From positions 98,447-162,446 of IMG/VR virus record IMGVR_UViG_3300037231_000119: a stretch of 64,000 nt of DNA; one strand, written 5' to 3'. Below are positions 1-64,000 of this stretch, one piece after another; positions within the stretch are counted from its first letter, which is position 1; each line of letters opens with the position of its first letter. The stretch comes from a virus. The notes beneath the pieces were generated by a model that worked only from the letters and a program-made list of their open reading frames with translations, was not told the DNA's origin and did not search any database. A program made the position numbers and the translations under genes.

Positions 1-1158
1 TGCGCGATCGTTAGCGAATGACAACCACTTAATGTCTTCCGTGGGAGAAATGCCCATCAAAGGGGTACGAAAAGAATTCTGAACACCATTAATTGACGCT
101 TGGAATTCCTGTCTGAATTTTTCAAGAGTGGGGGAATCAACATCATCACTCTTAATAACTAATGCCCCACGAGTGGCTCGTCCATTTTGAAAATATAGAC
201 GCATCCACGTATCAATACTTATGTGTGATGTGATACTCGAAATAGCAGTTTCTATTGGTGGAATAGGATATCCATTTTTTTCCACGTCCGTAGACGGGTA
301 GAAAATGTGCATCAGAAGTTCCTTATGGGTAAAATACTGCTTAGCAATTCCCTCTACCTGCTGGCACCAAGCATACTTGTCTTCTCTGAGCTTGTCGTAG
401 TCAATTTTGATTTTATCGCCAGTGATGCGCTCAAGTTCTTTAATGGCTAAAATACGACTATTGGTTCCTGCACTTTCACCATTTCGTACCGTTTTGTAGA
501 TGGTTCCAGAGTCAATCGGCCTAAAACGGTTGAATGGGAATTCCCCGTCCTTATCTGGATCGGATTCACGATCATAAATGATTTCAGTGCCCATCCAACC
601 AAAAGTGCAGGCGTTCTCTACCTGTGTACTTAGATATTGACTAAGGGTCATCTTCTGTTGATTTTCAAGACCCTCTGTATGACCGCAGTTCAGCAAAACG
701 GTCTCTAGCCGCTTAATTCTTTCCACTACTTTTTCGTACTGTTCGGTATTAAGAAGTTTCATGAATTCCGGCAGGATTTCAATCGACATTCCCTTGTCGA
801 ATCGGTCAGCACGCTTCTTACCAAATTGACTAAGCTGTCCGCCACGAGTACGGAGGATGGCAGCAATCAAATGATCCTGGGTTCGGACCATCTTCAAAAT
901 ACTATCTGGGATCTCATTTCTTTTAGCCTTAACAACGCCCGCATAAGCATCATTATAATTCGGGCTCTCCATAAAGGTAAGAGCGGGAGCACGTTCCGTA
1001 GCCTTACCGGTCGCGTCATTCAATGCTTTTTGGAGCGGAGCAAGATCCATCTTGTTCTTATTTAGTTCTTCTAGAGGCCCCATCTTGGACGACTCAGAAA
1101 GAGTCAAAGACATCTTGCTGGGCTTAATGGCAGATTTAGGCTTTGTGTCATCAGTCAT
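1..1158 (-). CDS. Portal protein (partial, C-terminus beyond window)
   Basis: The minus-strand frame from the ATG at 1158 stays open for 386 codons to the window edge, so the 3' end is missing. The hand translation begins MTDDTKPKSAIKPSKM and later contains GYPIPPIETAISSI, HISIDTWMRLYFQNG and RATRGALVIKSDD. These are typical of the portal core, which forms the dodecameric ring at the capsid vertex through which DNA is packaged and to which the large terminase docks. It lies just downstream of the terminase and a small structural gene on the same strand, the usual head-gene order. I infer the portal function from these motifs and the context. The frame was rebuilt by reverse complementing the plus strand. 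Confidence 0.8.
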   Translation of the reverse strand, partial: MTDDTKPKSAIKPSKMSLTLSESSKMGPLEELNKNKMDLAPLQKALNDATGKATERAPALTFMESPNYNDAYAGVVKAKRNEIPDSILKMVRTQDHLIAAILRTRGGQLSQFGKKRADRFDKGMSIEILPEFMKLLNTEQYEKVVERIKRLETVLLNCGHTEGLENQQKMTLSQYLSTQVENACTFGWMGTEIIYDRESDPDKDGEFPFNRFRPIDSGTIYKTVRNGESAGTNSRILAIKELERITGDKIKIDYDKLREDKYAWCQQVEGIAKQYFTHKELLMHIFYPSTDVEKNGYPIPPIETAISSITSHISIDTWMRLYFQNGRATRGALVIKSDDVDSPTLEKFRQEFQASINGVQNSFRTPLMGISPTEDIKWLSFANDRA

Positions 1159-1161
1159 AGA

Positions 1162-1959
1162 TTAGCCCATCGAAGCAAAGAAGATATTGGCCGTAGTTAA
1201 ACTCAAATTGTTCACCGTAAGGGAGTATACTGGACCTGCCATAAAAAATACCGCTGGTTGAGTCAGGCCATTAACCGTAAAGGGATTCAGGACCATCGCC
1301 GTCCCATTGTTATATATCACGGAGATCTGTTGGTCCGATTCCATATAGATGAAGGAGGCTGGCTGATAGAAACTAACCCCTACAGTCCCAGAAGAGGTGG
1401 CAGCCTGGGACATCGTAAGGGTAGGAGCGACACTGGACGCGAATGTGATGGTCGCATCTCCAGTTCCGCTCACTAAGGTCAAAGTTCCTGAAGAGGTTGG
1501 CGCTCCAGTTTGGATGGTAGGGAGGGTTGTACCGGCCACAATGGTGCTTTGGGCCGTAAAGTTATGTCCATTGTTGGAATAAACGGCTCCAGCGGTAGCA
1601 TTAGCTGAAGTTACAGTAAATACGGTATTTGGGGATATGGCCGTGACCGTCGTTCCTACTGGGATACTGCTTCCAACGATTAGATTCCCCACAGCTATGC
1701 CCGTTGGAGAGGCCAGGATGGTCATCGTCGTAGTACTACTTACTGAATTGCTACCGGCATTCGTGGTTACTGAAAAGGGGTACGGGACGATGTTGGGGGT
1801 AGTAATTCCTGGAAGTACTTGAATTTGTTGATCATTTTCCGTATTGAACGGGATTCCGTTTATCTCTCTTAGCCATTTGAAGTTGCTCCTAGATGGCGTG
1901 GTAGTTGGCAGTAAGTCGTTGTAAGTATTGAGAAATACCTGAATATTGGTCCGCATCAT
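1162..1959 (-). CDS. Beta-rich virion structural protein with tail-fibre-type repeat
   Basis: This 265-residue protein is rich in Thr, Ser, Val and Gly and has no recognisable catalytic motif. Its middle carries a module of about 50 residues (ATAGAVYSNNG through SGTLTLVSGTGDATITF) that recurs three times in the tail-fibre protein at 46935-48824. A neighbouring segment (PTLTMSQAATSSGTVGVSFY) resembles part of the protein at 54581-57532. It sits between the portal and terminase genes on the same strand. A decoration or fibre-like virion protein is the best inference; the exact role is unknown. Confidence 0.6.
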   Translation of the reverse strand: MMRTNIQVFLNTYNDLLPTTTPSRSNFKWLREINGIPFNTENDQQIQVLPGITTPNIVPYPFSVTTNAGSNSVSSTTTMTILASPTGIAVGNLIVGSSIPVGTTVTAISPNTVFTVTSANATAGAVYSNNGHNFTAQSTIVAGTTLPTIQTGAPTSSGTLTLVSGTGDATITFASSVAPTLTMSQAATSSGTVGVSFYQPASFIYMESDQQISVIYNNGTAMVLNPFTVNGLTQPAVFFMAGPVYSLTVNNLSLTTANIFFASMG

Positions 1960-1994
1960 AATAGAAACCCCTTAAAGATAAGATTGGCTTCAGA

Positions 1995-4900
1995 TCAAAA
2001 CGAAAAATGGAAAGACCCCTTCTTCCCTGTTCCACCTTTAGATACGGGCCCACCAATAGCCTTAGCTAGCTCTTTTTGCATCATTTCATGCTGTTCCTGG
2101 GTGTGTCTTTGCGCTTCAGGGATTGGATTGGGGAGACTAGGATCTATCATTGAAATATTGGGTCTTTGGGGTCCACTTACCGGGAACATATTTTGACCTA
2201 AATATCTCAAACTATCGCATATGTCGGCAATACCAGGAGTGTCATCTGGGGTGGAAGTAACCTGTCCCTGACCATCTAGAACAAACCTATGCTTCATTAT
2301 GGCAGTTCTGACTTTTTTGGTATTTTCTGTCTCTAGTACTTTTAGGAGCCTTTGTCCAGTTGCAGTCATAATTTTTGATCTAACTGACCCGATACCGCCC
2401 ATAACATCTTTGGTAAATTTTGGACAAGGACATCCATTTCTCACAAAAGCTTTGATATATGCTGGAGCCGAAGTATCTGCGTACCACTTCATAACACTAT
2501 ATTTTTCTTTGAAATTGACAGCTACCGGTATTAAGTCCTGAATTTCTAATTTTGGACTAGCAAAACAATCGATAATCCAAACCTCTCCACTTGGTAGTTT
2601 GGCCATTACTAAAATAACACTATCGTGGGTATGACCCCAGTCAACACCGCAGTAGATTGGGATGTCCAGAGATTTTAGGATCCCCATAATCGTATGTTCC
2701 GCAACATTAGAGGGGGCCGGATTTCCAGTCAAATCCTCAAAAGCTTGTTTTAGAGAAAGTAGATTACCTTCTTTATATCTATCCACGTATCTGGGGTAGA
2801 CGAGACCTTCAGAACCAGGGCGCCAGCACATTAACTCAGCAGAGGCAATGTCCGCATCGTTATCCGCAAATTTTTGGATTACGGACGAGATCGGTTTATA
2901 GAAACCACCGGTAGCTGTTTGCGGTTTTTGGGACAATCTGGTTCTACATACCGGCAAGAGCTTACATCCAACACACCCACCATGGACATTAGTGAGCATG
3001 TCGTATTTGGGCTTCTCGACATCGGGGAGTCCATTGAACTCCTCCCCGCTGATTTGTTTTAGGGGGAGATCTTTTACTACGAAGACATCTTGCTTAGGGA
3101 GATCCGGCTTATGTCTAGATGGGGGACAAGCTTCCGTAACGTCTAAAATATTCCAGGAAAGTATGGTCGAATTGGTCCCTTCGGCCTTATCGATTGCGGC
3201 CTGCATGTTACCAAAGTTGTATTTTCTGGTTGAAAGGTATACCTTGATACCGTGAAACCCTCTACTGAAACCCGCGATGTTCTTTCCCTGCTTGATAGCT
3301 GCTGGATCGGCCAAGTCCAATTCGTCCAAAAACAGGAAGTTTGCATGTAGGGAGTTCATTCCCTTAGGTGTGCAGACCAATATTTTAATAAAAGGGTTTT
3401 TACCATCAGGAGTTTTGTATCTGGTAGTTCTCTTGTTTTTAGTCATATTGATCCAACCGCTGATCTCTAGCAGAGGGGCAATATTGGTCAAGAAATCATC
3501 GATATAAGACATAGCGACTAGAGATTGTTCTTCGGTCGCTGCTGCATGGGCAACAGTTCTGGAAAAATGCAACATGATTAGAAGCTCTAGAATCGAGACA
3601 GAAACGGTATTGTGACTAATGAGCCCATTAGACCAATACGAATGTTCATTCTCTACGGTTAGGTCATAAAAATACTGAGGTCCTGGATCTTCTACGGAGA
3701 ACTTTTTCCACTTATTGAGCAAGATCTTTTCATATCTACGGACTATTTGAATATCGTCTTCTGAGACGTATCCATGTTCGTAGTTTTCGTTCATCCAGAG
3801 ACATAGGCGGTTGAGCTTATCAAAAGTGACACCTTTGTAGTAGGCGGCTTGATCCGTGCGATCTTTCTTGACCCTCCTATTTTTTATTTTTGCATGTCCG
3901 TATCTGTTGCACACATCTAAAAAATCTTTTATGTGAGCGATAGGAAGAGAGTCCTTGCAGTTGGGAATCTGATTTTTTTTATATCCTTGGGCTTTCTTAG
4001 CCTTAAATATGATTCCAAGTTTCTCAAACTTAGCAGACTCCGTTTGACCTATAGTCAATCTACTAACGAGATGTTTTTGAATCCCATAGAGTTTTTTATT
4101 ATGACGCACTCTAGACTCTATACCCATTGCTGCCAAGGCGATCTGCATTTGGTCTAAAAGTGGACCGGCAGTCATTTCGAAAAACGAATCGCCTTTCTTA
4201 TCCCAGCAACCGTCCGTATCAAATACGCCCGCGATAAAGCCCTTCATGGCATCGATATCGGAATAGGCGTAAGAAGGAATTGTCTTTTCCCAAGAATAGG
4301 AATTGGTGAGACCCCATTCTCTTATCTGGTCCAAAGCCCTTCTATTGGTTATTGTATAGCTTAAGTTGGTTCCTCCATAACATATATGGGAATCATGGAG
4401 GTGTTTTTCGGCAAAATAGTAAAAAAACTCTTTCGTATGACTGTCTATCGTTGTAAGTGAGAACCTACAGTATTCGTCCATTAAACTGAGACCGCCGTCA
4501 CCAACAAGCAGTCCCAAAAAATACCCGATCTCGTATTTTTCTCGATTCTTAACTACTGAATCCTTAAATCCAGTATTTACATTAACACAAATAAGGTCCG
4601 TCCCAACATTCAAATCTTTTCCGGCTACCCATTGTTCCGTACCATTTCTCAAACACCAGTATCTATGGATAGGAGTTCCGGTGGACTTAAACCCTCCGTC
4701 CAATCGGACCTCGAGTGCCGGTTTCATTCCCTCATCAAAAGTCTCCGTAACTTTTTGCCATGAGAATCCAGTCCATACAATATCTCCCCTTTTAACATCC
4801 TCGATCTTTTTAAACCCATCATAGGTCATTATAATTGTTGACTTTTTCGTACACTTCATCCCTTCTCTGCACGACATGAGAATGAAATTTGGGGTTACGT

Positions 4901-5108
4901 CCCCAGTATTATTTTTGGCAGCATTGTAGACCTGCCAGATTGCGTCCAGAGGAGATGAAGTAGATCCTGGATCTGTAATTTCCAGTGGCAGCTCAAGATC
5001 CAAAAAACAACGTGCCCAGTCTTTTATTTCCTCTGAAGACTCAAGAGGGGTAAAAAGAAGTTCGGCAAATTCTTTCTTTTGATCATCTGTTAGGGATTTA
5101 AAATCCAT
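1995..5108 (-). CDS. terL: Terminase large subunit containing an intein
   Basis: This is the DNA-packaging motor ATPase and nuclease. The precursor is 1037 residues and would be 622 after removal of a 415-residue intein (residues 86-500). The host protein keeps a Walker A-like motif (SCREGMK before the intein, T after it), Walker B FLFLDE at 591-596 and an RNase H-like nuclease with D823 (GVDWG), D878 (YADTS) and a later Asp in PGIADICDSLRY. A cysteine cluster (CVGCKLLPVC, about 712-721) may bind zinc. The portal lies downstream on the same strand. The start at 5108 fits the N-terminus. The call is strong because both enzymatic domains are visible. Confidence 0.93.
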   Translation of the reverse strand: MDFKSLTDDQKKEFAELLFTPLESSEEIKDWARCFLDLELPLEITDPGSTSSPLDAIWQVYNAAKNNTGDVTPNFILMSCREGMKCTKKSTIIMTYDGFKKIEDVKRGDIVWTGFSWQKVTETFDEGMKPALEVRLDGGFKSTGTPIHRYWCLRNGTEQWVAGKDLNVGTDLICVNVNTGFKDSVVKNREKYEIGYFLGLLVGDGGLSLMDEYCRFSLTTIDSHTKEFFYYFAEKHLHDSHICYGGTNLSYTITNRRALDQIREWGLTNSYSWEKTIPSYAYSDIDAMKGFIAGVFDTDGCWDKKGDSFFEMTAGPLLDQMQIALAAMGIESRVRHNKKLYGIQKHLVSRLTIGQTESAKFEKLGIIFKAKKAQGYKKNQIPNCKDSLPIAHIKDFLDVCNRYGHAKIKNRRVKKDRTDQAAYYKGVTFDKLNRLCLWMNENYEHGYVSEDDIQIVRRYEKILLNKWKKFSVEDPGPQYFYDLTVENEHSYWSNGLISHNTVSVSILELLIMLHFSRTVAHAAATEEQSLVAMSYIDDFLTNIAPLLEISGWINMTKNKRTTRYKTPDGKNPFIKILVCTPKGMNSLHANFLFLDELDLADPAAIKQGKNIAGFSRGFHGIKVYLSTRKYNFGNMQAAIDKAEGTNSTILSWNILDVTEACPPSRHKPDLPKQDVFVVKDLPLKQISGEEFNGLPDVEKPKYDMLTNVHGGCVGCKLLPVCRTRLSQKPQTATGGFYKPISSVIQKFADNDADIASAELMCWRPGSEGLVYPRYVDRYKEGNLLSLKQAFEDLTGNPAPSNVAEHTIMGILKSLDIPIYCGVDWGHTHDSVILVMAKLPSGEVWIIDCFASPKLEIQDLIPVAVNFKEKYSVMKWYADTSAPAYIKAFVRNGCPCPKFTKDVMGGIGSVRSKIMTATGQRLLKVLETENTKKVRTAIMKHRFVLDGQGQVTSTPDDTPGIADICDSLRYLGQNMFPVSGPQRPNISMIDPSLPNPIPEAQRHTQEQHEMMQKELAKAIGGPVSKGGTGKKGSFHFSF
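3609..4853 (-). other. Intein with LAGLIDADG endonuclease, inside terminase
   Basis: The insertion covers residues 86-500 of the terminase precursor. It starts with Cys (CTKKSTIIMTYDGF) and ends in the classic His-Asn (GLISHN), followed by Thr as the +1 extein nucleophile. Two LAGLIDADG-type helices are visible (GYFLGLLVGDGG near 195-206 and FIAGVFDTDG near 291-300), so it probably encodes an active homing endonuclease. The insertion point lies between the Lys and Thr of the P-loop, so unspliced protein should not bind ATP. Boundaries are set by the Cys and Asn codons. Confidence 0.92.
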
Positions 5109-5118
5109 ATGGGTGACC

Positions 5119-5727
5119 CTATTCTTGTGAAATTTCTGGAAGCGGAATAATGCGTGTCGTTAGAATTTCGTAAGAAATACCAATACTTTTAAAGTAATTT
5201 GAGACCACGGATTCATCAAATGGGGCTGGCACTATCTCTATAATTTCAGCATAACTTTCATGACATTGATAAATATACGTCCAAGTACCGTCCCCGAGCT
5301 TAGACCTACCATCTATATATTTAGTAGTTAGATGTTCGTTTGATTTTGGATGAAGTATGTCTATCGTTCCGCCATTAAAAGGAAGCAGGCTAATATGGCT
5401 AATACGATATGTGTAATCTGAAAAATATCCAGTAAAACTAACATTAGGAATCAGCCTACGCAGGTCGTCTCTTATTCTCTCTCCCGTTTCCTTTAGGTCC
5501 ATAGTCAATGGAAATCTTATTTTTGAAAAAAGATCCTTTTCCGAAAATTGGAAACCTCTATAAATTTCTTCCCTAACCACTGCTGACAATCTTTCATCGT
5601 TTAAAATTTTTCTTAATTCCTTATCTATAATCCGCTCACTACAACTGAAGGATAAGCACTGATCGCTAGAGAATTTTTCCCCCAGTTCCGATAAGGAGAT
5701 GGATATTTTAAGTTTTAAATCGCGCAT
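5119..5727 (-). CDS. Hypothetical protein
   Basis: This 202-residue protein lies between the chaperonin and terminase genes, 6 and 10 bases from them, so it is probably co-transcribed. The N-terminal half is charged and helical (LSELGEKF, RIIDKELRKILNDE) and the C-terminal half looks alpha/beta. I see no signal peptide, membrane segment or catalytic motif, and I do not recognise the family. The position suggests a packaging or head-assembly role, but this is only inference from the neighbours. Confidence 0.6.
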   Translation of the reverse strand: MRDLKLKISISLSELGEKFSSDQCLSFSCSERIIDKELRKILNDERLSAVVREEIYRGFQFSEKDLFSKIRFPLTMDLKETGERIRDDLRRLIPNVSFTGYFSDYTYRISHISLLPFNGGTIDILHPKSNEHLTTKYIDGRSKLGDGTWTYIYQCHESYAEIIEIVPAPFDESVVSNYFKSIGISYEILTTRIIPLPEISQE

Positions 5728-5733
5728 TAAGAT

Positions 5734-7512
5734 TTATTTCCTATTTAGGGCCGGATTTTGATAGCTATCCGGATTGTTGCTTACCTTCCGCCACTCCTCA
5801 TCCAAACTGGCCTCTTTGCGCTCAAATTCAGAATCCCTAGGATGACATACGATTCCACCCAAGGTTCCAAGAACCCCAGCGATTTCGACAGAATTTCTAA
5901 GAGCTTCGGAAACGGCCCTGCAAGCATCAAAAAGTCCCAACTCTTCGGCATTCCCGAATACTTGATTTTCAATGTCGTAGACTTCATTTGGGTTTTCGAT
6001 CAGGTAATTCAAAACTTGACTAGAATCTTCCTGATTGTAGCCCGCATTATCCAATAATCTATTAAATAGCGCGATCAAGGAGGGCATCAACACCTCCCTA
6101 GCAGGGTCTCCCACTTCAAGTTCTTCTGAAATTTTAAGAGCTAGATTCAGCATTACACGGCCACCACCTGGCAAGACTCCGTGAGTAATACTGCTTCTGA
6201 CAGAACAAATTCCGTCTTCAGCTCGATCGCAGCGCTCCTTAACACTTGCAGGGCTGCACCCAATAACGGTCAACTTGGCGATACCGGATGTAATTTTGGC
6301 AACGCGCTCTTCTAGCCAACTAGCCTCGGCCTTAGATTCCGCACGCTTGAGTTGCTTCCTAAGATCTTCAGCACGGTATTCGATGTTCACTGGGTCAGGA
6401 TTACCGCTTAGAGTGCTACGGAAACGAGTCGATTCAAAGCTTTCCATACCGGTTCCAAGATCTTCGATTGTGGCTTCCGAAATCTGATACTTTAGGCCGA
6501 AAACTTTCGACCCAGTAAAGGCGGCCAAATCGGCCAACCAGTGAGACTGACCGTTCATAAACTGAACCATTGGACTTCTGATTGGCACAATCCTTAGAGT
6601 ATTTTGCTGTTCAAAATTGAAAGATAGGGTATTTATGACAGTTTCTGAAAACCCATTAGCTACCAGAACTATACTCTTCAGTTCTTTAGCGGCATTTGGA
6701 TCTTCTTGAATACGGGACTCGATAGCATTAAAGAGAGGTGCTAGAGAGATAAGGTCTTGCAGAGTGCCATCATACAAGATAAACTTGGGCTTCTCGAGAT
6801 AGCACCTCTGATTGCCTTGATCATTAATGAAACTGGGGTGGTACTTCCCTGAAGATTCTTCGAGCCCTATTGAAAAAGGGTATCCTTCTATCAGCTCGAC
6901 AGAATATCCGCCAGGACCAGGAAGCTCCCTGATCGTAACATGGCTAGATTCGCCGTAGCCTACAGCATCGAAACAGTCCAAAATCGCCTTGGCGAGTTCA
7001 CTCTCACCGTTAGCGCTAATGGTAGCTACATTGAGAAGTAGGACCTTGGATTCCTCTGTAACTTTAATACTTTGGGAGTCAATATAAGGTAAAAGACTTT
7101 CTTCCACGACCTTTTTGATCCTACGGATAGTCTTCTGGGGTGATTCCTTAGGATTTTTATCGCAGAAATCAAAGATATTCTTGATTAATTCATTGGCCAG
7201 TACGGCCGTAGTCGTTGTGCCATCTCCAGCTTGCGTTGCGGTCCTGAGAGAACAGGCTCTGGCCACATCGATAATAGAATGCTTAAATGGATTCTGGCTG
7301 GCCATCGCAGAGAAGACTCCGATACCGTCCTTACTGATACGATCGTCCAAGTCTTGATGATCGCTCTCCAGGAGAACTACCTTGCCTCCGGGCCCCATTG
7401 TAGCTCCAACAAGATCACTAATATCCCCCATAGTTTCAAGTACTAAGGCTTGAATTTTAGTTTTGTTACTGAGGTAAACTTTCGGGGCAGTTTTGCATTT
7501 TCTGTAGGACAC
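5734..7512 (-). CDS. GroEL-type chaperonin
   Basis: This 592-residue protein resembles group I chaperonins along its whole length. It shows an equatorial ATP-binding segment (TMGPGGKVVLLES), the GDGTTTTAVLA loop holding the catalytic Asp equivalent to GroEL D87, an apical domain, and AEDGICSVRSSITHGVLPGGG, which keeps the Asp equivalent to D398. The residue equivalent to GroEL D52 appears replaced (VVLLES where GroEL has VVLDKS). The C-terminus has no Gly-Met repeat tail. No GroES-like gene was seen nearby. Jumbo phages are known to carry stand-alone GroEL homologues that fold virion proteins, and its place in the head operon fits this. Confidence 0.92.
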   Translation of the reverse strand: MSYRKCKTAPKVYLSNKTKIQALVLETMGDISDLVGATMGPGGKVVLLESDHQDLDDRISKDGIGVFSAMASQNPFKHSIIDVARACSLRTATQAGDGTTTTAVLANELIKNIFDFCDKNPKESPQKTIRRIKKVVEESLLPYIDSQSIKVTEESKVLLLNVATISANGESELAKAILDCFDAVGYGESSHVTIRELPGPGGYSVELIEGYPFSIGLEESSGKYHPSFINDQGNQRCYLEKPKFILYDGTLQDLISLAPLFNAIESRIQEDPNAAKELKSIVLVANGFSETVINTLSFNFEQQNTLRIVPIRSPMVQFMNGQSHWLADLAAFTGSKVFGLKYQISEATIEDLGTGMESFESTRFRSTLSGNPDPVNIEYRAEDLRKQLKRAESKAEASWLEERVAKITSGIAKLTVIGCSPASVKERCDRAEDGICSVRSSITHGVLPGGGRVMLNLALKISEELEVGDPAREVLMPSLIALFNRLLDNAGYNQEDSSQVLNYLIENPNEVYDIENQVFGNAEELGLFDACRAVSEALRNSVEIAGVLGTLGGIVCHPRDSEFERKEASLDEEWRKVSNNPDSYQNPALNRK

Positions 7513-7552
7513 GGTTAATCTCCTTGGATATTGTTACCCCTTTATATCATAG

Positions 7553-7590
7553 GACTTGCCAACATCCCCAATCCATGAGACCGTATCCCT
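7553..7590 (+). promoter_or_regulatory. Promoter-like element, first copy of the GACTTGCCAAC repeat
   Basis: GACTTGCCAAC starts here and is followed by a conserved tract ending TGAGACCGTA. TTGCCA (7556-7561) lies 17 nt before GACCGT (7579-7584), and the ATG at 7591 comes 6 nt later. The same arrangement occurs at 8075-8112. No Shine-Dalgarno precedes the ATG, which suggests a leaderless transcript. The -10 match is weak, so this is a candidate only. Confidence 0.4.
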
Positions 7591-8070
7591 ATGAACATCT
7601 TCGTCTCCTCATTCAACGCTAAAGAATCCGCTCAAGCCCTAGACGACAAAAGACTAATTAAGATGATTTTGGAAACCGCTCAGATTTTATCCACCAATAT
7701 TAACTTGGCCGGTCTTAGACTTGGTCCCTACAAAACAACCCATCAAAATCACCCATGCACAATTTGGGCCAGAGGATCTCACGACAACTATCTTTGGCTA
7801 GTAGGTCATTTCGTACATCTGTGCAATGAATACGAGAAAAGATTTCATAGAGTCCATAAATGTCAGCAGTATACCCAACTATTTTATGATTGTTCTACTG
7901 ACTTGGCATATCTAAAGGAAGGATTGACAACTTTCCCAAATTGTACTACATTTAAGGATATTAAGGAAACCACTAGAGCTTATAGACTATATTTGAATGA
8001 AAAGTGGAAAAGGGATAAGAGAGTTCCTAAGTGGACCAATTCTAGGGCGCCTGAATGGATTGTGGCCTAA
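7591..8070 (+). CDS. Conserved phage protein, possibly pyrimidine-dimer glycosylase-like
   Basis: This 159-residue protein has the pattern of a family common in phages: N-terminal MNIFVSSFNAKESAQALDDK, then RLIKMILETAQILST, NHPCTIWARGSHDNYLWL and C-terminal WTNSRAPEWIV. I recall relatives annotated as pyrimidine-dimer DNA glycosylase or endonuclease V-like, but I cannot verify that here. It begins the rightward gene block and faces the chaperonin operon divergently. The ATG has no ribosome binding site and sits 35 nt from the start of a TTGCCA box. The family is likely real; the enzymatic function is uncertain. Confidence 0.65.
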   Translation: MNIFVSSFNAKESAQALDDKRLIKMILETAQILSTNINLAGLRLGPYKTTHQNHPCTIWARGSHDNYLWLVGHFVHLCNEYEKRFHRVHKCQQYTQLFYDCSTDLAYLKEGLTTFPNCTTFKDIKETTRAYRLYLNEKWKRDKRVPKWTNSRAPEWIVA

Positions 8071-8074
8071 AATT

Positions 8075-8112
8075 GGGACTTGCCAACGCTCCCGATATGT
8101 GAGACTGTAATA
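8075..8112 (+). repeat. Second copy of the GACTTGCCAAC intergenic repeat (promoter-like)
   Basis: GACTTGCCAAC, then CTCCCGATATGTGAGACTGTA, matches the element at 7553-7588 at most positions. TTGCCA (8079-8084) is again 17 nt from GACTGT. Here the downstream gene has a leader with an AAAAGGA ribosome binding site. Conservation between two non-coding gaps suggests a regulatory function. Confidence 0.5.
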
Positions 8113-8126
8113 AAAAGGACGTATTT

Positions 8127-8288
8127 ATGAAAACCAGGGCTATAACGAATACAGACGCCAAAAAGTTTCAAATGGAAGTAGACAGTATATTAAATCAATT
8201 TTCTGATTTTTCTAAATTTAAGGTATTTTATTCTACAGAACTTGCGAATGGACACATTTTTTATTGCGCCCTGATTATTTGGAATTAA
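8127..8288 (+). CDS. Small hypothetical protein (53 aa)
   Basis: The frame starts at ATG 8127 after an AAAAAGGA ribosome binding site and encodes MKTRAITNTDAKKF through HIFYCALIIWN. It fills the gap between two flanking regulatory elements. It has no recognised motif. The good ribosome binding site and clean fit between the promoter-like repeat and the hairpins support it as a gene. Confidence 0.5.
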   Translation: MKTRAITNTDAKKFQMEVDSILNQFSDFSKFKVFYSTELANGHIFYCALIIWN

Positions 8289-8300
8289 TCCCCCCCCGCG

Positions 8301-8342
8301 TCACCTGCAAAGTGGTGAGGCTGACCCGGCTTGGGGTCTTTT
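8301..8342 (+). terminator. Tandem hairpins ending in T run
   Basis: Two short hairpins follow the stop codon at 8288. The first is TCACC (8301-8305) with GGTGA (8314-8318). The second is GACCC (8323-8327) with GGGTC (8334-8338), directly followed by TTTT. This looks like a modest intrinsic terminator ahead of the ribosome binding site of the next gene; attenuation is also possible. Confidence 0.45.
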
Positions 8343-8356
8343 AAGGAAGAGAAGGT

Positions 8357-8623
8357 ATGAGTCGCTTTGTATTTTTTGAAAATGGGGTGAGAATCGGACC
8401 AGTTTTGTCATGGACATATATAGATAGGAGCAAAAATGATCAGCTGGATCAATGCCAATTCGAGCTTAAGAAATTGCCCAGATTCAACTCTTTAAATACT
8501 ATCGTATTTGATAATTCTACAGAGTTTGTGCTGGATATAGAGGCCATAAATGGTAATTTTGTATTGGCTAATATTGTAGCAAAGAATGATATAAGCGCTA
8601 AGGTGAATAGGTTCTCTACTTAA
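8357..8623 (+). CDS. Hypothetical protein (88 aa)
   Basis: It starts at ATG 8357 behind the purine-rich ribosome binding site AAGGAAGAGAAGG. The protein looks beta-rich (FVFFENGVRIGPVLSW, LNTIVFDNSTEFVLDIE) with no catalytic motif, signal peptide or membrane segment. It is followed closely by another hypothetical gene. Function unknown. Confidence 0.55.
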   Translation: MSRFVFFENGVRIGPVLSWTYIDRSKNDQLDQCQFELKKLPRFNSLNTIVFDNSTEFVLDIEAINGNFVLANIVAKNDISAKVNRFST

Positions 8624-8670
8624 GGACAAATCGCTTGACAAATGACGCCTTTATGGGGCAAGATGGAGAA

Positions 8671-9006
8671 ATGAGATATATCGAAGAATTGATTCTTGTT
8701 GTGGAGAAGGCACAAAAAGTTATACTTGTCGAGTGTGAAAAGGAACTATTCTTATTTCACTTCAATATTGGCAATATAGCTCTAGTTCTTAAGGCAAAGT
8801 CCAGTAGCTGGATGACATACAACGGCCTTAAAAATGAAATAAGTATTATATTAAAAGAAGAGAACGGTAACACCGTAGAGGACTGGTCATTCTATAAGAA
8901 TGAGGATTTGGGCGTATGTCTTCAAACATTAATGAAATTACACGAAAAGTCCGATAGGAATACTCCCTCTCTAACAGAAATATTAGATCCAGACCAAAAT
9001 AAATGA
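8671..9006 (+). CDS. Hypothetical protein (111 aa)
   Basis: The frame is open from a TTG at 8635, but I chose ATG 8671 (MRYIEELILVVEKAQ). TTGACA at 8635-8640 lies 36 nt upstream of this ATG, the spacing seen at other apparently leaderless genes here; the GGAG in front is too close for an ordinary ribosome binding site. The stop overlaps the helicase start by ATGA. The sequence is mixed alpha/beta and unrecognised. Confidence 0.5.
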   Translation: MRYIEELILVVEKAQKVILVECEKELFLFHFNIGNIALVLKAKSSSWMTYNGLKNEISIILKEENGNTVEDWSFYKNEDLGVCLQTLMKLHEKSDRNTPSLTEILDPDQNK

Positions 9007-11582
9007 AACTCACCCTCCTCTCCCCAACACGGGCCTTCCTCTCCAACTACACCCCAGACGAACTCCACGATCTGAGGAAGGCCCTAACCTATACTAACAC
9101 CTCAGTAAAACATTTAATCAAACGTCACTACAGTAATGTCTTCTTTAAGAGTAGGAATTTGGAAGCCTGGACTGAACACCTACAAGGCCTCCAGAAAGAT
9201 CTCAAGAAAACTTTGGTTTTCGAAGAAGATGGCCAACTCTATATTAGGCCCGGTTCAATCCCCTATCTTCAAGGTTTCGATCTCGAGATAGAGAATTTGA
9301 TCCAGTATCCCAAAATTAAGAAGATGGCTTGGTGGAAACCTCTTCCATTTAAGCTTCACGATTATCAGGAAGAGTCTTGGGCTAAACTCATAGCGGAAAA
9401 ACATGGAAACATTAGTCTTACTACTGGATGTCACGCTAAAGGAACTCCCATTCTAATGTATGGGGGCACCCTTAAAAACGTGGAAGATATAGTAGTAGGC
9501 GATCAAATAATGGGTCCAGATTCCAAGCCAAGGAACGTCCTTAACCTTTATACGGGTATTGAGGATATGCTTAAAATTTCCCCTATCAAGGGGGAATCTT
9601 TTATTGTTAATAGGTCCCATATTTTATCCCTACAGCGAACTAATAGGGGAAATACCTACCTTAGGAAGGATGGAACTAGGGCCAGTCAGGAAAATGGCCC
9701 CAACCCTATCCTAAACATATCTGTTAGCGACTACTTAGATCTATCTAAAAATAGAAAACATGTATATAAACTTTATAGGCCAAATTCAATTAGTTTCTAT
9801 AGAAAAAATGATTTGAGGATACCGCCCTATATATTAGGCGCTTGGCTTGGAGACGGTGCTAGCGCTAATTGCTCCATTACTACTATGGACAAGGAGATAC
9901 GGCAAGAGTGGTGCCAATACGTAACATCTCTCGGACTGAATATCAGTATAGATGTGAGGTTGAACAATCGTGCGTGTACGTACAGAGGCAGATTGAAAGA
10001 TAGAGCGGGATTAGGCAGGGATAGGCCAACTAAAAATCCCTTCCATTTGCTTCTGGAGAGTTACAGCCTAAAAAACAACAAACATATTCCATTAGAATAT
10101 CTTACCGCCTCAAGAGAGGACAGACTTCAGGTATTGGCTGGTTTAATTGATACGGATGGGTATTACTCTCATGGAAGTTTTGAAATTATACAAAAAAATC
10201 GAGTTCTGGCTGACAATATCTTATTTTTGGCTAGATCTTTGGGATTCTGTGCCACAAAAAGAGATAAAATAAGTCGTGATCAGAATGGAACGGAGGGCCT
10301 ATATGTAAGAATTTCCATAATAGGAGATTTGTCGTCTGTTCCCACCCGATTACGTAGAAAACAGGCGGAACCTAGAAAACAAATCAAGGATGTTCTAAGA
10401 ACGGGATTTAAAGTAGAGCCTATTGGCAGGGGAGAATATTTCGGGTTTGAGCTGGATGGGGATCATCTATACGTGATGGGAGACTTTACGATCACCCACA
10501 ACAGTGGTAAGTCTGCGATTATATTGAAGCTTTGTCAGGAGATGGGTCTTAATACTTGCATTGTGGCTCCCGGTAAAGGCATCTTTAATGAGCTTATCGA
10601 AAAGCTGGAGTTCCATTTTGGTAAGGGAAGGATCGGAGCCTTTGGGGATGGAAAGAAAAAGTTAAAGCAAATTAATGTTTGTATCGGAGATTCTCTAGCC
10701 AATATTAAGATCGATAGCCCAGAATACGAGTTTTTCTCCAATCTGGATGTCCTTATTGTAGATGAGTCCCATACTTTTGCTGCTGAATCCCTGGAAACGA
10801 TCTGCCACGGAGTCTTGGCCAAAATCCCATATAGATTTTTCATGTCGGCAACTCAATTTCGAAACGACGGAAGTTTACCTCTTCTGCAGTCTATTATTGG
10901 TAAGACCGTATGTGAGTTGGGAACCGAGGAAGCTGTCCAGAAGGGTTACATCTGCCAACACGAGTTCCGCATAGTTTCAGTAGAGTCATCTAATCCAGAT
11001 TCTGAGGAGTCGGATCCCCTAGCCCAGAAGAGAGCCCATTTTCTAAATAATACCAATATTGCGAAGTTCATAGCTAAGTTGTCCAATGCTATGGCTGAAA
11101 CTCATGGAAAACAGACCCTGGTCTTATGTGAGGAATTAAGCCAATTGGCCATGTTAGTTCCTATGTTGACTGTTCCTTACGCTATAGCCCATTCTGAGAA
11201 AAGAGCGGCCAGGTTGGAAGAGCTTGGGTTAAGTAAAGTGGATGTATCGGAATCTATTGAGAAATTTAACAAAAATGAGGCCAAGGTTCTTATTACTACC
11301 AGCTGCTGTCACGTTGGCGTAAATTTATTCCCCACGCACAACACCTTTAATTGGGTGGGGGGAGCCAGCGTTATTAAGACAAAGCAATCTAGTATTGGCC
11401 GTTCAGTCAGACATGGCCATTCTAATCCCTGGGCATCCAAGTGTGTCCCTAAAGAGAAAGCAATTATCTACGACTTCGATATTACTGGCAATTTCACCAT
11501 GGAAAGGCATTTGGAGGCTAGGATCGGTTGCTATATGGAATCTGGTCCTGGATTGATTAAATATATTAGAATTAAGAGTTGA
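9003..11582 (+). CDS. SF2 DNA helicase (UvsW-like) containing an intein
   Basis: The 859-residue precursor has a 358-residue intein (residues 143-500), leaving a helicase of about 501 residues. The N-terminal region is followed by LHDYQEESWAKLI (Q-motif-like) and a Walker A that is split as TTG / SGKSAIILK by the intein. Then come a DESH box (LIVDESHTF), motif III FMSATQF and a C-terminal helicase domain (VLITTSCCHVGVN, IGRSVRHGHSN). This resembles T4 UvsW-type helicases, which act on recombination and stalled-fork intermediates. Its start overlaps the previous gene (ATGA). Confidence 0.88.
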   Translation: MKLTLLSPTRAFLSNYTPDELHDLRKALTYTNTSVKHLIKRHYSNVFFKSRNLEAWTEHLQGLQKDLKKTLVFEEDGQLYIRPGSIPYLQGFDLEIENLIQYPKIKKMAWWKPLPFKLHDYQEESWAKLIAEKHGNISLTTGCHAKGTPILMYGGTLKNVEDIVVGDQIMGPDSKPRNVLNLYTGIEDMLKISPIKGESFIVNRSHILSLQRTNRGNTYLRKDGTRASQENGPNPILNISVSDYLDLSKNRKHVYKLYRPNSISFYRKNDLRIPPYILGAWLGDGASANCSITTMDKEIRQEWCQYVTSLGLNISIDVRLNNRACTYRGRLKDRAGLGRDRPTKNPFHLLLESYSLKNNKHIPLEYLTASREDRLQVLAGLIDTDGYYSHGSFEIIQKNRVLADNILFLARSLGFCATKRDKISRDQNGTEGLYVRISIIGDLSSVPTRLRRKQAEPRKQIKDVLRTGFKVEPIGRGEYFGFELDGDHLYVMGDFTITHNSGKSAIILKLCQEMGLNTCIVAPGKGIFNELIEKLEFHFGKGRIGAFGDGKKKLKQINVCIGDSLANIKIDSPEYEFFSNLDVLIVDESHTFAAESLETICHGVLAKIPYRFFMSATQFRNDGSLPLLQSIIGKTVCELGTEEAVQKGYICQHEFRIVSVESSNPDSEESDPLAQKRAHFLNNTNIAKFIAKLSNAMAETHGKQTLVLCEELSQLAMLVPMLTVPYAIAHSEKRAARLEELGLSKVDVSESIEKFNKNEAKVLITTSCCHVGVNLFPTHNTFNWVGGASVIKTKQSSIGRSVRHGHSNPWASKCVPKEKAIIYDFDITGNFTMERHLEARIGCYMESGPGLIKYIRIKS
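9429..10502 (+). other. Intein with LAGLIDADG endonuclease, inside the helicase
   Basis: Residues 143-500 begin with Cys (CHAKGTPILMYGG) and end with FTITHN, followed by Ser as the +1 nucleophile. LAGLIDADG motifs appear as ILGAWLGDGAS (about 278) and LAGLIDTDGYY (about 378). The insertion is in the P-loop between Gly and Ser-Gly-Lys-Ser, so ATPase activity depends on splicing. It is clearly different in sequence from the terminase intein, so the two probably arrived independently. Confidence 0.93.
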
Positions 11583-11607
11583 CTTCCCTATCATATTACT
11601 ATATTGT
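11579..11607 (+). promoter_or_regulatory. Promoter (TTGACT-N17-TATTGT)
   Basis: TTGACT (11579-11584) and TATTGT (11602-11607) are separated by 17 nt and precede a short leader with AGGAGA and ATG 11626. The -35 overlaps the end of the helicase gene. The hexamers match the pattern of other promoters in this window. Confidence 0.55.
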
Positions 11608-11625
11608 CTTATTTAGGAGATAAAT

Positions 11626-11826
11626 ATGAATAATGATGAAGTGACCACCCCAGAAGAAGATTTTGACCTTAAATTTGCAGGAGCCCATCTAGCCATGATG
11701 GACCAATATTTAGAGATAGACTTTCCGGAAATGGACGTATCTAAAATGTCCTATCAGGAAAAGAATGAATTTATCCTAGATTCAGATAAACCAAAATACA
11801 GATCGCTAGGTTTGCTGCCTCCGTAA
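11626..11826 (+). CDS. Small acidic protein, possibly frameshifted
   Basis: This 66-residue acidic frame follows an AGGAGA ribosome binding site (MNNDEVTTPEEDFDLKFAG). The -1 frame after about 11796 continues with a sequence that looks like real coding (IQIARFAASVIEY, RIEIERLEAKLAGL) to a stop at 11897 but has no start codon of its own. Either a programmed -1 slip near CCAAAAT or an indel could join the two into a protein of about 90 residues. Function unknown. Confidence 0.5.
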   Translation: MNNDEVTTPEEDFDLKFAGAHLAMMDQYLEIDFPEMDVSKMSYQEKNEFILDSDKPKYRSLGLLPP

Positions 11827-11906
11827 TCGAATATGTGGCTCTCCAACGTATTGAAATTGAACGTCTAGAAGCCAAGTTGGCGGGATTGAACAACTAATCC
11901 AATCTT

Positions 11907-12098
11907 ATGAGTGATAAATTCAAGAGAATCTTAAGACGTAATTTTATAGGATATTTTAAGGAAGCTTCAGTACTTATAGCGGTATTTGGAACCCTAGATC
12001 AATTAACCAGAAATGCTCTTAGTATAAAATCTCTTATTTTTATATCTTTTCTCAGCCTTTCGATCTTAGCATTAGCCACTTTACTGGAAAATAGATAG
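11907..12098 (+). CDS. Small membrane protein (63 aa)
   Basis: The frame starts at ATG 11907 and has a basic N-terminus (MSDKFKRILRRNF) and two hydrophobic stretches (EASVLIAVFGTL and SLIFISFLSLSILALATLL), so one or two membrane spans are likely. It sits in a run of tiny genes between the helicase and the sigma-factor gene. Function unknown. Confidence 0.5.
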   Translation: MSDKFKRILRRNFIGYFKEASVLIAVFGTLDQLTRNALSIKSLIFISFLSLSILALATLLENR

Positions 12099-12106
12099 GA
12101 ACTAAT

Positions 12107-12220
12107 ATGAATCTTTTTGCAATTACCTTCATCATGACCTTTATGGCCATCGCATCCATTATTTTGAGCCCCGCGCCTAAGACTAAATCTGATAGCGAGA
12201 CTACTCAAAAGGCCTCCTGA
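12107..12220 (+). CDS. Small membrane peptide (37 aa)
   Basis: ATG 12107 follows a GATAGGA ribosome binding site. The frame encodes a single hydrophobic span (LFAITFIMTFMAIASIIL) with a short polar tail. Length, ribosome binding site and position after another small membrane protein support a real gene; function unknown. Confidence 0.45.
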   Translation: MNLFAITFIMTFMAIASIILSPAPKTKSDSETTQKAS

Positions 12221-12224
12221 TACC

Positions 12225-12308
12225 ACCTAAAGATGGTCTATAAGCGTATCGACCTTAAATGTTCGCTTTGGTCTCACCGAACATCGGGTGGGTGAACATG
12301 ATGTAGGA
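12225..12308 (+). ncRNA. Candidate structured leader or small RNA
   Basis: Between two genes lie a stem GGTC/GACC (about 12236-12254) and a perfect 7-bp stem ATGTTCG (12259-12265) with CGAACAT (12278-12284), followed by a G-rich tract and the terminator at 12310. This could be a small RNA or the structured 3' end of the upstream transcript. The family is not recognised. Confidence 0.4.
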
Positions 12309-12309
12309 A

Positions 12310-12340
12310 GGGGTGGGGTAATTCCCGCCCCTTTCTTTTC
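12310..12340 (+). terminator. Intrinsic terminator upstream of sigma-factor gene
   Basis: GGGGTGGG (12310-12317) pairs with CCCGCCCC (12324-12331) through one G-U wobble, leaving a 6-nt loop. The tract TTTCTTTT follows. It isolates the sigma-factor gene from upstream transcription. Confidence 0.75.
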
Positions 12341-12343
12341 CCC

Positions 12344-12385
12344 ATGATATAATCCCTGTGAACTCACGCAGTTCAGAGGATTTAT
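12344..12385 (+). promoter_or_regulatory. Extended -10 promoter and hairpin before sigma gene
   Basis: TGATATAAT at 12345-12353 is a perfect extended -10 (TGN-TATAAT) with no clear -35. It is followed by GAACT (12360-12364) and AGTTC (12370-12374), which can form a hairpin just before the AGAGGA ribosome binding site of ATG 12386. The hairpin could be an operator or modulate translation. Confidence 0.55.
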
Positions 12386-13420
12386 ATGGCAAAGAAACCC
12401 AAAGCTTTTCAAACCGGTCACGATCCCATGTTCGCCACCCTTGCGCAAGAGATTGCTCGGGCTATTGAAAAGAACAAGGATGGCAGTTCCCAAAAGCAGC
12501 AATTTGAAGAGCTTGTAGAAGCAGAGGAGCTGTTTAAAGACACTCTTTTAACCTATAAGATCCATAGGGAGCTTTATAAACGCTTTATTCTCCATATTCG
12601 AGTTATTCAAAACAATATTCTGGGGGCTAGACCTTTCTTCAGAGAGAACTCTGAAACTTTTAGCGCCAAAATCACGCCAGCCCTAAAAGCCAAAAATCCA
12701 GATGCTCTGACCCAATTTCGGATAAATTTCCATCTTATTAAGTTTTTTAAGGATAATTTCATTGGTTTGTGGCCGAAAAAGTTGGAAGCTATTTACCAAA
12801 GAGTGGAAAAGGCTAGAACTATACTCATTACTAATAACCTACCTTTGGCCATCAATAGGGCTAAGATCTTCCAAAGAAAAACTTCCAATAACCACCTAAC
12901 ATTTTTGGATCTTGTAGAAGTTTCGTCTATGGGACTATGCGCAGCAGTAGATAAGTATAACCCCCCGTATTTAAAGAACTTTTGTGGTGTCATTATTGGA
13001 AGGGCGGTCGGAAATTTAATTGACCTTAACACAGAAACGGCTCTCCACTTTTACCCCGGCGACCGCCGCATCCTCTACCGAGCCAATTCAATTCGTGGTC
13101 GTCAAGGAATTACCGATATTGCTGAACTCGCTAAAGCCGTTAATGACTCCTTCGCCATTGATTTGGCTGAAGGTCGTACGGCCCCTAAAAGAACAGATGT
13201 AAACGAGCTTTCTAACCTCCTAGCAGCCGCTTCCTTGCTCTCTGCAGACTCTAATGAGGGAGAGGAGGGGTATGGGGTCTATAACTTTACCCCTGACGCT
13301 ACAGAGGGCGTAGAGAGCCAATTAGGTAGGAAGCAGGAGCTGGCCCAAGTAGCTAAGTTAGCCCGTAAGCTCCCATTGATCAACCAAAAGATCCTGAGAC
13401 TTAAGGGAATTGAAATTTGA
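12386..13420 (+). CDS. Phage sigma-70 family factor
   Basis: This 344-residue protein has a sigma region 2 signature: TILITNNLPLAINRAK, then LTFLDLVEVSSMGLCAAVDKY, and FCGVIIGRAVGNLID. A region 3-like segment (YRANSIRGRQG, DIAELAKAVND) and a C-terminal helix rich in Leu and Lys follow. A divergent region 4 may be truncated (LPLINQKILRLKGIEI). It probably redirects RNA polymerase to phage promoters. It has its own terminator upstream, an extended -10 promoter and a strong ribosome binding site, as expected for a regulatory gene. The sigma call rests on the region 2 pattern; promoter specificity cannot be read. Confidence 0.78.
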   Translation: MAKKPKAFQTGHDPMFATLAQEIARAIEKNKDGSSQKQQFEELVEAEELFKDTLLTYKIHRELYKRFILHIRVIQNNILGARPFFRENSETFSAKITPALKAKNPDALTQFRINFHLIKFFKDNFIGLWPKKLEAIYQRVEKARTILITNNLPLAINRAKIFQRKTSNNHLTFLDLVEVSSMGLCAAVDKYNPPYLKNFCGVIIGRAVGNLIDLNTETALHFYPGDRRILYRANSIRGRQGITDIAELAKAVNDSFAIDLAEGRTAPKRTDVNELSNLLAAASLLSADSNEGEEGYGVYNFTPDATEGVESQLGRKQELAQVAKLARKLPLINQKILRLKGIEI

Positions 13421-13467
13421 GTTGACTTTTCATTGGATCTAGTGTTAGGGTTTAGGTAGGAGATTTT

Positions 13468-13776
13468 ATGACTGAATCCGAGAAAGCTATAAGGGAAAAT
13501 ATTGCCGAGCCGGGAGCGGTCTACTTTGGAGCTATTAAAGATCTTATAGATGAGATTGACTCCCTCAGACAGTCTGTCAATGACTGGAAAGGCGTCGTAA
13601 AACTGGTAAGCAACGAACGTGATCAGGCCCAATTAGAGGCAGCCAGTGTTTTTGAAGAACGGGCCGATCTCATCACTCAACTCAATCAAGCCCTAGACGC
13701 TCTCACCGTAACCCGAGAAGAATGGCTTCTTAGGGTAAAGTTTTTGGAAAAGGAACTGTACGATGCTCGAAAATGA
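13468..13776 (+). CDS. Hypothetical coiled-coil protein (102 aa)
   Basis: It begins at ATG 13468 after TAGGAG. The protein is acidic and helical with heptad-like regions (DLIDEIDSLRQSVNDWKGV, QLEAASVFEERADLITQ), typical of small phage coiled-coil proteins. A possible TTGACT -35 lies at 13422. Its 3' end overlaps the next gene by 14 bases. Function unknown. Confidence 0.6.
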   Translation: MTESEKAIRENIAEPGAVYFGAIKDLIDEIDSLRQSVNDWKGVVKLVSNERDQAQLEAASVFEERADLITQLNQALDALTVTREEWLLRVKFLEKELYDARK

Positions 13777-13918
13777 AAGTCCTATAGTTGTAGGCTTCGA
13801 TTTCACTTTATGCCAATGCGGCCAAGAATCTGACTTTGGTTGCCACGGAGTTCGTGATATGGAAGTGTATTCCGAGTTCTTTTGTAAGAAGTGCTATCAT
13901 AAAAAGGAAAAGGTATGA
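13763..13918 (+). CDS. Small zinc-finger-like protein (51 aa)
   Basis: Starting at ATG 13763 inside the previous gene, it encodes LCQCGQESDFGCHG followed by FFCKKCYHKK. The CxC and CxxC pairs suggest a zinc-binding knuckle. It ends by ATGA overlap with the gene at 13915. Such overlap chains are typical of this region. Function unknown. Confidence 0.5.
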   Translation: MLENESPIVVGFDFTLCQCGQESDFGCHGVRDMEVYSEFFCKKCYHKKEKV

Positions 13919-14238
13919 GTTTTTCACTGAATAATCGTTTGGTTCTAGAAGTTTACGTCAAAGAAGGTCTCAAAGCCAAGGTCTCCGGGGGTATTGCAAC
14001 TCCAGGACAACGTGATGGAGTTAAGGGCCTCAGGGTTCTCATGGACGCGCATCTTAGTGATGGGCGACTTATTCCTAAGTACTCAGTTGCCTATATTAGG
14101 GAAGAAGTCCTTCATACACATCCTTGGGCCTCAAAACCTCTCTCCAGCGACTTCCTGCCAGTTAAGTTTCTTCTGGTAGAATCGTCCTATGTTGAATTTT
14201 TTGAGATACCTCTTTCGTTTCCAGAGGAAAGTGCATGA
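13915..14238 (+). CDS. Hypothetical protein (107 aa)
   Basis: It starts at ATG 13915 behind AAAAGG, overlapping the previous stop. The sequence looks like a compact alpha/beta protein (NRLVLEVYVKEGLKAK, DGRLIPKYSVAYIREE, FLPVKFLLVESSYVEFFE). No recognised domain, membrane segment or active site. It overlaps the next small gene by ATGA. Confidence 0.55.
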   Translation: MSFSLNNRLVLEVYVKEGLKAKVSGGIATPGQRDGVKGLRVLMDAHLSDGRLIPKYSVAYIREEVLHTHPWASKPLSSDFLPVKFLLVESSYVEFFEIPLSFPEESA

Positions 14239-14360
14239 GCTTCCTAGATTTTGGACTGAACTTCTGTCTGTGGTTTATCATCTTTAACGCCTTTGAATTG
14301 GCTTTGTGGAGTATTCTTAGAGGGGTGTTTCACGAATCCGGAAAGAAATTTCTCAAATGA
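14235..14360 (+). CDS. Small membrane protein (41 aa)
   Basis: ATG 14235 overlaps the preceding stop and follows an AGAGGAAAG ribosome binding site. It encodes one hydrophobic helix (LNFCLWFIIFNAFELALW) and a basic tail ending SGKKFLK. It also overlaps the next gene by ATGA. Function unknown. Confidence 0.5.
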   Translation: MSFLDFGLNFCLWFIIFNAFELALWSILRGVFHESGKKFLK

Positions 14361-14584
14361 GAATTGGAAGGCTTGAATTTGGCAAAGTATCGGGTCAATA
14401 CCATTGGGGATTCTCCAAGGGATCTTGCAAATGTGCGATGTTGGATATTGGGCCATTCTACGTTACCTTCTTGGATAGGGACTGTAAGTGTTCGGAGTGT
14501 AATGAGTATACTTGTAAGTGTGTAGATGTGTTTTGTACAGATTGTCAGGAATTCGATAACGACTGTTGCTGTGAGGTTTGGTAA
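14357..14584 (+). CDS. Cysteine-rich small protein (75 aa)
   Basis: It begins at ATG 14357. The second half has many cysteines (CKCSECNEYTCKCVDVFC, then CTDCQEFDNDCCCEVW), suggesting zinc or metal coordination, or disulphides. The family is not recognised. It lies in a chain of overlapping tiny genes ahead of the recombination nuclease subunit. Confidence 0.55.
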   Translation: MRIGRLEFGKVSGQYHWGFSKGSCKCAMLDIGPFYVTFLDRDCKCSECNEYTCKCVDVFCTDCQEFDNDCCCEVW

Positions 14585-14800
14585 ATGACCCATCTAGATG
14601 GCTGCAGTAAAGAAAATATCATGAGGAAAAAGTTAGAATTTCCTGAGGATCAGAGGGATATGATCAAATCGCGAGGTTTTTGGGCCCCTTTCTCACATCA
14701 TGTAATGTTTTGTATGGAATGCTCCCGTATCGTTGCACAAGAGGATAATTCTGCAAGAAAGTCTCTTAGTTACGCTGTTCAACAGGGGTTTGGGAAATGA
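14585..14800 (+). CDS. Hypothetical protein (71 aa)
   Basis: It starts at ATG 14585 immediately after the previous stop and ends in ATGA overlap with the nuclease gene at 14797. It has a CMEC pair (HHVMFCMECSRIV) that may be half of a zinc site. No further clue to function. Confidence 0.5.
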   Translation: MTHLDGCSKENIMRKKLEFPEDQRDMIKSRGFWAPFSHHVMFCMECSRIVAQEDNSARKSLSYAVQQGFGK

Positions 14801-15771
14801 AGATTCTTCGATTAGGAGACATGCACGTAAAAGTTTCAAATCTCGAGGAGTCGGAAAGGCTCCTCAAATTCGTATTGGATACGGCTCTAGAACGCAAAGT
14901 TGATCGTTTGGAAATTCTTGGCGATTTGTTCGACACCCACTCTATCATCAGGCTTGAGGTTATGGAGTTTTGGGACCGATGGCTCCATATGCTAGCAAAA
15001 CAAACCTTTGACACCCGAGTTTTAGTAGGAAACCATGATATTACAGGTAACTTCAGTTCTACTTATTCTGCTCTGTCTACTTTTCGCGATCTAGATATCG
15101 TGGTTTACGAACCAGAAGTTACGGGCCCATTTGGATATCTACCCTATATTCACGACAATAGTGAATTTGTTAAAGAGGCCAATAACTTAGCCAATTTGGG
15201 GGCACGTTTCCTAGTTTCCCATAATACCTATCAAGGATCTAAATATGACAATGGAATGTATGCTCCTGACGGTGTTGATCCTGACCTTATTGATAGCCGC
15301 ATTCACACGCTTCTTTCTGGCCATGTCCACACAGCCCAAGACTTTGGACGCGTCATCTATCCTGGAACTGCTCGTTGGGCAAGCCAATCAGACGCTAATA
15401 GGGCAAAAGGAATTTCATTATTCACTCATGCCAAGCATGACGGGACCATTCTTGATAGAGAATTTATCTCAACCGCAGGAGTTTGTGTACCCCTTATCAG
15501 CATTGAGCTTAGAGAGGGCGGAGTTTTACCAGAATTTCCAGATAATGGGCGAGTTAGTGTCCAGTTAATTGGTTCTTCGGATTGGATCGCTCGGACTAAA
15601 CTCGAGCTTAAGGGAACTTGCAGTATTACTACTAAGATCACGGATTCTAAGAAGTCCAAAGAACGTAAGAGTGGTCGTAGTTTGCATGAGTTTTTGACCA
15701 ATCACTACCAAGCCGAACCAGAAAAGAAAGTTAAGCTTCTGAAGTATATGGAGGGACTATACCTTGTCTGA
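14797..15771 (+). CDS. SbcD/Mre11-like metallophosphoesterase (T4 gp47-like)
   Basis: This 324-residue protein contains the calcineurin-like phosphoesterase motifs in order: GDMH (7-10), GDLFD (about 42), GNHD (about 74), SHN and GHVH, which coordinate two metal ions. The C-terminal part would contact the SbcC/Rad50 partner encoded at 18051. Together they form a DNA-end processing nuclease used in phage recombination and replication. It overlaps the previous gene by ATGA and the next by 8 nt. Confidence 0.9.
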   Translation: MKILRLGDMHVKVSNLEESERLLKFVLDTALERKVDRLEILGDLFDTHSIIRLEVMEFWDRWLHMLAKQTFDTRVLVGNHDITGNFSSTYSALSTFRDLDIVVYEPEVTGPFGYLPYIHDNSEFVKEANNLANLGARFLVSHNTYQGSKYDNGMYAPDGVDPDLIDSRIHTLLSGHVHTAQDFGRVIYPGTARWASQSDANRAKGISLFTHAKHDGTILDREFISTAGVCVPLISIELREGGVLPEFPDNGRVSVQLIGSSDWIARTKLELKGTCSITTKITDSKKSKERKSGRSLHEFLTNHYQAEPEKKVKLLKYMEGLYLV

Positions 15772-16081
15772 TCAACCCTCCCTCCAAGACCTGACCAAAT
15801 TGGTCCTCTTTAGCGGCAGATTAAGTGAAGTACATGTCAAAAATCTAGAAGCGTTCCCCTTCATATTCTTTAATGGGGTTGAAGAGGCTAAGATAGAGCA
15901 TGACATTTCTACCGTTAAGGATATTCCAAGTACTGTATTTTACGATCTTACCCTAAATGAGGACAATGATCATATAGAGTACCGGTGTAAGACTCTTGAA
16001 GACGCAGTCAGAAGCTTATTTTGGAACGAAGTTAAGCTGAAGATATCGATTAATTCCGAAGAGGTATATAAAAGTGAGTGA
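15764..16081 (+). CDS. Hypothetical protein (105 aa)
   Basis: It overlaps the nuclease gene's end by 8 nt and the next gene by 8 nt, so it belongs to the same operon between the two recombination subunits. The frame starts with a non-ATG codon (TTG, read as MSDQPSLQDLTKLVLF). The protein is acidic with mixed alpha/beta character. Function unknown. Confidence 0.5.
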   Translation: MSDQPSLQDLTKLVLFSGRLSEVHVKNLEAFPFIFFNGVEEAKIEHDISTVKDIPSTVFYDLTLNEDNDHIEYRCKTLEDAVRSLFWNEVKLKISINSEEVYKSE

Positions 16082-16826
16082 TAGAAATACAAAAATAAGT
16101 GATGGGCAAGAAATTTCCATTATTCCTAAATTTGATTTTACGATGAAAGATATGGAAATGATTAATAAATTTAAGGATGACGGTATGTTGGGGATCGCGA
16201 GTCTGGATACGACCAATGTCGAGAGAAGTATGGCGCTCTACCTAGATGGCAAGACCTACCGCCAGATAGCCAACGTCCTAAAGATAAATAAGTCCATAAT
16301 CCTATTTTTGGCCCACAAGTACTCTTGGTATGAACTTAGAGAACAATATCTGGAAGAATTGAAGGTGACTATACCCAATAAGATTCTGGAGCATAAACTT
16401 CAGTCCCAAGAGTTTCTACTAGAATTAAGTCAGGCTTACAGAAAGAAAATTGCCAAGAACGTTCATCAATATCTTAGAACGGACGATCCTAAGTATTTTG
16501 AAAAAAATGACGCTAAGGACGTGACTTCATGGCTAAAAATTGAAGAAATGATCTACTCGACTGCGGAACATATTAGTAGGCAGAGCGAAAAATCCATGGT
16601 TGGGCTGAATGGTCTCGGAGAAGGTATGACCATTACTAAGACTGGCGCCAATTCCATAGAAATCACCCCTAAGGGCCCAAGTCCCTTCGGATCCAAGCTT
16701 AAGGCCTTCGCTGAACTCAAACGTGAGCAGGAACGCGCTAATGCGCCAGAGCCCAAACCCGCTCATGATATAGTCAAAGAGAATGAAAACCCAACAAAGA
16801 AAGAGAAAGAAGATGAAGTTAAATAA
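16074..16826 (+). CDS. Helix-turn-helix protein, possible small terminase-like
   Basis: This 250-residue protein begins with GTG at 16074. It has an HTH-like segment (MALYLDGKTYRQIANVLK, then INKSIILFLAHKYSW) followed by a helical region (LREQYLEELKVTIPNK). The C-terminus is Pro/Lys/Glu-rich and probably disordered. The layout recalls phage small terminase subunits or other DNA-binding regulators, but it is far from the large terminase. Its end overlaps the next gene. The HTH is a visual inference. Confidence 0.5.
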   Translation: MSDRNTKISDGQEISIIPKFDFTMKDMEMINKFKDDGMLGIASLDTTNVERSMALYLDGKTYRQIANVLKINKSIILFLAHKYSWYELREQYLEELKVTIPNKILEHKLQSQEFLLELSQAYRKKIAKNVHQYLRTDDPKYFEKNDAKDVTSWLKIEEMIYSTAEHISRQSEKSMVGLNGLGEGMTITKTGANSIEITPKGPSPFGSKLKAFAELKREQERANAPEPKPAHDIVKENENPTKKEKEDEVK

Positions 16827-17658
16827 AATTGCGGCTGGATTCGCGGTTGTTTTGGCAGTTGTCCTTATCCCACTCGTATCGGTGTCCAAGGATAGTAGTC
16901 CAGAAGTGCTTACTTTGGATAAGAGCAACCTCCTAGTCCTTAATTCCGAAGTGAACGGTGATTCTGTAGGGCCGCTCATTACTAAGGCTCAGCAGATGGA
17001 CTCCACTTTAGGTCGTGGAAAACACATCCTTCTCTATCTCAATACGCCCGGTGGCAGCGTCTCTAGCGGTCTTGAGCTTATCGAGGCTATGAAGGGCCTT
17101 AGCCATCCTGTTGATACGGTTACATCTTTTGCGGCATCTATGGGCTGGCAGATCGCTCAGGGGCTAGATACCAGATATATCCTGCAGAGCGGTATCTTGA
17201 TGAGCCATCGTGCGGCTGGCGAATTTCAGGGATCTTTCGGCGGAACATCACCAAGCCAATTGGATCAAAGGATTCATCTGTGGGTTCAGATGACTAAAGA
17301 AATGGATATGCAAACGGTGAAGAGAACGAATGGTCGTCAAACACTCGAATCATACCAAAAAGCTTACGCGGAGGAGCTTTGGCTGACTTCTCAAGAGTCT
17401 ATTTCGGGTGGTTATGCCGATTCCATCGTGAGAGTTAAGTGCGGTGCCGATTTGTCAGGCACCTCGACACATTCAGTCGAATTCTTGGGAATGCAAATCC
17501 AGTATGAGCTTTCCGACTGCCCCATTAATACGGCGCCCATGAACGTAAAGGTCGGCGGATCCACCGTAATGAGTACGGAATACACTAAGGCGGTCAAGGC
17601 CCAATTCCTTTCCGGATATGAGATGAAAGCTTCTAAGCCACTCCCAATGAGTTACTGA
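16813..17658 (+). CDS. Exported ClpP/SppA-like serine protease
   Basis: Read from ATG 16813 (281 residues), the N-terminus MKLNKIAAGFAVVLAVVLI is a signal peptide or membrane anchor. An upstream ATG at 16783 would add ten residues. A ClpP-fold core follows: LYLNTPGGSVSSGLELIEAM, a catalytic-Ser segment SFAASMGWQIAQ and a catalytic-His segment MSHRAAGEF. A third acidic residue is plausible but not assigned. Family members cleave proteins or signal peptides. The predicted export to the membrane or periplasm is unusual for a phage and could target host envelope proteins or virion parts. Confidence 0.75.
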   Translation: MKLNKIAAGFAVVLAVVLIPLVSVSKDSSPEVLTLDKSNLLVLNSEVNGDSVGPLITKAQQMDSTLGRGKHILLYLNTPGGSVSSGLELIEAMKGLSHPVDTVTSFAASMGWQIAQGLDTRYILQSGILMSHRAAGEFQGSFGGTSPSQLDQRIHLWVQMTKEMDMQTVKRTNGRQTLESYQKAYAEELWLTSQESISGGYADSIVRVKCGADLSGTSTHSVEFLGMQIQYELSDCPINTAPMNVKVGGSTVMSTEYTKAVKAQFLSGYEMKASKPLPMSY

Positions 17659-17660
17659 AT

Positions 17661-17771
17661 ATGCAATTTCTATTTTTGTTAGGTTTTATTGGGTTAGCCG
17701 TGTTCGTACAGTATAAGATAAACAGCAGTAGATATCCCAATTCGTCTATATGGACACGGTTCTTTAAATAA
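17661..17771 (+). CDS. Small membrane protein (36 aa)
   Basis: ATG 17661 starts two bases after the protease stop. It encodes a single N-terminal hydrophobic helix (QFLFLLGFIGLAVFVQY) with a basic tail. Its stop overlaps the next start (TAATG). Function unknown; it may partner the exported protease. Confidence 0.45.
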   Translation: MQFLFLLGFIGLAVFVQYKINSSRYPNSSIWTRFFK

Positions 17772-18019
17772 TGCCCCTTATTGCCTATCCCTGCTCTTGC
17801 GGACTAGTAGCTAAAAAGTATGTTAAGGTGGCCAAGGATGCGGCTGCCTTCATAACTTGTTCGTGCGGTAAAGAGGCTAAGAGGGGATTTGGAAGCACAA
17901 GTTCGAACCATTTGGTAAAAATCGACAATGGGCTCATGGCAAGATCTATAGAAATCTCTCCCGATATCATGGAAGTGAATGACGAAAGATCCCAAAAAGA
18001 TTACAGTGAAGAGGATTGA
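17771..18019 (+). CDS. Zinc-ribbon protein (FmdB-like)
   Basis: This 82-residue protein has CSCG near the N-terminus (AYPCSCGLVAKKYVKV) and CSCGKEAKRGFG about 20 residues later, resembling small FmdB-type zinc ribbons. The C-terminus is acidic. Such proteins are common in phages with unclear regulatory roles. It lies in the TAATG-linked chain before the SbcC gene. Confidence 0.6.
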   Translation: MPLIAYPCSCGLVAKKYVKVAKDAAAFITCSCGKEAKRGFGSTSSNHLVKIDNGLMARSIEISPDIMEVNDERSQKDYSEED

Positions 18020-18044
18020 CAATAGAAGTTAGTTGGGGTATCGT
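18016..18044 (+). promoter_or_regulatory. Promoter for SbcC-like gene (leaderless)
   Basis: TTGACA (18016-18021), 17 nt, TATCGT (18039-18044), then 6 nt to ATG 18051. The -35 covers the stop region of the previous gene. No Shine-Dalgarno is present in front of the ATG, so transcription should start at or next to the start codon. Confidence 0.6.
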
Positions 18045-18050
18045 CTATTT

Positions 18051-20390
18051 ATGCTCACTCTAAAATCGCTCGAGTTTCAAAATATAGGCCTGTTCACAGA
18101 AGAGCCTCAAGTCATTGATTTCACTAAATTAAGTAACCTGAATCAACTTGAGGGGAAGAATAATAACACCGGAGGCTCTTCAGGAGCTGCCAAAAGCACC
18201 GTCTTACGGGTTCTCCCCTGGCTACTAGGTCTTGATGGCTTACCAACTACAGAACTACAGTCTAGGTCCACGAAAGACAATATCTGGGCCATAGGTGTGT
18301 TCGATCTCGATGGCCAAGTATTGAAGATAGAAAGAAATAAAAAACTATCTATTGATATTGACGGTCATATTACAACGGGGTCCTCTAAAATTACAGACGA
18401 GAAATTAGATGAAATATTGGGTATGCCAAGAAGTCTCTTCTCTAAGATTCTGCATAAGAAGCAGGGGGAGGGGGGTTTTTTTCTAAACATGAAAGGGGCG
18501 GATACATTCAAATTCCTAACCTCATGTCTCGGATTGGAAAAAGAACAAGCTAAGATCCTTACCCTGGATACTAAGCTTAAAGATCTTGAAAAACAGGAAA
18601 TTGCCCTTAAGTCCGCCTACGATTCCCATCAGTCCGCTCTGCAAGCCACTCAAAACGCTATTTCCTCTATTGGCCACCCTCCAGTACTAGATACTGGACC
18701 CAATTCAATCATTGATCTGTATAGACAGCATGTGGTCGCCAAAGAATCTCACGACTTTCTTAAAACCCTTCATAGACAAGAATTGACCGATCTGGAAATT
18801 GCAAGGCCCGTATACACCTCTATCCCATTCGACCGTTCAGCCATCCTCTTTACCGAGGGCGAGATTCGTAAAATTCAGGAAAAGATCTCTGAACTTAATA
18901 GGAGTGAAGAGGAGCGTCAGCTAGCCCTAAAGTCCAAAATATCGGATCTTCGCATTGAAGCCAGTAAGTTAGAGAATGCCGAACTTACTAGACAAAGTGA
19001 AGTTAGAGCTAAAATCCAGGAATTACAGATTTCAATCAGCAATATTAAGAATTCTGAACAATCTAGAATCTCTGACGTTAAGCATAAGATTTTATCCAAT
19101 CGTGGAGAGTATGCCAGATTAATGTCGTCCGTAGATACTGGCAATAAGGCTAAAGAACAAGCCTCCGCGCTAATGAAGGAACTTCAAAAAGTTCGTGCAT
19201 CTATGTGCCCAACGTGCGAACAAAGTTGGATTACCGATGCTGCCAAAATCAAGGAAGGTACGATCCTAACCGAGCTAGGGTTTCTCAAGAAGCAAGTTGT
19301 GACTGGAATGGAATCCCAGGAAGTTCTAAAAACTATCGATCTGGACCACGAACGACTACTTTTGGATAGTATACCGATCAATTCGCCCAAAATTGATCAC
19401 CTTAATATACAGATCGAGCAACTCAAGTCCCAAGAACTGTCGGTTCTCAATCCCGAACTTACTGGACTTAATGTACATATAAGCCATCTCAGAGTAGAAT
19501 CTCAACCACAAGTAGTCCCTGAAGTTCTAGAATATAAGCTCGAGATCGATTTTAAGACCTCTATTCTGAACAATCTTCGTAAGGATGAGGCAGATCACCA
19601 GTTTAAGATAAGTGCCGAACAACAACTTATGGTTGTTAATCACACCGAAAAACAAACCAAACTTAGGGAGTCTCATGAAGTTGCTATCAATTCTGCTAGG
19701 ACTAAAGAGAATCAGGCTCTCCAGGATCTCCAGGCTGCTCAGAATAAGGTTCGGTCTTTTGAAGAGGCGAAGTTAAGGTTTGACGAATCTCACGGAAAAC
19801 TCTCTATGCAATTAATTTTGCATAGGGATAAGTCCGACCTTACCCATAAAGAACTACTGGCTATTCAAGAAGAAATCGAGCTTGCCACTGAAGCTAAAAA
19901 GGTAATAAAATCATATCTTTCGTGTTCCTTCGAAGACGCCTTGGACGGTATTGGAGATGCGGCCACTAAAAGGATCCGGATTATTCCTAATACAGCTACT
20001 GCCACTATAGAATTTGAGGGATTGAAAGAAAATGCTGATGGAAAAGTAAAAGAAGAAATAAACGCCATGATTAGCATGAATGGGGAAATTGGAATCCCCA
20101 TTAGAACTCTTTGCGGAGGAGAGCGCTCGAGCGCAGATTTGTCCGTAGACCTTTCCGTTATCCAGTTTATAGAAGAGCGCACCGGTAAGGGCATAGACGT
20201 AATGCAGCTCGACGAGTGTTTTCTTGGGCAAGATACGGTTTGTATTCAGGAAGCTATTGAAATGATCAGATCTTACGCCACCGAAAAGAAGGTTATTCTG
20301 ATCGACCACAATCCAATTATCGCCCAAACCATAGAAAGTAAAATAACCGTTATTCGTGATGGACAAACCAGCAAAGTGGTGCAACAATAA
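18051..20390 (+). CDS. SbcC/Rad50-like SMC ATPase (T4 gp46-like)
   Basis: I chose ATG 18051 (779 residues, MLTLKSLEFQNIGLF). The N-terminal ATPase half has a Walker A-like segment (SSGAAKSTVLRVLPWLL). Long coiled coils flank a central CPTC zinc hook (ASMCPTCEQSW). The C-terminal half has a signature-like segment (IRTLCGGERSSADLSV) and Walker B (GIDVMQLDECFLG) plus an H-loop (ILIDHNPI). With the SbcD-like protein at 14797 it would form a DNA-end resection complex. P-loop Gly-Lys-Ser is degenerate (AAKST instead of GxGKS/T). Confidence 0.9.
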   Translation: MLTLKSLEFQNIGLFTEEPQVIDFTKLSNLNQLEGKNNNTGGSSGAAKSTVLRVLPWLLGLDGLPTTELQSRSTKDNIWAIGVFDLDGQVLKIERNKKLSIDIDGHITTGSSKITDEKLDEILGMPRSLFSKILHKKQGEGGFFLNMKGADTFKFLTSCLGLEKEQAKILTLDTKLKDLEKQEIALKSAYDSHQSALQATQNAISSIGHPPVLDTGPNSIIDLYRQHVVAKESHDFLKTLHRQELTDLEIARPVYTSIPFDRSAILFTEGEIRKIQEKISELNRSEEERQLALKSKISDLRIEASKLENAELTRQSEVRAKIQELQISISNIKNSEQSRISDVKHKILSNRGEYARLMSSVDTGNKAKEQASALMKELQKVRASMCPTCEQSWITDAAKIKEGTILTELGFLKKQVVTGMESQEVLKTIDLDHERLLLDSIPINSPKIDHLNIQIEQLKSQELSVLNPELTGLNVHISHLRVESQPQVVPEVLEYKLEIDFKTSILNNLRKDEADHQFKISAEQQLMVVNHTEKQTKLRESHEVAINSARTKENQALQDLQAAQNKVRSFEEAKLRFDESHGKLSMQLILHRDKSDLTHKELLAIQEEIELATEAKKVIKSYLSCSFEDALDGIGDAATKRIRIIPNTATATIEFEGLKENADGKVKEEINAMISMNGEIGIPIRTLCGGERSSADLSVDLSVIQFIEERTGKGIDVMQLDECFLGQDTVCIQEAIEMIRSYATEKKVILIDHNPIIAQTIESKITVIRDGQTSKVVQQ

Positions 20391-20394
20391 AACT

Positions 20395-20817
20395 ATGAAT
20401 AAGACAATCCTACTCGAACTCACGGAAAAAGAAGCAGAAGTAGTAAGGAATGCGATTGAAAGAGAGGTTCATTATTGGGATAAGTTCGATCGTAGAGATG
20501 TTAGTGGAATCCTTATAGAAAATACTGTTAATTCTTGCAGATCAATCCAAGATAAGATAGTATTGGCTTCGGAACCATCAAAACATGTCTTGATTAACAA
20601 AAAGGACTTCTTTAATATAATGTCTATTGCCAAAGGCGAGTATCTATATCTGAACGGCAACATTCATATTTCTGGAGAAAAGATCGAAGAAAAGTATTTA
20701 GTTCATATTTCTATTGCAAATGCGGTAATCGTGTGGTTAAATAATAGTAGATTGCTTAAGAAACTTGCCGTATTTGACTATACGGATCATAGCTGCGACT
20801 ATGAGGAAATGGAATAA
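20395..20817 (+). CDS. Hypothetical protein (140 aa)
   Basis: I start it at ATG 20395 (MNKTILLELTEKEAEVV), four bases after the SbcC-like stop, instead of an upstream ATG inside that gene. The N-terminal helix with LELTEKEAEVVRNAIERE is a pattern frequent in small phage proteins. The rest is mixed alpha/beta. Function unknown. Confidence 0.55.
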   Translation: MNKTILLELTEKEAEVVRNAIEREVHYWDKFDRRDVSGILIENTVNSCRSIQDKIVLASEPSKHVLINKKDFFNIMSIAKGEYLYLNGNIHISGEKIEEKYLVHISIANAVIVWLNNSRLLKKLAVFDYTDHSCDYEEME

Positions 20818-20818
20818 T

Positions 20819-21172
20819 ATGTTTGTATTTGGAAAGAAAAAGAGAACTACGAAAGAAATACTAAGCGACTACTTTATCATTACTAAGGAGGACGCCAAAA
20901 ATCTTTTCGAGGGTAAAGTCCTACTAAACAAAGAATACGATTTCGATAATCTTTATGCCTATAATGTAAAGAGCCTTGTTGAGAAAAATAACGAAATCTT
21001 GCTTACGTTATGCAAAGATAACTTGGTGGGCGAGATTCGATTTTGTGAAAATCTTGATGGAAACGAAAAATCGGAAGGCACTTACAGATTTTCACAAATT
21101 GTGAACGGTCGAGTAGTAGCCGCTCTAAAGAAAAATGAATTGCTGTTTACGGCAGATAAATTAGGAGAATAA
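20819..21172 (+). CDS. Hypothetical protein (117 aa)
   Basis: ATG 20819 follows directly after the previous stop ([19 protein letters not shown]). The protein is charged and looks alpha/beta with no visible active site. It is spaced tightly in an operon with the next gene (ATG 21174 after TAGGAG). Function unknown. Confidence 0.55.
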
Positions 21173-21173
21173 T

Positions 21174-21386
21174 ATGTTTGATACGCATAAGTTGAATGAA
21201 ACGGGATTTGAAGCAGTTAAGAATTTTAAGACTTTGATGTCCAAAGCGGTCCAAGAAGCGTTGACCTATCTGCCAGAAGGTCGAGAACGATCCGTTTTCG
21301 TCACCAAACTGGAAGAGGCGATGTTTTTCGGTACGAAGGCGATTGCGTCTAAGCCAGAAAACCACACTGAAATCACTAAGTACTAA
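21174..21386 (+). CDS. Small conserved-type phage protein (70 aa)
   Basis: It starts at ATG 21174 behind TTAGGAGAATA. The sequence ([18 protein letters not shown]-like segment, here [18 protein letters not shown]) resembles the small Acb1/Acb2-type phage family with LxEAxMWA helices, but I cannot confirm this by eye. If correct it would sequester cyclic nucleotides to block host CBASS or Thoeris signalling. Otherwise it is a small helical protein of unknown function. Confidence 0.5.
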
Positions 21387-21397
21387 AGGAGAATTAA

Positions 21398-21700
21398 ATG
21401 GGACGACCTAAGAAAGAGCCATTGACCGAGAATCAGAAACTTGCCAAACGGATCGGCCCAGATGCCGAAGACGTTCTTAAGGAACTCGAGGCCATGGATG
21501 TTGCTGACCTTAACAAACGGATCGCAGTTTCAAATACTGCAATTTCTGACACCAAAGCTGAGCTTAACGAGAATGCTGAATATACTCAAGCTAAAGAAGA
21601 CGTGAAACTCCTCAGTTCAGGATTCCGAGAAGTAAAGACTCGCCAGAATGCTATCATTGCGGTCTGCGTTCAACTTCGTAAGGATAAGGGCATTACTTGA
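21398..21700 (+). CDS. Hypothetical helical protein (100 aa)
   Basis: It follows an AAAGGAGAA ribosome binding site at ATG 21398. The N-terminus MGRPKKEPLTENQKLAK is basic and AT-hook-like; the rest is a coiled coil (DLNKRIAVSNTAISDTKAEL). It overlaps the DHFR start by four bases. Role unknown; DNA contact is possible from the GRPKK motif. Confidence 0.55.
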   Translation: MGRPKKEPLTENQKLAKRIGPDAEDVLKELEAMDVADLNKRIAVSNTAISDTKAELNENAEYTQAKEDVKLLSSGFREVKTRQNAIIAVCVQLRKDKGIT

Positions 21701-22200
21701 TCTCCATCATAGCCTGCATGACTCAAGGCGGAGTCATTGGATCTGGCAACGCACTTCCTTGGGATCTTCCTGAGGATATGAAGCGGTTCAGGGAACTAAC
21801 TACTGGGCATCCAGTAATTATGGGCCGTAAGACTCACGAATCTATTGGGCATGTTCTTCCTAATAGAACAAATATCGTGGTCTCCAGGATTGGATATGTA
21901 GCTAAAGAGGGATTATATAATAGGGATAAGCTAGGCCCATTAGACATAAATATGGCCCTAGAAATAGCTAAGGAATCGCCTGGATCAGAAGAGATTTTCA
22001 TTATCGGCGGTGGCGAAATTTACAGTCAAATCATTGATTTGGTTGACAAACTATATCTGACTATCATAAATAGGGACATACCGGGAGATACCTATTTTCC
22101 GGAAATTGACTACAGCCAGTTTGATATGCAAATGAAGGGATGTTTCTGGAATAGGGATTTCGAATATTATTTTTTAACTTTGGAAAGGAAAAAGTCATGA
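21697..22200 (+). CDS. Dihydrofolate reductase
   Basis: This 167-residue protein has the full DHFR pattern: ISIIACMTQGGVIGSGNALPW, then LPEDMKRFRELT with the catalytic acid, HPVIMGRKTHESIG, NRTNIVVSR and IFIIGGGEIYSQ. It reduces dihydrofolate to tetrahydrofolate with NADPH and supports thymidylate synthesis for phage DNA. It begins with TTG at 21697, overlapping the previous gene by four bases, and its length is normal for bacterial DHFR. Confidence 0.92.
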   Translation: MISIIACMTQGGVIGSGNALPWDLPEDMKRFRELTTGHPVIMGRKTHESIGHVLPNRTNIVVSRIGYVAKEGLYNRDKLGPLDINMALEIAKESPGSEEIFIIGGGEIYSQIIDLVDKLYLTIINRDIPGDTYFPEIDYSQFDMQMKGCFWNRDFEYYFLTLERKKS

Positions 22201-22487
22201 AAAGTAGAGATTTTTGTTACTGGCTTCAGGGATGGTTTGAGCTAAACGGCACAGTTGATCATAGAGACGGGGCAACGCCCGAGACGATGGCCATGATTAA
22301 GAACCACCTCGCCATGGTCTTTAAACACGACATTGATCCCTCAAATGGGGATAAGAAACACAATGAGGAACTGTCTGAGATTCATAAGGGACAAGTTCAT
22401 ATTCCTCGGCCTGACGGGGCTGGCGGGAGTGGCAATCCTGGTGACCGACTTGTATCGCTAAATCCGACGCAAATACTTAATTGCTAG
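22197..22487 (+). CDS. Conserved phage protein (96 aa)
   Basis: ATGA overlap with DHFR at 22197. The protein contains RDFCYWLQGWFEL and ETMAMIKNHLAMVFKHDID, a pattern common to small phage proteins of unknown function. The C-terminus is rich in Gly and Pro (GAGGSGNPGD). No enzymatic motif is visible. Confidence 0.55.
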   Translation: MKSRDFCYWLQGWFELNGTVDHRDGATPETMAMIKNHLAMVFKHDIDPSNGDKKHNEELSEIHKGQVHIPRPDGAGGSGNPGDRLVSLNPTQILNC

Positions 22488-22494
22488 GACCCCC

Positions 22495-22839
22495 ATGACC
22501 GAAATTACCTTAAAAGAAGTAGAGGTTTCCAAAATCAACCTTAAACCGGGCGATATTCTTGGAGTTACCATTAAGGACGACGATATTAACTCTATCAAGC
22601 TAGAAGAACTCAGAAACAGATTTCAGGAACTATTCCCTTATAATCAGGTTCTTATGTTCGGCGTAGGTCCCGAAAATGAAGTTAGATTTTCAGTTATTGG
22701 TTCTCCTACAAAGAATATTGGATGTGGAACTCAATCCTACTGTTCTGACTGCAGTTGCGGTAAAAAGGAACGAAACGAAGCGACGGATCAGTTGACTGCC
22801 GAAACAGAGAAATTGGACTTATATAAAAATGATTTCTGA
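22495..22839 (+). CDS. Hypothetical protein with Cys-rich C-terminus
   Basis: It starts at ATG 22495 and is 114 residues long. The first 80 residues look alpha/beta (LKPGDILGVTIKDDD). A cysteine cluster follows (IGCGTQSYCSDCSCGKK), perhaps binding a metal. The 3' end overlaps the resolvase gene by 11 bases. Function unknown. Confidence 0.55.
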   Translation: MTEITLKEVEVSKINLKPGDILGVTIKDDDINSIKLEELRNRFQELFPYNQVLMFGVGPENEVRFSVIGSPTKNIGCGTQSYCSDCSCGKKERNEATDQLTAETEKLDLYKNDF

Positions 22840-23494
22840 ACGTATTCTTTCAATCGATCTCAGCTCAAAAACAGGCTGGGCCTCTATGGTCAGTTCTGAT
22901 TCTGGGATCGTATTGGAAGAATACGGTACGCTTCCTCAAATACATAAGCCCGATGGCTATTATCCCGCCGACTACGTTTTATGGGCCCATGCGGTCTTTG
23001 AGGAAATTGAGAAATTGATCTTAAGGTTCAAACCCACCATATTGGCCATCGAAGAGACCGTTGGAGGAAGTAAATCGGTATATAGCCAGAAGTTTCTCGA
23101 ATGGTCGCATTTTTTACTTGCTTCTTATATAAAAAACACGAATACTAAGGCTGTGTACTTATTGACAGGTGCTTGGAGAAGCGAAGTGGGCTGTAAGATG
23201 ACCAAAGAAGAGTCGCTGCATAATAAGGAAGTTAAAAAGTACAAAGAAAGTAACAATACCAAGATAGCCCGTGATATAAACGGTAAACGTATAGGCAAAC
23301 TGACAAAGAAGCACATTAACGTTAGACGAGCAAATGAAATTTTTGGCCCTTTCTTGAAAGAGCCGCTTAGGAAAAAAGACGAAGATCAGGCGGACGCCCT
23401 TTTACTTGGATTTGCGTTGCATTTACGCAGACTTAAGGGTAATGATAAATCTGAAGAAGTTAGCATGGAAGATATTATTAAGGATTCAATATGA
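22829..23494 (+). CDS. RuvC-like Holliday junction resolvase
   Basis: This 221-residue protein has an RNase H-fold with RILSIDLSSKTGWA near the N-terminus, LAIEETVGG in the middle and KKDEDQADALLLGFAL near the C-terminus. These supply the Asp, Glu and Asp-Asp residues expected at a RuvC-type two-metal site. It would cut branched recombination intermediates before packaging. Basic insertions lie between about 130 and 165. The next gene overlaps by ATGA. Confidence 0.82.
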   Translation: MISERILSIDLSSKTGWASMVSSDSGIVLEEYGTLPQIHKPDGYYPADYVLWAHAVFEEIEKLILRFKPTILAIEETVGGSKSVYSQKFLEWSHFLLASYIKNTNTKAVYLLTGAWRSEVGCKMTKEESLHNKEVKKYKESNNTKIARDINGKRIGKLTKKHINVRRANEIFGPFLKEPLRKKDEDQADALLLGFALHLRRLKGNDKSEEVSMEDIIKDSI

Positions 23495-24357
23495 GCGATT
23501 TCTGGAATAAAAAAGCTACTCCGCAGCCAAAGCCATGGGAAGCCCCTGCGGTTCAGGCCCCTGCTCAAGAAGTTATTCTGGATGAAGAGGCCATGTCCGA
23601 ACTCCAGGAAGATCCGGAATTGGACATATTTCAGGAAGAGGAAGATGACACTTTTGAAATAATGAGTGACGCCGGACTTCGTTTAGAACAGGGAAGGCTC
23701 TACCAGATGATTCTGCAGCATGATCTTTTTGGGGTGACCGATGCTGATCCAAAAGCCATTCGTAATGTCCAACGGGAGATTCGTAAGTTCGTAAGAGAAC
23801 GAATGGAAATAATGCTTGGTATTAGGCAAGAGCAGGCTATCCAGGAAACTATCGTATCTTCCCCCTTTAATGATCTGGAAGTAACGGTCCTTAAGATGTT
23901 GGCCGATAAGATGTCTAAGGGGCAAACTAGTCAAAGTCAGCCTCCCACTCCAGCCCCAGTTCCTGTAGCGCCCAAAAAGGACGGTATTTCTTCCATTAGT
24001 GGTCAGCTTAGGCCCAATACGAATCCAGCCCCTATTGGTAAACCACTCTCTAAGACCGGCAAGGTTATTCCCAAAGCGACCGTTCCAGCTAAACCAGCCG
24101 CCAAGCCAGTTCAAACCAAGAGCGCCCTTAAGCCTGACGAATCGGTCCTTCAGAAACCAGTGGAAGAAATGACTCAGGAAGAGCTTGCGGCTTATGAGGC
24201 AGCAGCTTTTGAGAGAAGGTCTAAAAATAAGGCAGCAATGCCAAATAACTTAGTTCCGCATCCAACACCACAGGCGCTAGAAATGCTCTACGCTTCACAA
24301 GTTCAACAAGTGTCCTCAGGCCCATTGGGCAACCTATTAGCATTAACCAGTCGATAA
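23491..24357 (+). CDS. Hypothetical protein, proline/lysine-rich middle
   Basis: This 288-residue protein starts at ATG 23491. A short N-terminal part has proline-rich segments (PQPKPWEAPAVQAPAQ), a helical core lies at about 65-130, and a long low-complexity Pro/Ala/Lys stretch follows from about 145 to 225. This suggests a scaffold or recruitment protein with a disordered linker. It lies between the resolvase and another linker-rich gene. Function unknown. Confidence 0.6.
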   Translation: MSDFWNKKATPQPKPWEAPAVQAPAQEVILDEEAMSELQEDPELDIFQEEEDDTFEIMSDAGLRLEQGRLYQMILQHDLFGVTDADPKAIRNVQREIRKFVRERMEIMLGIRQEQAIQETIVSSPFNDLEVTVLKMLADKMSKGQTSQSQPPTPAPVPVAPKKDGISSISGQLRPNTNPAPIGKPLSKTGKVIPKATVPAKPAAKPVQTKSALKPDESVLQKPVEEMTQEELAAYEAAAFERRSKNKAAMPNNLVPHPTPQALEMLYASQVQQVSSGPLGNLLALTSR

Positions 24358-24372
24358 ACAAGGAGATAGTAA

Positions 24373-25071
24373 ATGTCAGAAGATAAACGTACCGCAACTC
24401 AAAAGATCGAAGACCTAGAGAAGGTCGTAACCATGCTTTACCAAAGCACCTCACAGATCAAAAACGCTGTTGAGAATTTGCTAAAGAGTCAGGCTGAGAT
24501 GGGATTAGTTAGAGATGCGTTGAAATTACTCAACAAGAAGACTGAGGCCATTATTCAGGCTGCGGCACCAGAGACCGGTATCACAGTTGCCGCAGTGTCT
24601 AATCTGGTCATCGCCATGAATGTTGAGGATCTCAAGGCTCAGGTCGCGGGTTATGTCGCTTCTGGTCATCTCGCCCCAACTGATGAAGTCGCCGATAATA
24701 CCTATTTGGTCTGCGAAGAGTATAATGCTGACGGCACCGTCGCGAATCCTCGTATCCAGTTCCGCCTTGATTCACAAGATCAAGAGACTGGAGAGCTTCT
24801 TAAGGGCAAGAAGGTCGGAGACGCAGTTTCCTTTGGCGAGAACAAGTTCTCAGCTAAGATCCTGGAACTCTACACCCTTACTGAACCTAAGGCTCCGGAA
24901 GCTTCTGAAGCTCCCGCAGCGGAGACTCCTCCTGCTGAGACGACCGAAGCTCCCGCTGCTGCACCTGCCGAGGCCGCTCCCGCTCCAGAAACGATCTCTC
25001 CTCCTACTGAAAGTCCAGTAGTTGTGTTCGTTCCTTCCGAGCCAGGCAATATGGTTACGGCTGCTAGCTAA
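24373..25071 (+). CDS. Hypothetical protein with Ala/Pro/Glu-rich tail
   Basis: It starts at ATG 24373 behind AAGGAGATAG. The N-terminal 60 residues form a predicted coiled coil (IEDLEKVVTMLYQSTSQI), a small folded domain follows (about 75-165, including NTYLVCEEYNADGTV), and the C-terminal 65 residues are an Ala/Pro/Glu-rich repetitive tail. Function unknown; 232 residues. Confidence 0.6.
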   Translation: MSEDKRTATQKIEDLEKVVTMLYQSTSQIKNAVENLLKSQAEMGLVRDALKLLNKKTEAIIQAAAPETGITVAAVSNLVIAMNVEDLKAQVAGYVASGHLAPTDEVADNTYLVCEEYNADGTVANPRIQFRLDSQDQETGELLKGKKVGDAVSFGENKFSAKILELYTLTEPKAPEASEAPAAETPPAETTEAPAAAPAEAAPAPETISPPTESPVVVFVPSEPGNMVTAAS

Positions 25072-25103
25072 TTTCGCCATGTGTATGGTGTGAAGGTATC
25101 TGA

Positions 25104-25130
25104 GTTACTGGCTCCTTTGGGGCTGGTAAC
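25104..25130 (+). promoter_or_regulatory. 12-bp hairpin before exonuclease gene
   Basis: GTTACTGGCTCC pairs with GGGGCTGGTAAC across a TTT loop (three G-U wobbles). No T run follows, so it is more likely an RNA element that affects processing or translation of the gene at 25154 than a terminator. Confidence 0.5.
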
Positions 25131-25153
25131 TTATGATAACTAAAGGATTTTTA

Positions 25154-25987
25154 ATGAAAAAGTTTGAAGGCCTTAAAATACTTGTCCTGGACATTGAAAC
25201 CTCCCCACTTCTGGTATGGTGTTGGGGTCTTTTTGATCAGAATATTGGACTTAACCAAATTAAGCAGGACTGGAACGTACTTAGTTTTTCTGCTAAATGG
25301 TACGAGGGTCGGAATAAGAAAGTTTATGGCCCAAACAATAAAGTAATCTACCACAGCTTAGCCAATAAAAAGGACAAGACTGACGACAGGGATCTCCTAG
25401 AAGAAGTTTGGAAGTTGTTGGATGAGTGCGACATCCTCCTTACTCAAAATGGGGTTCGCTTTGACAATAAGAAACTCAATGCGCGGTTCGCTCTCCATGG
25501 TATGAAGCCCCCTAGTAGTTTTAAGCATATCGACACACTTCAGATCGTAAAAAGAAACTTTGCCTTAACTTCCAATAAGTTGGAGTATCTTTCGGATAAG
25601 TTCTGTACCAAATACAAGAAGATGACCGAGAGAGAGTTTGCTGGTTTCAGTCTATGGAAGGAGTGTCTGGCTAATAATAAGCGGGCTTGGGCCGAAATGA
25701 AAAAGTATAACTCGTACGACATTTTGTCCCTAGAGGAGCTTTATCAGAAAATTGGCAATTGGGACACCTCAATTGATTTCAATGTTTATTCCGATAGCCT
25801 TGAGACCGTCTGCAAGTGTGGATCTAAAGAGTTTAAGAGCAAGGGCTACCATTATACGTCAGTTGGTAAGTTTAGTCGATCAAAATGTGTAAAGTGTGGC
25901 GCTGAGACTCGCGGACGCAAGAACCTACTTACTAAAGAAAAGAAGGAAACTGTTAGGACTGGAACTCCAAGGAATAGCTCAAAGTAA
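25154..25987 (+). CDS. DEDD-family 3'-5' exonuclease with zinc ribbon
   Basis: I chose ATG 25154 (277 residues) after the AAAGGA ribosome binding site. ILVLDIETSPL gives the Asp-Glu pair, LLTQNGVRFDNKKLNARF the middle Asp and MKKYNSYDILSLEELYQ the final Asp, matching DnaQ/PolA-type exonucleases. The C-terminus carries a zinc ribbon (CKCGSKEF ... CVKCGAETRGR). It could be the proofreading or processing exonuclease of the phage replisome, separate from the DnaE-type polymerase at 29318. A hairpin precedes it. Confidence 0.8.
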   Translation: MKKFEGLKILVLDIETSPLLVWCWGLFDQNIGLNQIKQDWNVLSFSAKWYEGRNKKVYGPNNKVIYHSLANKKDKTDDRDLLEEVWKLLDECDILLTQNGVRFDNKKLNARFALHGMKPPSSFKHIDTLQIVKRNFALTSNKLEYLSDKFCTKYKKMTEREFAGFSLWKECLANNKRAWAEMKKYNSYDILSLEELYQKIGNWDTSIDFNVYSDSLETVCKCGSKEFKSKGYHYTSVGKFSRSKCVKCGAETRGRKNLLTKEKKETVRTGTPRNSSK

Positions 25988-26024
25988 GAGTCCATGATAT
26001 ACTAGGTCTAAAGGATGGACTAAA

Positions 26025-26417
26025 ATGGCGAGTAAAAACGAACAACTAGAGCAACTCAGTAAGGCCATTGCCGATGCCGATATTCGCCTAAAGTCCATCC
26101 AGATGAATATCGAGAAGATAAGTGCTGAAATTTCAGTACTATCCCCTAAAAAGAGCGAACTTAAACAAAATATTGAGTTTCATAAAAAAGAGGGTACTGT
26201 CCCTATTGCTCATGAATTTAAGAAGGCTCGAGCTGAACTTTCTAAGACTACGGCTAGACTTATCTTACTTACTTCAGACCTAAAGAAATCGCAAGAAGCG
26301 TGCCAACAAGTAATAGAAATAATTGATAAGTTTAAGAATGACCAGGCGGCTCTACTTAAAACCAGCGAAAATAATGTATTGAGACCAAAGTTTGGAGCTA
26401 ACCGTGGACAAGAATGA
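26025..26417 (+). CDS. Coiled-coil hypothetical protein (130 aa)
   Basis: It starts at ATG 26025 with TATACT (about 26000) as a possible -10 and a ribosome binding site AAAGGATGG. Nearly all of it is predicted coiled coil (LSKAIADADIRLKSIQMNIE and onward). Function unknown; perhaps structural or a scaffold. Confidence 0.55.
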   Translation: MASKNEQLEQLSKAIADADIRLKSIQMNIEKISAEISVLSPKKSELKQNIEFHKKEGTVPIAHEFKKARAELSKTTARLILLTSDLKKSQEACQQVIEIIDKFKNDQAALLKTSENNVLRPKFGANRGQE

Positions 26418-26631
26418 AATGCAGGCTAAGATCAGGACCGTTGAGGACTTCATTCATTCCCCGAAGCATAAAAATAGCTTAGAGAATTTCCTTGCTAAAA
26501 ATGAGAACTTCTTGGAGAATGGAACAATAGGGCGGCTTTTGATGATGTCGCCTGACGAGGTAGAAGCTATCTACCAAGAGTCCATTAAAGAATTCAAGAA
26601 GGAAATGAACCAAGATGGGGAATCGGATTGA
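26404..26631 (+). CDS. Hypothetical protein (75 aa)
   Basis: I place the start at GTG 26404, six bases after GGAG; a TTG at 26392 and ATG 26419 are alternatives. It overlaps both neighbouring genes. The sequence is charged and helical (DFIHSPKHKNSLENFLAKNE). Function unknown. Confidence 0.5.
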   Translation: MDKNEMQAKIRTVEDFIHSPKHKNSLENFLAKNENFLENGTIGRLLMMSPDEVEAIYQESIKEFKKEMNQDGESD

Positions 26632-27253
26632 GGTCTTTGCAGATGGCAGCGCCACCACGAAAGATAATCCGGGAGGGTGGGCCAGTGTGGTCCTTTTCGA
26701 TGGGATCCTTCATAAAGAACTCTCGGGGCATCTAGAATCGGCCACAAACAACGACGCCGAGCTTCACGCTGCAATAAATGGCCTAGACTACGTAATGGAC
26801 TACGTACGTGTTTTTAATGGCACCTTTCCACATTTAGATATAGAAAGCGTCACACTAATTTCGGACTCCCAAATAATTCTGAACTGGGCTAACGGATCTT
26901 ATAGGTTTAAGCAGGAAGACAAGCTCCATCTTTACAATAAGTTGCGTGATTTAGTACAAACTCTAAACGCCAAAACAAAATGGGTCAAGGGGCACAGCGG
27001 TCATGTATGGAACGAACGCTGCGATCACTTAGCCAACTTGGCCCGTAAGAAGATCCCAGAAGCTCCTTCAGATAAGGTCATTAACATCAATCAGTCCCTC
27101 ATCGGCACTAAAAAGACAGGCACCTGTTCTATTTGGTATGGCGGGGTTCTAAAGGTTATTGACTTTTCGCAAGGCTTAGTAGAGACTTATAATAGAGATG
27201 TCCACGGAAAACGTGGATCTGTAATTGAGATTAGAGAAGGGAAAGAACGATGA
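26615..27253 (+). CDS. rnhA: Ribonuclease HI with C-terminal extension
   Basis: This 212-residue protein has the RNase HI residues: VFADGSATTKDNPGGWA (Asp), NNDAELHAAINGL (Glu), TLISDSQIILNW (Asp) and VKGHSGHVWNERCDHLANLARK (His and Asp). It would remove RNA primers and RNA-DNA hybrids during phage replication. The last 65 residues extend beyond a normal RNase HI and form an unknown domain (INQSLIGTKKTGTCSIWYG). It overlaps the previous and next genes. Confidence 0.88.
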   Translation: MGNRIEVFADGSATTKDNPGGWASVVLFDGILHKELSGHLESATNNDAELHAAINGLDYVMDYVRVFNGTFPHLDIESVTLISDSQIILNWANGSYRFKQEDKLHLYNKLRDLVQTLNAKTKWVKGHSGHVWNERCDHLANLARKKIPEAPSDKVININQSLIGTKKTGTCSIWYGGVLKVIDFSQGLVETYNRDVHGKRGSVIEIREGKER

Positions 27254-27435
27254 ATATGGACGACCCCAAAGTAAAAGAATCTCTCGGTAAAAGCATCCAG
27301 GAGCTTATTATTATGCCTAGTGAAGAGTTTAGGCAATATATGGACGAAGCCACCAAGAATTTGGTTGATCTGAGCACTTATCAAGACGACAATTTCACTG
27401 GTGTTTTCTCTGCAGAATTCTTGAGGGAGACATAA
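27250..27435 (+). CDS. Hypothetical protein (61 aa)
   Basis: Starts at ATG 27250 by ATGA overlap with the RNase H gene. Acidic and helical (ESLGKSIQELIIMPSEEF). No recognised domain. Confidence 0.5.
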   Translation: MNMDDPKVKESLGKSIQELIIMPSEEFRQYMDEATKNLVDLSTYQDDNFTGVFSAEFLRET

Positions 27436-27486
27436 GCTTATATGGGACGAACGGTGCTGAACAAGAGAGATTACATAATTTCTCAA

Positions 27487-27515
27487 TTGACATCAAACAA
27501 TATACGGGTCAATAT
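27487..27515 (+). promoter_or_regulatory. Promoter-like element, leaderless arrangement
   Basis: TTGACA (27487-27492) is followed 17 nt later by CAATAT (27510-27515) and, 6 nt after that, ATG 27522. The -10 match is weak, but the -35 to ATG spacing is exactly that of 18016 and 59993. Confidence 0.4.
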
Positions 27516-27521
27516 TGGGAT

Positions 27522-28157
27522 ATGAGTGATACTTATTTTGTAGCCATGGATTCAGAAACCGGATCTCTACGCGCAAAGCAGGGCGACATTCTAAGCCTGT
27601 ACATGGCTGTAGTTACTGAAGATTTTAGGGTCATTGACGAACTCGATCTTAAACTAAAGCCAAATGATCGTTTACCTATTGCCGATCCAGGAGCTTTGGC
27701 GGTTAATAAAATCGATCTGCAGAAGCATCTTCAGGACCCAAATACCGTGACTTATGCCGAAGCTAAGACCAAAATTGTAGCGTTTGCTAAGAAGTATCTT
27801 AAGAAGAAGGGCCGTTACAGCAACTTGATTGTTTTGGGTCAAAATGTGATGTTCGACTTGAAATTTATTTGGGAATATATCATTCCGGAAGAAGAGTGGG
27901 AAACCCTATTTAGCTACAACGTGGAAGATACAAAAACCGCGTCTCTATTCCTTAAACGTTGTGGATGGCTTCCTAAAGAAATTGGCACATTGAAGAGTCT
28001 AGTTGAATACTTCAACATCCCTCGTCGTGAAGCTCACGAAGCTAAGGGTGACGTGCATATGACAATTGACGTCTATCGTGAGCTTATTAAGCTTATGGAA
28101 AGTAAAAAAGAGAATGGTTCTAGCCAAGACATTATTAGCTTATTGGAGGCAGAATGA
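27522..28157 (+). CDS. DnaQ-like DEDD exonuclease
   Basis: This 211-residue protein has VAMDSETGSLRAKQG (Asp-x-Glu), LGQNVMFDLKFIWEY (Asp) and HEAKGDVHMTIDVYREL (His-Asp), the motif set of DEDDh exonucleases such as the polymerase III epsilon subunit. It may proofread for the DnaE-type polymerase encoded nearby. The ATG has no ribosome binding site but sits six bases after a promoter-like -10. ATGA overlap joins it to the next small gene. Confidence 0.85.
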   Translation: MSDTYFVAMDSETGSLRAKQGDILSLYMAVVTEDFRVIDELDLKLKPNDRLPIADPGALAVNKIDLQKHLQDPNTVTYAEAKTKIVAFAKKYLKKKGRYSNLIVLGQNVMFDLKFIWEYIIPEEEWETLFSYNVEDTKTASLFLKRCGWLPKEIGTLKSLVEYFNIPRREAHEAKGDVHMTIDVYRELIKLMESKKENGSSQDIISLLEAE

Positions 28158-28324
28158 GTCGGACTAAGAAGGGACAAAAATCTCCGGGTTATGAATATTG
28201 GAGTAAGCGTCCCAACTCTATGTCTAATCCAGGAAAAGTTTCTAAAAATATTACCCATCGTAAAGAAAGGGCTGAATCTAAAAAGGCTGTTCATAAAGCC
28301 AAAAAAGAAGTGGAGACGGAATGA
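28154..28324 (+). CDS. Small basic protein (56 aa)
   Basis: ATG 28154 overlaps the exonuclease stop. The product is strongly basic (MSRTKKGQKSPGYEYWSKR, then KKAVHKAKKEVETE), suggesting nucleic-acid contact. It ends by ATGA overlap with the next gene. Function unknown. Confidence 0.5.
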   Translation: MSRTKKGQKSPGYEYWSKRPNSMSNPGKVSKNITHRKERAESKKAVHKAKKEVETE

Positions 28325-28551
28325 AAATCCTATTTGACTACTGCCATATTATAAATGACGATTGGGACTGCAAGATGGGCCTTGATTGGTACGGTCGCGG
28401 GCCAGTTATTGGGTCTAAGCTTCCTGGGTCCAAACTCTTTACTATAGCCCTGTACGTAATTTGGTGGAGATTGAGCCTTACTTGGGTTCAGGATTACGCC
28501 AGTTATCGTAGAAGGATGGATTATAGGGTTTCGGATAGGTGGAAGAAATGA
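28321..28551 (+). CDS. Hypothetical protein (76 aa)
   Basis: ATG 28321 overlaps the previous stop. Aromatic-rich (WDCKMGLDWYGRGPV, ALYVIWWRLSL) with one moderately hydrophobic stretch, possibly membrane-associated. It overlaps the HNH gene start by four bases. Function unknown. Confidence 0.45.
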   Translation: MKILFDYCHIINDDWDCKMGLDWYGRGPVIGSKLPGSKLFTIALYVIWWRLSLTWVQDYASYRRRMDYRVSDRWKK

Positions 28552-29321
28552 AAAAGTGTGCAAAATGGACAAAAGAGGAGGACGACTTTTTAATAAAAAA
28601 TTACCAAAGACTGTCCTATAGAGAAATAGCCAAATATTTGAATGGAGATAGAAATACTAGGGGAGTATCGAAAAGGGCACGTAGACTTAATTTAAAAAAA
28701 ATGACATTTATAAGTACTCATATAGAAAAGGGGCAAAGATTTAATAAGCTTGTCGCAGAAAAAGAGGGTAAGAGTGTTAAATCTCGAAAAGAAGTCAGGA
28801 GATACTGGATTTTTAAATGCGATTGCGGAAAAACAAAAGAAATCAATATAAGATCGGTAATTACTGAAAAGATAAAGTCGTGTGGATGTATATGTAGGCC
28901 ACCTGACAGATTTCTTTCTCAAAAACCTCCAGGTTTCATTTCTTGGACCAATCTTTTTTGCACTTCCAGAATGTCCGCCGAAGAACGAGAAATTCCCTTT
29001 AATTTAAATAAGGACCAATTCGTGCTCATCGCCTCACTACGGTGCCACTATTGTGGATGTAGCCCAAGAAAATGGAATGTGTATATCAAAAAAGATGGAA
29101 CCACCAGGAATAGACAATATTGTAATATTAAGGAGGACACCATAGAAAGGGCGTGGGTGCTTACTAATGGTATTGATAGGCAAAATAACGAACTGGGATA
29201 TACTATAGAAAATTGTGTTCCGTGTTGCGGAGACTGCAATGAGATGAAAATGGATAGAACAGTTGAAGAGTTTCTTACTCATATTAAAAAAATAACCGTA
29301 TTTCAGGAAAATAAAAAGTGA
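28548..29321 (+). CDS. Free-standing HNH endonuclease with N-terminal SANT/HTH
   Basis: I start it at ATG 28548 (MKKCAKWTKEEDDFL; 257 residues). An N-terminal Myb/SANT-like helical domain (TKEEDDFLIKNYQRLSYREI) is followed by a Cys pair (CDCGKTKEIN) and an HNH nuclease with two zinc-type pairs (CHYCGC ... CVPCCGDCNEMKMD) around NGIDRQNNELGYT. Such proteins are mobile homing-type endonucleases in phages. It lies directly before the polymerase gene and overlaps it by four bases. Confidence 0.82.
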   Translation: MKKCAKWTKEEDDFLIKNYQRLSYREIAKYLNGDRNTRGVSKRARRLNLKKMTFISTHIEKGQRFNKLVAEKEGKSVKSRKEVRRYWIFKCDCGKTKEINIRSVITEKIKSCGCICRPPDRFLSQKPPGFISWTNLFCTSRMSAEEREIPFNLNKDQFVLIASLRCHYCGCSPRKWNVYIKKDGTTRNRQYCNIKEDTIERAWVLTNGIDRQNNELGYTIENCVPCCGDCNEMKMDRTVEEFLTHIKKITVFQENKK

Positions 29322-32300
29322 AAATATCGACCCACTGCCATATCGAAAGCTGTTTAAGTGGTAGTCCGATTTCTTCGATGATTGGACGTGCCATCGATAT
29401 TGATAGAGAATATTTCACCTATACCGACTTGGGCCATCTATCCAGTTTCCTCAAAGCTTACGGGATGGCTAAGAAATCGGGTCTGAAGTTCGCAGGAGGT
29501 ATTGAGTTCTATCTGAAAGACCCCAAATGCTCATTGGTTACTGGGACTAAGGCCGATCGCTGTAAATACTTTACCTCTACCCTATTCGTAAAAAATCAAG
29601 ACGCTTACCAGGCATTAGTTAAGGTGGTCTCCAGAACAGACCTACCAAAGATCGAGATCCAGGAAGAGGAGCAATCCTTGTGGTCCTGGGATGAACTGGA
29701 AAGCCTATCCAAATTCGATACTCTTCTGGTCCTAGGCGGTCCACACTGTATGGTAGGTAAGGTGCTTTTAGCTGACGGCCCAGAACTGGCCGAAAGGGTG
29801 CTACTCAAAGCCAAAGATCTATTTGGTGATCGTCTAAGCCTATCCCTTATCTGTGAAAAATGGGATAGGAAGTTCGCTTCAGTTATAAAAATTGACTATA
29901 CGGACGGTAGCCATGATTCAGTACTGGCTTCTGACACTCTTTCAACCGAGAGAGCCCGAAAAATCAAAGCTTCGGATCTCATTACCCGTGGTGGGCATTA
30001 CGAAATTAAGAGTAAGATCGTAGGAAATACCTATTTTGAAGTGAACAAGAAGATTAGGGATGTCTCAGAACATAAAGGTTTTTTGCCACTCCCAGTAGAC
30101 ATGACATTGGAAATGAACAAATTCTTCGTCAATATGGGCAAGAAATATGACATTCAACTCTTGGTTAGCGACTACGCGTTCTATGCGGAACGTAGTGACC
30201 ATATCGTTCAGACTATGATTCTCGAGGGTAAGACCAAGTTAAAATCCGATCTGCATATGAAGACTGAGGAAGAATTTGGGAATTATCTTCAAAACACTCT
30301 AAAATTGGGCTTGGACGAATCTGTCCGGATCATGATGAACAATGATTCATGGGCCAAGAATTTCGACAATTTTGAGTTGAAATACGAATTGAAGTTAACA
30401 ACGGAAACCGACAATCCATTAAAAGAATGCATGGCCGTCATTAAGAAAAATGGGCGCATGAAATGGGACAATCCTATTTATGTTTCCCGTCTTCGTGAAG
30501 AAATTACCGTTATTTGTAACAATTCCAAACGCGATCTCAGCGCATATTTTTTACCCATTGCAGATATTGTAGAGTTTTATAAAGAAAATGGGCAATTGAC
30601 AGGACCCGGAAGAGGGAGTTGCGCAGGTTCGTTGTTTTGCTTTCTGTTGGGGATATCTCATTTGGACCCTATTGTTCATGGTCTCTCCTTTCCTCGCTTT
30701 TTATCTCTTGATCGTCTAAACAATGGCGATATTCCGGATATTGACCAGGACTTCGGTTCTAGAGAGCTTCTGACGGGCAAGGATAAGAAGAGTGGTTACC
30801 TATACGGAAGATGGGGAAACAAAGTAGCTCAAGCCAGCACCCGGCATAAGGTCCGGTTGAAAAGTGCGGTGAAAGACACTAACCGATATTTTAATGGGAG
30901 TGTGGAAAAAGAAATTGAACTCCTTTCTAAAGCTCTCCCAGACCCTCCTCAAGGAGTACCAGATCAAGACTTCGTATTTGGATATGAAGATACTGACGGG
31001 AACTACAATGAGGGCATTATTGATACCTGCGAACCACTTAAAAAGTATATTGCTTCGCGACCAAAAGAATGGGAAATCGTCCAAAAATCTCTCGGCTTAA
31101 CGCGTGCTTTCTCCCAACACGCTAGTGCCTATATTATTAGCGACGGCCCTATTTCTGACGTTCTTCCCACAAAGGAAGGTCACATAACCCAATATGAGGC
31201 CAAGCAGTGTGAAGCTGCTGGACAAATTAAATTCGATTTTTTGACCGTATCCAACATTAAGGATATAGAAATCTGCCTAAATCTCATAAATAAGAAAAAT
31301 GGTGAAAGTAACACTATAGGATACTTCACCCATAAGGATAAGCTGGAATATATTTGGGATTTGCCAAATGATCCCGGATCTTTCAAAAGCGTTTGGGGCG
31401 GTAATACCGAGAGTTGTTTTCAGATCAGTTCTAATTCTATGAAACATTTCGTTAAAGAAATTCTTCCAAAAACGGTAGACGACATCTCCGTAATTCTGGC
31501 GCTTGATAGACCGGGCCCCCTGGATTATATTGATGAGGAGACCGGAAGATCCATGGCAGAAGAGTACATTTGGAGGCATCAAGGAAAGTCAAAATCTAAT
31601 TTTAAAGAACTTTCCGATATGATTCCGGAGACTTACGGGATATTGTGCTTTCAAGAGCAGAATCTTTTGATCTCCAAGGAGCTTGGAGGTATGACTCCGG
31701 GAGATGCGGAAAAACTTCGCCGCCTGTTTTCTAAGAAGGAGAAAAAATTAGCTGGAGAGATGAAACCAATTTTTATGTCTACGGCTGTAGCTAAGATCGG
31801 CGAAGAAAAAGCAAGTAAGATTTGGGATATGTTGGAAGCAAGTTCCCGATATAATTTTAATTTGTCGCATAGTAAAAGTTACGCAATGATTACATACGCT
31901 TGCATGTTTCTACGACACAATTATCCACTCGAGTGGTGGGCCGCCATCCTCACCAATGCCAAAGAGAAAGAGATTTCCGGTAAGTTGTGGCCCCATGTCA
32001 AGCATATTTTAGCTCCTCCAGATATCAATCTCTCCTCCGATGAAATGGAAATCGACTACGCTAATGGGCTAATCAGGGCCAAATTGGGCGTCGTACGTGG
32101 AATGGGCGAAAAAACCATAGATCCTATTGTGGCTGGTAGACCCTATAAAGACATCCAAGACTTCGTTAATCGTGAAGTGGCAGGACCTGGACTCGCTAGG
32201 AAGCTCACTCATGTTGGTGTTCTGGATTCTCTTTATCCGCCAAAACTTGAACTCTTGCAAAAAATGCAACTGTTGGAAGATGCCACGGAAATCAGGAAAT

Positions 32301-32872
32301 TCAACCAGAAGCTAGAAAAGGCCGCTTTAGAAGAGAAGACTATCAAAGCGACTGAAGCCAAGAAAGGTGTCATTCCGGAGGAGTATCTGAATATTGAGAA
32401 GGATCCGATGAAGAATGCGGCTATCAAAAAGTCGATTCTCCCAAGTCTTCTAGTTGGCCTGTACGATTTAGGCCAAAACTACTCCAAATGTATCCCCAGA
32501 ACAGCCCCATCTAAGATGATGAGATCTCCTACCAATCATAGGCTCGAGGTCTTATTGATCAATGGCGAACGCTTACAGGCCTTGGACGAGAGGCCCGGAG
32601 ATATGATTCCAAAGGATCTTTACGTCGCGGTATGTGCCTTTGTGGTTTCAACTAGTATTTTTGACTATAAGAAGAATACGAAGCAAGCCTTGAAGGTCGT
32701 TTTGGACGTGGATGGGGTTGTAGGAGAAAGGATCTGCTGGCCCCAGTATCCAAGTGGCGATTTAGTGTATCCCAAGGAACTTAAGAAGGGACAAATTGCT
32801 ACTGTATTTCTAAAGAAGCGCGCAAACAGTAATGATATCTGCAGCATACAAGAAATCGTTATTGAAGCTTGA
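29318..32872 (+). CDS. dnaE: DNA polymerase III alpha subunit (DnaE family)
   Basis: This 1184-residue protein begins with a PHP domain (STHCHIESCLSGSPISSMIG) and contains the C-family polymerase palm: GPGRGSCAGSLFCFLLGI followed by NNGDIPDIDQDFGSRE, the catalytic Asp-x-Asp. Further motifs include FSQHASAYIISD, the SCFQISSN segment and a helix-hairpin region near 930. It has no obvious proofreading domain; two separate exonucleases lie upstream. It begins with GTG at 29318, overlapping the HNH gene by four bases. The C-terminal 150 residues resemble an OB-type domain. Confidence 0.93.
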   Translation: MKISTHCHIESCLSGSPISSMIGRAIDIDREYFTYTDLGHLSSFLKAYGMAKKSGLKFAGGIEFYLKDPKCSLVTGTKADRCKYFTSTLFVKNQDAYQALVKVVSRTDLPKIEIQEEEQSLWSWDELESLSKFDTLLVLGGPHCMVGKVLLADGPELAERVLLKAKDLFGDRLSLSLICEKWDRKFASVIKIDYTDGSHDSVLASDTLSTERARKIKASDLITRGGHYEIKSKIVGNTYFEVNKKIRDVSEHKGFLPLPVDMTLEMNKFFVNMGKKYDIQLLVSDYAFYAERSDHIVQTMILEGKTKLKSDLHMKTEEEFGNYLQNTLKLGLDESVRIMMNNDSWAKNFDNFELKYELKLTTETDNPLKECMAVIKKNGRMKWDNPIYVSRLREEITVICNNSKRDLSAYFLPIADIVEFYKENGQLTGPGRGSCAGSLFCFLLGISHLDPIVHGLSFPRFLSLDRLNNGDIPDIDQDFGSRELLTGKDKKSGYLYGRWGNKVAQASTRHKVRLKSAVKDTNRYFNGSVEKEIELLSKALPDPPQGVPDQDFVFGYEDTDGNYNEGIIDTCEPLKKYIASRPKEWEIVQKSLGLTRAFSQHASAYIISDGPISDVLPTKEGHITQYEAKQCEAAGQIKFDFLTVSNIKDIEICLNLINKKNGESNTIGYFTHKDKLEYIWDLPNDPGSFKSVWGGNTESCFQISSNSMKHFVKEILPKTVDDISVILALDRPGPLDYIDEETGRSMAEEYIWRHQGKSKSNFKELSDMIPETYGILCFQEQNLLISKELGGMTPGDAEKLRRLFSKKEKKLAGEMKPIFMSTAVAKIGEEKASKIWDMLEASSRYNFNLSHSKSYAMITYACMFLRHNYPLEWWAAILTNAKEKEISGKLWPHVKHILAPPDINLSSDEMEIDYANGLIRAKLGVVRGMGEKTIDPIVAGRPYKDIQDFVNREVAGPGLARKLTHVGVLDSLYPPKLELLQKMQLLEDATEIRKFNQKLEKAALEEKTIKATEAKKGVIPEEYLNIEKDPMKNAAIKKSILPSLLVGLYDLGQNYSKCIPRTAPSKMMRSPTNHRLEVLLINGERLQALDERPGDMIPKDLYVAVCAFVVSTSIFDYKKNTKQALKVVLDVDGVVGERICWPQYPSGDLVYPKELKKGQIATVFLKKRANSNDICSIQEIVIEA

Positions 32873-32896
32873 CTTTGAATAAATCTGGAGTATCAT
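32869..32896 (+). promoter_or_regulatory. Promoter for protease gene (leaderless)
   Basis: TTGACT (32869-32874), 16 nt, TATCAT (32891-32896), then 6 nt to ATG 32903. TGA of the polymerase gene is embedded in the -35. No Shine-Dalgarno precedes the start. Confidence 0.55.
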
Positions 32897-32902
32897 ATTT
32901 GT

Positions 32903-33622
32903 ATGAAGTTCAGTTTATCTATATTTACTATCCTCCTAGCATCCTCCTGTCAGGCTTCCCCAAAGGTCCATAGACAGATTAAGGTCGCAGTTTTGGACAC
33001 TGGCCTAGACCTGAACGATCCTCGTTTTAAAGACCATTTATGCCGATCTGGCCATCAGAATTTCGTAACTAATCAGGGTATGGAGGACAACCACGGTCAT
33101 GGCACATTCATTGTGGGTCTTATTCAGCAATATGCCCAAAATGCAAACTATTGTATGACCATATATAAGTACTACCAAGATGGGGCACCGGACAAAATAA
33201 ATGATCATAGGGAAGTGGCGGCTATTAAAGCAGCCATTGATGGAGGGGCAGATATTGTCAATCTCTCAGGAGGAGGTCCTGGATTTGATGAGGATGAGGC
33301 TCTCTTAATTAGGGACAATCCTAAGGTCCTATTTGTGGTCGCGGCTGGGAACGCTGGAGCTAATATGGATATTTCAGGTAATGAATTTTATCCAGCATCC
33401 CTCCCATATAACAATATTTTGGCTGTTGGCGGTATCGATCGCTATGGTAATAGGACATCGGCATCTAATTATGGCAAGAAGGTTAACGCCAAGGAGCTTG
33501 GACAAGATGTTGAGTCCACTCTACCAAATGGACAGACTGGTATCTTATCGGGAACGAGTATGAGTTGCGCCATTCATACCGGAAAACTAGTTGACAGACT
33601 GTCAAAAGTATGGAACTATTAA
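32903..33622 (+). CDS. Subtilisin-family serine protease, probable lipoprotein
   Basis: The 239-residue protein has the S8 catalytic triad: Asp in VAVLDTGLDLND, His in DNHGHGTFIVGL and Ser in LSGTSMSCAIHTG. The oxyanion region is GNAGANMDISG. The N-terminus MKFSLSIFTILLASSC looks like a signal peptide with a lipobox-like Cys at 16, so it may be exported and lipid-anchored. There is no long propeptide. Phage-encoded subtilases of this type are unusual. It could process virion proteins or act on the host envelope. Confidence 0.85.
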   Translation: MKFSLSIFTILLASSCQASPKVHRQIKVAVLDTGLDLNDPRFKDHLCRSGHQNFVTNQGMEDNHGHGTFIVGLIQQYAQNANYCMTIYKYYQDGAPDKINDHREVAAIKAAIDGGADIVNLSGGGPGFDEDEALLIRDNPKVLFVVAAGNAGANMDISGNEFYPASLPYNNILAVGGIDRYGNRTSASNYGKKVNAKELGQDVESTLPNGQTGILSGTSMSCAIHTGKLVDRLSKVWNY

Positions 33623-33638
33623 GCAATAGGGAGCACTC

Positions 33639-33881
33639 ATGGCCACACCGACTGACTTTAAGCTTATTAGGGAAAAGAGTTTAGATAAGGAAACCCACCT
33701 TAAAATTACCAAGAATATCATGAGCGGACGGATCTTTGTGGAGTTTAAATCCCATAATCCAAATATTACGCTTCAGAAGTCTTTTCAGGATTCTATGCAC
33801 GGTAAGCTTGAATCGGAAAAATTTGCCAAAAGTATACGAAGCACAGAACAACTTAGACTATATTTTGGGATTAAGAAATGA
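33639..33881 (+). CDS. Hypothetical protein (80 aa)
   Basis: ATG 33639, 17 bases after the protease, with GGGAG upstream. Basic and alpha/beta (TDFKLIREKSLDKETH, MSGRIFVEFKSH). The ATGA overlap links it to the next gene. Function unknown. Confidence 0.5.
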   Translation: MATPTDFKLIREKSLDKETHLKITKNIMSGRIFVEFKSHNPNITLQKSFQDSMHGKLESEKFAKSIRSTEQLRLYFGIKK

Positions 33882-34108
33882 CGAAGTTAGAAAAAATCGC
33901 GTTAGATTGGGCCGAATCTAATTCCTCTCCTGATGCTAATGAGGGTCGCGACCAAATGTACGACTTCCTAATAGCTGTTCAGCAGCAAGCCTATGCGGAT
34001 GGAGTTCTCAAGGGAATAGATATGTGCGAAGATTTACACGATAGGGATGATTTATCTGGAAACGGATTTTATAAATTAAGAAATAGTTTGACTTCTTGGA
34101 ACAATTGA
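33878..34108 (+). CDS. Hypothetical protein (76 aa)
   Basis: ATG 33878 overlaps the previous stop. Helical and acidic with ALDWAESNSSPDANEGRDQM, a pattern seen in small phage proteins. Its end overlaps the promoter-like repeat at 34088. Function unknown. Confidence 0.5.
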   Translation: MTKLEKIALDWAESNSSPDANEGRDQMYDFLIAVQQQAYADGVLKGIDMCEDLHDRDDLSGNGFYKLRNSLTSWNN

Positions 34109-34129
34109 CACACTATTAATGAAAGAGGA
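34088..34129 (+). repeat. Upstream repeat copy 1 (promoter-like)
   Basis: TTGACTT, 8 variable bases, AATTGACACACTAT, T, AATGAAAGAGGA. The same 42-base arrangement occurs at 34399-34440 upstream of the next gene. TTGACA (34105) lies 34 bases from GTG 34139, matching other leaderless promoters. Confidence 0.55.
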
Positions 34130-34138
34130 ACCTACGCT

Positions 34139-34402
34139 GTGATCGATATTAAAGAATTGCGCAAAGTAGCCGAATTGGCCGAGCCAGGACCTTGGGGACC
34201 ATGGACAGGAAACTACCCCTTCTATGTGGATGTTCGTAAGCCATCTGCGTCTCTTTCTAAACATGATGACCAAAGGCCGACTTATTGGGCGCATAACGAC
34301 GCCGCATTCGTTCTTACCTTTAATCCCAAAATGGCTTTGGAGCTTTTGGATGAGATCGAAAGACTGAAAGAAATCGAAGCAATTGCAAAGAATATCTATT
34401 GA
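34139..34402 (+). CDS. Ea22-like hypothetical protein
   Basis: This 87-residue protein starts with GTG at 34139. LRKVAELAEPGPWGPW at the N-terminus and HNDAAFVLTFNPKMALELLDEIERL at the C-terminus match the pattern I know from phage Ea22/Ead-type proteins of unknown function. It lies between two copies of a promoter-like repeat. Confidence 0.6.
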   Translation: MIDIKELRKVAELAEPGPWGPWTGNYPFYVDVRKPSASLSKHDDQRPTYWAHNDAAFVLTFNPKMALELLDEIERLKEIEAIAKNIY

Positions 34403-34440
34403 CTTAAATCGATAATTGACACACTATAAATGAAAGAGGA
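34399..34440 (+). repeat. Upstream repeat copy 2 (promoter-like)
   Basis: This matches 34088-34129 outside the 8-base variable spacer, with one substitution in the conserved part (TATAAAT versus TATTAAT). The conserved AAAGAGGA also serves as ribosome binding site for ATG 34447. Confidence 0.55.
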
Positions 34441-34446
34441 ATAAAA

Positions 34447-35214
34447 ATGTCATTGAAAAGTATCTTGAAAGAAATTGAAACGAATCGCCCAAATGCGGAA
34501 ATGGTAGTGGAAACGGGCAATCCTGCTACTTTGGGTGGCCGTACTGGCCTTAAGCGTGCGGCCGTAGAAGCAACGAAACGTCTCCGTACGGACTATCGTA
34601 ACGCCCTCTTAGCCCAAACGGCGTTCATTTTGGTCACGGGACCACACCGTAATGAATTCAGTGAGCTTGCCTCAAATGAGAACTTTGGCTGTTTCTCTGC
34701 CGATCCAGAAGAGTTCTTTAAGGACCTTACCTCTAAAATTAGTCCCACCCTTTTCGGTCGGGAAGGTACGCGCCAACTTTTCAATATTGCGGGTCGTATC
34801 CTGGAAGATAAGATGGGAGATCTGGATATTGGTTCTTATCCAATGCTCGCTTTCAGTGAGAAGTATAATTCGTCATCTGCCACACCTTCGGACTTTACAG
34901 CTCTGATTCGGAATGCTATCGTCGATCAGGTGGGATCTGAATTGGTTGGTATTAACGCGGTACACTCAATCGTTAATTTGGCAATTTCCAAGAACCATTC
35001 TGATCCAGTAACCCCAGTGGTTTTGAATACTTCCGATGAAAAGTTCGCTTTGGATCTTCAGAAGAATTTGAAGCGCCTTACCAATAGGGTCTTTCTGGTT
35101 TCGGCTGGAAAATCCGAGTCCCTTAAAAATAACAAGGACGTTATGACGGTCAAAAAAGTATCGGAAGAGACCGTTGGCGAAGTTCTTAGCAATATCCGTA
35201 ACAAGATTCTTTAA
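34447..35214 (+). CDS. Hypothetical protein (255 aa)
   Basis: ATG 34447 is preceded by AAAGAGGAATAA. Sequence features: MSLKSILKEIETNRPNA, a basic helix AVEATKRLRTDYRNALLAQ, then an alpha/beta domain with FILVTGPHRNEFSELA. It lies immediately upstream of the SSB-like gene and near the recombinase, so a role in replication or recombination is likely. I do not recognise the family. Confidence 0.6.
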   Translation: MSLKSILKEIETNRPNAEMVVETGNPATLGGRTGLKRAAVEATKRLRTDYRNALLAQTAFILVTGPHRNEFSELASNENFGCFSADPEEFFKDLTSKISPTLFGREGTRQLFNIAGRILEDKMGDLDIGSYPMLAFSEKYNSSSATPSDFTALIRNAIVDQVGSELVGINAVHSIVNLAISKNHSDPVTPVVLNTSDEKFALDLQKNLKRLTNRVFLVSAGKSESLKNNKDVMTVKKVSEETVGEVLSNIRNKIL

Positions 35215-35228
35215 AAGGAGAAATAAAT

Positions 35229-36275
35229 ATGAGCGATTTTGGAACACCTAATTATGGCGGCAAGAAAGAATTCAAAAAGAAGAACGATTGGAGTCTCGAG
35301 CAGGGTGATCAAACCTATCGTATTGTCCCTCCTCGCGGTAATCTTCGCGAATCTGGACGTTGGAGCCAGTACTATTCTGTAGTCTGGGGATTTAAGAATA
35401 GCCAGGGTAAGCTTCGCCCTTTTGCCTCTCCTTTTGAGCGCAATCAGGATAAGACCACTAAGGTTCCATGCGCTGCTTCAGACTTCATCAATAATCTGAA
35501 GGCTCGTCTCGAGAAGGCTAAGGAAGATGGTAACCAACAAGCCGTGGCTAGCTTGACCGCTCTTTGTGCTTGGGATCCAGTCGCTAAGAAGCCAGGCAAC
35601 TATAGCATCGATAGTAAGCATCATATGACGGTGGTAGACCTCAATGGTAATGTCGGTAAGCTTAAGATTGGCCATAAGGTTAAACAGGCCCTCGATATTG
35701 AAATTGAGAAGCTTCGTGATGCCGGTATCGATCCGCTCTCACCAGAAGATGGGCGTTTCTTTACCTTCTCTAAGAGTGGCCAGAATCGTGACACTAACGT
35801 TAAAATCTCGGTATATAAGCAAAAGATAGACATTCCAAATATTGGGGTCGTAGAAAAGGATCTATCTCACAAGATCGACGCTGCTTTGGCCAATAAAATT
35901 AAAGAGGACGCTTTTGATCTCGAGAAGCTCTTCACCTTCGTTACGGCTGAGGAATGTAAGGCGATCGTGGACAATGTGGCGATTGGGACTGGTGTATCTC
36001 CTGCCTGTGACCAAATCTTTGATGCGAAATGGAAGGCACAACGGGAAAATAAGGCTCCTCAGGTTACTCCTGCAGCTTCCTCCTATGAGTACAATAACGC
36101 CCATTCGGCAGTGCGCCCAACTACTCAGGCACCCGCTCAATTGGCAACTCCAGCACCAGTCGTTGTTGCTCCCGTAACTCCAGCAGCGCAAGTTGTGGCT
36201 CCTAAGGCTGCAGCTCAACCCGTGTCTCTTGACGATATGAGCCACGATGACTTCTTTGCGATGATTGGACAGTAA
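35229..36275 (+). CDS. gp32-like single-stranded DNA-binding protein
   Basis: This 348-residue protein starts at ATG 35229 behind AAAAGGAGAA. The N-terminal 220 residues look like an OB-fold core (YRIVPPRGNLRESGRWSQYY, CAASDFINNLKARLEKA, VYKQKIDIPNIGVV). A long Pro/Ala linker (about 285-330) leads to an acidic, aromatic tip (SLDDMSHDDFFAMIGQ), as in T4 gp32 and bacterial SSB tails that recruit partner proteins. Its place beside the recombinase fits. The SSB call is inferred from architecture. Confidence 0.7.
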   Translation: MSDFGTPNYGGKKEFKKKNDWSLEQGDQTYRIVPPRGNLRESGRWSQYYSVVWGFKNSQGKLRPFASPFERNQDKTTKVPCAASDFINNLKARLEKAKEDGNQQAVASLTALCAWDPVAKKPGNYSIDSKHHMTVVDLNGNVGKLKIGHKVKQALDIEIEKLRDAGIDPLSPEDGRFFTFSKSGQNRDTNVKISVYKQKIDIPNIGVVEKDLSHKIDAALANKIKEDAFDLEKLFTFVTAEECKAIVDNVAIGTGVSPACDQIFDAKWKAQRENKAPQVTPAASSYEYNNAHSAVRPTTQAPAQLATPAPVVVAPVTPAAQVVAPKAAAQPVSLDDMSHDDFFAMIGQ

Positions 36276-36276
36276 T

Positions 36277-36654
36277 ATGGAACTTAACCCCGAAGTTGAT
36301 TTGGATATCGATACAGAAAACCTAACCTCTGAAATTAAGAGGCTCTCATTGGTTCTGTATCGATACTATAAGTACAAGGCGCAAGTTGAGACCAAACGGG
36401 ACGTTGCCAAGGCTAAGCTAAGGGAAGTTAAGGCCAATTCATACAAGAGGATTAAGAGCGATACGTTCGTGAAACATACAGAGAAGAGTCTGGAAGCGGA
36501 GATTGATACCGATCCTTATGTTATCGAGGCCCAAATGGTTCTTATCAGGGCGGAACACGACGCCTCTACTTGGTTCGGAGCCGTTGACTCAATGAAGGCC
36601 AAGAAGGATATGCTCGTGCAACTCAATTCGGACAGACGGAAAGAAGTAGGATAG
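36277..36654 (+). CDS. Hypothetical coiled-coil protein (125 aa)
   Basis: ATG 36277 (MELNPEVDLDIDTEN) lies just after the SSB stop. A long helical middle (LSLVLYRYYKYKAQVETKRD and on) suggests a coiled coil, and the overall pattern resembles small helical mediators found near phage SSB and recombinase genes. A UvsY-like mediator role is possible but only from context. Function not established. Confidence 0.55.
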   Translation: MELNPEVDLDIDTENLTSEIKRLSLVLYRYYKYKAQVETKRDVAKAKLREVKANSYKRIKSDTFVKHTEKSLEAEIDTDPYVIEAQMVLIRAEHDASTWFGAVDSMKAKKDMLVQLNSDRRKEVG

Positions 36655-36656
36655 TT

Positions 36657-36839
36657 ATGCTTGTTCACAATAAACTAAGAATTACGCTAACTAATCAAGA
36701 AGCAGATGACCTATCTTCCATTCTTAGAGATTTTTTCCGATACATGGAAGAATTGAAATTGGGAGAAAATTCTACTAGGACTGAATTGGCGGCGGAGTTG
36801 ATTCTAGATTTAGAACATGCGATATTAAAGAGGAAATAG
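36657..36839 (+). CDS. Hypothetical protein (60 aa)
   Basis: ATG 36657 follows the previous stop by two bases. Helical and charged (LRITLTNQEADDLSSILRDF). It lies between the mediator candidate and the recombinase. Function unknown. Confidence 0.5.
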   Translation: MLVHNKLRITLTNQEADDLSSILRDFFRYMEELKLGENSTRTELAAELILDLEHAILKRK

Positions 36840-36841
36840 AT

Positions 36842-37744
36842 ATGGCTAAAGAAGAAGTGTCTCTGATAGATCGTATTCGTAATCGTCTTAATGAAAGTAG
36901 TGGTAAGGAGCTTGTTAAAGTTTTCGGAGAGGGGGATAGTCTGCTCCAGGTGAAGTCTTGGATTCCCCTCAAGCCCTTCTTTAAGCTTGGAACGGGCGGT
37001 GAGGGATTCCCCTGCGGCCATATTACTACCATTATTGGACGCCCCGATAGTGGAAAATCTACGATCGCCATGGAAGGTATGGTCTCTTGCCAAAAGATGG
37101 GGGGGATTGTGTATCTTCTAGATTCTGAACACAAGTTCTCAATGGGCCGGTTCGCTCTTATGGGCGGCAATCCTAAGGATATCATGGTCATTCAGACAGA
37201 TACACTGGAAGAGGCTTGGACGGCATACGAAAATATTCTCAAAGAGGTTGTTGCTCTTAGAGAAGAGGGGGTTAAGGTTCCCATGATGTTGGTGTGGGAT
37301 TCCGTGGCTGCGAGCGTTCCAGAGGCTATGATGCAATCTGAAGCCGGTGATCAACATATGTCGTTAGAGGCAAAGATTAACAACAAAAATGCGCGAAGGC
37401 TTAAGCAATTGATTGAAAAAACAGAACTTGCGGCAGTTCATATCAATCATTATTATATGACCGTTGCTAAAACCAAGTTTGAGCAGTCGGAACTTATTAT
37501 TAAAGGCGGCGAAGAGTTGAGTTTTTTATCCACCCTAATTCTCCGCACAAAGCAGGGCGCTAAGATCACCAGGACCGTCTTGGGCGAAGAACAGCAAATT
37601 GGACGCGTTACTCGATTCTTCGTCCATAAGGGCCACTTCCACGGGCGAACAATTACCAAAGATGTCAATGTCGTAGATATTGGCATTCTGGAGACTCCAG
37701 AACAGCTTAACGAATATAAGAAGTCGTTGAGAGGCGAGATTTGA
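36842..37744 (+). CDS. RecA/UvsX-like recombinase
   Basis: This 300-residue protein starts at ATG 36842. It has Walker A GRPDSGKST at about 66-74, GIVYLLDSEHKFS, Walker B-like MMLVWDSVAAS and a DNA-binding loop region with NNKNARRLKQLIEKTELAAVHINHYYM. This fits phage UvsX-type RecA homologues that drive strand invasion for recombination-dependent replication. It lies in an operon with the SSB-like gene and is followed by a structured RNA. Confidence 0.88.
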   Translation: MAKEEVSLIDRIRNRLNESSGKELVKVFGEGDSLLQVKSWIPLKPFFKLGTGGEGFPCGHITTIIGRPDSGKSTIAMEGMVSCQKMGGIVYLLDSEHKFSMGRFALMGGNPKDIMVIQTDTLEEAWTAYENILKEVVALREEGVKVPMMLVWDSVAASVPEAMMQSEAGDQHMSLEAKINNKNARRLKQLIEKTELAAVHINHYYMTVAKTKFEQSELIIKGGEELSFLSTLILRTKQGAKITRTVLGEEQQIGRVTRFFVHKGHFHGRTITKDVNVVDIGILETPEQLNEYKKSLRGEI

Positions 37745-37956
37745 AGACACGTAAAATTTGGCGGCAGTGTTGAATCGTAGAAACATAGCCTGCCAAAAGT
37801 GGGCGCCTTAGGAACCTAGTCAGTTCCGACATCTATCCTGGACAGGTCGGATGGGGAAGTAGGGGTAACGGCCTACCCGCCAAAAGAGATGCTTCGGTCG
37901 CGCCGAAGACCAAACGTCAGGTGGCGTGACAAGCAGGGAGAGACCTGCACACATAA
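37745..37956 (+). ncRNA. Structured intergenic RNA, family not recognised
   Basis: The 222-base gap after the recombinase is dense with stems. TTTGGCGG (37757-37764) is fully complementary to CCGCCAAA (37877-37884) and can close a domain holding GGAAC/GTTCC, CCGAC/GTCGG and GTAGG/CCTAC stems. Then come CTTCGG/CCGAAG (about 37891-37907) and GCAGG/CCTGC (about 37933-37947). No T run follows and a ribosome binding site is next, so a riboswitch-like 5' UTR or trans-acting RNA is possible. Some motifs faintly recall cobalamin riboswitches. Confidence 0.6.
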
Positions 37957-37966
37957 AAGGATACGA

Positions 37967-38875
37967 ATGTTACAAACTCCAATTGAACGTCCAACGGCCT
38001 CTAGAGACAAAGTCACTACCTCAGAAAATTTTGAGCTTTGTTACTTAAGACATCAATACTTTCGCAGGGTTAAGTATAATCCGACTCCTGAAGAAATGCA
38101 ACCCTTCATGGCCATTGTGGAACATTTGACCAAAAACACTTTCTTTACGTATTTTAATCTATTTAAAAACGTGGGGATGTATCACGACGACGTTCTAAAT
38201 ATTGGTCGTGTCCATCTGGTTTCCTTCCTTGGCCTCTACGCTCTGGACAAAACGGAGACCAAAAAGAGAGAGTTTGAGGTCAAGTTCCACGTCTATAACG
38301 GCCGACATGCCGAAGAAAAGGACATTGAGCAGAAGAACAAAGCTAACTTTACCATGTTCTTTAAACAGCGCATGGAAGACCTAGTTAGAGTTTGCCGTCA
38401 GAAGGTTCGTAACGTCAAAGGCCAGCCATCAGAAGAATTTGCGGTTTTCTGTGGGACAAAGAAACCTCCTAAAAAATACCCCATACTACTCAAACAATTC
38501 CAAGAACTTGGATATAAGAAAGTAGATTTTGCGGTCTTTAAGTCAATCAGGAAGAAGGCCGATGTCAATCACGACGCAACCATTTTCGAATTTGGTGGCC
38601 TGTGGTATGTAGCTATTGCTCTAGAGCAAAAGAACCTCGAGCTGGATGATCTAATTGGTTCAGAGTATAACCCCTACGATAACGCCCATAATGCACAGCC
38701 AGACCAGAATCTAGAAGAAAAAGAGGTACAGATGTTCACCGCTCTTTTTGAGGATAGGTCTAATTACAGAAAAAAGATCCTTTTGAAGAAATTCGTTGCG
38801 GAAAACAAAAATCGGGCGCACTATAAAGAAGAAGTCTCTACTGCCAGAAAACTTTTGAGATCTATTGGAGAGTAG
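37967..38875 (+). CDS. Hypothetical protein, possible sigma-like factor
   Basis: I start it at ATG 37967 (302 residues) behind AAAAGGA, not at an upstream in-frame ATG that lies within the structured RNA. The N-terminal segment FMAIVEHLTKNTFFTYFNLF, then MYHDDVLNIGRVHLVSFLGLY, resembles sigma region 2 (DDLxNIGxxGL pattern). The rest (VFCGTKKPPKKYPILLKQF, FEFGGLWYVAIALEQ) is unfamiliar. A second, divergent sigma or RNA-polymerase-binding protein is a low-confidence suggestion. Confidence 0.6.
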   Translation: MLQTPIERPTASRDKVTTSENFELCYLRHQYFRRVKYNPTPEEMQPFMAIVEHLTKNTFFTYFNLFKNVGMYHDDVLNIGRVHLVSFLGLYALDKTETKKREFEVKFHVYNGRHAEEKDIEQKNKANFTMFFKQRMEDLVRVCRQKVRNVKGQPSEEFAVFCGTKKPPKKYPILLKQFQELGYKKVDFAVFKSIRKKADVNHDATIFEFGGLWYVAIALEQKNLELDDLIGSEYNPYDNAHNAQPDQNLEEKEVQMFTALFEDRSNYRKKILLKKFVAENKNRAHYKEEVSTARKLLRSIGE

Positions 38876-38876
38876 C

Positions 38877-39389
38877 TTGAGCGAAGATACCAGAAAACCT
38901 ATTAAGCATATAATAGACGCATGGCATTATGCGAATTCCGAATGTCGTTTAGGAGATGGCGGTACTCCCTATAGAATTATATCTAAGAAGAGTATGCCAG
39001 AAGCTTTGTTAGTTCTGGTTAAAACCTTTCTAGAAAATGGATATAGGGTTGAAGAGTTGGACACTTCTTCAGTATCGATCTTGCTCATAAATAGGTGCTG
39101 GAAAGAGAACATTATTCTTAAAATTTCCAGAAGTGACATTGCTAGAGAGAAAATAAATCTATCCGAACAATGGCACGAATTGCTTCATAGTCCCATGTAT
39201 TCTGGCATAAAGATCGCTAAGTTAGAAGAATCTGAGAGAATGGTTGCGGTGGATCGGCCAGTAAGGATCGTAAAGGAAGAAAGACCGTTAGAGCTGGATC
39301 CGAGCGATCGATTGGTTATGGACACCTCCGATGTTGTCGATAGCGAGTTAGACTTAGACTTCCTTAAGGAATTGGGATCCAATGAGTGA
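38877..39389 (+). CDS. Hypothetical protein (170 aa)
   Basis: I place the start at TTG 38877, six bases after GGAG and two bases after the previous stop. The protein begins with a helical part (KPIKHIIDAWHYANSECR) and has an acidic C-terminus (DTSDVVDSELDLDFLKE). It overlaps the helicase gene by eight bases, so it may be a helicase loader or accessory protein; this is inference from position only. Confidence 0.5.
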   Translation: MSEDTRKPIKHIIDAWHYANSECRLGDGGTPYRIISKKSMPEALLVLVKTFLENGYRVEELDTSSVSILLINRCWKENIILKISRSDIAREKINLSEQWHELLHSPMYSGIKIAKLEESERMVAVDRPVRIVKEERPLELDPSDRLVMDTSDVVDSELDLDFLKELGSNE

Positions 39390-40545
39390 GGAAATGGACA
39401 AATTGAACGAACAGATCCAGAAAGAAATGGATCTTGATCGTCGCAAAAAAGACGTTTCTGAAAAAGATCTCACCCTTAGAGAGCATAGGGTCAACAGAGA
39501 TCTGGACGAACTTGTTAAGAATAAGTCTGAGATAGAGCAAGCCAAAAGCGTAGAATTTGGCCCCATGACTCCGGAAACCATAGCCCAAATCGTCCGAGAC
39601 AATGACGAGTACATGGAATCGGCTAGATTTGCAATGGAGTTTATTTGTCCCGAATTTAAGAAAATAGTTCCCTACTTTAGGAAAAATTTGATTCTGATTA
39701 TGTCGGATACAGGCGGCGGCAAATCGACTGCGGTCGCAAATGCAGCTTTCAATACGCTAATACATAAGAATCCAGCCACTGGAAAACCAAGCAGGGTACT
39801 AGTGATCTCCAATGAGGAGTGTCCCGAAGACGTGTATAACCGTTTGACATCTTTGAGATTTAAGTGGAAATATACGAACCATAGTCTATTCACGGAAGAA
39901 CAAAGAAGGACCTTTAGCGAATACATACCACGATGGGCTAAAGATGGAAAGCTAACCGTAATAAGCGATGTCTATCAGGGAATTCCTGGTTGGACTACAA
40001 CCATTGAAGGACTTGAGGCTATATTTACCAGCCTATTGAAAGATTATAAAGACGGAAAACCTATTTATGATTCGGTAATCATAGATTACTATCAGAACTT
40101 CAAAAGAAGTAAGTTGGATCCTAAATTAGATGAATATGCCGTGCAGAGAAAAGTGGCAGCGCTTCTAGATCAAATGCGTAAAGTTTATCCTGGACCTATC
40201 GTGCTTATGGCCCAGATGAAGCGCTTAGTGGATGAAGACGATACGACCCCCTTCAACATAAGACTTAAGGGGAGTAAGGAAATCTGCGATAAGGCCTCAT
40301 TCATTTGCGAATTGACTCCGGAAAATAAGCTATTCCGAAGCAGGTGGCAAGTTTGGAAAAGTCGATTCAACGAACGTATTGGTGAAGCTATATACACAGG
40401 GTATAGTTATGGAAAATATGTTAATTATTCCACAGAATTCCAGAAAAGTGTGGCGTCAATGGTAGAAAAAAATCTTGAAAAAGATAAGGAAGATGAGTTA
40501 GGATTAAGTACTGAACCAGAAAAGGAAAAACAAAATGACTCGTGA
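39382..40545 (+). CDS. DnaB-like replicative helicase
   Basis: This 387-residue protein has a short coiled-coil N-terminus (about 1-55) and a RecA-type ATPase domain with Walker A MSDTGGGKSTAV at about 108-119, VLVISNEECPEDVYNRL, Walker B SVIIDYYQNF and sensor segment IVLMAQMKRL. This is the DnaB/gp41-type hexameric helicase fold, lacking the long bacterial N-terminal domain. It lies upstream of a primase candidate, as expected for a helicase-primase pair. Confidence 0.85.
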   Translation: MSEEMDKLNEQIQKEMDLDRRKKDVSEKDLTLREHRVNRDLDELVKNKSEIEQAKSVEFGPMTPETIAQIVRDNDEYMESARFAMEFICPEFKKIVPYFRKNLILIMSDTGGGKSTAVANAAFNTLIHKNPATGKPSRVLVISNEECPEDVYNRLTSLRFKWKYTNHSLFTEEQRRTFSEYIPRWAKDGKLTVISDVYQGIPGWTTTIEGLEAIFTSLLKDYKDGKPIYDSVIIDYYQNFKRSKLDPKLDEYAVQRKVAALLDQMRKVYPGPIVLMAQMKRLVDEDDTTPFNIRLKGSKEICDKASFICELTPENKLFRSRWQVWKSRFNERIGEAIYTGYSYGKYVNYSTEFQKSVASMVEKNLEKDKEDELGLSTEPEKEKQNDS

Positions 40546-40849
40546 AGTTCGTGAAAATTTGAATCGTTTGAGTAAGGAAGTTTTTGGTACGTCATCACGT
40601 TGGGCCAAGATCGTCAATAATGGCGTCGCGGAGCCTATGGAACGTGAACGAGAGGTGACCGTTCCGGATGGTAAGGGCGGAGTTAAGGTTAAGACTTTCA
40701 AGGACAAAAAGAGCGTGGTTAAGCATTATACTCCTGATGAGGTTTGTTCGATGATGCTTGAGATTCTAGTTTCTCGTCAAAAGAAACCTAGTGTTTTGAA
40801 TCCTCCTGTTCTTGAAACTGCTGAGACCACGGTAACTATTACGGAGTAG
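40535..40849 (+). CDS. Hypothetical protein (104 aa)
   Basis: ATG 40535 overlaps the helicase end by 11 bases. Basic N-terminal helix (TREVRENLNRLSKEVFG), a charged middle, and a beta-like C-terminus. It is positioned between helicase and primase candidate. Function unknown. Confidence 0.5.
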   Translation: MTREVRENLNRLSKEVFGTSSRWAKIVNNGVAEPMEREREVTVPDGKGGVKVKTFKDKKSVVKHYTPDEVCSMMLEILVSRQKKPSVLNPPVLETAETTVTITE

Positions 40850-40852
40850 TCC

Positions 40853-41722
40853 GTGAATACAAATGGCCAGTCTCTATTAAAGCTACTCTTTAATACTGGA
40901 GAATTATTGTGCCTTTCCGATAGCCAATTCTCTTATCATTCTGTGGATTTAGACACTGCATTAGGAGACAATGTAACCTTAATATCTCCTAATGCTGATG
41001 TACTAGTTAGGCAGGTCTCCACCGACTCGATTATTTTGGTCGCACTAAATCCAATAAGTGGCTTCCGTAATGACAAAAATTGCTATATATTTAGGAATTT
41101 TCTCGTAGAGCTAGACAATTACGAAAGAAACTTACAAATTGGCTATCTTAAAAAGCTAGAAATTCCATATTCTGCCATGGTTTGGAGCGGTTCAAAATCG
41201 ACCCACACCGTTATTTCACTCTCAGAGCCACTCCCTGATGAAAAAACTTACCGATTGATCTATAAATGGATCTTAAATATCGTATCTCTAAGCGATCAAG
41301 CTCTAGGTAATCCCAGCCGTTCTTTCCGCAACGCTGGGGTAATTAGACCAGAAACGGGCCTAGAGCAGGAACTTATTGAACTTAAGACCCGTATCTCCCA
41401 CAAAGAGCTTTTCGCTTGGCTTAACAAATACGAACACCTAAGACCTAAAGCTAAAGAAAAAAAAGTCGTTCCACCAGGCCAAGCAGATTTTTCTAGACTT
41501 TCCCCATGGGCTAGGATAATGTTGATCAAAGGAATAGATTTTAAGGATCGTGGCAGAAATCAGACATATTACGCATTAGCCTTTGATCTAGCTAAGGCTG
41601 GATTTACGGAAGATGTTGGTACAGAGCTTCTTCTAGAGAGATTTGTAGAAGAGCGGGACTTTAAAGAAAAAGAGCTTTTGACAACAATTGCAAGCGCATT
41701 TAAAAAAGTGCAAGAGGGATAA
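40853..41722 (+). CDS. Primase candidate (AEP-like)
   Basis: The 289-residue protein starts with GTG 40853 after GGAG. It contains NFLVELDNYERNLQIGYL and VWSGSKSTHTVISLSE, resembling the acid pair and the S-x-H motif of archaeo-eukaryotic primase folds, and a helical C-terminal part (RNQTYYALAFDLAKAGF) like a PriCT domain. It would make RNA primers next to the DnaB-like helicase. The call combines weak motifs with strong context. Confidence 0.6.
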   Translation: MNTNGQSLLKLLFNTGELLCLSDSQFSYHSVDLDTALGDNVTLISPNADVLVRQVSTDSIILVALNPISGFRNDKNCYIFRNFLVELDNYERNLQIGYLKKLEIPYSAMVWSGSKSTHTVISLSEPLPDEKTYRLIYKWILNIVSLSDQALGNPSRSFRNAGVIRPETGLEQELIELKTRISHKELFAWLNKYEHLRPKAKEKKVVPPGQADFSRLSPWARIMLIKGIDFKDRGRNQTYYALAFDLAKAGFTEDVGTELLLERFVEERDFKEKELLTTIASAFKKVQEG

Positions 41723-41730
41723 AAATTTAA

Positions 41731-42366
41731 ATGTCGGAAAAGTTAGCAGTTAGTTGCTTAGAATGCGATTCTACGAAAGTATATGGGTATGGCTACTGCA
41801 TAAAACATTATGGTAGACACAAAAGAAGTAGCACCCTACCGATTAAAAATAAAAGAATATGTTCTGTAGAAAATTGTACATCGACACACTACGGAAACGG
41901 ACTATGTCACGATCATTGGCAAAATACGGATAGGCAACTTAAGAAAAGAAGCGATTGGAGTGAAAAACACTATAGGAGACGTAGAGTGATAGCTTTAAAA
42001 AGTGCCCAAACTGTAAGGGGGAGATACAACTCCATAAAAAATAATGCAAAAAGGAGAGAGATAGAGTTTAATATTAGTTTTGAATTTTTTGAAAATGTTG
42101 TAAAATCGGTATGTTTTTATTGCGGTGGTTTATCGACTGGCCTAGATAGGGAGAATAACGATTTGGGCTATCTAGAAACCAATATAGTTGGCGCATGTTG
42201 CCCGTTTTGCAATAAATTAAGAAATAATCTATTAACTGTAGAGGAAACCTTACGGATTGTGAAATTATTACAGGAAATAAGAGGGACCCAAGACATATGG
42301 GCCGGTTATCTATATAATCCAGGATCTAAGAGAAGACTGTATAAAAAATTAGGAATTAAGGAATAA
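41731..42366 (+). CDS. Free-standing HNH endonuclease (Endo VII-like)
   Basis: The 211-residue protein has several N-terminal Cys/His pairs (CLECDSTKVYGYGYCIKHYG, CSVENCTSTHYGNGLCHDHW) and a C-terminal HNH/ENDO VII-type site (CFYCGGLSTGLDRENND, GACCPFCNKLRNNL). The core resembles the other HNH protein at 28548. It sits between a primase candidate and an IMPDH-like gene, without overlaps, as for a mobile insertion. AT-rich composition supports recent arrival. Confidence 0.82.
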   Translation: MSEKLAVSCLECDSTKVYGYGYCIKHYGRHKRSSTLPIKNKRICSVENCTSTHYGNGLCHDHWQNTDRQLKKRSDWSEKHYRRRRVIALKSAQTVRGRYNSIKNNAKRREIEFNISFEFFENVVKSVCFYCGGLSTGLDRENNDLGYLETNIVGACCPFCNKLRNNLLTVEETLRIVKLLQEIRGTQDIWAGYLYNPGSKRRLYKKLGIKE

Positions 42367-42367
42367 T

Positions 42368-43501
42368 ATGGACAATATTGCAAATACTTTTGATGACGTT
42401 CTGATTAAGCCACGATTCTCAAAGATCGCTAGTCGGGCAGATGTGGATCTGAGTTTCAATGGAGACGGCTTTCCCTACATGGAGCTTCCCATTATTAGTG
42501 CGAACATGGACACAATTACGGGCTCCGATATGGCCCATGCGATGATATTTGGCGGTGGTCAGGCATGCTTGCATCGTTTCTCATCCATTGAGGAAAACGT
42601 TCAACAATTCTTGGACGCCAGATTGGTTGCAACTGGGGAATGTAGAATCCCCATGGTTTCGGTTGGATTGGGCAATAAAGAGTTAGACAGAGCAAGAGCC
42701 TTATTTGGCGCAGGCGCTTTCACCTTTATTGTGGATGTAGCTCACGGTGCCAGCATGGGCGTTGTTCAACAGGTAAGGGCGTTGCGAGAGATCTTTAATG
42801 ATCGTATTGCGGTCGTGGTTGGAAATTTTGCAACTGGTGAATCTGTGAAGGATTTTCTTGAGATCTGTCCAGAAGTTGATGGATTCAAGGTCGGTATTGG
42901 TCCGGGTTCGCTATGCACTACTCGCATCAAAACAGGAGTTGGATTTCCCCAGTTGTCGGCCATTATGGAAATCTCGCAAGTACTTAAAAGGACTGGCATT
43001 CCTGTTATTGCGGACGGTGGTATGAAGACTCCGGGAGACTGTGCTAAAGCCTTAGGTGCAGGAGCCAGCATGTTAATGATCGGAAGCATGCTCGCTGGAA
43101 CGGAAGAGAGTCCAGGAGAAACGCAATACCTACACAAGTCCGGTAAGACGTTTAAGCTTGAAGACTTCCCAGTTTCTGTGGACTACAGCTATTTCTCGAA
43201 GGAGCTGCAGCAAGAGTTCCAAAGTAAGATCCCCAAGGTAAAGAAATATCGCGGTTCCGCTTCCCAAGAATCCTACGAAGCTCAAGGAAAGACTGGATCC
43301 CATCGTACAGCAGAAGGTGAATCAACTTTCGTGCCATATAAGGGTGCGGTCAAAGATATTCTCCAAGATATTGAAGGTGGTTTGAGATCCGCCTTCTCTT
43401 ATGTAGGAGCTTGCAATTTGAAAGAATTTCACGATAAGGTTGAATTCGTGAAGGTAAGTAACGCCACTAAGATCGAAAACAGCGCCCATCTCATTAAATA
43501 G
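42368..43501 (+). CDS. IMP dehydrogenase / GMP reductase family enzyme
   Basis: This 377-residue protein contains NTFDDVLIKPRFSKI, the active-site loop GPGSLCTTRIKTGVGFPQL with the catalytic Cys, IPVIADGGMKTPGDCAKAL and MLMIGSMLAGTEESPGE. It lacks CBS domains. KTGVGFPQLSAI is closer to GMP reductase, while other parts are IMPDH-like, so the reaction (XMP synthesis or GMP to IMP) is undecided. It may adjust guanine nucleotide pools or a modified-base route. Confidence 0.85.
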   Translation: MDNIANTFDDVLIKPRFSKIASRADVDLSFNGDGFPYMELPIISANMDTITGSDMAHAMIFGGGQACLHRFSSIEENVQQFLDARLVATGECRIPMVSVGLGNKELDRARALFGAGAFTFIVDVAHGASMGVVQQVRALREIFNDRIAVVVGNFATGESVKDFLEICPEVDGFKVGIGPGSLCTTRIKTGVGFPQLSAIMEISQVLKRTGIPVIADGGMKTPGDCAKALGAGASMLMIGSMLAGTEESPGETQYLHKSGKTFKLEDFPVSVDYSYFSKELQQEFQSKIPKVKKYRGSASQESYEAQGKTGSHRTAEGESTFVPYKGAVKDILQDIEGGLRSAFSYVGACNLKEFHDKVEFVKVSNATKIENSAHLIK

Positions 43502-43510
43502 AGGTCTACC

Positions 43511-44026
43511 TTGATAAGAGACGAAGAGATCCAAAGACTAATCAACTACATTAAGGGACTTGGACTCAAGGTAACCTTTAGCTCTAAGAAATCCGATTCT
43601 TCGGCTCTTTGGTATCTTGATTGTAGTGAGATAGTAGTCTGTAAGGGTAACAATAAGGGTAAAATAGATACGGTGCTTAGTCTAGTCCACGAACTTGGTC
43701 ACGCGTTGCACAATATACATGAGAAAAATCGCGAGGTTGACGAAGATTTAGAAGATGCTTTGGACCATGTTGATGAGGCCGAAGAACTTGGGATGGACCC
43801 TAAGAAGAGACAAAGAAAGATCATTCTAAATAACGAAATTAACGGAACTAAGTACTGGGATGCGATCTATAGGGAAGTAAATCTAAAATTTCCACCTTGG
43901 CGCTTAGAAGTCGCTAAGGAGTTTGACGTATACCAATATCAAGTCTTCTACGATACGGGCTACTATCCAACCGCTAAAGAGCGTAAGGAAAAAATGAAAG
44001 AGCTTACCAGAAAGCATAGGACTTAA
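43511..44026 (+). CDS. HExxH zinc metallopeptidase-like protein
   Basis: The 171-residue protein starts with TTG 43511 behind AGAGGT. LSLVHELGHALHNIH carries HExxH, as in ImmA/IrrE-type or zincin peptidases, with a plausible third ligand further on (Glu in EVDEDLEDALDH or later). It has no signal peptide, so a cytoplasmic substrate is likely, perhaps a host regulator. Substrate unknown. Confidence 0.65.
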   Translation: MIRDEEIQRLINYIKGLGLKVTFSSKKSDSSALWYLDCSEIVVCKGNNKGKIDTVLSLVHELGHALHNIHEKNREVDEDLEDALDHVDEAEELGMDPKKRQRKIILNNEINGTKYWDAIYREVNLKFPPWRLEVAKEFDVYQYQVFYDTGYYPTAKERKEKMKELTRKHRT

Positions 44027-44200
44027 ATGCGTATAACTGTTGATAAGGACGGGACCATTCCTTTGTGGCACTTCGCAGATCTTATCGATACGGACAAGGT
44101 CGTCTACTATAAATTCAAGGCTAGGAAAGATGGCACATTAACCATCAAATTCTATGATAGGAATAAACGTCTTATTAAGCCATACAAGGTGCAAAAATGA
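44027..44200 (+). CDS. Small hypothetical protein (57 aa)
   Basis: ATG 44027 abuts the previous stop. Basic beta-like protein (MRITVDKDGTIPLWHF, then KFYDRNKRLIKPYKVQK). It ends by ATGA overlap with the next gene. Function unknown. Confidence 0.5.
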   Translation: MRITVDKDGTIPLWHFADLIDTDKVVYYKFKARKDGTLTIKFYDRNKRLIKPYKVQK

Positions 44201-44463
44201 GTCTCTATGACGATATTATGAAAAGTGAGCCCCTATTTAGTTCCAATGAAGAAGCTCTAGCCCACTATACTAAGGAATACGAAGCTTTGGGTCAGAAATA
44301 TGGTCAGACCGGTGACCAACTATATATGAATGCGGTAGAACAAGACTTCGGTAAAGACGATCATCAAATAATAATCAAAGACATGGACAGGCTTCGTTCG
44401 CTTTCCATGAGAATTTCCATGGTGAGATACTTAATCGATAAGGCTAATAGAGATGGAAAGTAG
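44197..44463 (+). CDS. Hypothetical protein (88 aa)
   Basis: ATG 44197 overlaps the previous stop. Helical (NEEALAHYTKEYEALGQKYG). Its stop overlaps the next gene start by 11 bases. Function unknown. Confidence 0.5.
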   Translation: MSLYDDIMKSEPLFSSNEEALAHYTKEYEALGQKYGQTGDQLYMNAVEQDFGKDDHQIIIKDMDRLRSLSMRISMVRYLIDKANRDGK

Positions 44464-44905
44464 TCTCTATTCCAATACTTTGGCTTATTCTGAAGTTCCA
44501 GATCTGAACTGCACGTATCTATCCCATACTAGTGGGACTCCAGTATTTACGGACCCTATGAGCGGCTCTACAATTGGCATTATGATGATTTTGTCTACCT
44601 TTCAATGGCAGGCTCCTTGTACTGGTCCTTGTGCGGACGCTACGAGTCAAGCAGCTAAGGCGGCCTATATTCAGGGAGGACTACAAGGAATACAGGATAA
44701 AGTAGGATCTAAGGCTGAAAATGGGATTAAAGATTCCCTACATTCCGTGGGAGTAACGGATATGGAAATGGGCTTAGTTTTAGGATCCGCCAAGGTTATT
44801 AGAGATAGGCAAATTAGTGTAAATGGGCCAAAGTTAGGGTTTATAAGAACTCACTTGACAATTACGGAAAATAGTGGAACTATAGGTCTAAGGTGGAATT
44901 GGTAA
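44453..44905 (+). CDS. Hypothetical protein (150 aa)
   Basis: ATG 44453 lies inside the end of the previous gene. Thr/Ser/Gly-rich with a Cys pair (CTGPCADATSQ) and a C-terminal beta-rich part. No signal peptide. It is followed by a small membrane protein. Function unknown. Confidence 0.5.
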   Translation: MESSLYSNTLAYSEVPDLNCTYLSHTSGTPVFTDPMSGSTIGIMMILSTFQWQAPCTGPCADATSQAAKAAYIQGGLQGIQDKVGSKAENGIKDSLHSVGVTDMEMGLVLGSAKVIRDRQISVNGPKLGFIRTHLTITENSGTIGLRWNW

Positions 44906-44906
44906 T

Positions 44907-45065
44907 ATGAAATTTTTGATTAAAATGGCTATTCAACTTCCTGCAGTATTTTTCCTCTATACGGGGATCCTTACATATATCCCTGGAACTATAGCCTCAT
45001 TTGCGACCTTCATGGCCGTATTGTTAGTCTATGATTTGGCAGAAAAGTTTCTGAGTAAGCCATGA
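44907..45065 (+). CDS. Small membrane protein (52 aa)
   Basis: ATG 44907 starts one base after the previous stop. Two hydrophobic helices (LPAVFFLYTGILTYI and FATFMAVLLVYDL) suggest a two-span membrane protein. It ends by ATGA overlap with the phosphatase gene. Function unknown. Confidence 0.5.
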   Translation: MKFLIKMAIQLPAVFFLYTGILTYIPGTIASFATFMAVLLVYDLAEKFLSKP

Positions 45066-45457
45066 TTTCCCTACATAGCCAGACTACGACTTGGTTTGAC
45101 GTTGATGATACATTACTCTCATGGAACGCAACAGACGAACAAGTTGAAAAACATGGGATTCTATTCACCTGTCCTGCAGGTAAAAATTTGATAGACGGAG
45201 AAGTTGTCGATTCCCCATCGTGGACTGAGCGTCTGGTTCCTCATAGGAAACATATTGAACAGCTCAAGAAGCACAAATCCAGACACTCCCTAATTATCGT
45301 TTGGTCTGCAGCTGGATCTGATTGGGCGGAAACTGTAGTTAAAACCTTAGGCCTGGAACAATATGTTGATCTCTGCATCAGCAAGCCAACATGGGTCTAC
45401 GATGACCTACCAGTTCAAGAATTTATGCCAAAATCAAAGTGGATGAAGGACGAATAA
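45062..45457 (+). CDS. HAD-family phosphatase
   Basis: This 131-residue protein has TTWFDVDDTLLSW, the Asp-x-Asp nucleophile motif of HAD hydrolases, then SLIIVWSAAGSDWAE (motif II Ser) and a Lys in CISKPTWVYDDLP (motif III/IV). Small HAD domains of this form occur as phage nucleotidases or polynucleotide 3'-phosphatases. The substrate is unknown. Confidence 0.72.
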   Translation: MISLHSQTTTWFDVDDTLLSWNATDEQVEKHGILFTCPAGKNLIDGEVVDSPSWTERLVPHRKHIEQLKKHKSRHSLIIVWSAAGSDWAETVVKTLGLEQYVDLCISKPTWVYDDLPVQEFMPKSKWMKDE

Positions 45458-45458
45458 T

Positions 45459-45683
45459 ATGCTTGATATTCTTGTAACTTGGACTAAGATTCACGGTAAG
45501 CCCAATGCTTCTATGCAGGAAACTAAGGGATTTGGTTTTCTATCTCGTCTAGAAGTTGGTCGAAGTATGTTCATTAGTGGGGATTACGGAGTAACTACCA
45601 GCACTGTAACGGATGTCGTGGAGCGCCCAGGTCACGTTTTGGTCACTACGAACAACTCCGTTTACCTTGTTGAGGCCGTGTAA
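45459..45683 (+). CDS. Hypothetical protein (74 aa)
   Basis: ATG 45459 lies one base after the phosphatase gene. It looks beta-rich (FGFLSRLEVGRSMFIS, TTSTVTDVVERPGHVLV). Its stop overlaps the next start (TAATG). Function unknown. Confidence 0.5.
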   Translation: MLDILVTWTKIHGKPNASMQETKGFGFLSRLEVGRSMFISGDYGVTTSTVTDVVERPGHVLVTTNNSVYLVEAV

Positions 45684-46660
45684 TGAAGCCAGCGACAGAC
45701 CTTAGCTGGGGAGATCCCGTAACGGTTAGGCAAGCCCTCATTGAAACTCTAGGCAATAAGTTCTCCTTAGCTCCCAGACTCCTAGAAGCCATGTCCTACA
45801 CGCCACACCCCGGATTTCCGCACTTGATTGAACAAATGAAGGATCTTGCAGAGAGGCAATCTGGGCATAGACCAAAGTTTCTATTTGTGACCAATGGAGC
45901 AAGCGGTGCTATAAATTCCGCCCTACAAGCCCTTAAGACTTCCCGCACTGATTGGGTCGTAACCGATAAGAGATACTACCCTTTCATCCCAAAAATGGTC
46001 TATCAGGCCGACATGATCATGATCGATAGGGATAGAAAAGAATTTTTGACCAATAAGGAGAATGGCTGTGGGCAAAACAGCTTTATCTCTTTGACGGCAA
46101 GCCCTTCGAATCCAGAGGGAGAGGTTAGGCCATTTGAAGCCGTTGATATTTACGATGCCGCCTACGCGTCTAGAACCTATAGCTCTGGGGGTCACGTACC
46201 AATTGAATATAAAGTGATGTGCGGATCGCTTTCTAAAACTCTCGGGTTAAGTGGCTTGCGTTTGGGGTTCGTTTCTTGTGATGATCCAGATATCGCAACC
46301 TCTCTAGGTAACTATATTTCAAATACCTATGTTGGCCTATCTTCTGTCTCTCAGGGGATTGCTGAGGAAGTGCTTCACTGTATCGATTTAAACAAGTTTG
46401 AAGACAGAGCTTCAGGATATTTGGATGACAATAGATTTCAGATTCAGAAGATTTTAACCAAATTTGGACAGGGTTCGGCACCCACTCGAGGGATGTTCGC
46501 CTTGGTTAGTCTCGGTAAGGCAGAAAGGGCGGCTTTGGAGAGAGCCAATATAAAGTGGCAATCCGGGGAAACTTTTGGGGCCGATGAAAGCGTTGCTAGG
46601 CTGAGTCTTGGTCAGGATCGTAATGTTGTCAGATTGGCAGTAAGAGAAGCACTTAAATAA
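45683..46660 (+). CDS. PLP-dependent aminotransferase-like enzyme
   Basis: The 325-residue protein has the fold-type I aminotransferase pattern: FVTNGASGAINSALQAL (phosphate-binding loop), SLTASPSNPEGEV (Asn), DIYDAAYASRTY (Asp/Tyr) and MCGSLSKTLGLSGLRLGFV with the PLP-binding Lys. It resembles class I/II enzymes such as histidinol-phosphate or threonine-phosphate aminotransferases, with a shortened N-terminus. It is unusual in phages and suggests amino-sugar or nucleobase modification, or host amino acid rerouting. Confidence 0.78.
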   Translation: MKPATDLSWGDPVTVRQALIETLGNKFSLAPRLLEAMSYTPHPGFPHLIEQMKDLAERQSGHRPKFLFVTNGASGAINSALQALKTSRTDWVVTDKRYYPFIPKMVYQADMIMIDRDRKEFLTNKENGCGQNSFISLTASPSNPEGEVRPFEAVDIYDAAYASRTYSSGGHVPIEYKVMCGSLSKTLGLSGLRLGFVSCDDPDIATSLGNYISNTYVGLSSVSQGIAEEVLHCIDLNKFEDRASGYLDDNRFQIQKILTKFGQGSAPTRGMFALVSLGKAERAALERANIKWQSGETFGADESVARLSLGQDRNVVRLAVREALK

Positions 46661-46670
46661 GAGGATTGAT

Positions 46671-46826
46671 ATGATTTTGGTAATATTGGGCTTTGTAGTA
46701 TACGCTGTAAGTATGGTTTATGGAGTGTTGACTTATTCCACAAGCATTATTTGGCCAATAGCAGCCATATTGGGTATTACCGTGTGCCTTGTGAGTGTCG
46801 GAATGCTGGGGCTAACTTGCCTCTAA
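46671..46826 (+). CDS. Small membrane protein (51 aa)
   Basis: ATG 46671 behind AAGAGGA. Two hydrophobic stretches (LVILGFVVYAVSMVYGV and IIWPIAAILGITVCLVS) suggest a two-span membrane protein. It is the last gene of the rightward block before the tail cluster. Function unknown. Confidence 0.45.
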   Translation: MILVILGFVVYAVSMVYGVLTYSTSIIWPIAAILGITVCLVSVGMLGLTCL

Positions 46827-46892
46827 ATCAGATCCCCAAAGCCCTAAATAGCTCAGCCATTACAAACCAGAGACTTAAGAAAGCCGTTCCCA

Positions 46893-46908
46893 ACACTATA
46901 CTTAGTGT
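46893..46908. other. Hairpin between convergent gene blocks
   Basis: ACACTA pairs with TAGTGT across a 4-base loop in the gap between the plus-strand and minus-strand gene blocks. No T run follows on either strand, so it is only a weak terminator candidate. Confidence 0.3.
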
Positions 46909-46934
46909 GAAAATGGCCTTCTTACAATTCATGT

Positions 46935-48824
46935 TTAGTTGATACGAATGAAGTGATTCACGATAATTGCTTTAACGCGAGTTTCTGCATTAGATGAATT
47001 AAGCGTTACGGCATGTGTATGGGTAGTGTTTTCTACACCGGTATTGTTTGCTAATGAACCAGTTGATGTTACGCCCTCTACGCCACTTCCGGAGGCTGCG
47101 GGCGATAAACCAGTAATCGAAACGCTTCCACCACTATTTGTTATGGAATGTATGTGTTGAGCCGATTCCGTACCTGTATTTCCGCCAGATAATCCATTAA
47201 CAGCGGTTTCGTCTGATTCATAGGTACCTAATGCCAAGTCACCGGCTGGATCTTGGTCTCCATCAGAACGGCCATTATTCTTGCCGCGAAGAACTAATCC
47301 TCTGCAATCCGGTACGGAAGCTACTGTCACTGCGGTAACTGTCGCATACGGAGAAAGGCCCGTTACGCTGATAATCTGACTGGTAGTAATTCCAACCGTA
47401 GAATTTAACGCAGTAATGGTGTTACTAGTATTAGTAAGGGTTCCATTAGTTGAAACCGGGGAGTTAGAGAATAAAACCGTAATTGATCCAGAAGAGGCAG
47501 CGCTTGCGGACATTGTAACTGTAGCTGAAACACTCGAGAATGGAATTGTTGAATCGCCAGTACCTGATGCTAAAGTGAGAGTCCCGGAAGTTAACGGCAC
47601 GCCGGTTCCAGTGCATACTAGGGTTGTTCCGTCTATAATACTTGTAGATACGGTAAAAGTCTGCCCATTATTGGTATATGTGGCTCCAGCCGTGGCATTA
47701 TGAGCACCATAAATAAATGATGTGAAGGTGATTGTAGTGTCGCCTGTACCGGTAACCAGGATCAGTGTTCCTGAGGACGCTGGAACTCCCGATCCAATAG
47801 CAGTTAGGGATGTACCTCCAGTAATAGTAGAACTTACAACAAATGTTTGCGTATTGTTAGAATATGTAGCTCCAGTAGTTGCGTTAGCACCAGCGTAAGT
47901 GAATGCAGAAAACGTAATGGTTGCATCACCCGTACCAGTAACCAGGGTCAGGGTCCCGGATGCTAGAGGGGTACCAGTTCCAACGGCGTTTAAGGTAGTA
48001 GCCCCTGAGATAGTTGTATTGACCGTAAAAGTCTGCCCATTATTGGTATATGTGGCTCCAGCCGTGGCACTTGCTGCGCTTACCGTAAAAATGTATTGGG
48101 TTGAAGAATGTACTGCAAACGTATATTGTGCAGCAGTACCGGGCAGAGCAAACGTGTATTGACTGATACTGGAAACAGTAGTTAGAGCTGGAATGCCAGT
48201 ACCACTGATCAATTCCCCAATCGCTAGGCCTGATACAGAAGAAACATTGGTAAGTTGATTATTTGAGTTAGTGGTTGCCGTAGCGCTCAAAACTAAAGTG
48301 GAGAAGGTGATAGGGCCAGTAGATGTAACCGTGGCAGATGCCGAAGCTGTTACGCTAGATCCACCACCAATACCAAAAGCTTCGTAGGCCGATCCAGGAA
48401 CTGTCTGGCCTTCAGCTAGTACCCATCCAGTTCCAGCCTGGGTTTGGAATTGAGTTAAAGTTAAGAATGCGCTTTGTAAAGATCCAATCGGGGCTGAACC
48501 AGCTGACCCCACCTGAACTTCTGTGCCACTTGAGTTTAAGGTATAAAAGTGGCCGTCTGTTTTGGGGTATAAAGCTAAAACGTTGGTTGGGGGATTGGTG
48601 GAAGGGGTGGAGATTTCTTCGAATTCGAGAGTATTTGAAAGAAGTCCCGCATTAGAAATGCCGATAGTTTTATTGGTTAAATTCTGTGATCCAGCCAAAT
48701 TGACCATCTTTGAATCGATCAGTGCGAAAAGAGCGTCCAGAGTTTCATTGGCCGAACTTCCAATCGATGTGGGTAAAGCCGATCTCTGTACTACCTGCCT
48801 ATCATCCAACGGTTTAAAACTCAT
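46935..48824 (-). CDS. Tail fibre tip protein with tail-collar-like C-terminus
   Basis: This 629-residue protein has three copies of a beta module (about 50 residues, with ATAGATYTNNGQTF and SGTLTLVTGTGD), then a collar-like end with GLVLRGKNNGRSDG, QHIHSITNSGG and THTHAVTL. The HxH pairs recall metal-binding needle domains of T4 gp12/gp37-type fibres. The last residues (ETRVKAIIVNHFIRIN) are typical of collar domains. It is likely a receptor-binding fibre. Two exact 45-bp copies (47653-47697 and 48025-48069) lie in the gene. Confidence 0.75.
   Translation of the reverse strand: MSFKPLDDRQVVQRSALPTSIGSSANETLDALFALIDSKMVNLAGSQNLTNKTIGISNAGLLSNTLEFEEISTPSTNPPTNVLALYPKTDGHFYTLNSSGTEVQVGSAGSAPIGSLQSAFLTLTQFQTQAGTGWVLAEGQTVPGSAYEAFGIGGGSSVTASASATVTSTGPITFSTLVLSATATTNSNNQLTNVSSVSGLAIGELISGTGIPALTTVSSISQYTFALPGTAAQYTFAVHSSTQYIFTVSAASATAGATYTNNGQTFTVNTTISGATTLNAVGTGTPLASGTLTLVTGTGDATITFSAFTYAGANATTGATYSNNTQTFVVSSTITGGTSLTAIGSGVPASSGTLILVTGTGDTTITFTSFIYGAHNATAGATYTNNGQTFTVSTSIIDGTTLVCTGTGVPLTSGTLTLASGTGDSTIPFSSVSATVTMSASAASSGSITVLFSNSPVSTNGTLTNTSNTITALNSTVGITTSQIISVTGLSPYATVTAVTVASVPDCRGLVLRGKNNGRSDGDQDPAGDLALGTYESDETAVNGLSGGNTGTESAQHIHSITNSGGSVSITGLSPAASGSGVEGVTSTGSLANNTGVENTTHTHAVTLNSSNAETRVKAIIVNHFIRIN
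47653..48069. repeat. Exact 45-bp direct repeat pair in tail-fibre gene
   Basis: The 45 bases at 47653-47697 recur without change at 48025-48069 (starts 372 bases apart). They encode the ATAGATYTNNGQTFT part of the module. Neighbouring sequence is diverged, so recent recombination or gene conversion is implied. This could allow module exchange or deletion. Confidence 0.8.
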
Positions 48825-48861
48825 AATTAATTTCCAACCTCTCGATTCATGCTACCGGTGT

Positions 48862-51237
48862 TCATTGGTAGTACTCTTCCACAAGAACGTAACCGGACGC
48901 TCCAGCCCCACCGTTTCCAGAAGATGACCCGCCACCGCCGCCGCCACCGTAATTTCCGCCACCACTACCATTGCCATTATTTACTGCGCCAGTTCCACCG
49001 CCGCCCATAAACGAACTCCCGCCCAAACCACCTGTACTTGTGGCAACGGACGCAGTCCCGAAAGTTCCACCATCACCACCACCACCAGTTATATTTGTTG
49101 ATCCTAAACTGCCACTGCCCCCCGCACCGCCAGAACCAGGTGTAACAGTGCCGCTTCCACCAGTTCCACCCGCACCACCAGTGGCTTGTGCTAGGGATGC
49201 AAAACTTGTGGTTCCACCGGTCCCACCAGTAGAACTCCCAGACGTTCCACCGGCGCCGCCTGTACCGATAGTTATGGTTTGCGTCGTTGAGATGGATGTC
49301 CCAGGGACCCAAGTAATAGAAGTTCCTCCGCCGGCACCGCCGCCGCCGCCAGAACCCCCCGATGTCGTGGCGCCTATCCCCCCTCCGCCGCCCGCACCGA
49401 CTGCGGTGATCTTTATATAAAGCGGTTTTCTTGGAGATGTAGGAATAGTATAGGTTCCGCTAGAGGTAAATGTCTGCTGTGTCGGTGCTGTGAATGTGGC
49501 CGTCGTAACATTGGAAGAAGCAATCGTACCCGTGATCCCCGTCGCCGTCCCCACCGCGCCGTTGTTGTAGTAGGTCGTGATGATAATGACGCCGGAGCCG
49601 CCAGCGCCTCCATTTGCTCCGGATACACCACCGGTCCCACCTGCGCCACCGGTCCCAACGGAATAGCTATAAGAGGATAGTGGGTTGACAATTGTTGCAT
49701 ATATATATCCGCCCGAACCGCCGCCCGAACCGCTGATACCATTTACTGGTCCGCCCGCGCCGCCGCCACCGCCACCTGTATTGGCCGTACCGGCGTGCCC
49801 TACGGCGCCAGTGACCGATCCAGCACCGCCCCCGCCAAATGCACTTGATCCGCCCGGACCACCGTTAGGAGCGTTAAAAGAACCCTGGTTAAATACGCTC
49901 CCGTCAGTGCCTTGGCCGCCTTGAATTGCTGCGCCCGGAACTGAGCCAAGGGACGCAGTGCCTCCGGTACCACCGACGGCAGTATTCAAGCCGGGATTGC
50001 CTCCGTTGGCCACAAGAAGGGACGTGCCAAAGGTAGTGTTGTTCCCTACAAAGCCGTTATTAAAGCCACTTGTTCCTGAACTACTCGCGCCCCCACCGCC
50101 GCCGACCATCTGCACCGTGATGTAGCTCGCATTGGCTGGAGTCGTGAAGGTGCCAGATCCAGAGGTGAGGGTTGTGACCGTGGGAGTGTAAGCCCCGCCG
50201 TTGCCAGCAGAAGCCCCTAGGCCGTTGAAATAGTATTCGGTAACGAGGATTATTCCTGAACCACCCGCGCCGCCTGCAAAACCATTCGTTCCCGCTCCGC
50301 CCGCAGTTCCAGATGCACCAACGGAATATGCGTATGTGGCCAAAGGATTAACAATAATGGCGTTTACATAGCCACCCGCTCCACCGCCTACACCGGAGAA
50401 ACTTCCAGTTTGGCTATTAGTTCCGCCGCCACCACCGCCTGAACCCGTATTGGCAGCTGCAGCACTTCCAGCCGCACTTTCAACAGATCCTCCACCACCG
50501 CCGAATGGAGTACTACCTCCCGGACCGCCTGCAAGGTTTACCGTCGTGGATGTGTTAGCGGAAGTTCCGCCAGCACTAGCACCTGTTAGAGCTATACCCA
50601 ATGGGCCGGTACCTAAAGATGCTGTTCCGCCGGGTACGATGGCAGCAAACCCGGTAGCAGCACCGCCCCCATTGGCGGTTAATAGAGAAGACCCAAAGGT
50701 TGTTGTTCCGCCTGCTCCAGGAGAGGTCCCTGTAGCATTACCAGATCCATATCCACCACCACCGCCCCCAACCATCTGCACCGTGATAAACGAGACATTC
50801 GCGGGCGTTGTATAGGTGCCAGAACCAGAGAGGAATTTTTGGACGGTGGGACCTGGAGCGCCTATTCCATTTACAGTAGGAGAAAGTACACACCACGTAC
50901 CATCTGCAGTAGCATTAGTTTGTAATTTAATCACTGTGGATCTATTAGGAAGAAGAGTTGTGTAAGAAATACCGGCCGCATCCGTAAATGCCGTACCGTC
51001 CGAGAACTGAATCGTTATAGCGCCAGAGGATTCATTATAGATTTCGAACTTTTGACCTATAGACATTGTGGTCGCTACTGGAAGCTTTATGGTTTGCGTA
51101 GAAGTTCCGGTAAACACCTGAATCGTCTTGCCCAGCGCAACCGTGGAAGCTTGACCACCCAGTAATGTGGTTGTTCCGGCCGCAGTAGCGGTAACGTTAA
51201 TTTCTTCAATTAGAGAGCCATTTAAAAAATTTGCCAT
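48862..51237 (-). CDS. Glycine-rich tail fibre / adhesin-like protein
   Basis: This 791-residue protein has an N-terminal shaft-like part (about 1-130) and then three or four long Gly/Thr/Ser-rich blocks (such as MVGGGGGGYGSGNATG and SGGGGGAGGGTS) separated by short FTTPANASYITVQ-type beta segments and VILVTEYYF-type ends. This is the pattern of polyglycine-type tail fibre adhesin tips, in which glycine-rich loops contact host receptors. The plus-strand shadows are open only because of the GC-rich composition. Confidence 0.75.
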   Translation of the reverse strand: MANFLNGSLIEEINVTATAAGTTTLLGGQASTVALGKTIQVFTGTSTQTIKLPVATTMSIGQKFEIYNESSGAITIQFSDGTAFTDAAGISYTTLLPNRSTVIKLQTNATADGTWCVLSPTVNGIGAPGPTVQKFLSGSGTYTTPANVSFITVQMVGGGGGGYGSGNATGTSPGAGGTTTFGSSLLTANGGGAATGFAAIVPGGTASLGTGPLGIALTGASAGGTSANTSTTVNLAGGPGGSTPFGGGGGSVESAAGSAAAANTGSGGGGGGTNSQTGSFSGVGGGAGGYVNAIIVNPLATYAYSVGASGTAGGAGTNGFAGGAGGSGIILVTEYYFNGLGASAGNGGAYTPTVTTLTSGSGTFTTPANASYITVQMVGGGGGASSSGTSGFNNGFVGNNTTFGTSLLVANGGNPGLNTAVGGTGGTASLGSVPGAAIQGGQGTDGSVFNQGSFNAPNGGPGGSSAFGGGGAGSVTGAVGHAGTANTGGGGGGAGGPVNGISGSGGGSGGYIYATIVNPLSSYSYSVGTGGAGGTGGVSGANGGAGGSGVIIITTYYNNGAVGTATGITGTIASSNVTTATFTAPTQQTFTSSGTYTIPTSPRKPLYIKITAVGAGGGGGIGATTSGGSGGGGGAGGGTSITWVPGTSISTTQTITIGTGGAGGTSGSSTGGTGGTTSFASLAQATGGAGGTGGSGTVTPGSGGAGGSGSLGSTNITGGGGDGGTFGTASVATSTGGLGGSSFMGGGGTGAVNNGNGSGGGNYGGGGGGGSSSGNGGAGASGYVLVEEYYQ

Positions 51238-51238
51238 T

Positions 51239-51541
51239 TTACGCCATCCACCCGTCAGCTACAAAATATCCTAAAATATAATTAGAGCTTGAAGTTGCTC
51301 CCGACCACGTAGCCGTAAATCCTGTCGAGCTACGAGCGGTAATAGTTACTGGCTGAAACTGAATCAGGGTGTCGGTAGAGTCAAACATCCAAGCTACGAC
51401 TCTGGGAGAGGCGTTACCGGTTTGTAAGGTTAACGGAAAAGTTACAACCTTAGTCGTAATTCCAGAAGCCAGAGTTACTTCCTGGTCAATCTGGATCGTG
51501 CGGGCGACACCATTTATAAGTCTGGTAAATGTTCCGGCCAT
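51239..51541 (-). CDS. Small structural protein (100 aa)
   Basis: A beta-rich 100-residue protein (VARTIQIDQEVTLASGITT, FQPVTITARSSTGFTA) lying between two large fibre genes. It starts at ATG 51541. A fibre-associated or hinge role is likely from its position; the family is not recognised. Confidence 0.6.
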   Translation of the reverse strand: MAGTFTRLINGVARTIQIDQEVTLASGITTKVVTFPLTLQTGNASPRVVAWMFDSTDTLIQFQPVTITARSSTGFTATWSGATSSSNYILGYFVADGWMA

Positions 51542-51571
51542 ATTTACCCCTTAACTCCGTATATCATGGGA

Positions 51572-54037
51572 TTACGATACTCCCATAACTTGGATAGAGA
51601 CAAAAATGGTACTAGCCGTTTGAGCAATACCCACCTTTGTATTGGCGTCTCCACTGGCGGGAGCAAAAGTACTGTAGGGAACAAAAGCTCCAGCACTTCC
51701 CAAGTAAACGGGTCTGCCTTGGTCTGATGAGCCAAATGTAGTGTCGGATGATCCTAAAGTTAGAGTTCCTTCAGTTACAACTGTAATAGTCGTACCAGTA
51801 GGGACCGAACTAGCGGAGCTGAAAAGTCCAACCGCCCAGAACAGATCAAAAGAGGCTGTATTCCAGTCAGCAACATAAAGCCTTCCAGCCGTTTCTCCAT
51901 TAGAAGGCATACCCCAACGCATGACATATGTGGTATTGGCCGTAAGAGTCGTAGCTCCCCCATAAACAGCGGTCATTTCAGTAGTTGGAGCAACCAAGGC
52001 GCCACTCAAAGTTACGTTTGTAGCTAGAACTGTCCCTGTTAAAGTTGGGCTTGCACTTTGAACAACGGATCCGGTACCGGTCGTGGTGGCTGCTGAAATG
52101 GCAGTTCCATTACCTTGCAGGATTCCAGTAACTGAAGTTGCCATGGTCAAAACGTTAGCGCTATAGGATCCCGTGAACCCATTGGCAGATGCAACGGTTG
52201 AAACGATTGCACCTTGTGCGCCGTTGACGAATGTTACACCATCAGCAGAAGGAGCTTGTTGCCATTGACCCAAAGTGCCGGAATAAATAACCAAATTACC
52301 AACTTGGAAATTGGTCATTGAGGGATCAGTCAACCCCGCAACAGTACCAAGATCTAGAGCGCTAACCCTATATACGAAGCCATTAGTACCGGTACCATCT
52401 GCAAGAGCGGGAGTGTTTGTATTTGGATTCCAGGCTCCTTGGTATTCCATTACTACCGAGGGAAGAAAGGAGGCGGGAATTTTGGAGCTTCCATCAAGAG
52501 GAGCAACGCCCGATGCAGCACCGACCTCAGACTGAGTCACATAGGTAGCCGACAAACTTGGAATATCGGCAGAAACCAAAGCTCTAAAGGTAGGTTGAGC
52601 TGCTGATCCAGAACTAGGTCCGGCAAATACGGTGTTGGCGGATTGGGTAGTAAGGGTTTGGGTAAGTGTACCGGAACTGGTGACTGGAGATCCCGAAATA
52701 CCGTATATTGGCGTGGTGGAAGCATCAGCAAAAGCCACTGAGGTAACAGTGCCACTAGTGGATGGAGTCGCCCAATGCCCATCGCCAGAACTATTCGTCG
52801 ATGTCCAAACCTCACCAGAGGTGATGGCCCCACTAAGATCGTTGAACCGAATCTTGCCCTTTGTGGTATTACCCGTTCCTGGGGTAAGAATGATACTTCC
52901 ACCAATACCAGTGGCGCCGGTAGCATTTCCCGCGATAACGTTGACGTTTCCACCCGTACCGACCGTGTCGTTCGTTCCACCAGCGGCCAATTGAAGAAGG
53001 CCGCCGCCAGTTCCTAAACTGGTGCCACCCGAGAAACTGCCCGCTTGAACCAATAAGTCGCCGGGGGCGCCCGATCCAGCATCAACGGAGCCAGCGTTAA
53101 TATGAACAGGCCCGGCAGTTCCCGCTCCGTCTACAATATTTCCCGCGCTAATGAAAACACCGCCCGTGTTTCCAGTTGAAGCCGCGTTGGTTTGGTCGCC
53201 AGACACAAGGACTACGTTGGATGTATTATTTCCAGCAATTGCCGTGTCAGTAGATCCCAGAACAATCGCTAAATTAGTCTGGTCGAGATCCGAATTGTTT
53301 CCAAGGAAGGTAGATGGAGATCCGGTATAGTCGGACGTATAGGTACCCAGAGCTTCCAGTGGAGGTGGCAAAGAGAAGGAGGCTTGCCAAGTAGGAGCAC
53401 TGCTTGCGCCAGTGGAGGTCAGGACGTAACCAGAAGTACTCATCCCTGAAGATAGGGATTGCAGCGGTCCAGTAGAAGTCGTTCCGCCAGCGATAGGCGC
53501 ATAAGCGGTGAAGCTTGTATTTCCAGTACCGCCACTAGCAACAACTAAAGCCGAAGAAAGTGTAAGGGCGGCAGCTGTAACAGTTCCAGTAAAAGTCGGA
53601 CCTGCGGACAGAACAACGGTGCTACCAGTTCCAGTCGTAGTGCCAGCTATAAGAGCCGTACCATTAGCGGCTACTACGGGCGTAGTGAGTGTAGTGGAAA
53701 TAGTTAATATTGGAGTTGATCCACCGCTGGACGTACCGGCGAATCCATTGGAGGAAGCTATGGAGATAGCCGTAACTCCGGTCGCCGCAGGAGCTGCCCA
53801 ACTTAGAACTCCCGTGCCATCGTTAGTCAGGACATATCCTGAAGAGGCCGCCTGGGCAGTTGGCCAAATCATGGCGTAGGTGACTGTGGTCGCGGAGGCG
53901 TTTATCACTACATGTCCGGACGTGCTTCCGTCCATCTGCAAAGATCCGCCAAGCTCCAGGTTATTCGAGGGATTGGAGAGATCTACAGTACGATCTGCAC
54001 CGGATATGAGGCTTAAAAATTTGCTGTAATTTGCCAT
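51572..54037 (-). CDS. Large tail fibre protein
   Basis: This 821-residue protein is Thr/Ser/Gly-rich with repeating beta signatures (SSGYVLTNDGTGVLSWAAP, TTTGTGSTVVLSAGPTFTGT) and MEYQGAWNPNTNTPALADG. Such proteins form trimeric fibre shafts. The N-terminus (MANYSKFLSLISGADRTVDL) may attach to the baseplate. A shared AATCTTATAG element lies upstream at 54071-54081. Confidence 0.7.
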   Translation of the reverse strand: MANYSKFLSLISGADRTVDLSNPSNNLELGGSLQMDGSTSGHVVINASATTVTYAMIWPTAQAASSGYVLTNDGTGVLSWAAPAATGVTAISIASSNGFAGTSSGGSTPILTISTTLTTPVVAANGTALIAGTTTGTGSTVVLSAGPTFTGTVTAAALTLSSALVVASGGTGNTSFTAYAPIAGGTTSTGPLQSLSSGMSTSGYVLTSTGASSAPTWQASFSLPPPLEALGTYTSDYTGSPSTFLGNNSDLDQTNLAIVLGSTDTAIAGNNTSNVVLVSGDQTNAASTGNTGGVFISAGNIVDGAGTAGPVHINAGSVDAGSGAPGDLLVQAGSFSGGTSLGTGGGLLQLAAGGTNDTVGTGGNVNVIAGNATGATGIGGSIILTPGTGNTTKGKIRFNDLSGAITSGEVWTSTNSSGDGHWATPSTSGTVTSVAFADASTTPIYGISGSPVTSSGTLTQTLTTQSANTVFAGPSSGSAAQPTFRALVSADIPSLSATYVTQSEVGAASGVAPLDGSSKIPASFLPSVVMEYQGAWNPNTNTPALADGTGTNGFVYRVSALDLGTVAGLTDPSMTNFQVGNLVIYSGTLGQWQQAPSADGVTFVNGAQGAIVSTVASANGFTGSYSANVLTMATSVTGILQGNGTAISAATTTGTGSVVQSASPTLTGTVLATNVTLSGALVAPTTEMTAVYGGATTLTANTTYVMRWGMPSNGETAGRLYVADWNTASFDLFWAVGLFSSASSVPTGTTITVVTEGTLTLGSSDTTFGSSDQGRPVYLGSAGAFVPYSTFAPASGDANTKVGIAQTASTIFVSIQVMGVS

Positions 54038-54070
54038 GGCGGATATTTCCTAGGGATAAAAATCTTCTAA

Positions 54071-54081
54071 CTATAAGATTG
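54071..54081 (-). promoter_or_regulatory. CAATCTTATAG element (candidate promoter)
   Basis: On the minus strand this reads CAATCTTATAG, 34-44 bases upstream of the gene starting at 54037. The same 11-mer is at 57577-57587, and shorter versions lie at 1977-1986 and 58463-58470. Possibly part of a late promoter. Confidence 0.4.
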
Positions 54082-54123
54082 CTTTGCGAATTTATATTAA
54101 GATAGGTACGTGAAATTATTGGC

Positions 54124-54606
54124 TTATAATACCCCAACGACCTGTGTAAACAAGGATATGTCAAATTCCAAAATATTAACTTCGTTGGGTACCAAGACCC
54201 CCATAAAAATGCAGTACATGCCGGACGTAAAGCCATTTGAACCAGCTACAGGAATAATATTTGTGGGATTGGCGTCTGTTCCGATATAGAGAGGTGTTCC
54301 CAAAGGATAGGAATTAGTATTTGTATATAGCTTTAGGCGACCCGTTAGGATAACTGGGCCACTGGAAGAAACGGGAATACGTACATTCGCATACCCAACC
54401 ATATTACTCACAGAGGCTTGACTGCTTACATTCAGAGGAACTATCAGACCTGAAGAATTTGCGTAAACCGCCATAGCTTGCGGGATAGCCACGCTGCCAG
54501 AAGCGTTGGTATAGTTTGTGGTAATAGATTCAGCACTTCCAGTACTTTGCTCATTAAATGACACGGGGGAATACGACATATTAGAACACGCTCCAGGTAC
54601 TACCAT
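54124..54606 (-). CDS. Hypothetical structural protein (160 aa)
   Basis: The 160-residue protein begins MVVPGACSNMSYSPVSFNEQ and is Ser/Thr/Asn-rich with beta segments (LIVPLNVSSQASVSNMV, GPVILTGRLKLYTN). Its start lies inside the end of the upstream fibre gene. It may be a short fibre or baseplate accessory; a later start near the second Met is possible. Confidence 0.55.
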   Translation of the reverse strand: MVVPGACSNMSYSPVSFNEQSTGSAESITTNYTNASGSVAIPQAMAVYANSSGLIVPLNVSSQASVSNMVGYANVRIPVSSSGPVILTGRLKLYTNTNSYPLGTPLYIGTDANPTNIIPVAGSNGFTSGMYCIFMGVLVPNEVNILEFDISLFTQVVGVL

Positions 54607-57532
54607 CGCTTACCAACGAAACAGACATGTACTGAGTGGATAGCCCATAAGGGGGATTAAAGGTGCTGGTTCCATCGATCAAATCGGATCCAGCTGCGGC
54701 CACTGTTACGGAATTAACACTCCCATCAATTCGTTTTATGTAGAGTGCTTTTCCGGAAGCGCTGGAAGCTGATGGGAGAGTGATAGTGATATTTCCAGAA
54801 GTTGCATTAACTTTTATAAATCCATCCGTAAGAAGAACGGTGTAAGAGCTAGTCTTAGTCGAAATTGGGATTGGTCCATTCAATGCGTCTGTTCCGGGAG
54901 GTCCTGCTGGTCCTTGAGGCCCAGGAATATTTGAAGATCCGCCTCCACCGCCTCCTCCTAAGCCTATTCTCAGCTCCAGTTCGTCCCCGACGACCAAGCC
55001 ACCACCAGGAAGCGTAAGAATTTCAATTTGATTGGATGGGGCGCCCGCTGCACCCACTTCAGAATATGCTCCGGACTCAACATCTAGAAATTGACCATTC
55101 AAAAATACTTGGAGGGTTCCTTTGCCAACCGTATACTGAGCCAGTGTATTACTCTCTCGAGAATTGAGAGGCATAGTGATAACAGTACTGTTTGCGATTG
55201 GACCATTTAAGGACGTGGGCGGAGTCGCTCCCGATGCTACTATCTCAATAACTTCGTCATAAGTGGGTGAATCTAGAGAAGCGATCAATTCGCCATAAGC
55301 AACATCCAGTTCCTTAATAGCAAGAGTTAAATTGTCTCCATCATGGATAATGAAGTTTCCAGTACCAGTTCCGGTTTGTGAAGTCGTAACTGCAAAAGGA
55401 GTACCAACATTGCCATTAACAGTCGCGCTAGCAAAACCAGCCGATGTGTTCGTAACGACTAAAGTCCCAGCGCCAGACGTAGCGCTGAAATCTCCGGCCG
55501 AGGTCGTATTTAAAGCAGCGGCCAGTTCAGAGGCAACCAAAGTCGAACTATCCGAACTGAGAATTGGAACTTCAATATAAGTATTGACATTTGGAACTAC
55601 AGGAGCAGCACCAGAGCCATTCACCTGGAACCAAACAGCATACTGCCGGGCATCTGAAGAAGAATAAATTTGGAAGTATTGCCCGGCAGTAATCGTTGAA
55701 CCAGCGCCAATCGTAATATCGGTAATTTGCGGAACAGACCCTGGACTTAATGAGGCGCTATAGTTTGGCTTAGAGGCAGATGCTGATGGAGATCCAATAT
55801 ATTGCAGGAGTTCTTGGGAGGTTGTTCCACTGATATTTACGGATTCACCATTATCAAGTTCCATGCCAAGAAAGCGAATGTAAACTTTTGGACTTCCACC
55901 ATTATCTTCACGCAAAAACAACCAGAAAACGTCACCATTAACTGGAACAGATGCACGGGGAGCGATAAATATATTTCTAGTGGTAGTAGGGGTAGCAGTT
56001 GCAAGATATGAGCCAAATGCAAACTCTGCGGCGACACCACCGGGATTATTATCTGCGGGTAGCACGTTGGTAGTTAAAGTTACACTCGAGCCACTGTTAA
56101 TAGTCGAGATTTCATAGTACCCAGTAAATTGATTTGTTCCAACTTTGATCAAATCGCCAGGAAGAAGACCGGTTGTCCAAGTAACAGCTCCTACAGAAGT
56201 AACGGTTGGCGATCCGGAAGTGAAGATAAGCGGGGGAGTAATTGGGACATCCCTAACCAAAGTAATGTAGGCGCATTCATCATTAGCTAAAGTAATATCT
56301 GCCGATGTGGGATTCGCAGCAATGACATAAGAAAGAGAGGATCCAATGACATCAATTTCGATAGGGTCATTCCAGTTGATTTGGCCTGCGGTAGTGATAA
56401 CGCTCGGGGAGTAAAAAGTAACCCCTATGCCGACGCCGTTAATGGTAGCCTCTTGAGACATAGTAACCGTAGAGCCTGAAATGCTTACAATGGTGGTATT
56501 TTGTGGAATGCCGGTACCGAAGATATACTGTCCATCTGCAAGGCCTGTAACTGAGGCAAGGCTTGTCAGTTGATTGGAGCCGGTAGAAACTGTTCCGGAC
56601 GTAACAAGGATGGAGTTAGAGTTGGGCAGGATACCATTAGAAATCTCGCCAGCGCCAGTAATGACGGTATTGGAGAGGTCCTGATAAAGGGAGATAAGGG
56701 TTGGAGGCTGTGGGGCGGGCGCTGGTCCAGCGGGTCCGGCAAACCATGTCGTAGTGCCCTGGATAAGCTCCAACTGCGACATGATAGCATTCATCCAATC
56801 CTTAAGACAAGTTAACTGTTTGTCTCCACCTATAAACGGGGTGGCCGAGCTATCAATGGCCGAAACGGTAGTAGGGGGCTGGGTACGTCCTGCAGACCAT
56901 GGATAGGTATAGCCGGGATTAGGATTGATTCCACCAGTCTCGAGACTGCAAAACATCCAACGAGCATCAGTTATCGTGAGTACGTTTCCATTACCGTCCG
57001 TAGTGACGATAGCAATAGGAAGGACGTTTTCGGCCCAGACAGAAGTTGTTATAAGTACTTGAAATGTAAGGGTTTGAGAAGCTGGCGCAATTACTGGGAT
57101 CTCGTCCGAGGCAGAAGCGTTCCAGATGAATTTGACTAAATCAGTACTGGAATCTGGAAATCTGTTGTAGTCCAAACCAACATAGTTGGTGCTGTTAGCA
57201 CTAAATGATCCGGTAACACTGGTGTTAACGGCGGCATTTAGAATTTGATTCGGAGTGCCCGTAGGAGTCTGGAAGATGGTTCCAGATACGGAAGCGTCGA
57301 TATGCATCACGGAGCCCGGATCGACCACTAACTGAAGTCCATTCGCGGGGGCTCCAATAGCTCCGGCAGTAACAATCGAAAACCCTCTAACAAAATAGCC
57401 CTGCTGGGTGTTAGTAATAATCCCCGTTACCATTTCATCGAAGTCATTTCTAGACGCACTTTCGATGCGTCTCATATCATCGATTCCAAGTCTTTGTTCT
57501 GAAAGGAGATTTAGGCTTGATAGGATTGCCAT
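54581..57532 (-). CDS. Large tail/baseplate structural protein, collagen-like segment
   Basis: The 983-residue protein starts MAILSSLNLLSEQRLGIDDM, has long beta-rich regions and, near residue 860, a short Gly-X-Y stretch (GPQGPAGPPGTD) typical of trimerising collagen-like fibre segments. It shares SGLADGQYIFGTGIP-type modules with other structural proteins here. Likely a fibre shaft or tail structural protein. A CAATCTTATAG element precedes it at 57577-57587. Confidence 0.7.
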   Translation of the reverse strand: MAILSSLNLLSEQRLGIDDMRRIESASRNDFDEMVTGIITNTQQGYFVRGFSIVTAGAIGAPANGLQLVVDPGSVMHIDASVSGTIFQTPTGTPNQILNAAVNTSVTGSFSANSTNYVGLDYNRFPDSSTDLVKFIWNASASDEIPVIAPASQTLTFQVLITTSVWAENVLPIAIVTTDGNGNVLTITDARWMFCSLETGGINPNPGYTYPWSAGRTQPPTTVSAIDSSATPFIGGDKQLTCLKDWMNAIMSQLELIQGTTTWFAGPAGPAPAPQPPTLISLYQDLSNTVITGAGEISNGILPNSNSILVTSGTVSTGSNQLTSLASVTGLADGQYIFGTGIPQNTTIVSISGSTVTMSQEATINGVGIGVTFYSPSVITTAGQINWNDPIEIDVIGSSLSYVIAANPTSADITLANDECAYITLVRDVPITPPLIFTSGSPTVTSVGAVTWTTGLLPGDLIKVGTNQFTGYYEISTINSGSSVTLTTNVLPADNNPGGVAAEFAFGSYLATATPTTTRNIFIAPRASVPVNGDVFWLFLREDNGGSPKVYIRFLGMELDNGESVNISGTTSQELLQYIGSPSASASKPNYSASLSPGSVPQITDITIGAGSTITAGQYFQIYSSSDARQYAVWFQVNGSGAAPVVPNVNTYIEVPILSSDSSTLVASELAAALNTTSAGDFSATSGAGTLVVTNTSAGFASATVNGNVGTPFAVTTSQTGTGTGNFIIHDGDNLTLAIKELDVAYGELIASLDSPTYDEVIEIVASGATPPTSLNGPIANSTVITMPLNSRESNTLAQYTVGKGTLQVFLNGQFLDVESGAYSEVGAAGAPSNQIEILTLPGGGLVVGDELELRIGLGGGGGGGSSNIPGPQGPAGPPGTDALNGPIPISTKTSSYTVLLTDGFIKVNATSGNITITLPSASSASGKALYIKRIDGSVNSVTVAAAGSDLIDGTSTFNPPYGLSTQYMSVSLVSDGSTWSVF

Positions 57533-57576
57533 CGCTTTGTTCCGTTCGCTAATTGCTTATACCGCTATGGGTTCTA

Positions 57577-57587
57577 CTATAAGATTG
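57577..57587 (-). promoter_or_regulatory. CAATCTTATAG element (candidate promoter)
   Basis: Identical on the minus strand to the 11-mer at 54071-54081 and located 45-55 bases upstream of the gene starting at 57532. Together they may be a late promoter motif for the leftward structural genes. Confidence 0.4.
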
Positions 57588-57590
57588 TCA

Positions 57591-58457
57591 TTAAGCGGCC
57601 GAAATGGTCTCTTTAATGGGTGATTCAGAAATACCTAAAAACAACAGGCACTTGTCTATACACGCCTGCTTATTGATATTCCAGTCTTCTTCTTTAATAT
57701 GGAGAATCTGGATACCCCTAGTCTTGAACCAATCGTCTTTGATGGTATGATAATTTCGAATATCCTCGTCAGACCACAGGACCTTCCGCTTATCAGCTCT
57801 CATTCTTTTGAATGAATGCCAGTGCTTGCCATCAAATTCAATACCCAGATTAAGTTCTGGCACGAAGATATCAATCTCAAAACCCCTTATGAAAGGTTTA
57901 CCCGCAATTTTAACTTTCCTGTCGAACAGTTTTTTAGAAGTTGGGGCGATCGACTGTATTTTAGTAAAGAGTTCTTTTTCTAAATTGGAGATACCGCCAG
58001 ACGATGTCATATGCTCACATACCAGGCGCAAAATGCCTCTCCTTTTGGCAGTCCAGTAATGCTTAGAGCTATATTTTCTGAAATCGCGTATCCTTAAATA
58101 TTTATTGGCCTCTAACTGTATTTCTTCAGTTGTGTAGTACTCGTACCCCTCGGTCATATGGGAACGGACTTCGTCCATCATACCCATTCTATGGGCGGCA
58201 TCATGGGCCTTAGGGTGCTCACGTTTAAAATCCGCTATTTTGTTGTGTTTGCTGGCCTGCTCTAGTATCATTGTTTTTGTCCAGTGAATATAGCCACCAA
58301 CCATATGCCTACATATGAGTTCCAATACGCCCATTCTATACGCGGCCTGATATGCCCCATTACTATATTTTGCAAAATCAGCGCTTGTTTTATACCTCAA
58401 CGCCTCTAGTTGCAACTTTTCAAGAGGCCACTTTCGCTTCTTTCCTATCTTCTTCAT
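57591..58457 (-). CDS. Vsr/PD-(D/E)XK-like endonuclease with triplicated N-terminal module
   Basis: The 288-residue protein has three similar N-terminal modules of about 45 residues (ending in YRMGVLELICRHM, HRMGMMDEVRSHM and KRRGILRLVCEHM), probably helical DNA-binding units. The C-terminal nuclease part (LNLGIEFDGKHWHSF, then WFKTRGIQILHIKEEDW) resembles very-short-patch or homing-type EDxHD nucleases. It lies at the end of the tail gene cluster and may be a mobile element or a modified-DNA nuclease. Confidence 0.7.
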   Translation of the reverse strand: MKKIGKKRKWPLEKLQLEALRYKTSADFAKYSNGAYQAAYRMGVLELICRHMVGGYIHWTKTMILEQASKHNKIADFKREHPKAHDAAHRMGMMDEVRSHMTEGYEYYTTEEIQLEANKYLRIRDFRKYSSKHYWTAKRRGILRLVCEHMTSSGGISNLEKELFTKIQSIAPTSKKLFDRKVKIAGKPFIRGFEIDIFVPELNLGIEFDGKHWHSFKRMRADKRKVLWSDEDIRNYHTIKDDWFKTRGIQILHIKEEDWNINKQACIDKCLLFLGISESPIKETISAA

Positions 58458-58514
58458 ACCCTTAAGATTGTCCTTTATTCTTATATATCATATCTTTATC
58501 CTACCATATTCTTA

Positions 58515-58543
58515 TTGATTTCACAACAATCTTGTATTATAGT
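58515..58543 (+). promoter_or_regulatory. Promoter (TTGATT-N17-TATAGT), leaderless
   Basis: TTGATT (58515-58520), 17 nt, TATAGT (58538-58543), then 7 nt to ATG 58551. No ribosome binding site precedes the ATG. Confidence 0.55.
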
Positions 58544-58550
58544 CATCTAA

Positions 58551-58946
58551 ATGAGGTGCGATTTGGGAAAAAATACCCGTGGATCCAAAGAGTTCACCAA
58601 AGAACAACGGCTAATTAAACAAAATTCTGAATTAAAACGAGAACTTGCGCATTTAAGGAAGCAAATCTCCCGTTTAGACGGCGATAGATACGAAACCATT
58701 AGACAATTAGCCGCCGATAATGACGAATCTATGCGATTTCAAAACATTTCTGAGGAGTCCAGCCCCAATATGGAGGCTTTGAAGGCCGAATGGAAATGCC
58801 GGGAATGTGCTGAAGGCGTTTTAGAGATAGCGCTTTATCCAAAAACAGGCCAAACATGGTACTATAGAAAATGCACGGATTGCAAAAACAGAACTTTAGG
58901 TAAGCGATATGACGAACAATCAGTTAAGGGGATCATCAAAAAGTGA
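58551..58946 (+). CDS. Coiled-coil protein with C-terminal zinc ribbon
   Basis: This 131-residue protein has a basic coiled coil (LIKQNSELKRELAHLRKQIS) and a C-terminal Cys4 ribbon (CRECAEGVLEIALYPK, then CTDCKNRTLGKRY). This recalls small transcription-linked zinc proteins. It is the first gene of the rightward block ending in the CRISPR locus and appears to use a leaderless start. Confidence 0.6.
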   Translation: MRCDLGKNTRGSKEFTKEQRLIKQNSELKRELAHLRKQISRLDGDRYETIRQLAADNDESMRFQNISEESSPNMEALKAEWKCRECAEGVLEIALYPKTGQTWYYRKCTDCKNRTLGKRYDEQSVKGIIKK

Positions 58947-59164
58947 ATAATTTTGTGGATGGAAGTGTGATTATCTGTGGAAGTGGGCAGTCCGGCTGTA
59001 TTACGCAAATGGGTAAAGATATTTGGGTTCTACTTCTTAACGGCGATATTTGGATTGGTCCCGCTCATCAATGCCGATTCCCCCAAGATGCCGAGGACCT
59101 AGCCGCATGTCCTCTCAGCGTAGATCGCCTCGAGAATCGCATTACCCACTTTGATAAAGAATAG
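58943..59164 (+). CDS. Hypothetical protein (73 aa)
   Basis: Begins with GTG 58943, overlapping the previous gene by four bases. Beta-rich (NFVDGSVIICGSGQSG, IWVLLLNGDIWIGPAH) and lacks a catalytic motif. It runs convergently into the minus-strand gene at 59165. Function unknown. Confidence 0.5.
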   Translation: MNNFVDGSVIICGSGQSGCITQMGKDIWVLLLNGDIWIGPAHQCRFPQDAEDLAACPLSVDRLENRITHFDKE

Positions 59165-59983
59165 CTAATCTACTTGGCTAAGTAGAGCGATCAATGGATT
59201 GGTCGGATCCTGAAAATAAGACGCCATTAGCCCACCAGCGCTACCATACTTGCGCTTAATTCCATTATGGATTTGCTTACAAACCCAATTAGTCAGTTTG
59301 CCGTATCCTTGGGCCGCAATTGATCCATGTAAGAATAGGCAGTCTCCATTATTATCCGAACTATCACCAAACCAAGCGCTAACCAAAGCCGAGCAGGCCC
59401 ACCATACCCAAAAGAATGGGTTGACAGTCTCTCTAAGAGACATCTGCATTACGGCCAGGAACGCTGGGAATCTACCTAGCCAAGAAGTCTTATCAAACTT
59501 ACCGGGCTGAATGTTATTCCAGACCCATCTGACACGTCCAAAAGTCAGGATCTTGATCAGCCAGAAATAAACTTTCTGATTAAATTGGTATTCTTCCGTA
59601 CTATCAATCCCTTGAGCACTCTTTAGACCGAATTCGTAGATGGCTCTCGTCATAAAGCGGTGATTGGGGGATAGGAGAGCTTCTGAGGACATCAGGCCAT
59701 ACATGTCGTCCTGAGCTTCTCGGTCACCTTGGAATACTGGGGTTCTACATAAAATACCGGGTTGAGAAAAATTAGCGGCATATACGTTAAGGATTCTTTG
59801 AGTCTCTTGGGCAGAAATCTGGTTGGTAGATACTAGGCCGTAAGTATAGTGAGAAGTAAAAAGATTGCCATTTCCAGTAGATAGGCCCTGATTGTTATTG
59901 GTGATCATGCCCCATTGATCTGTCCAGGATTGGAAATTGGATAGTTGGCACGTATTTTGATTTGTGAGAGCGTAGTTGGACAT
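59165..59983 (-). CDS. Hypothetical protein (272 aa), aromatic-rich
   Basis: I chose ATG 59983 (MSNYALTNQNTCQLSNF) over the upstream ATG at 60040, which would overlap the divergent lysin gene. The middle has Trp-rich segments (RVRWVWNNIQPGKFDKTSW, NPFFWVWWACSALVSAWFG), and the C-terminus contains a basic helix (HNGIKRKYGSAGGLMASYF). It may be membrane-associated or a structural protein; the family is not recognised. It lies back to back with the lysin operon. Confidence 0.55.
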   Translation of the reverse strand: MSNYALTNQNTCQLSNFQSWTDQWGMITNNNQGLSTGNGNLFTSHYTYGLVSTNQISAQETQRILNVYAANFSQPGILCRTPVFQGDREAQDDMYGLMSSEALLSPNHRFMTRAIYEFGLKSAQGIDSTEEYQFNQKVYFWLIKILTFGRVRWVWNNIQPGKFDKTSWLGRFPAFLAVMQMSLRETVNPFFWVWWACSALVSAWFGDSSDNNGDCLFLHGSIAAQGYGKLTNWVCKQIHNGIKRKYGSAGGLMASYFQDPTNPLIALLSQVD

Positions 59984-59992
59984 AAAATAAGA

Positions 59993-60021
59993 TTGACTGG
60001 TAAGGTTTGTTGGGTTATTGT
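59993..60021 (+). promoter_or_regulatory. Promoter for the lysin-CRISPR operon (leaderless)
   Basis: TTGACT (59993-59998), 17 nt, TATTGT (60016-60021), then 6 nt to ATG 60028. The hexamers match those at 11579. It lies in the divergent gap and would drive the lysin, two small genes and the cas genes. Confidence 0.6.
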
Positions 60022-60027
60022 CAAAGG

Positions 60028-60483
60028 ATGGAAGTAACAACTATCATTCTAAATGCGGCTAAGGTGGCTAAAGTCTCAGGAACGCTCCTTCTGGCCATTT
60101 GCAGCCATGAGTCAAATAATTTCACGATGAATTATGCCCCACATGATCACGGGACCCCCAGTTATGGACAGTGTCAGCTGAAATTTTCCACGAGCAAAAT
60201 GTTGGGATTTAAGGGTAAGGCTGAAGAACTTAACGATCCTACGACGAATGCTCTGTGGGCAGCTAAATATCTCGCGTATCAGCAGACCCGATATGGCAGG
60301 GATGACTGGGTGATGCTTACTGGCGCCTACAATGCAGGATCGTATCTCCCTAGCAAAAAAATGTTTGGTTGTCCTCGTAATGTCAAATATGTTAGGCTAG
60401 TTCAACGAAAATTGCCATTGGAGTATCAAGACAGATTGAACTGCTGGCTTGTGGAGAGAACGGGGATTGTAACAAATGAGTAA
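60028..60483 (+). CDS. SLT-type lytic transglycosylase (endolysin-like)
   Basis: I chose ATG 60028 (151 residues). The goose-type/SLT pattern is clear: LLLAICSHESNNF with the catalytic Glu, TPSYGQCQLKFSTSKMLGF, LNDPTTNALWAAKYLAYQ, TRYGRDDWVMLTGAYNAGSY. It would cleave the glycan strands of the host murein. It has no signal peptide, so it needs a holin or acts within the virion. Its promoter and tight spacing make it the first gene of the unit that includes the cas genes. Confidence 0.82.
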   Translation: MEVTTIILNAAKVAKVSGTLLLAICSHESNNFTMNYAPHDHGTPSYGQCQLKFSTSKMLGFKGKAEELNDPTTNALWAAKYLAYQQTRYGRDDWVMLTGAYNAGSYLPSKKMFGCPRNVKYVRLVQRKLPLEYQDRLNCWLVERTGIVTNE

Positions 60484-60640
60484 GTGTGATTTTTGTGAAA
60501 AAGAAATGGTTGGATGCTGCTCTTATCAATGCGCTCTTTACTGCGAAGACCATGAAAAAGAGGCCCTTGAAGTGGAAAAACGTATGTGCGAGGCAATGGA
60601 AGAAGATCTTGCCGCATTTAGAGAAAAATATGACAATTAA
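60476..60640 (+). CDS. Small zinc-finger-like protein (54 aa)
   Basis: ATG 60476 overlaps the lysin stop by eight bases. It encodes MSKCDFCEKEMVGCCSY, QCALYCEDHEKEA and an acidic helix, so Cys and His residues could bind zinc. Its stop overlaps the next gene. Function unknown; the position just before the cas genes is notable. Confidence 0.5.
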   Translation: MSKCDFCEKEMVGCCSYQCALYCEDHEKEALEVEKRMCEAMEEDLAAFREKYDN

Positions 60641-60833
60641 ATATCTATGCGGAATTGACTACCAGACTGAGATGGATGCGGGACTTGCGGACTTCTACGA
60701 CACCATCGAAGAACTTAAGGACGCCAAATCTGCCTGTTGGGGTGAGTGCGGAATTGTACGAATCGAATTAGACGAGAGTGGAAATGAAGTTGGCCATCAA
60801 TGGGTTGTAAAACAAGACTTGAAGTGGGAGTGA
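60630..60833 (+). CDS. Hypothetical protein (67 aa)
   Basis: I take ATG 60630 ([20 protein letters not shown]) over an upstream ATG in the same frame, because the earlier part overlaps the previous small gene. Acidic and helical. It ends two bases before the Cas12-like start. An anti-CRISPR or regulator role is possible but unproved. Confidence 0.5.
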
Positions 60834-60835
60834 AT

Positions 60836-62335
60836 ATGAAAAAGAAAAAAGACGAAAACCTACTTATTAAGGCCTATAAATATCCTCTAATTCTTTCTGC
60901 GGGACAGGAAAAAATGATTAGGTCCTGGATGGAACAGGAAAAGTACATATACAATTTCTTTATACAAAAACGTCAATACTTACTTTCCCTAAAAAGATCA
61001 AATTCGGAAGAATACGAGAAAGAATATAAGAAGGGTTTTGCTAAAACGGCCCGTGGAAAACAAGATGTGTTCGCCTGGAAAACGTATTGGAGCTGCGTAT
61101 ATAAGGAATTAGTAAAATCTGAAGAGGTTCTAAGGGAGTCTACAAAAGCAGAATATGATTATTGGCGATTTTCTAGTTTGGGAGATCCCTCTATTTCTCT
61201 CCCAACAACATGCGTTGAGCATGCCTGCGGAACCATAGAAAACATTTTTCTGGCCTATAAGAAAATGTGGGAGTCCCAAAAAGACAAAAAACGAAAAAGT
61301 AAGAAGAGGAAGGGAAAAACGAACCTCTTTCATCCCGAACAAAAGTTTTTAGTGGACGACACGTCTATACCTTGCGGGATAAAAGAAAATGACTGTTCGA
61401 TTGCCATACAGGGCAACTGCACGGCTAGGGTGACTGGCTTTTCAAAAATCGCCAAGGGTAACTATAAGGGGACTAAAGTCCCAAAGAGCCTGAAAATACA
61501 CTATCCGAAACAACACAGGGTTCCTGACGACGCTAGGGTTACCCAGCTCAGAATTATTAAGGACGGAGAATCGTTTTTTCTAAATGTGACCTTTGAGACA
61601 CAAAATAGGGCTGTCGGAGTCCTAGTCAATAATAGGCCCGTTGTCGGTATGGACTTAGGAACGGATAATAAAAAAAGCAAGAATTTTATATCTATGTCCG
61701 ATGGAAGTTTTGAAAGTTATCGCAATTATGAATCCTGCCGATTAATGGATTCTCTAGAAAAAAAGAAGCGTAAGATGCAAAAAGGGCTTAGGAATAAAAA
61801 AGGGGGAAATAAAAATAAGAGAGAGAGGCAGTCTAAAAATTATAAAAAGGCATATGCCAAGATTGCCAAAATAGACGCTCGAATTGCGGCTACTAGAAAA
61901 TATCATTCCAAGATGATCGCCAGCAATATGGCTGAGAGGTTTTCCGCTATTTATATGGAAAATCTGTCAATTGGAAATATGACGGCATCGGCTAAGGGCA
62001 CAAATGAAAGTCCTGGGAAGAATGTCAGAGCTAAATCTGGACTCAATAGGGCTATGTTGAATGTTGCGGCCTATGACTTTAAACAAAATCTTATCAAAAA
62101 GGCTAAAGAGTTTGGAACTGAAATATTTCATGTAAATCCTAGACTTACATCGCAAAGGTGTCAGGAATGCGGATTCACAAGTCCTAAAAATCGCAAGGGA
62201 ACTAGGTTTAAGTGTCAGAAGTGCCATTATGAGACTCATGCTGACACCAACGCCGCTAAAAATATCAAAGAGTTGGGTGAAAGCGGGCTTAATAGTATTA
62301 AGGAACTTCCTCCTAAAATTAAGACGATCCTATGA
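60836..62335 (+). CDS. Compact Cas12f/TnpB-like RuvC nuclease (type V effector)
   Basis: The start is ATG 60836 behind GGGAG (499 residues); an upstream in-frame ATG would lie inside the previous gene. The N-terminal half is helical and basic, with a Lys/Arg-rich stretch near 150-160. The RuvC residues are complete: D273 in [11 protein letters not shown]375 in [11 protein letters not shown] and D470 in [10 protein letters not shown] zinc ribbon has C442/C445 and C460/C463 ([17 protein letters not shown]). Size and layout match Cas12f or TnpB. It precedes cas1 by an ATGA overlap and lies upstream of a tracrRNA candidate and CRISPR array, so I call it a CRISPR effector; a TnpB would be expected with transposon ends, none of which I saw. 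Confidence 0.85.
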
Positions 62336-63165
62336 AAATGCCATTCGACACCCTCATTACTGATAGACAGCCTTTCTTTTTCATTGAAAGGGCCTCTATC
62401 ACTGTAAGTGGTCAATGTATAGTGGCTAAGCGCAAGGACGGTAATGTTAATATACCGGTTTCTTCCACTCACTGTTTATTGTTGGGCAATGGTGTCTCTA
62501 TAAGCTCAGAAGCGGCAATGATATGTGCTAAACATGGGTGCTATGTGGCCTTCGTAAAAGGGGGATTGAACGCGCACTCGGTTTGGCACTGCGGAAGGTA
62601 CTCAAAACCAGAAAACTTAGTTAGACAGGTTAAGAACCATAGCGACCCCGTGAAGAGGATCGAGATAGCTAAAAAATTGATGCGACTTAGGTTAAAACAC
62701 ATAAATGAGGATTTTGTAAAAAGTATGGATCTTAACTCTATAGACCGATGTGTCACCATAGAGCAAATATTGGGCCTGGAAGGCTCTATAACTAGAAAGA
62801 CATACGCTGCGCTAAATTCTAGAAATGGCGTGGGATTCAAAAGAGATTCGCAGTCAAGGGAGGGCATAAATTCTAGTCTAACGATCGCCAATAACGCTCT
62901 ATATAACTATGTAGCCACCATTCTAGTCTCTTTGGGTCTTTCCCCCTCAATAGGCTTTCTTCATGGCCAGACCCGGCGTGGAGGTCTAGTATTCGATATA
63001 GCGGATGTCTTTAAGTATCCTGTCTTTATGGAGGAAGTGTTTTCGGGTCAATTTTCTGAAAATAATCAGGCACTTATGAGAGAAATGTCTAGAAAACTGA
63101 GCAAAAGCCGTAATTTCTGGACTAAAGAAATTATCTCAGTTACGCAGGAACTTATATGTTCTTAA
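62332..63165 (+). CDS. cas1: Cas1 integrase
   Basis: This 277-residue protein shows the Cas1 pattern along its length: an N-terminal beta domain ([26 protein letters not shown]) and catalytic helical domain with E150 in [18 protein letters not shown]211 in [20 protein letters not shown] and D225 in the same motif. The [13 protein letters not shown] motif recalls type I-F Cas1 and the rest recalls I-E. It integrates new spacers with Cas2. It starts by ATGA overlap with the Cas12-like gene. No Cas4-like gene was seen. Confidence 0.9.
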
Positions 63166-63425
63166 TGGTTAAAACTTCTTCCAAAAATAAGGATATTTTG
63201 CAGTCTCTCAATTCTCTTCTTTCTAGAATAGACACTAAGGTTTGGATAGGACAAGTAACTCAAAGAGTTCAAAGGTCGGTAGTTTTAAGTCTTAAGTTGG
63301 ATATTGGCTCAGAATCGGTATATGGAAATATTTCTAAAAATGTATGTAATTCTAGTTTTTTTAGTGTAAGTGATGGGAATATTAACGAAATAGAAATGTA
63401 CGAAATATTAAAAAGAAATATTTGA
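63165..63425 (+). CDS. cas2: Cas2-like protein (short)
   Basis: From ATG 63165 (TAATG overlap with cas1) the product has 86 residues; an ATG at 63156 would add three. The segment SLLSRIDTKVWIGQVTQRVQ, followed by RSVVLSLKLDI, resembles the Cas2 ferredoxin-like core of type I-E proteins (their equivalent reads like LLEVRAGVYVGDVSAKIR). Cas2 bridges two Cas1 dimers in the spacer-integration complex. The N-terminus is short ([17 protein letters not shown]). Assigned by position plus this local similarity. Confidence 0.72.
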   Translation: MVKTSSKNKDILQSLNSLLSRIDTKVWIGQVTQRVQRSVVLSLKLDIGSESVYGNISKNVCNSSFFSVSDGNINEIEMYEILKRNI

Positions 63426-63450
63426 CAAAATACCATAAATAGGAGACACT
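63422..63450 (+). promoter_or_regulatory. Promoter-like element upstream of tracrRNA candidate
   Basis: TTGACA (63422-63427), with its TGA also forming the cas2 stop, is followed 17 nt later by GACACT (63445-63450). The -10 matches poorly but resembles GACCGT/GACTGT at 7579 and 8102. It would start a transcript near 63457, before the first stable hairpin. Confidence 0.45.
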
Positions 63451-63455
63451 TATTT

Positions 63456-63666
63456 CAGTACCGAGCTTTCTCTCGGGAATTAAAGCCTGGTAGGGATCTC
63501 ACCAATCCTCAGAGAGGTGGCGAAAGCCGTAAATTAGTGGAAAAGTAGAGTCTAAGTTGGCAACAACATTCTCTTCTTAGTAGAACTATCCTCGAAAAAC
63601 CCTTAAACGGGAAAGAAACAGGAAACATCCGTAGACTCCCCGCCCTGTAATGGGGCGGGGTTTTAT
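63456..63666 (+). ncRNA. tracrRNA-like RNA with anti-repeat and terminator
   Basis: Between cas2 and the array lie clear stems: CCGAG (63461-63465) with CTCGG (63472-63476), a GAAA-capped GGC/GCC (about 63529-63538), and CTAAG (63552-63556) with CTTAG (63576-63580) enclosing GTTG-GCAA-CAAC. The anti-repeat CATCCGTA (63626-63633) is the exact reverse complement of TACGGATG inside the CRISPR repeat. A GC-rich terminator follows. The ATCCTCGAAAAACCC tract recalls known Cas12f tracrRNA segments. Limits are approximate. Confidence 0.72.
63638..63666 (+). terminator. Intrinsic terminator after tracrRNA
   Basis: CCCCGCCC (63638-63645) pairs perfectly with GGGCGGGG (63653-63660) across a 7-base loop and is followed by TTTTAT. 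It ends transcripts from the cas operon or tracrRNA before the array. Confidence 0.88.
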
Positions 63667-63693
63667 AAAAAGTTTATATTTATTAACAATAGG

Positions 63694-64000
63694 GTTTTAG
63701 GTGATACGGATGGCAGAAAAGGATAGACTTCGACGTGATGTCCGAACGCCGTTGTTTTAGGTGATACGGATGGCAGAAAAGTGCTGTGTATAATCCCAGT
63801 TCAACAGTTACACGTTTTAGGTGATACGGATGGCAGAAAAGGGGATGGTTCAGACCAGTTTCAGCCTGGTTTAGTTTTAGGTGATACGGATGGCAGAAAA
63901 GGCTAACGATATTTGTTCTTTTAAGAACTGTCTGTTTTAGGTGATACGGATGGCAGAAAAGAAATAATGAACTCTTTCTAAGACTTCTAGCTTGTTTTAG
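63694..64000 (+). CRISPR. CRISPR array (28-nt repeats, 32-nt spacers), truncated by window end
   Basis: Five complete identical repeats start at 63694, 63754, 63814, 63874 and 63934, and a sixth begins at 63994. Each repeat is 28 nt, beginning GTTTTAGG and ending CAGAAAAG, with GATACGGATGGC in the middle. Every spacer is 32 nt, so the period is exactly 60. The geometry equals that of type I-E/I-F arrays although the adjacent effector is type V-like. No degenerate repeat is seen at the left end. I found no spacer match inside this window by eye. Confidence 0.98.

Follow-up and report, generated by a model that had tools for sequence, protein, structure and literature searches.

Two adjacent structured RNAs beside a uvsX-like phage gene belong to two conserved, covarying families outside Rfam

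Among phage RNAs already described, GOLLD and ROOL are structured, phage-encoded and standalone, often lie near tRNA genes and have no assigned function; GOLLD linkers sometimes hold tRNAs (PMC12286853). They assemble into a homo-oligomeric nanocage. At the other end of the size range is the put RNA of phage HK022, about 70 nt (PMC9378689). It binds the zinc-binding domain of the RNA polymerase beta' subunit and antiterminates in cis. A third type of interest here, the bacterial Y RNA-like RNAs (YrlA), joins a stem to a tRNA-like module.

The locus to be compared with these systems lies in the window, by which we mean the whole 64,000-nucleotide stretch analysed (98447-162446 in a virus record 162,446 bases long). 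A gap of 212 nt at 37745-37956, in which no credible ORF was found, separates two genes:

36842..37744, + strand: UvsX/RecA-like recombinase, upstream neighbour (Pfam RecA, 5.9e-26; phrog_97, 8.9e-39)
37967..38875, + strand: conserved 302-aa protein of unassigned function, downstream neighbour, with a distant homologue in Myxococcus phage Mx1

The product of the downstream gene, termed 37967 from its start, had no match in Pfam, PHROG or NCBIfam, and its AlphaFold model is too poor to use (pLDDT 57). An earlier note on this DNA had placed in the gap a single structured RNA without known assignment, richer in GC than its neighbours. The composition is as claimed, at 0.538 GC against 0.456 in the upstream gene, 0.413 in the downstream gene and 0.434 in the window, though about 5% of 212-nt windows are equally GC-rich; the folding energy of the gap is moderately unusual (z = -2.14; 2 of 200 shuffles equally stable). 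The unassigned structured RNA was borne out by covariation in homologues and by the lack of an Rfam match, but its being a single one proved wrong in detail: two elements from different families lie in tandem, RNA-1 at 37757-37884 and RNA-2 at 37889-37953, and that both folded RNAs exist is close to certain.

Both families are new to the Rfam catalogue. Rfam 15, searched with the window (down to E<=10) and with the family-1 and family-2 loci, gave no match over either element, and assignment of RNA-1 or RNA-2 to any of its families, relaxed thresholds included, was accordingly rejected. A literature search, short of supplementary motif lists, turned up none of the exact strings, so that an unnamed earlier listing is possible. 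A hidden tRNA or tmRNA was likewise rejected, ARAGORN calling none in the window or elsewhere in its record. The resemblance to a cobalamin riboswitch that the earlier note had suggested finds no support: no such match appears even at E<=10, only short strings such as GGGAAGTAGGG are in common, and the strings quoted are those of RNA-1 P4 and RNA-2 hairpin 3, which belong to unrelated covarying contexts. Nor was a B12-related gene recognised downstream, the 37967 product having no known domains. As for GOLLD and ROOL, their Rfam models did not match the family-1 or family-2 loci at relaxed E-values. Many GOLLD members exceed 800 nt, against 130-230 nt for family 1 and 63 nt for family 2, and the present families have another conserved core and include many copies away from tRNAs. 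They share with GOLLD and ROOL a phage-borne occurrence, every carrier but one MAG contig and two plasmids being a viral record, and in L103, L092, L161 and B1VFA, though not in the window's own phage, a place next to tRNA genes.

Family 1 and its divergent member RNA-1

DNA BLAST of the window gap against named phages returned chance matches only, and related uncultured phages were reached through the neighbouring proteins. Five of their loci (L009, L011, L012, L015, L022) have a noncoding stretch directly upstream of the 37967 homologue, and share a core, GUGGAAAGCYG ... YRGAGACAC, together with a 3' hairpin whose loop is GUMGCG. The core pattern by itself drew 49 stretches from IMG/VR, the majority clearly homologous although their phages differ widely in gene content, and in all about 65 distinct copies of family 1 were found, on phage contigs with unrelated neighbouring genes; ten chance matches to the pattern had no match to the family-1 model. 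The layout is as follows: a closing helix, P1, of 6-14 bp without constraint on sequence; a joint of two bases, mostly CG; P2, which has five pairs at its base, a conserved internal loop GAAAGC/RGAGA (GAAAGCU/UGGAGA) and a variable distal part; P3, variable and 28-138 nt long; and P4, five pairs capped by the GUMGCG hexaloop and abutting the 3' strand of P1 without a gap.

Covariation of the stems in homologous loci, on which the earlier note had staked its structured RNA, is present in this family as in family 2. With 27 sequences aligned, pairing reaches 96.5% of cells, against 69.8% after shuffling, with a covariation score of 0.747 against 0.198; two-sided changes occur in 19 of 22 pairs, and sliding the partners by 1-3 columns lowers pairing to 50% or less. 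Over 66 distinct sequences pairing is retained at 97.0%, and two-sided changes number 380, where shuffles give 105. All 8 P1 positions covary, and all five P4 pairs show two-sided changes. The first 27 sequences had been admitted only where P1 and P4 could pair, so the independent check is given by the 34 members outside the model: P1 is paired at 94.5% and P4 at 99.4% in these, where redistributing the partners among the sequences gives 53.8% and 79.5%, respectively, with some bias towards the model remaining in that these members were themselves found through it. Two further elements of structure were considered. A pseudoknot between the P4 loop and J1/2 was dropped, as the junction bases pair within P2 (C-G, U-A, A-U covariation), and a conserved sub-structure in P3 was not upheld, the folds there being heterogeneous.

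Carriers of family 1 are all viral records except for one MAG contig. The R1 covariance model, run on 58 bacterial genomes of the phylum of that MAG, matched in 1, the MAG already known, and in none of the other 57; a chromosomal housekeeping RNA of that phylum was rejected on this result. The consensus was not found in named phages and plasmids. Copies were present in 27 of 30 other carrier records examined, several of which have two or three. Paralogues within the genomes of L066, L120 and L033 keep the P1 5' strand (GTTGACGG, AAATACAG and ATGAGCGG, respectively), the remainder having diverged.

RNA-1, the window's copy, is a divergent member:

37757..37884, + strand: RNA-1, matched by covariance model R1; its syntenic position is taken by canonical homologues in L009, L011, L012, L015 and L022
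37757..37764, + strand: P1 5' strand, TTTGGCGG, pairing with 37877-37884
37767..37786, + strand: reduced P2, GUGUU-GAAUCGUAGA-AACAU, by comparison with the GUGGAAAGCYG...YRGAGACAC core
37859..37876, + strand: P4 hairpin, GUAGG-G-GUAACG-G-CCUAC, whose pairs show two-sided changes in the family
37877..37884, + strand: P1 3' strand, CCGCCAAA, abutting P4; P1 covaries in the family

R1, built without the window copy, gives it a score of 23.4 bits, with E=7e-4 when 208 kb are searched and E about 1e-6 for a stretch of 301 nt. Its P1 is the perfect 8-bp long-range stem that had been reported, exact at 8 of 8 pairs; P4 has 5 of 5 pairs and lies flush with P1 as in the rest of the family, with GUAACG as a variant of the GUMGCG loop. 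Absent from RNA-1 are the P2 internal loop GAAAGC/RGAGA and the distal P2 helix. Since P2 is reduced and the loop altered, RNA-1 is to be regarded as divergent, perhaps decaying or re-purposed. The same record has a second, canonical copy on the minus strand (G000:38689-38835; 90.8 bits, E 7.5e-21), carrying the full P2 motif.

The minimum-free-energy fold of the gap lacks the long P1 and pairs its TTTGGC with a nearer TGCCAAA instead; it is the comparison among homologues that settles on P1 and P4 as the predicted fold over this alternative. The second possible partner lies about 25 nt downstream of the P1 5' strand (window 37757-37796), and the two pairings are mutually exclusive.

Family 2 and RNA-2

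Four nucleotides beyond P1 begins RNA-2, a canonical member of its family with a fold more stable than that of any shuffle (z = -3.4; 0 of 300 equally stable):

37889..37953, + strand: RNA-2, three hairpins, identified by homologues, covariation and z=-3.4
37892..37908, + strand: hairpin 1, CUUCGGUCGCGCCGAAG, loop GUCGCG; covaries
37914..37927, + strand: hairpin 2, ACG...CGU, then conserved GACA; from sequence alignments
37933..37948, + strand: hairpin 3, GCAGG-GAGAGA-CCUGC; covaries

The family consists of hairpin 1 with loop GUCGCG, hairpin 2, a conserved GUGACA, hairpin 3 with loop GAGAGA, and CACA, and window 37889-37953 has every one of its defining features: the three hairpins, GGUCGCGCC, GUGACA and GGGAGAGACC. 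The pattern GGUCGCGCC ... GGGAGAGACC retrieved 17 stretches, 15 of them clear homologues, L053 included (with L147 and L153 as near duplicates), and 2 apparently chance matches in coding sequence. Besides the window, family 2 is represented at 14 distinct or near-distinct viral loci, in Rhizobium phage B1VFA and on two rhizobial plasmids. Pairing in the alignment is 94.4%, with 40 two-sided changes against 12 and a covariation score of 0.565 against 0.194. A further pairing, of the hexaloop with GUGAC, is possible, both sides being nearly invariant.

The two families have a motif in common: the GUCGCG loop of RNA-2 hairpin 1 is that of family-1 P4, and the corresponding loop in B1VFA, GUAGCG, is a variant also seen in family-1 P4. 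They are close neighbours in the window, in L053 (with about 11 nt between them) and in L156 (about 220 nt). Both have conserved, covarying folds, are phage-borne and intergenic, and lie outside Rfam.

Some related loci show other structured elements. Behind the family-1 copy of L028 is a second structured domain (L028:6372-6470), enclosed by GAGAGT/ACTCTC, in which a GGTCGCGCC hairpin resembles hairpin 1 of RNA-2; the R2 model scores it at 16.6 bits (E 0.04), and it is perhaps an intermediate form. A match to Rfam SorX (48.1 bits, gathering 46.6) lies about 160 nt downstream of RNA-2 at L154:4569-4642. In Sinorhizobium plasmid pLM21S1 (L174:2906-3863) RNA-2 is part of a noncoding island of ~950 nt with several CGCCCGAATGGGCAACG-type hairpin repeats, and in the related contigs L148, L155 and L159 it is directly upstream of a gene for a TerC-like membrane protein.

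Genomic surroundings and possible roles in cis

Family-1 copies have diverse neighbours: GroEL-like, exonuclease-like, tail and unknown genes. By simple ORF calling, and so roughly, 51 copies are followed by an ORF of 100 aa or longer, on the same strand in 43 and on the opposite strand in 8; upstream ORFs are co-directional with the copy in 41 of 50; upstream ORFs being equally often co-directional, no special tie to the downstream gene is indicated. Several copies have no sense gene immediately downstream, and in L036, L072 and L050 the gene directly downstream of the RNA-1 relative is on the opposite strand. An IMP dehydrogenase-like ORF is found at window 42368-43501, and another upstream of the family-1 copy in L045.

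Both neighbours are co-directional in 35 of the 49 family-1 copies for which both were called, as would suit a cis-acting transcription element: RNA-2, and perhaps RNA-1, could be a nascent-RNA antiterminator like HK022 put, keeping RNA polymerase resistant to termination and so ensuring readthrough of untranslated stretches or long operons. At about 63 nt RNA-2 is close to put in size, put is likewise a short phage RNA with conserved hairpin loops inside transcribed regions (PMC9378689), and what follows RNA-2 is an ORF, a tRNA or another RNA. But put is made of two stem-loops behind early promoters, whereas RNA-2 has three hairpins and occurs mid-operon and in tRNA arrays, and RNA-1 is a P1-closed multi-branch fold in varied places, among them the three directly upstream of oppositely oriented genes. 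We consider antitermination unlikely.

In both families a few copies are close to tRNA genes, at no more than 15 nt. Family 1 adjoins them in L103 (about 6 nt) and L092 (about 13 nt); in L161 family 2 sits among the 12 tRNAs of an array, 7 nt ahead of tRNA-Met, and in B1VFA it abuts the following tRNA-Cys with zero nt between. Distances of zero to seven nt are what a ribozyme that cleaves or processes itself and thereby trims phage transcripts, freeing tRNA 5' ends for instance, might show, and strictly conserved loop nucleotides on freely variable stems are a property of known small ribozymes. Most copies are away from tRNAs, however, the search for a conserved position that might be a cleavage site found none, and no Rfam ribozyme family matches, which together make this explanation very unlikely. 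ARAGORN calls no tRNA gene anywhere in the window's record, and a tRNA-related role is therefore not general. In L015, L050, L117 and L120 the tip of P2 has a T-arm-like sequence, recalling the tRNAs of GOLLD linkers and also the tRNA-like module of YrlA, so that family 1 might be a Y RNA-like partner of Ro60. The T-arm is present in only about 6% of members, a TROVE/Ro60 gene in 0 of 20 carrier records (the search worked on a control genome), and there is no Rfam match; this idea is largely refuted, and its probability is very small.

Other RNA-like stretches were noticed in such surroundings. On Shinella plasmid NZ_CP132310.1 RNA-2 is followed at once by a stretch (L173:4067-4190) that lacks annotation but resembles a tRNA in its T-arm and acceptor end (GGTTCGATTCC...GCCGGACGCCA); its centre is unusually large, it is not called by ARAGORN, and it shares a noncoding island of ~680 nt with a tRNA-Cys. 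A third noncoding RNA-like stretch, with GCGTGGGCAATCCCCAAGTC in common, is found at L002:3904-4410, L001:3904-4520 and L102:~1140-1280 (minus strand). In L001 and L002, set apart from each other by an insertion of some 102 nt, it occupies the place of family 1 upstream of the 37967 homologue; Rfam had no match to it in L002, and R1 none in L001 or L002. In L021 the stretch upstream of the 37967 homologue (3755-3990) is noncoding and hairpin-rich, has no R1 match, and is possibly another RNA.

Position invites the further suggestion that the gap is a cis-regulatory leader of the 37967 gene, riboswitch-like or a protein-binding operator. RNA-2 ends 13 nt before the 37967 start codon; RNA-1 relatives are directly upstream of 37967 homologues in at least six lineages, the window's included, even where ORFs intervene after uvsX; and the window's P1 5' strand has two mutually exclusive partners. 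Against this, both families lie upstream of many unrelated genes, tRNAs and opposite-strand genes, a different RNA occupies the same place in L002, and no Rfam riboswitch matches. As RNA-1 has copies next to unrelated genes, several of them with no sense gene immediately downstream, it is unlikely to sense a ligand in cis, and we judge the leader as a whole quite unlikely. Some cis role, whether in antitermination, in processing or as a leader, is nevertheless possible, especially for RNA-2: within the window's lineage the place before the 37967 homologue is maintained, and RNA-2 is in general followed by a transcribed unit.

Stand-alone RNA genes as the preferred reading

With neighbours so varied, RNA-1 and RNA-2 are most likely independent noncoding RNA genes whose products act in trans. 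That the gap consists of two adjacent phage genes of this kind, transcribed with the replication operon and working by a trans mechanism, we think probable, if not by much. RNA-1 and RNA-2 would each fold independently inside the transcript, and would be stable in it or be cut out of it. Their action in trans would depend on the constant core, the GUMGCG hexaloop with the purine-rich RGAGA internal loop or the GAGAGA loop, which is probably a binding or docking surface, leaving the P2 tip and P3 free to vary. Since family 1 occurs among unrelated phage gene neighbourhoods, the partner is likelier to be a host gene-expression component or a host defence factor than any one phage protein.

Several observations count against the reading as trans-acting genes: RNA-1 is degenerate, with the distal P2 lost and the loop changed to GUAACG, and could be decaying; the window's lineage keeps a family-1 RNA just upstream of the 37967 homologues (L009, L011, L012, L015, L022), as a cis-regulator would be kept; and in both families the majority of copies run in the direction of a downstream gene or tRNA. 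Broader, and more tentative, is the proposal that the families are two new classes of phage RNA with one recognition scheme, GUMGCG hexaloop plus GAGA element, acting in trans on a host component, maintained as 1-3 diversified copies per genome and sometimes fused to tRNA-like arms; we offer it as a plausible conjecture.

Phage noncoding RNAs are poorly catalogued, and two compact, strongly covarying families are clear targets for experiment; the presence of RNA-2 in a cultured phage, Rhizobium phage B1VFA, whose laboratory host is R. leguminosarum VF39SM, makes it testable at once. The R1 and R2 models would allow others to annotate both families. If the hexaloop and GAGA motifs do bind a host factor, they would represent a new way for phages to act on their hosts through RNA.
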